DNA of 22,801 nt from a virus. Both the position numbers and the translations under genes were made by a program. The DNA is taken from IMG/VR virus record IMGVR_UViG_3300036985_004614, positions 1 through 22,801 of that record. The stretch is one strand, 5' to 3'. Below the pieces are notes generated by a model. It was not told where the DNA came from, made no database searches, and saw only the letters and a program-made list of their open reading frames with translations. Shown here one piece after another: positions 1 to 22,801 of this stretch; the stretch's first letter is position 1; every line of letters starts with the position of its first letter.

Positions 1-1491
1 GATGATTCGGTAGGCAAGCGAGACATTTGCATTAAAAAGAGCCGCGATATGGGGGCATCTTGGATGCTGTGCGCCTTGTTTGAATGGCGCTGGCATTTCA
101 AGCATGGTCAATCGTTCCTCCTCGTGAGCCGTAATGAGGACTATGTCGATAAGCCGGGCAATTCCAAGTCGCTGTTTTGGAAGATTGACTACCTGATCCG
201 TAATCAGCCGGGTTGGCTGTTGCCTCGGTTTACGCGCACCGCCCTGCGACTAACAAACGAAGACAACGGCAGTGCCATTGATGGCGAATCAACGACGGGA
301 GATGTGGCCCGCGGTGACCGGCGCACTGCAATTGGCATGGACGAGTTTGCAGCATTTGATGTAGACGCTGGATACAAGGCGCTTGCATCAACGCGCGATG
401 CAACGAAGAGCCGCATCTTTAACTCAACTCCAGACGGAGTTGGCAATGCTTTCTATGACGTTGCCCACTCAGAGTCGGTCAAGCAAGTTGTCTTGCACTG
501 GACTAAGCACCCAGTCAAGGCAGAAGGTCTGTACATCGGCGGAGACGGTAAGCCGAAAAGCCCGTGGTATGACGCTGAATGCAAGCGGTGTATCCACCCA
601 CAAGAGATTGCTCAAGAACTCGACATCGACTTCCAAGGATCGGACTTTCAGTTCTTCGATCCAAAGGACATCGACCGTCTTGTGATGCAGCATTGTCGAC
701 CACCCTCGTTCGTGGGCGATCTGAACTTTGATCCGGCGACCTCTCAACCGAGGTCGTTCGTACAGCGCCCCGGAGGCCCGCTTCGCCTCTGGTGCGGCGT
801 TGACGCATCAGGTCAGGTCGCCCATGACCGCGGTTATGTCATGGGTGTTGATATCTCGGCAGGAACAGGGAGCAGCAATTCGGTTATTTCGATTGCCGAC
901 AGAAACACCGGCGAAAAGGTTGGAGAACTCGTCACTCCAAGTTTGCGACCGGATGAACTTGGTCGCTATGCGGTAGCCCTGTGCAAATGGTTCCACGACG
1001 AAACCGGCGGCGGCGCATACATAATTTGGGAGGCACCCGGCCCCGGTAGGAATTTTGGTGACGTCGTCATTGAATTGGGATACAGAAATGTTTACTGGAA
1101 GACCAAGGAAGAATCCTTGGTTCGCAACACCGTCCCTGTTCCGGGATGGTGGCCCGTCAAAGACGCCAAGCGAGCCGTGTTTGGCGATTACCGCAGGGCG
1201 CTCTTGGATGGGCGGTTTATCAATCGCTCCCGTGAAGCGATGACCGAATTGCGAGAAATTGTCTATACCGCCAATGGGGGTATTGAACACTCCAAGGCAA
1301 CGAGGACAATTGATCCAAGCGGGGCGCGGGATAACCACGGCGACCGGCCAACTGCCGATGCGCTGTGTTGCTATGCTCTTGCAAGGCGAGCACCTGCAAT
1401 CGCACCGCGCGAAGACATCGTGCCTGAAGGAAGCATCCTAGCGCGCCGGAAAATGGTGGAGGATAAGCGGCGCAGATTGGCTGAATGGTAA
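1..1491 (+). CDS. terL: Phage terminase large subunit (5' end outside window)
   Basis: ATPase-nuclease motor that cuts concatemeric phage DNA and pumps it through the portal into the prohead. The reading frame is open from base 1, so the ATG at 49 is internal and the gene is truncated by the window edge; 496 codons are present. The Walker A region is the deviant terminase type, KKSRDMGASW at 34-63, with lysine and arginine ahead of the G-x-S rather than a GK[ST] loop. Walker B is IGMDEF with the Asp-Glu pair at 340-345. The C-terminal RNase H-like nuclease shows its acidic residues in GVDISAG (Asp at 850), IIWEAPG (Glu at 1030) and HGDRPTADAL (Asp at 1342 and 1357), in the usual order. The portal gene follows directly with a start that overlaps this stop. 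What is seen fits the family over the whole length; only the N-terminus is missing. Confidence 0.93.
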   Translation, partial: DDSVGKRDICIKKSRDMGASWMLCALFEWRWHFKHGQSFLLVSRNEDYVDKPGNSKSLFWKIDYLIRNQPGWLLPRFTRTALRLTNEDNGSAIDGESTTGDVARGDRRTAIGMDEFAAFDVDAGYKALASTRDATKSRIFNSTPDGVGNAFYDVAHSESVKQVVLHWTKHPVKAEGLYIGGDGKPKSPWYDAECKRCIHPQEIAQELDIDFQGSDFQFFDPKDIDRLVMQHCRPPSFVGDLNFDPATSQPRSFVQRPGGPLRLWCGVDASGQVAHDRGYVMGVDISAGTGSSNSVISIADRNTGEKVGELVTPSLRPDELGRYAVALCKWFHDETGGGAYIIWEAPGPGRNFGDVVIELGYRNVYWKTKEESLVRNTVPVPGWWPVKDAKRAVFGDYRRALLDGRFINRSREAMTELREIVYTANGGIEHSKATRTIDPSGARDNHGDRPTADALCCYALARRAPAIAPREDIVPEGSILARRKMVEDKRRRLAEW

Positions 1492-3236
1492 TGGAACTCG
1501 ACCGCGTAAGTCGGCTTGTAACTGCGTTTGACCATTCTCGACGAAAGTTGCAGACGTTCCGAGAACGTCGATTATCCATGATTCGCCAATTCGTCGGAGG
1601 CGCATGGTCCGATGGTGGCGCTCCGGATAAGGTGCCTGTCAACTTTTTAGAAATGGCTCTTGGCATTTATCGGCGGCAAGTTGCCGCGCGAGCGCCACGG
1701 GTCATGGTTCGATCTAAAAATGGTGACAACATGTCTTTCGCGGATGACTTGGAAATTGCATTGAACATTGCAATTGATGACATCCGTTTTGATGACACGA
1801 TGCGCCGATGGGTTCTTGAAGCCATGTTCGGCATGGGCGTCTTGAAGGTTGGACTTGCTCCTAGCGATCAGAAGGAAATCATGGGGTTTACACACGACCC
1901 CGGACAACCATTTGCAGATGTTGTTGACTTTGAAGACTTCGTATTCGACATCACGGCAAAACGCTGGGACCAAGTGCAATTTTGCGGCAATCGCTATGCA
2001 CTTCCGATTGACGCCGTGCGCGACTTGAAGATGTTCAAAGGCGCGAATCTTTCAAAGTATGAACGTCGCACGTCAAACGAGCAGGGAGACGAAAAGGTTT
2101 CCAATCTTGTTGACGATGGCGGTTCATACGGCGAAGAGACATACATGGACCTTGTTGAACTATGGGACATTTGGCTCCCATACGAAAACATTGTTGCAAC
2201 ATTCCAAGCAGGTCCAGATGGTGGCATTGAAACCCGTAATCCAATTCGCATTGTCGATTGGGAAGGACCAGAAGGCGGTCCGTACCACTTGCTTTCGTTT
2301 GGAGATGTCCCCGGTCAAATTATGCCGCTGCCACCGGCAGCATTGATGATTGACTTGCATGAACTTGGCAACCGCGTGTTCCGAAAGTTGGGTCGCCAAG
2401 CGGATCGCCAGAAGACCGTCACGCTTATTGCAAGTGGCAATCAAGAAGATGGCCGACGACTTACCGACGCAAACGACGGTGATGCGATTTCTGTTGACCG
2501 GCCTGAAGCAACAAAGGAAGTTCGTTACGGTGGCGTAGATCAGGCCGCTCTTGCGTTCTTCCAACAACTGCGCCAGTTGACTTCTTACTTTGGCGGCAAT
2601 CTTGAGACTCTTGGTGGACTCAACAACGCCACGAACACTGCATCGCAAGAACAGTTGGTCAAGAGTCAGGCGACTATGCGCATTGCAGACATGCAAGAGC
2701 GCGCCACTGATGCCGCAACGCGAGTCATTAAGTCCATCGCGTATTACATGTGGACGGATCCTGTTCGGACTTACCGAGTCCCGAAGAAGATCCCGGCGTC
2801 CGACATGGTGATTGTCTCTGACCTGAAACCGGAACGGCGCAACGGCGAGTTCCCTGATTACGCCATTGAGATCGTTCCGTTCTCAATGCAATCGCGAACG
2901 CCTACCGAACGCATGCAGACTCTTATGCAAGTCATGCAGACGTTCATTGTTCCTATGGCTCCACTCCTTCAACAGCGCGGCTTAGTTCCAGATATCGAAG
3001 GCTTCCTGAAGATGTCGGCAGAACTCAGCGGCACACCTGAAGTTATGGACCTTGTCACCAAGGTTGAGCCGCAAGAGTTGATGCAAGGTCCTCCAGCGCC
3101 GGGCGGCGAAGGCGGTGGACGGCCAGCATCAACCACACGGAATTACGTTCGTTCTGACCGGGGGCAAGACAGCCTTAGCCAGCAAGACCAAGCAATTGCC
3201 AGCATGATGCAGGCCGCAAACCAAGGACAGCAATAA
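1491..3236 (+). CDS. Phage portal protein (head-tail connector)
   Basis: Forms the dodecameric ring at one head vertex through which DNA is packaged and ejected. Recognition rests on position directly after the terminase, on size (581 residues, usual for portals) and on the overall pattern: an N-terminal basic helical part (RRKLQTFRERR), a central region rich in aromatic and acidic residues, a helical stretch with Gln/Asn-rich turns (LGGLNNATNTASQEQLVKSQ), and a Gly/Pro/Gln-rich disordered tail (PPAPGGEGGG onwards). The ATG at 1491 overlaps the terminase stop as TAATG, the same coupling used at 3234-3238 and at two minus-strand junctions, so I prefer it; the ATG at 1485 in the same frame would add two residues. 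No strong Shine-Dalgarno is close to either, consistent with translational coupling. The exact portal subfamily is not assigned. Confidence 0.85.
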   Translation: MELDRVSRLVTAFDHSRRKLQTFRERRLSMIRQFVGGAWSDGGAPDKVPVNFLEMALGIYRRQVAARAPRVMVRSKNGDNMSFADDLEIALNIAIDDIRFDDTMRRWVLEAMFGMGVLKVGLAPSDQKEIMGFTHDPGQPFADVVDFEDFVFDITAKRWDQVQFCGNRYALPIDAVRDLKMFKGANLSKYERRTSNEQGDEKVSNLVDDGGSYGEETYMDLVELWDIWLPYENIVATFQAGPDGGIETRNPIRIVDWEGPEGGPYHLLSFGDVPGQIMPLPPAALMIDLHELGNRVFRKLGRQADRQKTVTLIASGNQEDGRRLTDANDGDAISVDRPEATKEVRYGGVDQAALAFFQQLRQLTSYFGGNLETLGGLNNATNTASQEQLVKSQATMRIADMQERATDAATRVIKSIAYYMWTDPVRTYRVPKKIPASDMVIVSDLKPERRNGEFPDYAIEIVPFSMQSRTPTERMQTLMQVMQTFIVPMAPLLQQRGLVPDIEGFLKMSAELSGTPEVMDLVTKVEPQELMQGPPAPGGEGGGRPASTTRNYVRSDRGQDSLSQQDQAIASMMQAANQGQQ

Positions 3237-3604
3237 TGCCCTTCTACGTCTACTCAGACCGAGATACTGGGGAAAAGTATGAATTGATGATGACCATCTC
3301 CGAAATGATGCGCCGTCAAAAAAGCGACGGAACTATTCGGCATGATGGCAAAACATTGCATCGGAATGTTGCAGCAGAGCACCGAGGCATGACATCAAAC
3401 CCCGGAAACTGGCCCATGAAGAGTGACGCCGCTGGCGTACACCCAACTCAGGTTGGTGCCGCGTATACCGAAAGCGTGAAGTTGGGGGTGCCTACCCGGT
3501 TCGATCCGCAGACTGGTCAGGCAATCTTTGAATCAAGGTCCCATAGAAAGGACTTTTTGAAGGCAAAAGGAATGTTTGACCGTAGCGGAGGATATGGAGA
3601 TTGA
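3236..3604 (+). CDS. Small FmdB-like phage protein lacking zinc cysteines
   Basis: 122 residues. The start MPFYVYSDRDTGEKYELMMTISEM lines up with the N-terminal zinc ribbon of FmdB-type proteins (pattern MPxYxYxCxxCGxxFE followed by a 'sisE' segment), but every zinc-binding Cys is absent: the protein has no cysteine at all. The second half (SDAAGVHPTQVGAAYTESVKLGVPTRFDPQTG, then SHRKDFLKAKGMFDRSGGYGD) resembles the C-terminal extension seen in phage FmdB-like proteins next to portal genes. Function unknown; position between portal and scaffold suggests a role in head assembly or a minor virion component. The start overlaps the portal stop (TAATG, 3234-3238) with AAGGA a few bases upstream, so translation is probably coupled. 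The family assignment is by remembered pattern and is moderate. Confidence 0.7.
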   Translation: MPFYVYSDRDTGEKYELMMTISEMMRRQKSDGTIRHDGKTLHRNVAAEHRGMTSNPGNWPMKSDAAGVHPTQVGAAYTESVKLGVPTRFDPQTGQAIFESRSHRKDFLKAKGMFDRSGGYGD

Positions 3605-3609
3605 CTACG

Positions 3610-4446
3610 ATGCCTGACAACAAGCAAGAAATCCCTGACGATCCGTTTGATATTCGCGACGAAACAATGGAAATTGACGACGCTCTGATTTCAGAGGCCG
3701 CTCCAGCCGAAGCGTTGGAAACCGCACCTGATCCCGATGCGTCTAACTGGCAGAGTGAACTCGTTCGCAAGGCTTCTGAGGCTGGTATGCCGAAGGAGAT
3801 TATTGAAAAGTTGCAAGGCACCGATGCCGTGAACGACCTTGTGTCGATCATCGCAAACGCTGTTCAAAAGCAACCAATCATCTCCGAGGAAAGGCCAACG
3901 AAGCAGAAGGCCGAGTTTGAACTTGAGATTGACGAGGATACGGCATTCGATCCAGATGCCGCTCGCGCCATCAAGAAGATGCACAACTACTACGAAAGCA
4001 AGATCCGCGAACTTGAAAGCAAGTTTGCCGAGAAAGCCGAAAAGCAAGCATCTGAAAATCTTCCATCGTTTGTTAAAAACCTTGGTCAAGAGTGGCAGCA
4101 AGTGTTTGGAACTGACGACAAGCCGAACTCCGATAATCTCAAGCGCCTTGAAGAGTCCGTGCAGACAATTCGCGCTGGCTACGCGGCACGTCATAGGCGA
4201 ATCCCTGCCGATCAGGAACTTCTAAAAATGGCGCTGAACGCATCGTTCAGCGACAAGCAGAAGGAAATTGCGCGTTCTGAGTTCACAGGAAAGGTTGAAA
4301 AGCGTTCGAGTCAAATTGTTTCTCGACCGGGAACGCGGACTGCATCATCTTCTAACCCTCGCATGCGCGCGGCACAAGGAGTTGCAGACTGGTTCAAGAG
4401 TCGAGGCATTGACCCGTACACAAATTCGACCGACGTTTTTGAATAA
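3610..4446 (+). CDS. Probable capsid scaffolding protein
   Basis: 278 residues, lying immediately before the major capsid gene as scaffolds normally do. The N-terminal half is acidic (repeated Asp/Glu, for example DDPFDIRDETMEIDDALISE). The middle has a charged helical stretch likely to form a coiled coil (AIKKMHNYYESKIRELESKF), and the C-terminus is basic and Ser/Arg-rich (SRPGTRTASSSNPRMRA), a usual place for the coat-binding helix of scaffolds. No enzymatic motif is visible. The frame could open at TTG 3601, but GGAG at 3596-3599 is 10 bases from ATG 3610 and only one base from that TTG, so ATG 3610 is chosen. Assignment is by position and composition, not by a diagnostic motif. Confidence 0.72.
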   Translation: MPDNKQEIPDDPFDIRDETMEIDDALISEAAPAEALETAPDPDASNWQSELVRKASEAGMPKEIIEKLQGTDAVNDLVSIIANAVQKQPIISEERPTKQKAEFELEIDEDTAFDPDAARAIKKMHNYYESKIRELESKFAEKAEKQASENLPSFVKNLGQEWQQVFGTDDKPNSDNLKRLEESVQTIRAGYAARHRRIPADQELLKMALNASFSDKQKEIARSEFTGKVEKRSSQIVSRPGTRTASSSNPRMRAAQGVADWFKSRGIDPYTNSTDVFE

Positions 4447-4464
4447 CTTTGAAAGGACACAGTC

Positions 4465-5532
4465 ATGCCAATTCTTCAGGCAGATGACATTGCAGATCTC
4501 ATCACGACGACCCAGCGCAATCTGGGCGAAATGAAGTGGACCGATCTTTCGTACTCCCTTCAAGAGCACATCGCTCTTCCCCAACTCCTCAACAAGAACA
4601 AGGTGTCGTTCAACAGCGGCACTGGCATCCAGTGGAACCTGATGATTGGTACCACTGGCTCTACTAAGGAAACTGGACTCTACGCAACCGACTCGGTCAA
4701 CGTGTCGGATGTGATGATTACGGCCAATATTCCGTGGCGGCACATTTCGACTTCGTACGCCATTGAGCGCCGCGAAATCGCGATCAATCGCTCACCGGCG
4801 CAGATTGTTGACCTTGTTCGTATCCGTCGTCACGACGCGATGGTGGACATGGCCGGCTTCATGGAAACGCGCTTCTGGCGCCGACCAAGCGGCAGCAGCG
4901 ACACGTTGTCGATCTACGGTGTTCCGTACTGGATTACTTGGACTGACAACAGCGCAACCGCTGCAAACGGTGGTTTTGACGGTGGCAATCCGACCGGGTT
5001 TTCTTCCGGCGCTGCCAATGTCGATTCGACAGCGTATAGCCAGTGGAAGAACTGGTGCGGCAAGTACACCAGCGTCACTAAGGATGACCTTATTCAGAAG
5101 TGGCGCAAGGCTTCGACCTTCACCAACTTCAAGGCTCCTGTGGCGCAGCCGGACTACCAGAATGGCAACATGTACGGCTACTACACCAATTACAACGTGA
5201 TTGGTCAGTTGGAGCGCGTCCTTGAAACCCAAAACGATAACCTCGGTAACGATGTCGCTTCCAAGGATGGTCGCGTCACGTTCCGTCAGGTTCCCGTGAC
5301 GTGGTGTCCTCACCTCGAAGGCCGCGCAGGCGATCCTGTCTACGGCATCAACTGGGGCGCATTCCGTCCCGTCTTCCTCTCTGGCGAATACATGCGCGAA
5401 GAAGGCCCGACCAAGGCCAGCAATCAGCACACTGTCTTCCAGACGTTCATCGACACCACGATGAACCTCCAGTGCGTCAATCGCCGCGTTCACTTCGTCC
5501 TCGCAACTCAATCCCCAGACGTTTCGGCCTGA
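4465..5532 (+). CDS. Major capsid protein (HK97-type fold expected)
   Basis: 355-residue shell protein. The N-terminus (MPILQADDIADLITTTQRNL) is the helical start typical of a group of phage coat proteins. A beta-rich segment follows (residues about 45-95, with SFNSGTGIQW and the Thr/Ser-rich ITANIPWRH) that fits the E-loop. Next comes a long amphipathic helix (SPAQIVDLVRIRRHDAMVDM, then GFMETRFW) that fits the spine helix, and then an alpha/beta P- and A-domain with many Tyr, Trp and Asn. No separate protease gene is visible in the cassette, and the short N-terminus gives no sign of a cleaved delta domain. A clear Shine-Dalgarno, GAAAGGA, sits before the ATG. The fold is inferred from this pattern and from position after the scaffold. 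Confidence 0.85.
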   Translation: MPILQADDIADLITTTQRNLGEMKWTDLSYSLQEHIALPQLLNKNKVSFNSGTGIQWNLMIGTTGSTKETGLYATDSVNVSDVMITANIPWRHISTSYAIERREIAINRSPAQIVDLVRIRRHDAMVDMAGFMETRFWRRPSGSSDTLSIYGVPYWITWTDNSATAANGGFDGGNPTGFSSGAANVDSTAYSQWKNWCGKYTSVTKDDLIQKWRKASTFTNFKAPVAQPDYQNGNMYGYYTNYNVIGQLERVLETQNDNLGNDVASKDGRVTFRQVPVTWCPHLEGRAGDPVYGINWGAFRPVFLSGEYMREEGPTKASNQHTVFQTFIDTTMNLQCVNRRVHFVLATQSPDVSA

Positions 5533-5539
5533 TCCGAAA
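5522..5539 (+). promoter_or_regulatory. Small hairpin overlapping capsid stop codon and next RBS
   Basis: TTTCGG (5522-5527) can pair with CCGAAA (5534-5539) around a six-base loop. The capsid TGA stop (5530-5532) lies in the loop, and the right arm overlaps the start of the AAAGGAG ribosome binding site of the 262-residue gene. It could restrain translation of that gene until ribosomes finish the capsid gene. Six base pairs is short and may be chance. Confidence 0.3.
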
Positions 5540-5551
5540 GGAGTCTTCGCA

Positions 5552-6340
5552 ATGGGACAGATTCTCACTAAGTACAAGCAAGGTGCTCTCGGTTGGGCGG
5601 AGTTTGGAGATGCGATCTTCGATCCCGCAAGCGCAATTCGCACCTACCAAGACTTCATTGAAGTCAATGCCATTACTTTGGCTACCACGGCAACCGCAGT
5701 AGCCGGCGGTCCGGTCAGTGCAATGGCAACTTTTACCACCACCACAGGAACATACGCGGTCAACTCGGCCCACGGTGGTTCGGTAACAATTGCAACTCAT
5801 ACAACTGCTGTTGCAAACGACAATGTCGTTGCCGCTTCGATCAACGATTTCTGGACGGTGTCTCCCGGAAATCGTCGCGCGTATTTCGAGACAAAGATTT
5901 CCGGCACTGCTGTTTCTCTTGGCTTTGCGGTTGGACTTACCGCTGGTTCTCCAGCATCAAGTTGCTTTACCAGCGCGGCAATTGCAACGGCTGCTGACAG
6001 CATCATGGTTGGCCGTGATGCAGGAACGGACTCTCTGACCGGAGCCGTTGCAAGCAAGACCTTCCAGTTGTGCGTCCGTGGCTCGACGGGCTCAATGACC
6101 GAAACCGTCATTCCGCTCACGGCCACCATTAGCACCTCGGCGGTGTACACCATCGGATTCTATGTCGATGGAACAAATGTGCAGGTGTTTGTCAACGGCG
6201 TGAAGGCCGGTCCTGTCGTGCAGTACAACGCATCTTCAGGAACGCCCGGTCCAATGGGCTGGATGATTGGGTGCCATGCTCCCTCCACCGCGCAAAGCAG
6301 CCTGACTTGCGACTATATCGCGTTCGCAGGCACTCGCTGA
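5552..6340 (+). CDS. Probable head decoration or fibre protein, beta-sandwich
   Basis: 262 residues following the capsid gene by 19 bases, with AAAGGAG ahead of the ATG. A charged N-terminal segment (residues 1-40) is followed by a Thr/Ala/Val-rich middle and a C-terminal beta-rich domain. The stretch around YTIGFYVDGTNVQVFVNGVK, preceded by GNRRAYFETKISG and followed by GWMIGCHAPS, looks like a concanavalin/SPRY-like jelly roll, a fold common in phage fibres and head-decorating proteins. No catalytic motif is seen. Place and composition point to a virion surface protein, with the N-terminus docking to the capsid and the C-terminal domain exposed; this is inference. It is the last gene of the plus-strand operon before the terminator. 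Confidence 0.62.
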   Translation: MGQILTKYKQGALGWAEFGDAIFDPASAIRTYQDFIEVNAITLATTATAVAGGPVSAMATFTTTTGTYAVNSAHGGSVTIATHTTAVANDNVVAASINDFWTVSPGNRRAYFETKISGTAVSLGFAVGLTAGSPASSCFTSAAIATAADSIMVGRDAGTDSLTGAVASKTFQLCVRGSTGSMTETVIPLTATISTSAVYTIGFYVDGTNVQVFVNGVKAGPVVQYNASSGTPGPMGWMIGCHAPSTAQSSLTCDYIAFAGTR

Positions 6341-6367
6341 CGCGGTAAAGACATCTCTTACCTTAGC

Positions 6368-6408
6368 AACACGACCTGCCACATGGCAGGTCGTGTTGTT
6401 TTATTTGT
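6368..6408 (+). terminator. Intrinsic terminator of the head operon
   Basis: A perfect 13-base-pair stem (6368-6380 with 6385-6397) closes a four-base ACAT loop and is followed on the plus strand by GTTTTATTTG. It lies 27 bases after the stop of the last plus-strand gene and just beyond the stop of the convergent minus-strand gene. On the minus strand the stem is followed by GCTAAGGTAAG, which is not T-rich, so it should act mainly for plus-strand transcription. The stem contains the 18-base sequence shared with the hairpin at 20262-20279. Confidence 0.88.
6374..6391 (+). repeat. 18-base hairpin repeat, copy 1
   Basis: ACCTGCCACATGGCAGGT, a 7-4-7 inverted repeat inside the terminator stem. 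The identical sequence occurs on the minus strand at 20262-20279. The flanks of the two copies differ, so the shared unit is exactly the hairpin core. This copy lies directly after the stop of the ribbon-helix-helix gene. Confidence 0.85.
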
Positions 6409-6547
6409 TTGTGGCTGCCGCTAGGTGTATGCACTCGGTCATGGCATCTGTGATGCTTTTAGATCCAAGTTGTGCCATAAGCCCAATAAGTATGTCGTAG
6501 TCAGATTCTCTGATCCGAATACTTACCGTCTTCTCTTTCCGCTTCAT
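6401..6547 (-). CDS. 48-residue ribbon-helix-helix (Arc/MetJ/CopG-like) protein
   Basis: A small basic protein beginning MKRKEKTVSIRIRESDYD and ending ITDAMTECIHLAAATNK. It fits the ribbon-helix-helix pattern over its whole length: a basic arm; a strand TVSIRIR whose alternate residues would enter the DNA major groove in a dimer; helix A from SDYDILIGLMAQLG; a turn at SKS; helix B from ITDAMTECIHLAA. Its ATG overlaps the stop of the giant gene (ATGA, 6547-6544), and a perfect AGGAGGT lies just upstream inside the giant gene's last codons, so it is translated from the same message, probably with coupling. Such proteins usually act as dimeric DNA-binding repressors. Target unknown; the adjacent 18-base inverted repeat is an obvious candidate. 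The gene is short, but domain fit, strong RBS and coupled start support it. Confidence 0.8.
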   Translation of the reverse strand: MKRKEKTVSIRIRESDYDILIGLMAQLGSKSITDAMTECIHLAAATNK

Positions 6548-9500
6548 TCGACCTCCTGAGATTCAAATCCTTCGCGGTCAACGAGGATCTTTGCAAGACG
6601 GTCATTGACCTGCTTAAGTCGGCGTTGTCGCGTATCAAGCGTACGGTCGTCAATCTTACGGCTCACACGGCGGGAGATATCCGGCTGCTTCATAAGCAAC
6701 TTCATGTTGGTTGGAAGCGGCGCTTCTGGGAACAATTGGTTCCAATATGCAACTTGCTGACGCGCTTCGACCATTTTGCCAGAAGCAATTAGTGATGAAA
6801 TGTCATCAAGAACACCGTCAATTGCTTCCTTCATTGCGACAACCTTGAGGTATTCAAGGCTTTCCAAAGATTCGCGCACACTTCTAAATCCAAAAATGCC
6901 TCGGATTTGTTCTTCTGTAGTCTTGCGGAATTGCAACCGGCCTTGCTTGTCGTACTTATTTGATTCTCCAACAATCAGATCAATGCCAGTTTTCAATTGC
7001 TGCGCCGCCGGGGAAGACGACATAACGCCTTGGTAAAACTCATCAAATCCGCTTTGATAAACAGCATTCTTGTCGGTCAATGAACCGTACACGTCGCCAA
7101 TTGCCGACAGTGTTGGCCCGGCAAGGAATCCGCCAAGCATGTCATACACGGTTCGACCGTATGGTTTTGGAAGCAGCACAATAGAACCGGAGATGTCAAC
7201 TCCAGCCGCTGCCGGCAAACCGAACGAAATCATGTTTGCTGCGTTTTCTCCAAGTTGCTCTCGCAAATTTTGATAGATGTCCCATGCGGTGGCATTGTCA
7301 TCGTCAGTAAGCCAGTCAGCAATGAAGTCAAACGCCAAGAATAGTGGCAAACCCTTAAGACCGCCCATGACAAGGAACGATGTAATCCATCGGGCCTTCA
7401 TCCCAAGCATGTCAGTGCGCTTATTCAATTCTCCGGTCTTGAAATCTCGGTCGTTGAAAATGTTGTGCGCCAATCCAAGCGACGAAACCATGAACCTCTT
7501 GTATTGGAGCAATGTTGCTCGCGCGGGTCCGCGGAACGCTACAGGGTTGTTTGCCTTGCTAAAGACAAACTGTGTCTGAGCAACGCGCAAAAGGGCATGC
7601 TTTGCTGCCATTTCATCAGACATTCCCATTTCTTCGCGGGCATAGGTGTAGAACGCAAAGAACGTGAAATTTTGATTCCGGCTTTCCGGCCCTGAAATCG
7701 GAGACTTCTCAAGGATTCGTTTGATGTTTTCGTATGCCTTGCTAAACCAGCCGCCTCCGCGAGTAAGTCTAAATTCTCGACCTTCGTACCATTCACCATT
7801 CGGTCGCAAGTAGCCGTACTTGGCAAATACTTCCTTGGCTTCCTTGCTGTTGTAACGGGCGATGTACTTAAGGAAATTACGGGTTCCAATGATTGGGAAT
7901 ACCGTCTGGAACGGCTGAAGCGAGTTCACGACCTGCTGTCTTACCGTCCAAAGTTGACGCATCACGTTGACGGTGCGAATCATTTGCAACCATCGACGAG
8001 TAGGCATTGGACCAATGTATGTGCGGAGCACTGGGATGCTCGCAAACGCGCTGTCCATAAACTGCTCAAACTGGCTTTGGCGGAAAGTAGTCATGTAGTC
8101 CAGCGAATCTTGAAGGTGATTCGACCAGCCAACATATCCCTGCCGCTTCAAGTCTTCGATGGATGCGGTCACATCTTTGCGAAGGCGATTGAAGTAAAGC
8201 CACTTGTAATAGCCAGAAGTCTGCGCCTCCCACGCGCGCATGAAATCCATGTCAAAGCCTTCCTTGCCCTTTCGCTCAAGGATGGATGCGTAGAACCGCT
8301 TCTTACCTTCGTTGCGTCCAATTTTGCCGCGCAACATTGCACTAACCGCATCTGATTCAATATCAGCCGCTTCTTCGATTTGGCGGCGAAGCATGTCGTA
8401 TTGCTTGCCACTCAATCGAACAACATCTGGAGGAACATGCGTCTGGATCTTGATTTCCATTTGCATGATGTTGTCTTTGTTGATTCCGGGAGGCGGAGCC
8501 TTCTTGAACTGACGAAGACGGCGAATCATTGCCGCTTGAGTTGATTCAGTAGCAGTGCCACCATCCATGCTAATGGACCGTCGCGCAATTCTCTTCGCCT
8601 CTGCCTCGCTCTTTTCTTCTGCAATTGCTGCGTCATATGCAGCCTTGTCGTACCAAATTCCTTCGTACGCTCCAAAGAAGGCATGGAAGATGTGCGAGAA
8701 CTGGCGTCCCCAGTTGTCTGGAACCATGATTTTTACAAGAGCCTCGCGAGCATCTTCTGCATACAGATACTCGCCAGAATCTTCGTCAAAAATCATTTTG
8801 ACTTTCTCGCGCTTCGTAGGTCCGTATCGGACTTCTTCAACCTTCCAGTTTGCTCCGTTTTCTTTTGCAACTTTGGCGAGGCGAGCGACTGGCATAAACG
8901 CGACGGTTGCGGCTGCGGCTTGACGCTTTTCGGCAACGATACCAAGCCGCTGCTGTTCTCCGACCTTTTTGAATTCACGCAACACGTTGATAACGTCGTC
9001 AGTTAGACGTGCGCCCGAATCATCGGTCCATTGTGGGTCGCTGTTATCTTTGCTTGGATCGTAATAACGGTCCATCAACTTAAAGAACTCTTTCCCATTG
9101 TCAGCGCGATACTTCTTTGGCAACGCTGCATACAGATCTTTACCCTTGGCAATTACGCCTTGAGTTACGCGCATGCGTTCAAGATCGGTCGATACAAGCG
9201 TCTCGGCAACTCGGCGTACAAGAGGAATTCCAGATGACCACGCAGAGTTAAGCAGTGGGATAAACCACCGCTTGAACATCCCAATGTCGCCTTCTTTCTT
9301 TCCGCCCGTAATTTTGATGTCAGCGTTTGACCCAAACAAAGACCGAACAGCAGCAAGTGCTCCGCCTTTCTTTGTCGAATCCTTTACGCCAGCCGGCAAC
9401 GGAACATCCGCGTCCATCTCATAATCAACAGATGCGTTTAGTTGCTTGGGCAAATCGACTGTAACGCCAAGTTCTTGCCTGATTTCCGCTGAAACATCTT

Positions 9501-12500
9501 CCTGCGGATATGGGTCATACGGGAATGTCCGCTCAACGGAAATCCGGTGCGCTTCTTGAATTTCTTCAGGAACTACGACTTCCGCAATTGCTCTGGTGTT
9601 TTGTCCTGCGGGTCCGTTGGCATCGAAGTAATCCTCAGATTCTGGGTCTGAGAATCGTCCTGAGAGTCCATTTCCTTCAGCAACGACGCCAGAAAGCGAT
9701 CTTGCGTTGACGCGCTTCCCGAATCGGTAATCAGTGAACGCAGCCACTCCTTGTGTGTCATTGAAATTTCCTTCTGCTCCAAATGTAATTGACTCAACAG
9801 CATACGGGACTGTTTTGGCAATTACGCCAATGCTCTGAAGGTCAGAGAGTGTCAGGAGCAATTCTTTGTTGCGGATCTTGATGATTGCGTCGTCATTTGG
9901 AGATTCGTTCTCGTTGCGAAGCACGTTCGCCTTAACTGCGGGATCGCTTTCTGCAACGTAGTGAATTCGCATGCCGAACGATTGACGAGATTTGCCATCA
10001 TTGCTTGTGTCAATTCTGGCATCGTTTTCGATTTCCACATCCCAGTTTGGATTTGCCAATTCAATTTGGGCGGCAATTGCAGTTGCCTCTTCAATTGTGA
10101 TATTGGCTGGGAACCTAACGATATACCCCGGCCTTGCGTTCGGAGAACGCTCGGCTCCATAAGGAACAGTTTGATTCACAGTAACACGCATGGCGGTTCC
10201 GCTTTGCGTGACCATTTCTCCAACCTGAGAAGCAAAGTTGTTTGAATCAAAGTTTTGGTACCGAACAACCATGCTTACATTGACAGTGCGCCTGTCCGTT
10301 CGCGGATTTATTTCATAGCGTACGGATACGACATCCTTATTTCCTTCAGCGATGCTGCTAATCCGTTCTACAAATTCACCAGCAGGAGCATTGGCGGTCT
10401 GATCGAACTCTGTCTCAATCAGCGTAAGTGGATCCCGATCAAATGATCTTTCAAAAGATCCGCCTGCACCCTGAGCAGTTGTCCAGCCGTTATTCCTCCA
10501 TTGATTCTTAAACGAGAACCAAAGAAGAGCCTGTAAGTTTTTGGTGTCAATCGGCATGATGCCGCGGGCAGTAATTTCAGAAGCAGCGGCCTCCATGATT
10601 TTCTGGGCAAAACCATATTCGCCGCTGATATTGTCGATATCGCCGCCAATCACATTTCCCTTAACCGATGTTTCGGCGTAAGCGGGAATCCTCGGCAAAC
10701 CCATAGACCAGCGGATTGCTCTTGCGGCCCAAAGATCAATAGTCGCGTTCGTGCTGCGTCCAGTGAGGTTGGCAAAGAACGTGTGGACCTTGGGGCTCTT
10801 CACATTCTTGGCCCAAACTCCAGCCATGACGCGCATGGCTCCCATGGAGTTGGTTCCAAACTTCGGATTGACGGCAAGAGTTGCACCTTCAATCAATCGT
10901 CCAGAGTCGTCAAACGCGTCTGGATTTTCCTCTTGAATTGAGTCTTTGAAGTTTTGAATAGCAACGTAATACTCCTGAGGAGTCATTTCAGACTTCTTAG
11001 GGCCATAACGCTTCACCAAATCGTCAATGGTGTTAAATGGTTTGGCCTTTGGAACAACAACTGCTCCCTGCGAATCTTCATATGGATCTACAGGGAAATC
11101 TTCGCCTTGCGATACATAGATAACGCGGCCAATTGTTTTTCCTCGGTATACGCTCTTATTTGAAAGATCGGCCCGCAAATACTTGATTTCAGGGTCTGTA
11201 TTTTCCGGGATTTCAGACTGCTTCAAGTATTTACGCCGGTCAAGAATTTGCTGGCGAATACGGTCGGTTTCTTCGATCCTCTTTTTGTCTGTTGTCCAAT
11301 CAACGTATTCGCTAAGAGCGTCGTCGTAATCGCCCTTGATGAACGACTCCGTCGCATCAATGGCATACGCGTAGTTCATGTCAGCGGGAGTCTGCGGAGA
11401 CAGAGCAGCAAGCAGTTCGGTAAACAGCATTTGCTGATTCCCAAATGCAATGGCAAGACGTTCAAAAATCGCGTCGTACCAAGACTGTTCTTTGATAATC
11501 ATTTGGGCAGTCTGGTCACCATCTTTTGCCCGATTGACAAGTTCCTCGACATGGTCGACAAGGTTGGATTTAGCGGATGCAAGCAACTTTGATTTACGCC
11601 GCTCTTCCCTAGCAATAGCGTTAGCCTTTGCTTCTTTATCCAAGCCCTTCGTGCTGATCTTCTCTCCTTCAAGTCCCCACGGAATGTTCTTGGTTTTGAT
11701 TTTCAAAGAGCCATTATCAGAAATGGAAATTGAAACCACGGGCGGAATTGCCCACCCAAAATCATTGCCCTTAGATTTCTTGTTGTCGAGAATGTGACGA
11801 GAAACCATTTGCCCGTAAGCGGCACGAACAAGAAACTCAATAGTGTTTGCTACGTCGCCCTTTGCCTTTGTTGACTTAACAAACGAAGCAATGGCCTCTT
11901 CGGTGTCCTTATCAAACTTTCCGTCATAAGAAAGAGCGTCGGCAAGGCTGTCGCCTTTGATTTTGGCAACAGTCTCATATGCGGAAGCAAGTGCTCGCTT
12001 GCCGTATGAATTCATGGACTTGTATCCAGCCATTTTCTGGATAGCAGGCATATCCAGAGAAATTGCTGAAACCTTTTCGGACCCGTCTTTAAGTTGCTTG
12101 TAGTTTTGGGCAAACCATCGCGATTCGCTCATCCGCCTTGCGCCATTTGTAATTGCAGCCAACACGCCATTCTTGATTGTGCTCAGTGCAATTGAGTATT
12201 CCTTTGAGATTGATACTCCTGCTAGTGGCACTGTCTTCCCACCCATTTTCTTCTTAGAAACAGGACGGGCAGACGCTTTATGCGTCATTTTCGTGTTGTT
12301 GAATTCGTCTGTGCGAGCGTCGGCAACAAAGCCTTCAATTGAAGTTATTTCTCCAATAGACGGTAGCCCGCTTGCTCCGAATGAAATTTTTTCAGGTGCT
12401 ACTCGTGATAGATGGTTGATTGCAAATGGACGCAAAACCCTGTTTGCTTCTCGCAACAGCGCAGGGAATTGGTCGATGTTCTTTGGATCAATGTCCGAAA

Positions 12501-15500
12501 GCGCAAGACCTACACCCGTATCCATGAATTTAAACCACGACGGATTAAATGCCTCGGCAACAATCCGGCCAATACTGTCTGCCAAAGAATAGATGTTCTT
12601 TGAAACAGACAGCAGTCGCGGTTTAAAGTTCAGGTTTAGGCTTGAAGTTTGAGCATCACCAGAAGATTTTAGCCCGGCGCCCATCGCCGCTAACGTATCT
12701 GCGGAGAAAATGCCCGCGCTGCCAACCGATGACGATATCTCGTTGCCAATGCGGGCATACTCACCAGTCGCTAAATTTCCGGCTGCGTCTTTTGTTCCAA
12801 AAATTTGTGAAGAGACAAATCGAACAATCGCTGTAATTTCGGTAGCGACGGCAAAAACTGTTTTTGCAAACCAGTTGTACCCAGCAGTACGGGCATTCGG
12901 ATTTTTAGCAACCCTGTTGATATCTGCAAGAATCAACTCAAGTTCTCTTGGGTCAGCCATAATCGCATGGCTTATCTTTGCAGCAATCCGAACAATGATT
13001 TCTTCCCTTTTATGGTCTTCTGTTGGATAAACGTCTTGCTCTAACTTTGGAGCAACGCGAGCAACAATTGCGTCGTAAAGTTCTGGGGCTGCGGCGCGAA
13101 GATCAGCAAGAATCTTTCTATGAGTTTGAATAGATCCGCGCTGGAAAAGAAGTTTGCGAGAAATGATGTTGTGCCATGATTCATGCAGAATGGTGTCGAT
13201 AAACCCAATCCGTGCTTGAGCCTCGCCTTCAGACTCTCCCTTTACAGAATCAATGTCTACAACAATCAATGGGAAAGTGACGTAGAACTCGCCTTCGCTA
13301 AGTGGTTCGCTTGCCTCTTTGTCCGAGATTTTGTAATCGTTCCCAATTTTTTCAACGCGAAGTGTCACCGCGTTTTGTGGCAAAGCGTTTCCATAAAACT
13401 TCTTTTGACCACTTCTTCCAATGACAATTGAGCCGAGTCGGTTTGCTTCCCGGATTGGGTTAGAAGATTCAGTAAACCCAAGGCGAGTTATTGATTTGTC
13501 GTTGTTAGACAAAAACCGGTAAGAGCCCCCATCAGGTGAACCAGATCCCTTAACAGTGCTTCCGCCTTCATGTGACATTGCAGAAGCAACTGGATCGGGA
13601 AGAGAAACGTAGTGAGATGGTCTTTGAGCACCAGTTCCAAGTTGCCCAGACAGATATTGTTGAGCAAGATTGGCAAGCGTCCCGTCAGTGATTCTTGGAT
13701 CAGAATTTGGATTTACTACAGTTGAGAAAACCGTAGGCTTTTTAACGGATACAGAACTTGCAACCACGATGACGCGAGAAGACTTAAGTTTTCTCTTTGA
13801 TGACGGTTGTGCATCAAACGGGATATCTGATTCTTCAATTGGATAACCAATTCGTCCGATTCCCATTTCTGGCTCGTCGCCAGCGTCATCAATGAAATCG
13901 TTTAGTCCAACTGCAATTTCATGGCGAATGTCAGACACTAATTTTGGAACTGGATTTTCTGTTTCAACAGGCTTAGTTCCTACTTCAAATGGCGCAATGC
14001 CTTCTGGCAAGGCATCCATGATGTAGTTCCCTGTTCCAGCCGGTCTAATAGCGCCAAGGCCGACAAGAATCTTTGTCCCTGCTACGCTCAGACCAAAATT
14101 TTGAGGTCCAAAAACCCGACCAGATTCCATGCGTCGCAGTTGGTCAAGTTCAATTCCCTTCAGTTCAAGATCTGGGTTGGACTCTCCAGCAAGATCTAGC
14201 AGGAAATGCAAAGTGCTTACGCCAGCAGCGCGAGCCTCTTGGTGGATGTTTCTCCCAGAGAACTTTTTGGCTGGTTCTTCCTCAATGCCCGGAAGTTCAG
14301 AGATATCAGGCTTCTTTTTCGGTCGTTCTTTTGCTTTTGGTTCCGGCGCGGGCGTGGGCTTAGGCACTGGTGCTGGCTCTGGCGCCGGAGCAGGCGCAGG
14401 CGCTTCCACAGGCTTTGCGGGAGGCACAGGGGCCGGTGCTGGGGCAGCAGGGGCAGGCTTTTTCCCTCCAAGAACAGGCTTTGATGTTTTGGAGATACCT
14501 TCCCTTGCCTTCAGAGACTTCCATTGGTCAAGCATCTTGACCCGAGTCTCTGCGGCCATTGGCCTTCCATCAGTCAATGCAACAGTCAAGCGACTAAGAG
14601 ATTCTTTTTCTTTCTTTGAAAGAGCCTTGCCGCCAGAGACTGGCTCTACTTTGGGCAATGCAATTTCTGGCTCGTACGGCTTAGTTGCAGAAAGCCGTTC
14701 AGTGAGCGCATCAATTTCTTTTTGAAGTCGAGCCTTTTCCTTTTCCGTCGTTGTCGGTTCAAAGAAGGCTTTTCGCTTGACGTCTAATTGCCGCTTCTCG
14801 TACGGACTAAGCGGTTTCAAATCCTCTGGCTTAGTTGGCTCCTTTGGTGCCGGTTCCGGTTCCGGTGCTGGAGCGGCTGGCTTTGCGATTCCTTCGCGAG
14901 CCTTTAGTTTTTTATATTCCTCTACGAAATCCGCTCTGGTGGCATCCTTCATTGGAGTGCCATCAGTAAGCATTTGTTCAATTTTCCGTAGACGCTCTAC
15001 CTGAGAAGCGCGAAGAGGGCTTCTGGTTGCATCTGGAGTAACGGCTGGCAAAGGCGGAGCAGCAAAAGTCTTTTTGCTTTTCTTGCGCTCTTCTAATTCG
15101 TCGATTTTGGCGATGAGTTTTTCGCGCTCTTTTTTGTCTGTTGTTGCAGCCAGATCTTTCTTTCGCTGCTCAAGCCTTCGCAATTCATAAGGGCTAAGAG
15201 GTTCTAGATCTTCTGGCTTAACTGCAAAAAGATTACGCAGCGCGAGATCGCGGCGTTCTCGCAGCAAATCAAATAGCGGCTTCCCTTCCGGACGCTTATC
15301 GCTCTGAACAATTGAATCAATTTCGGCAAGGCGAGCCTGCTCTGTTGCGTCAAGCGGCTTTGTGCTTCTCTCTACGTCAATCAGTTTTTGCTTTGCAGCA
15401 GACCGGATAAGGGCTTCAACAAATTTTGCCCTGTTGCCTTCGTTTGAAAGAACCTCTTTCATTGCTGCGGCAGCAGCCGCGTCTGGAAAGAGTCGAGACA

Positions 15501-17610
15501 GATTTGCTTCGGTAAACAGAAGGCCCGGAGTTGTGAGAAGAGTTCTGACTGCTTCTTTGTTTTTGGAAACAAGCAGGTCAATATCTTCTTCATCGGATAC
15601 GCCTGCTGCAATCAAGCCGAAATTAATTCCACTGTTGTCAATTGGAATAGCGGTTTTTGTTTTTCGGTCAATAAGAGCAGGGCCGGAATCAAAAACAGTC
15701 GATTTTGCCTTTGGTTTTTCTTCGACTGGTTTTTCTGCTTCTACTTTTGGCTTTTCCAACTTAACAGCATCAGCCGGGACTTTCAGACCGCGGCGTTGAA
15801 GTTCTGCAATAGCGTCCTTTGCAGTTACACGAAGCGTGGTTGGTCCAGCGGTGGTTTCTACTTCTGTTGCATCGCCAACAGACTTTCCGCGAGCGGCGTC
15901 TTCAAGTTCCTTCTGTGATAGATCGGTTGCATTTCCGCGAGTAAATGCGCCGCTCTGCTTAATCCCATTTTCAAACGCTTGCCAAGCGATATCGCGGTCC
16001 TTCTTCTCCAGCATGTACTGTCGAAGATCAAGTGCTTGAACGACCTTGCCGCCGATACCGCCAGCGCCTGCGCCGCCAACAAAACTTGTCAGTGCATTAC
16101 TCCACGCCTCGCCGTCGCCAGACAGGAGTTGCTTAAGCAAGAGTTCGCGCTTCTTGTAATCGCCTCCAGAGGCATCCCATGCAAGAACTTGAGCCATGTT
16201 GCCAAATGCGTCTTCGGCAACTTCTTGGAAGCCTTCGGCAAATGCACCTGCCGCAACTTTCTTAATGACGTATGGGCTTGAACTAAACTTCTTTACCGAC
16301 GCAGCAACAGCAGCCTTAGAAAGAACATTTGCTGCATCAAGCGCCCTGCCGCCAAGGATGGTGTATCCGGGAATTGCGTTCAAAATTGTGGACGAAATTC
16401 CGTAAAGAGAACCATCTACAGCCGCATAAGCGCGGGCCGTTTCCTCATCCACGCCAGTGCGTAGTGCTTCAAGGTATGCTTGCGTATACGCAGATCCAGC
16501 GGCTTGCGCTCCTGCGCTGCCAATGAATGTCGCGATAGCCGCTGGAGCGGATGCTCCTCCGCTTAAAATTGCAAGCGCAAGAGACGTAGAAAACTGACCA
16601 ATACCGTCTCCAATTGCTGCAATAGTTTGTGCGGCGGTATTCTCCTCAGAAGTTCCAATCATCGACTGCTTGATTGCTTCAAGTGTTGCAGCCGTGTTGT
16701 TGAAGAATGTTGCCCCTGCCTCTCCAGTGGTTCCTGTCTGGAACCCAAGGATGTCTTCTGACCAAACCTCAAGGCCGGTAAAAATGTTTGAGCCAAGTCC
16801 GGCAAATCCTTGAAGTGCGGATACCACGCCGGCAGGAACGCTCAATGCAAGCGCGCGGCCAACTCCAGCGCCGCCGGTCCTTTGAATCTCAATTGCTTTT
16901 TCTTCAAGTTTCCGGTTGATCCACGGAGCAAATTCACCACGGCCAATAGCCTTTTCCTGCTCAACGCGGCGACGAATATTTTTGCCAAGATCAAGCATCG
17001 CAAGATTTGCGCGCTCAATTTCGGACATTGACTTTTCATCTCGTACGCGAAGCGATCCTTCTTTTGCTCCGAATTCGGCACCTGTTTCACTTGCCGTAAT
17101 TTCTTTCCACGCATCTGGCCTCATCCCGGCAGCGCGTCGTGCTTCAAACGCCTTCAAAAACCCAAGGTCGCCTTCTTGCGTTTTCATGCCCGGCTTAAAT
17201 CCAAATTCGCCGTAAAAAGCGTCTGGATCTTTTGCCGCATCAAGAGGTCCGCCCGGCTGTACAGATTCTGCATTGCGAATCCATGCGTTGAAATCAACGG
17301 TGCTTGCCGTGCCGCCAGTCTTGTATTTTTTGTCTTCCGGCTCTGGCCGGTAAATACCTTGAGAGCGTTCAAGTTTGCGTTGCGCCTCTGCATCTCGCGC
17401 AGCCATCATTTCAGCATTGGCCGCTTCAAACTGCCGCTGGGCCTCTGCTGGGTTGAATGCTGTGGATGTTGGATCAGCGGCCATTTCGGATGCCGCTTGC
17501 AGTCGAGATCCAACGGACGGCTGCGGAGCAACCTCGTTAAGCATCGGCTCTGCTGGAGCAAGAATTGGGCGTCCGGTCAATGGGTCGACATTGCTATTGA
17601 TCGTGCTCAT
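6544..17610 (-). CDS. Giant multidomain phage polyvalent protein, 3688 residues
   Basis: About half the window codes for this one protein. Visible parts in order: disordered N-terminus (1-130); Gly/Ala-rich hydrophobic region (about 245-475) that could contact membrane; two ~110-residue repeats (801-910, 930-1041); Pro/Ala-rich linker (about 1046-1100); HExxH zinc-peptidase motif HESWH (1476-1480) with a candidate third ligand at Glu1536/1537; a segment with SWYD (Trp2044), LLAALSPQT (2071-2074) and FFANLTG...ATIDLWAARA (Asp2292), resembling HhH DNA-glycosylase-like phage proteins (DUF7178-like); and a helical C-terminal third (about 2730-3688) with a hydrophobic stretch near 3406-3434 that resembles the LPD38-type domain. 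Such proteins are thought to be packaged and injected to protect or process DNA in the host. The ATG overlaps the 879-residue gene's stop (TAATG), with GGAG ten bases upstream. No T7-like or N4-like RNA polymerase motif was found. Confidence 0.88.
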   Translation of the reverse strand: MSTINSNVDPLTGRPILAPAEPMLNEVAPQPSVGSRLQAASEMAADPTSTAFNPAEAQRQFEAANAEMMAARDAEAQRKLERSQGIYRPEPEDKKYKTGGTASTVDFNAWIRNAESVQPGGPLDAAKDPDAFYGEFGFKPGMKTQEGDLGFLKAFEARRAAGMRPDAWKEITASETGAEFGAKEGSLRVRDEKSMSEIERANLAMLDLGKNIRRRVEQEKAIGRGEFAPWINRKLEEKAIEIQRTGGAGVGRALALSVPAGVVSALQGFAGLGSNIFTGLEVWSEDILGFQTGTTGEAGATFFNNTAATLEAIKQSMIGTSEENTAAQTIAAIGDGIGQFSTSLALAILSGGASAPAAIATFIGSAGAQAAGSAYTQAYLEALRTGVDEETARAYAAVDGSLYGISSTILNAIPGYTILGGRALDAANVLSKAAVAASVKKFSSSPYVIKKVAAGAFAEGFQEVAEDAFGNMAQVLAWDASGGDYKKRELLLKQLLSGDGEAWSNALTSFVGGAGAGGIGGKVVQALDLRQYMLEKKDRDIAWQAFENGIKQSGAFTRGNATDLSQKELEDAARGKSVGDATEVETTAGPTTLRVTAKDAIAELQRRGLKVPADAVKLEKPKVEAEKPVEEKPKAKSTVFDSGPALIDRKTKTAIPIDNSGINFGLIAAGVSDEEDIDLLVSKNKEAVRTLLTTPGLLFTEANLSRLFPDAAAAAAMKEVLSNEGNRAKFVEALIRSAAKQKLIDVERSTKPLDATEQARLAEIDSIVQSDKRPEGKPLFDLLRERRDLALRNLFAVKPEDLEPLSPYELRRLEQRKKDLAATTDKKEREKLIAKIDELEERKKSKKTFAAPPLPAVTPDATRSPLRASQVERLRKIEQMLTDGTPMKDATRADFVEEYKKLKAREGIAKPAAPAPEPEPAPKEPTKPEDLKPLSPYEKRQLDVKRKAFFEPTTTEKEKARLQKEIDALTERLSATKPYEPEIALPKVEPVSGGKALSKKEKESLSRLTVALTDGRPMAAETRVKMLDQWKSLKAREGISKTSKPVLGGKKPAPAAPAPAPVPPAKPVEAPAPAPAPEPAPVPKPTPAPEPKAKERPKKKPDISELPGIEEEPAKKFSGRNIHQEARAAGVSTLHFLLDLAGESNPDLELKGIELDQLRRMESGRVFGPQNFGLSVAGTKILVGLGAIRPAGTGNYIMDALPEGIAPFEVGTKPVETENPVPKLVSDIRHEIAVGLNDFIDDAGDEPEMGIGRIGYPIEESDIPFDAQPSSKRKLKSSRVIVVASSVSVKKPTVFSTVVNPNSDPRITDGTLANLAQQYLSGQLGTGAQRPSHYVSLPDPVASAMSHEGGSTVKGSGSPDGGSYRFLSNNDKSITRLGFTESSNPIREANRLGSIVIGRSGQKKFYGNALPQNAVTLRVEKIGNDYKISDKEASEPLSEGEFYVTFPLIVVDIDSVKGESEGEAQARIGFIDTILHESWHNIISRKLLFQRGSIQTHRKILADLRAAAPELYDAIVARVAPKLEQDVYPTEDHKREEIIVRIAAKISHAIMADPRELELILADINRVAKNPNARTAGYNWFAKTVFAVATEITAIVRFVSSQIFGTKDAAGNLATGEYARIGNEISSSVGSAGIFSADTLAAMGAGLKSSGDAQTSSLNLNFKPRLLSVSKNIYSLADSIGRIVAEAFNPSWFKFMDTGVGLALSDIDPKNIDQFPALLREANRVLRPFAINHLSRVAPEKISFGASGLPSIGEITSIEGFVADARTDEFNNTKMTHKASARPVSKKKMGGKTVPLAGVSISKEYSIALSTIKNGVLAAITNGARRMSESRWFAQNYKQLKDGSEKVSAISLDMPAIQKMAGYKSMNSYGKRALASAYETVAKIKGDSLADALSYDGKFDKDTEEAIASFVKSTKAKGDVANTIEFLVRAAYGQMVSRHILDNKKSKGNDFGWAIPPVVSISISDNGSLKIKTKNIPWGLEGEKISTKGLDKEAKANAIAREERRKSKLLASAKSNLVDHVEELVNRAKDGDQTAQMIIKEQSWYDAIFERLAIAFGNQQMLFTELLAALSPQTPADMNYAYAIDATESFIKGDYDDALSEYVDWTTDKKRIEETDRIRQQILDRRKYLKQSEIPENTDPEIKYLRADLSNKSVYRGKTIGRVIYVSQGEDFPVDPYEDSQGAVVVPKAKPFNTIDDLVKRYGPKKSEMTPQEYYVAIQNFKDSIQEENPDAFDDSGRLIEGATLAVNPKFGTNSMGAMRVMAGVWAKNVKSPKVHTFFANLTGRSTNATIDLWAARAIRWSMGLPRIPAYAETSVKGNVIGGDIDNISGEYGFAQKIMEAAASEITARGIMPIDTKNLQALLWFSFKNQWRNNGWTTAQGAGGSFERSFDRDPLTLIETEFDQTANAPAGEFVERISSIAEGNKDVVSVRYEINPRTDRRTVNVSMVVRYQNFDSNNFASQVGEMVTQSGTAMRVTVNQTVPYGAERSPNARPGYIVRFPANITIEEATAIAAQIELANPNWDVEIENDARIDTSNDGKSRQSFGMRIHYVAESDPAVKANVLRNENESPNDDAIIKIRNKELLLTLSDLQSIGVIAKTVPYAVESITFGAEGNFNDTQGVAAFTDYRFGKRVNARSLSGVVAEGNGLSGRFSDPESEDYFDANGPAGQNTRAIAEVVVPEEIQEAHRISVERTFPYDPYPQEDVSAEIRQELGVTVDLPKQLNASVDYEMDADVPLPAGVKDSTKKGGALAAVRSLFGSNADIKITGGKKEGDIGMFKRWFIPLLNSAWSSGIPLVRRVAETLVSTDLERMRVTQGVIAKGKDLYAALPKKYRADNGKEFFKLMDRYYDPSKDNSDPQWTDDSGARLTDDVINVLREFKKVGEQQRLGIVAEKRQAAAATVAFMPVARLAKVAKENGANWKVEEVRYGPTKREKVKMIFDEDSGEYLYAEDAREALVKIMVPDNWGRQFSHIFHAFFGAYEGIWYDKAAYDAAIAEEKSEAEAKRIARRSISMDGGTATESTQAAMIRRLRQFKKAPPPGINKDNIMQMEIKIQTHVPPDVVRLSGKQYDMLRRQIEEAADIESDAVSAMLRGKIGRNEGKKRFYASILERKGKEGFDMDFMRAWEAQTSGYYKWLYFNRLRKDVTASIEDLKRQGYVGWSNHLQDSLDYMTTFRQSQFEQFMDSAFASIPVLRTYIGPMPTRRWLQMIRTVNVMRQLWTVRQQVVNSLQPFQTVFPIIGTRNFLKYIARYNSKEAKEVFAKYGYLRPNGEWYEGREFRLTRGGGWFSKAYENIKRILEKSPISGPESRNQNFTFFAFYTYAREEMGMSDEMAAKHALLRVAQTQFVFSKANNPVAFRGPARATLLQYKRFMVSSLGLAHNIFNDRDFKTGELNKRTDMLGMKARWITSFLVMGGLKGLPLFLAFDFIADWLTDDDNATAWDIYQNLREQLGENAANMISFGLPAAAGVDISGSIVLLPKPYGRTVYDMLGGFLAGPTLSAIGDVYGSLTDKNAVYQSGFDEFYQGVMSSSPAAQQLKTGIDLIVGESNKYDKQGRLQFRKTTEEQIRGIFGFRSVRESLESLEYLKVVAMKEAIDGVLDDISSLIASGKMVEARQQVAYWNQLFPEAPLPTNMKLLMKQPDISRRVSRKIDDRTLDTRQRRLKQVNDRLAKILVDREGFESQEVE
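6551..6557 (-). promoter_or_regulatory. Strong ribosome binding site of the ribbon-helix-helix gene
   Basis: AGGAGGT on the minus strand, a full match to the 16S rRNA anti-Shine-Dalgarno, lies four bases (from the last G of AGGAGG) before the ATG of the 48-residue protein and inside the last codons (Gln-Glu-Val) of the giant gene. It supports that short gene as real and independently well translated. Confidence 0.75.
14488..14823 (-). repeat. Protein-level repeat unit 2 in the giant gene
   Basis: Codes for residues 930-1041. It begins DLKPLSPYEKRQLDV, contains LTDGRPM and ends SLKAREGISK. Spacing of landmarks matches unit 1 within a few residues, so this is a diverged tandem duplication with a short Pro/Glu linker between the units. 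Confidence 0.75.
14881..15210 (-). repeat. Protein-level repeat unit 1 in the giant gene
   Basis: Codes for residues 801-910 of the giant protein. It begins DLEPLSPYELRRLEQ, passes through a charged helical region and LTDGTPM, and ends KLKAREGIAK. Unit 2 has the same landmarks in the same order. The unit is Lys/Glu-rich and probably helical. Confidence 0.75.
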
Positions 17611-20249
17611 TACTTCTTATCTCCAGTCTTCTTCTTGACCGCGTACTTTGCGCGAATTCGTTCTGCTTCAGCCTTGTTTCTTGCTGCCTTATTCAACTCA
17701 TCCGACTTTTCGATAATGCGAAGATTTTCTTCGCGCTCCGCTCTGGCCTTGGGTGAGTTTTCCCTTGAAGATCGAATGCGATCTTGCTTTGCTTTTTCAG
17801 CGTTGAACGCAGCAATTTCTTCTTGCCGCTTTGCCGAAAGCGGAAGGTTTTGCCGTTCAAATTCCCGGGTCGCTGCTTCTTGCTCTGCTTTAAACGCGTT
17901 GGCCTTTTCGTTACGAGCAGCCTGATTCAGTCGCTCGGACCGCGCAATAATGTCGTAATTTTCATCAATGTTCTTAGCCGTATCAAGGTAGTCAGAGTAC
18001 GCGCCGCGGCGGCTTTCTCCAGTCATTTCCTTACGCCGCTGAACAGCCGTTTCTGATTTCTTGCGGTCAATTTCTGCTTGTGTTGGCGCTGGCTTAGGCG
18101 CACTTACTGGCTTCTGCGTCGGCTTTGTTGTTTGCGGCGCCTGAGCAGCGGGCTTAGTTGGTGGCGTTGCGGTTGCCCGGAAATCAGGTGTTGCTCCGAC
18201 ATACCCGTACAGATCGCGAACAAACCGGTCATAGTTTTCTTGGTTCTCAAACGAACCCGGTCGCACCGTTTTAGCCAACTGGTCAATCTCTTCAAGAATC
18301 AACCGACGCCGAGCACGTGGGTCAGATTGAACGCCCTGTTCCGCGATGTAATAATCGGCGTTTTCGTTGAGCGTTTGGAAGATATTTTTGATGTTTCCTT
18401 GATACGACTCTTCGGAACCCATGTCCAGAGCCTTGATGGTCGCAGGAATGTTGTTCTGTCGGAGCGATGCCAGTCGCTGTGTTGGCATCATGGTTGGCGT
18501 TTGTTCGGCAGCGGCGGGCTGCTGCGATGGGATTTGCTTCTTTACCCAGCCCGTGCTCGTGAAATCGCGATCCGGAGAAATTTCGTGTCCAAGTGAGTGC
18601 GCGACATACATTGTCATTGCCGCTCGACCCTTTGGAGACAGTTCGCGATAGAAATTGTTCACAAGAGATTGCAACTGCTCTTGCGCCGGGGTCAGGCTAT
18701 TTGGATCCCAGACTTCGTTCGTAACTTCAAACTTGCGAAGTTCGTCTTCAAACCGATTCCATTCTTGCATAGGCCGTGGGCGGATTGCTCCAGATTCTGT
18801 TGCAAGAATTGCTCGCTGCTGGTCATCAAGGGCAAAGTTTTCAAGGTTCACTGTCTTCGCACTGAACGGAAGTACGCGAACCTGATTTCCACCTTCTGTC
18901 GGCCTGATATTTACAAACTCGCTGTCAACGTCAAGGTCTGCCAATTCGCGAACGGCATTTGGGGCAAAACGAACCTGACCATCTTCGCCTCGAACTGCCG
19001 GAATAGAGAACTGCCTATTTCCTCGGCGCCGAATGCGAGTGGTCCCTTGGTTTCCGGTTTCAACAAGGTATCGGTCTGGATTGATTGCTGGCTTCGCTGC
19101 TTGTTCTGGAACTTCGATTCCCATTGCCTGAGCGACTTTAGAGATTCGGCCCTTACGAGCCTTTTCTTGGTTAGCAAACGCCGTAATGCGGGCGCTTTCA
19201 AACTCCGCGCCAATGTCCATGTTTGGCGCATACTGAGAAAGCAACTCAATTGCACCTTCTGGGTTTGCTTCGATTTGAGCACGAATTTGCTGCTCTTGTT
19301 CGTCAGGAAGCGAAGAAATGATCTTGTCTACAACCGCACGTTCTTCGGCGGTGGTCATTGGATCTTGCTTTGCATTCCATTTCTCAAACGCCGCCGCTGC
19401 GTCATCTGGAGACATGTCAAGTTGATCGACCGCCTGCGCAGCAGTGGCGCGTGACGTGCTTCGGGAAGTCTTGCCGCCTCCCTTTCCTCCGCCAACAACT
19501 TCAACGTCGCCAGTTTCGGGGTTGATGTACTTGGCCCCGTCCGGAAGAGCGTCGATTTCTGGCTGCGTTTGTGGAGCCGGAATAATCTCGCCGGTTGGAG
19601 ACTTAATCGACGGCATGATGTCGCCGGTTGCTGGGTTGCGGATTTGACCGCTACCGACAGTTTCCAAGCCTTGTTGCATAAGGCCAAACTCTTCCGCTGG
19701 AGGAAGGTCGTAGCCAATAGGTGATTGCATCAACTCTTGGCCTGCCATGTACCCTTGGTCTAACTCGTCGGCGCGAGCAGCAATCCGCTCAAATGCTTGT
19801 TGGCGCTGCTCCGGCGAGAACCGCGGATCAACAGCGACAGCCTGCCTCGACTTCTCAAGTTGCTCATAAGCACGGATGTAGTCGCTTCCCGGTCCGGGCG
19901 GCTTCATCTGGCCCGGCATTGGAGGAGCGTTTTGGTACATCTCATTCAGGGACTGCCTAGTTCGCGACCGAGTAGGAGCGATGGAAGGCAACTCCTGTGA
20001 TGGCATTTGGGGCATGCCGCGGCCTTGTGGCTGCGCCTGTGGCGGCATTTGATTCTCTGCGCCAAGAGCAGGCATCCCGTAGGCAGGAGGCTGTGCCTGC
20101 TGCTGCATGCCCGGAAATTGAAGAGGAGACGCGGGGGCTGATGACTTGACGGGCTTGATTGGCGCACCGCGCATCGGTCCATATGTTGGACGATTAACGC
20201 CCGGCTGAGGCATGTCGCCTTCTTGCTCAAATGATGGAAACCGAGACAT
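17610..20249 (-). CDS. 879-residue low-complexity/coiled-coil protein, probable virion protein
   Basis: No family is recognised. Residues 1 to about 125 are rich in Pro, Gln, Met and Gly and likely disordered. Residues about 130-200 are charged and helical. A Gly/Ser-rich stretch (VVGGGKGGGKTSRSTSR) precedes a helical Gln/Glu-rich middle. There is a compact, perhaps folded, part around 390-480 (GTTRIRRRGNRQFSIPAVRG and after). A Pro/Thr/Lys linker leads into a highly charged coiled-coil C-terminus from about 725, with a ~27-residue motif repeated at 763 and 841 (ENYDIIARSERLNQAARN and ENLRIIEKSDELNKAARN). GGGAG lies six bases before the ATG. The gene is coupled to the giant gene by TAATG, so the two products are probably made together and may form an internal head or injection complex; this is inference from position. 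Confidence 0.8.
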   Translation of the reverse strand: MSRFPSFEQEGDMPQPGVNRPTYGPMRGAPIKPVKSSAPASPLQFPGMQQQAQPPAYGMPALGAENQMPPQAQPQGRGMPQMPSQELPSIAPTRSRTRQSLNEMYQNAPPMPGQMKPPGPGSDYIRAYEQLEKSRQAVAVDPRFSPEQRQQAFERIAARADELDQGYMAGQELMQSPIGYDLPPAEEFGLMQQGLETVGSGQIRNPATGDIMPSIKSPTGEIIPAPQTQPEIDALPDGAKYINPETGDVEVVGGGKGGGKTSRSTSRATAAQAVDQLDMSPDDAAAAFEKWNAKQDPMTTAEERAVVDKIISSLPDEQEQQIRAQIEANPEGAIELLSQYAPNMDIGAEFESARITAFANQEKARKGRISKVAQAMGIEVPEQAAKPAINPDRYLVETGNQGTTRIRRRGNRQFSIPAVRGEDGQVRFAPNAVRELADLDVDSEFVNIRPTEGGNQVRVLPFSAKTVNLENFALDDQQRAILATESGAIRPRPMQEWNRFEDELRKFEVTNEVWDPNSLTPAQEQLQSLVNNFYRELSPKGRAAMTMYVAHSLGHEISPDRDFTSTGWVKKQIPSQQPAAAEQTPTMMPTQRLASLRQNNIPATIKALDMGSEESYQGNIKNIFQTLNENADYYIAEQGVQSDPRARRRLILEEIDQLAKTVRPGSFENQENYDRFVRDLYGYVGATPDFRATATPPTKPAAQAPQTTKPTQKPVSAPKPAPTQAEIDRKKSETAVQRRKEMTGESRRGAYSDYLDTAKNIDENYDIIARSERLNQAARNEKANAFKAEQEAATREFERQNLPLSAKRQEEIAAFNAEKAKQDRIRSSRENSPKARAEREENLRIIEKSDELNKAARNKAEAERIRAKYAVKKKTGDKK

Positions 20250-20261
20250 TTATCTCCCTTC

Positions 20262-20279
20262 ACCTGCCATGTGGCAGGT
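20262..20279 (-). repeat. 18-base hairpin repeat, copy 2, before the 879-residue gene
   Basis: Read on the minus strand this is ACCTGCCACATGGCAGGT, identical to 6374-6391 on the plus strand. One more outer pair makes an eight-base-pair stem (20261-20280). It lies between the stop of the 136-residue gene (20299) and the GAAGGGAGATAAATG start of the 879-residue gene, with the stem ending next to that ribosome binding site. No T-tract follows it on the minus strand, so it is not a standard intrinsic terminator. It may be an operator, an RNase-processing or RNA-stability element, or a translational control hairpin. Confidence 0.8.
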
Positions 20280-20298
20280 GTCAATTATTGTTTGCATA

Positions 20299-20709
20299 TT
20301 ATCTGGTTGCAGAACTACTGCTAGTCCATTTTTTTAATGGACAAGTGGCTGCTGGCATGCGGGCTTTTGTAGTCAATTCTGCCCTATTCCCGGTTCCGCA
20401 CCCGCATCCCTTGCACCAGCCAAGTTCATTTTCTTTAGACGACTTGACCAGCAATGGACATGACTTGCATTGAGAAAGTCTGTTTTGGTAATCGTCTTCA
20501 CTGATGCTGCTCACAACAGCAGACACCTCTGCCTTGATGTATGAAATTGCTTTGCCAAGGATTGTTGGCTGCTGCGGAACAGTGGGCTGAACAGTTGCTG
20601 TTTTGAGGCACCGTTCGCATACGCCGCGGGATGGCGTTCCGCCATACAAGCCAAGATCACAGCATCCTCCGTGTGGGATTTTGCAATCTCTCCAGTGCTC
20701 GCAATTCAT
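20299..20709 (-). CDS. 136-residue Cys-rich protein, probable zinc binding
   Basis: Twelve cysteines in 136 residues fall in two clusters. The N-terminal cluster is MNCEHWRDCKIPHGGCC then VCERC (Cys 3, 9, 16, 17, 31, 34, with His 5 and 13). The C-terminal cluster is CKSC (81, 84), CKGCGC (99, 102, 104) and TCPLKKW (123). A Pro/Gln/Ala linker and a short helix join them. The C-terminal pattern ending in CPLxKW is one I associate with small phage zinc-binding proteins of unknown role. The frame is open further upstream (to 20805), but ATG 20709 overlaps the stop of the 684-residue gene as ATGA and starts exactly at the first Cys cluster, so the shorter form is chosen. Likely two zinc or other metal sites; a metal-sulfur cluster is an alternative. 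Confidence 0.75.
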   Translation of the reverse strand: MNCEHWRDCKIPHGGCCDLGLYGGTPSRGVCERCLKTATVQPTVPQQPTILGKAISYIKAEVSAVVSSISEDDYQNRLSQCKSCPLLVKSSKENELGWCKGCGCGTGNRAELTTKARMPAATCPLKKWTSSSSATR

Positions 20710-22760
20710 CCGACCACCGCGTACCCAATCTGGATGAAGTTTTTGGTTTCGCACGTTGTTCCAGACGTGCCACCATACAAATCGTGGACACCAACTGGAG
20801 TGCAATACTCCGTGGTGTCCCAGTCCACAATCATCAACTCGTACTGGGTTACGGTTACTTGCGCATTACAACAGTCACAGACGTCATATAGCGCAATCCC
20901 GCAAGACGAAAAGATCATTTGACCACATTCAAAGAATGAACTTTGGCAGTTGTGGCAAATAAGAGACGGAACCGGAACGGCAGAGTACGCGATGGCTCCG
21001 GACACATATTGGACCGGCCTGCATCTGCTTTCTGGAGTAATGATTGTCGTATGATTTACGCAATCACCGTTTGCGCCGGGGCATGGCCCGTGTGTCGCAT
21101 ACCACGCCGGGTCAATTTCTGTTCCGCATGAAACCTCAATCTGGTCATAGTTTTGACCGCCGGCTGAGATTGGCGCTGGGCAACATGCCGACGCATATGC
21201 AAGGTCAAGCGTATTTATGCAGTAGTAATGGTCGTACTTGTTCCGGTATTTGACCCAACCCGCATGTGCTCGCTCTACAGGGTGACTCCCTACAAAATCA
21301 ATAAAAATGCCGGGAGATACTGGAGGGTAATACGCACCGCATGGTGCTCCTACAAAGTTTCCCGGAGTAGATACTGGGTACTGCATGCAGTTTGGTGTCG
21401 CGTTTGCGCCGCATACCGCCGGGAATGCGCCGTCTGGAATTCTGTATTCCCCGAGCGCAAGCATGTACGAGGCGTCCAAAACCGTAGAACTGCACCCAGT
21501 CAAATCCGACGTGTACAAATTTACATCAATGGTAGATGGCGCATTTTCGCAAAACGAATGTACGCAACCGCACCTTGGGTTTTGCCAGCACCAGTTTCCC
21601 GGCTTAAAGTCTAATTCAACTTTGATTGTGAATGACTCTCCGGGCGATGCTTCTCCAACAACATGGGATTCAACAATGGAAACCCCATCGGTAAAACGAA
21701 GCACGTCGTCAGCGTTTAGCCGATCTACCATTCCAAACATGATTCTGAATCTTCCGTGAGACGTGTGCGCAACCCACATGTCTTTTAAATCCCCAATTGC
21801 TTTATTCACTGGGAACCCAATAGCATTTAGGGTTGCAATCAGATCATCTTCTTTGATGTCAATCGCCCACGCTGCTTCTAGTGCTCCGTTTTTAGGCTCA
21901 TCTTCCGCGCATGCCGCTGGTACTCCGCCTTCACCAAGATGGCATGGGTGCGTACCGTCGCCGCACGGCCCAGTATCTCCAACCGTTGCGGTGGAATGTC
22001 CGGGAACAATAGTTATTGGCGCATCAATGCATAGGTTTGCAGTTTCGACTGCGGTTGTTCCGCACCTCAATGAAGAAACTGATCCGCCACACGTTGCCAA
22101 TTGAGTGTAATCAGATGACGGAACTGCTGATTTGGAAACAGAATTAGTTCCAGCAAAGCGCGGAACAACCCGTCTGTTTTCCGCCGGCCACCAAATGACG
22201 TTGTCGGTGGTTACTGGCACTGCGACTGACGGAGTGAGGCCAGTCTTTGCGCAGTCGGTCAGGATGTAAGGGTATGGACCTTTTGGAACTCCGGGAAATG
22301 CTTCCCCGTCCAAGATTCTTGCGCAGGGGTTTTGATCTTTGTTGCCGCCAATAAACGCCAACTTGCCATCAAACGTCCATTGAAACGTATCAACGTACTC
22401 TGTTATTTGACATCCGGCGACCGCCGGTATTGCACTGCCCGTGCAAGTGATGTCAACCTTTGGAGTCGGAACAACCGTGCAAGAACCGCCACACGAAGTT
22501 TGGACCACTGTTCGTTTGGTGATAGTAATTGCAATAGTAGTTTCAATAAGTGCTCGTTGCTTGGAAACGACAGAGTTGTGCCACGCTACCCAAAACGGTC
22601 CATCGTAAAGAGTCGGACCCATTGGATATCCAATAGAGACGTAGCCCGGGATTACTACGTTTTCCTCTGCGCAGCCATCTGTTTCCGTGCAAATTGGCCA
22701 AGCATCGCACAAATCTGGCGACTCGTTGCAGCAGCAAGATCCGCCGTAAACGCCTTGCAT
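20706..22760 (-). CDS. 684-residue cysteine-rich protein of unknown function
   Basis: I count 42 cysteines (about 6%), spread over almost the whole length, with clusters at the N-terminus (SCCCNESPDLCDAWPIC), near the middle (WCWQNPRCGCVHSFC) and near the C-terminus (LICHNCQSSFFEC then VCDCC). A stretch of roughly 100 residues (EDEPKNGALEAAWAIDIKED to ELDFKPGNW) lacks cysteine and may be a separate folded domain. The rest is rich in Thr, Val, Pro, Gly and Tyr, with the beta-rich look of a virion or tail-surface protein. There is no clear signal peptide or membrane segment. The start ATG overlaps the stop of the preceding truncated gene (TAATG), with GGAG eleven bases upstream. Metal binding and disulfide-stabilised virion structure are both possible. 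Confidence 0.78.
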   Translation of the reverse strand: MQGVYGGSCCCNESPDLCDAWPICTETDGCAEENVVIPGYVSIGYPMGPTLYDGPFWVAWHNSVVSKQRALIETTIAITITKRTVVQTSCGGSCTVVPTPKVDITCTGSAIPAVAGCQITEYVDTFQWTFDGKLAFIGGNKDQNPCARILDGEAFPGVPKGPYPYILTDCAKTGLTPSVAVPVTTDNVIWWPAENRRVVPRFAGTNSVSKSAVPSSDYTQLATCGGSVSSLRCGTTAVETANLCIDAPITIVPGHSTATVGDTGPCGDGTHPCHLGEGGVPAACAEDEPKNGALEAAWAIDIKEDDLIATLNAIGFPVNKAIGDLKDMWVAHTSHGRFRIMFGMVDRLNADDVLRFTDGVSIVESHVVGEASPGESFTIKVELDFKPGNWCWQNPRCGCVHSFCENAPSTIDVNLYTSDLTGCSSTVLDASYMLALGEYRIPDGAFPAVCGANATPNCMQYPVSTPGNFVGAPCGAYYPPVSPGIFIDFVGSHPVERAHAGWVKYRNKYDHYYCINTLDLAYASACCPAPISAGGQNYDQIEVSCGTEIDPAWYATHGPCPGANGDCVNHTTIITPESRCRPVQYVSGAIAYSAVPVPSLICHNCQSSFFECGQMIFSSCGIALYDVCDCCNAQVTVTQYELMIVDWDTTEYCTPVGVHDLYGGTSGTTCETKNFIQIGYAVVG

Positions 22761-22801
22761 TAGGTGCAGATCTCCACTGGGTTGACTTCGTTAAACCAAG
22801 G
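22760..22801 (-). CDS. C-terminal end of an upstream gene (truncated by window)
   Basis: The minus strand is open from the window edge and reads PWFNEVNPVEICT, then a TAA that shares its last A with the ATG of the 684-residue gene. The other minus-strand frame checked here, that of the 684-residue gene, has a TAA at 22794-22796. The TAATG junction is the same kind seen at 17612-17608 and at 1489-1493, which supports a real gene end. Thirteen residues are too few to name the product. Confidence 0.55.
   Translation of the reverse strand, partial: PWFNEVNPVEICT

Follow-up and report, generated by a model that had tools for sequence, protein, structure and literature searches.

The giant gene and its neighbourhood

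The window – the whole 22,801-nucleotide stretch analysed here, a 22.8-kb IMG/VR fragment – carries two converging sets of genes. Its plus strand encodes a terminase that is open at the window edge, an SU10-type portal, a small protein, a scaffold-like protein, a major capsid protein and the product of one more gene. The minus strand encodes a Cys-rich 684-aa protein without a family match (20706-22760), a Pro/Gln-rich 879-aa protein (17610-20249) and a giant polyvalent-type protein of 3688 aa (6544-17610), which forms the end of this operon of large proteins. The 879-aa gene's stop codon and the giant's start codon share one base. The giant's stop codon is overlapped in turn by the ATG of a minus-strand gene for a 48-aa ribbon-helix-helix (RHH)-like protein (6401-6547), which has AGGAGG ahead of its ATG and is kept in the related phage G011 (L033:12892-13044). 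Between the converging gene sets we observed a perfect 16-bp hairpin followed by T-rich sequence (6362-6405; -29.7 kcal/mol, z -9), which is probably a two-way terminator. GC3 is 0.69 in the capsid gene (4465-5532), compared with 0.45-0.51 in the genes at 6544-20249.

An earlier reading of this DNA, made from the sequence alone, had proposed a single uninterrupted 11-kb frame. Consistent with that proposal, the giant's frame starts with an ATG and runs for 3,688 codons on the minus strand, from 17610 to 6544, and each other frame across the same DNA contains 75-236 stops. To find relatives in viral contigs, we searched first with the portal and then with alignments of the giant. These searches identified seven homologues of the giant, each encoded at the corresponding locus of an independent contig, 42-67% identical to the window protein and 3,674-4,200 aa long where complete. 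Full-length homologues are those of G003 (3,674 aa), G011 (3,894 aa), G012 (3,902 aa), G013 (4,073 aa) and G010 (4,200 aa); the G006 homologue is a 2,807-aa contig-end fragment. Because intact homologues occupy the same place in independent contigs, the frame is not an assembly artefact. We found no point that supports reading it as an artefact or as a chance open frame, and the probability that we leave to this already refuted explanation is close to nil.

The G012 contig (44,794 bp) is probably a complete genome, since it has a 99-base repeat at its ends. Its giant gene crosses the end junction and occupies 26% of the genome. Also present in G012 are genes for a DNA methyltransferase and a PAPS reductase-like protein (L049:5757-6965 and 1675-2502). 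Wherever a contig shows the gene context, the giant lies beside terminase, portal and major capsid genes, which places it in a virion or late-gene setting. The SU10-type portal, together with the fact that no ORF of G012 could be recognised as a tape-measure or sheath gene, supports a podovirus-like context, and the source of the window is probably an uncultured, short-tailed phage.

Across these phages the major capsid protein is 90-95% identical, compared with 42-67% for the giant and 29-67% for the 879-aa neighbour. Since the neighbour diverges too, the fast change belongs to the two-gene unit and not to the giant alone. A nucleotide search of the window against 50,697 phage records returned no match, nor did searches of phage records with the portal and capsid proteins – implying that annotated phages include no member of the group that a search of this sensitivity would pick up. 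Two scans of genome collections found no prophage relatives, and tblastn gave no match for the giant's N-terminal, middle or DUF7178 segments (see below).

Variable slots and a conserved C-terminal end

We then examined the giant from its N-terminus; all features described below lie on the minus strand. Residues 240-560 (15931-16893) form a conserved Ala/Gly-rich region that, based on conservation and hydropathy, may contact a membrane. Here 34% of positions are invariant across near-full-length homologues. Hydrophobic peaks are weak (KD19 up to 1.67), with no clear transmembrane helix, and the region has no family match. When we compared an N-terminal profile (A11) with the giants of Hollowayvirus, we obtained only negative-score, colinear matches and set these aside.

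The suspected repeats proved to be a tandem duplication of ~115 aa. A self-match of the protein identified two copies, at residues 800-914 (14869-15213) and 929-1045 (14476-14826), that are 42% identical (E 8e-23). Tandem Repeats Finder detected no DNA-level repeat; the duplication is seen in the protein alone. Directly after the second copy, conservation and composition define a Pro-rich linker (residues 1046-1110, 34% Pro) and a hypervariable slot (residues about 1085-1300), which together span 13711-14475. About 3% of slot positions are invariant, and relatives carry insertions here. The G013 giant has its slot filled by a BRCT domain (Pfam 4.5e-6; PHROG NAD-dependent ligase 3.5e-8). This BRCT (residues 1625-1679 of that giant, L060:7625-7789) resembles the one in NAD-dependent DNA ligase.

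A second variable slot, at residues about 2700-2740 (9391-9513), was recognised from an insertion in G010. The G010 giant has about 272 extra residues at this position, which match phrog_3170. They also match, at 72%, an uncultured phage's crystallin beta/gamma motif-containing protein and, at 46%, a Planktothrix phage protein named 'large polyvalent protein'. The G010 and G013 inserts show that the slots can be filled, which does not imply that their contents are active.

Beyond the second slot lies a conserved C-terminal chassis, residues 2740-3688 (6547-9393), with 80% mean column identity in 7 homologues. It is more conserved than the enzyme-like parts of the chain and is kept in more distant giants. 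We used the capsid protein to scan for a wider phage clade and found that the last ~950 aa are kept across it while the upstream parts differ. The L084 giant has the HExWH and DUF7178 regions as well as the C-terminus, and the giants of G021 (3,975 aa) and G020 (4,448 aa) combine the C-terminus with other HExxH motifs. In L085, L114 and L115, similarity is confined to the C-terminal ~950 residues (22-25%), and the available part contains no HExxH. The L108 and L112 giants are unrelated.

Profile matches define a C-terminal core at residues 3309-3667 (6610-7686) that is common to the window giant, phrog_11358, NF032893 and the Hollowayvirus giants. The end of the chain is matched by phrog_11358 with an E of 1.5e-17, and the matches to phrog_11358, phrog_21376 and phrog_37402 fall near the C-terminal ends of those long families themselves. 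NF032893 (PLxRFG) scores 58.8 bits, below its cut-off of 100, and the PLxRFG motif is absent from the giant. The C-terminus had previously been read as LPD38-like. A search with PF18857 gave no match in seven records of the group, and we rejected LPD38 for the window giant, whose C-terminus matches phrog_11358 and NF032893 instead. The sister phage G016 does have LPD38 in its giant, which occupies the same locus (53 bits; L128 / G016:C1:7764-8312).

Zincin-like and DUF7178 regions

Two enzyme-like regions lie between the slots. The first, residues 1290-1600 (12811-13743), is a metallopeptidase-type region recognised by an HExWH motif, a downstream Glu and an AlphaFold (AF2) model. The motif reads HESWH in the window giant (residues 1476-1480; 13171-13185), and Glu1537 (13000-13002), on the second C-terminal helix, is the candidate third zinc ligand. 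An HExxH is expected by chance 0.011 times per protein of the giant's composition. All 8/8 homologues retain HExWH and, 57-65 residues downstream, an invariant Glu; the G013 giant does so even though the surrounding region is just 13-24% identical. The model (pTM 0.72, mean pLDDT 69) places strands first, then a long helix with HESWH and then a later helix with Glu1537 – the same layout of strands, HExxH helix and second Glu-bearing helix that has been described for polyvalent MPTases (PMC5512222). A Foldseek search of the PDB with this model gave no significant match (lethal factor ranked fifth, E 1.3), and SprT-like and DUF1570 profiles match one member weakly (E 0.08 and 0.014, respectively). 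The zinc-peptidase assignment made earlier thus holds for the motif, which is conserved with its downstream Glu, and did not gain a significant fold match. Judged from the motif and the model, residues 1290-1600 are probably a zincin, and we consider it likely that this zincin is active. Not all giants of the wider clade have HExxH.

The second region, residues 2000-2420 (10351-11613), is a DUF7178 domain and a candidate HhH-glycosylase-like domain, identified by profile match and model. Pfam DUF7178 matches all members (6/6, best 5e-13; residues 2251-2299 in the window giant), as does phrog_3842, and the domain is here embedded in a giant chain. We identified a conserved block, PK-x6-N-x10-D-x4-R, that aligns gap-free with K120, N127, D138 and R143 of Escherichia coli endonuclease III; this alignment was made by eye and picked after seeing both sequences, with the reference sequence confirmed as 2ABK. 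The candidate catalytic residues Lys2274 (10789-10791) and Asp2292 (10735-10737) are 18 residues apart (K-x17-D-x4-R), as are K120 and D138 of endonuclease III. Both are invariant in 8/8 homologues, and the very divergent G021 giant keeps K, N, D and R at the same spacing.

With a poor AlphaFold model of residues 2000-2420 (pTM 0.46), Foldseek ranks 1-4 against the PDB were structures of the queuosine glycosylase DUF2419/Qng1 with queuosine ligands, none of them significant (E 0.33-0.81); as these are one family, the four ranks count once. The HhH-type glycosylase Pa-AGOG was the second of two PDB sequence matches of the alignment (32 gap-free columns, E 0.98). DUF2419 has been described as similar to DNA glycosylases (PMC9406330), and a DNA glycosylase of Pyrobaculum aerophilum, taken here to be Pa-AGOG, has served as the template for modelling it (PMC4425180). 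The segment thus resembles DUF2419/Qng1 and Pa-AGOG in its top structural ranks, a weak sequence match and paired Lys and Asp, but differs in that no score is significant and their own Pfam profiles fail to match it. The Pfam HhH-GPD, AGOG and Q_salvage profiles gave no match, and a low-power profile-profile comparison with a three-sequence endonuclease III profile did no better than shuffles. Within a viral structure library, the model significantly matched two giants of uncultured phages (E 3e-9 and 6e-9), which may or may not belong to the same phage group.

The sequence-only reading had called this segment DNA-glycosylase-like. The conserved domain is borne out, in the form of DUF7178, and its HhH identity is suggestive. 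We lean towards an HhH-glycosylase fold; a glycosylase function and its target are guesses. The negative outcome of every direct profile test and the low confidence of the model would also fit a new fold that resembles HhH glycosylases by chance. We regard this as a sizeable minority possibility, against which stand the catalytic motif spacing and the fact that two different methods both indicate the AGOG/DUF2419 group. Alternatively, DUF7178 could act on a nucleoside or nucleotide as DUF2419 does – for instance, to break down a signalling nucleotide of the host or to recover a modified base. The queuosine ligands of the best structural ranks fit such a role. However, the DUF2419 matches lack significance (E 0.3-0.8), DNA is the substrate of Pa-AGOG, the sequence match, and the Lys-Asp spacing of 18 is that of endonuclease III, whereas DUF2419 entries name K199 and D231, 32 apart. 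A nucleotide-directed role seems improbable to us, and base excision on DNA, instead of a nucleotide, is put forward tentatively, at below even odds.

A candidate ejection protein

DUF7178, the giant C-terminal module and an HExxH region lie in one frame in a late or virion context, and a sister phage has LPD38 – consistent with the earlier assignment to the phage polyvalent type. Like the polyvalent proteins of Iyer et al. 2017, the giant has many unrelated domains per chain, a probable zincin hub and a late-gene context; the main text of that paper contains neither the word glycosylase nor BRCT. The set and order of domains, suspected earlier to be undescribed, differ from those found in the sources searched. 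Membership of the polyvalent or ejection class is, in our judgement, probable.

Known phage giants provide the closest comparisons. N4 gp50, the virion RNA polymerase (vRNAP) of Schitoviridae, likewise is a chain of about 3,500 aa with an HExxH domain, encoded by the last gene of a minus-strand operon. This 3,500-aa protein is ejected as a beads-on-a-string chain (PMC12633501), with a flexible domain order and a very large C-terminal region needed for packaging (PMC5512222, PMC12633501). Unlike gp50, the window giant has DUF7178 instead of an RNA polymerase domain, for which Pfam, PHROGs and NCBIfam gave no match. Homology between the two C-termini was considered and rejected, as there is no sequence match. 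The giants of Hollowayvirus (F116-like phages), such as 8P_023 (5,145 aa) and Epa33_62 (3,799 aa), are homologous to the window giant over their last ~370 residues (27%, E about 1e-12). They also resemble it in their HExxH domains, in the exchange of the middle between conserved ends – among themselves, the ends are kept and the middle differs – and in their position as the last gene before the lysis genes. These proteins are annotated 'structural protein'. They differ from the window giant in carrying the PLxRFG motif, and 8P_023 has methyltransferase, SNF2 and LPD23 domains, none of which we found in the window giant.

We propose that the giant serves a podovirus-like phage as an internal virion (ejection) protein, a functional counterpart of N4 vRNAP and the Hollowayvirus giants, in which zincin self-cutting frees a base-removing enzyme; we assign this reading as a whole a probability of roughly 45%. 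The C-terminal ~950 residues would act as a chassis that places the giant in the capsid and takes it out, and the N-terminal Ala/Gly-rich part and the linkers would allow the chain to be threaded through the tail and to contact membranes. Either within the capsid or once inside the recipient cell, the zincin-like domain would cut the chain, possibly at the Pro-rich linkers, and so free the neighbouring DUF7178 enzyme. Once freed, this HhH-glycosylase-like domain would remove a base from DNA or from a nucleotide. Polyvalent MPTases have been suggested to process their own chain, but N4 vRNAP is packaged uncut (PMC5512222), so self-cleavage of the giant is not a given; that the zincin cleaves its own chain strikes us as plausible, at somewhat below even odds.

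Base removal need not be part of such a protein. The ejection protein could have purely structural and DNA-handling tasks. DUF7178 would then be an HhH-type domain that binds DNA without catalysis and holds the genome fast inside the capsid or the channel, and the zincin would serve just to mature the particle. HhH folds often just bind DNA, and the greater conservation of the C-terminal chassis relative to the enzyme-like parts fits this explanation. T7 gp16, moreover, has a cytoplasmic DNA-binding part (PMC8954989). Against it, the Lys and Asp are invariant with a catalytic-like spacing down to G021, and the BRCT and crystallin-motif inserts and the LPD38 of the sister phage resemble effector cargo. 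We consider a purely structural role unlikely.

At its most far-reaching, our proposal of a self-cutting ejection protein would have one threaded chain deliver both a protease and a base-excising glycosylase or lyase, on a chassis that in related phages carries different cargo domains, in order to attack host DNA, or to repair or un-modify the incoming genome, before phage gene expression – a scenario that we offer as speculation and hold to be rather unlikely in this full form. If DUF7178 is a glycosylase, a Pfam family of unknown function would gain a function, and base excision would join the activities of polyvalent phage proteins.

The category of polyvalent giants is already known; what is new here is the combination of domains, the slots and the series of variants. 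In this series of phages the capsid genes are near-constant and the giant changes module by module, so that the packaging or ejection chassis can be separated from its cargo by comparison alone. The exchanged inserts of relatives are best read as cargo on a constant packaging end. A separate observation concerns the crystallin-motif insert of G010 (L032:9068-10015), which has relatives in 200 phage records, mostly of mycobacteriophages.
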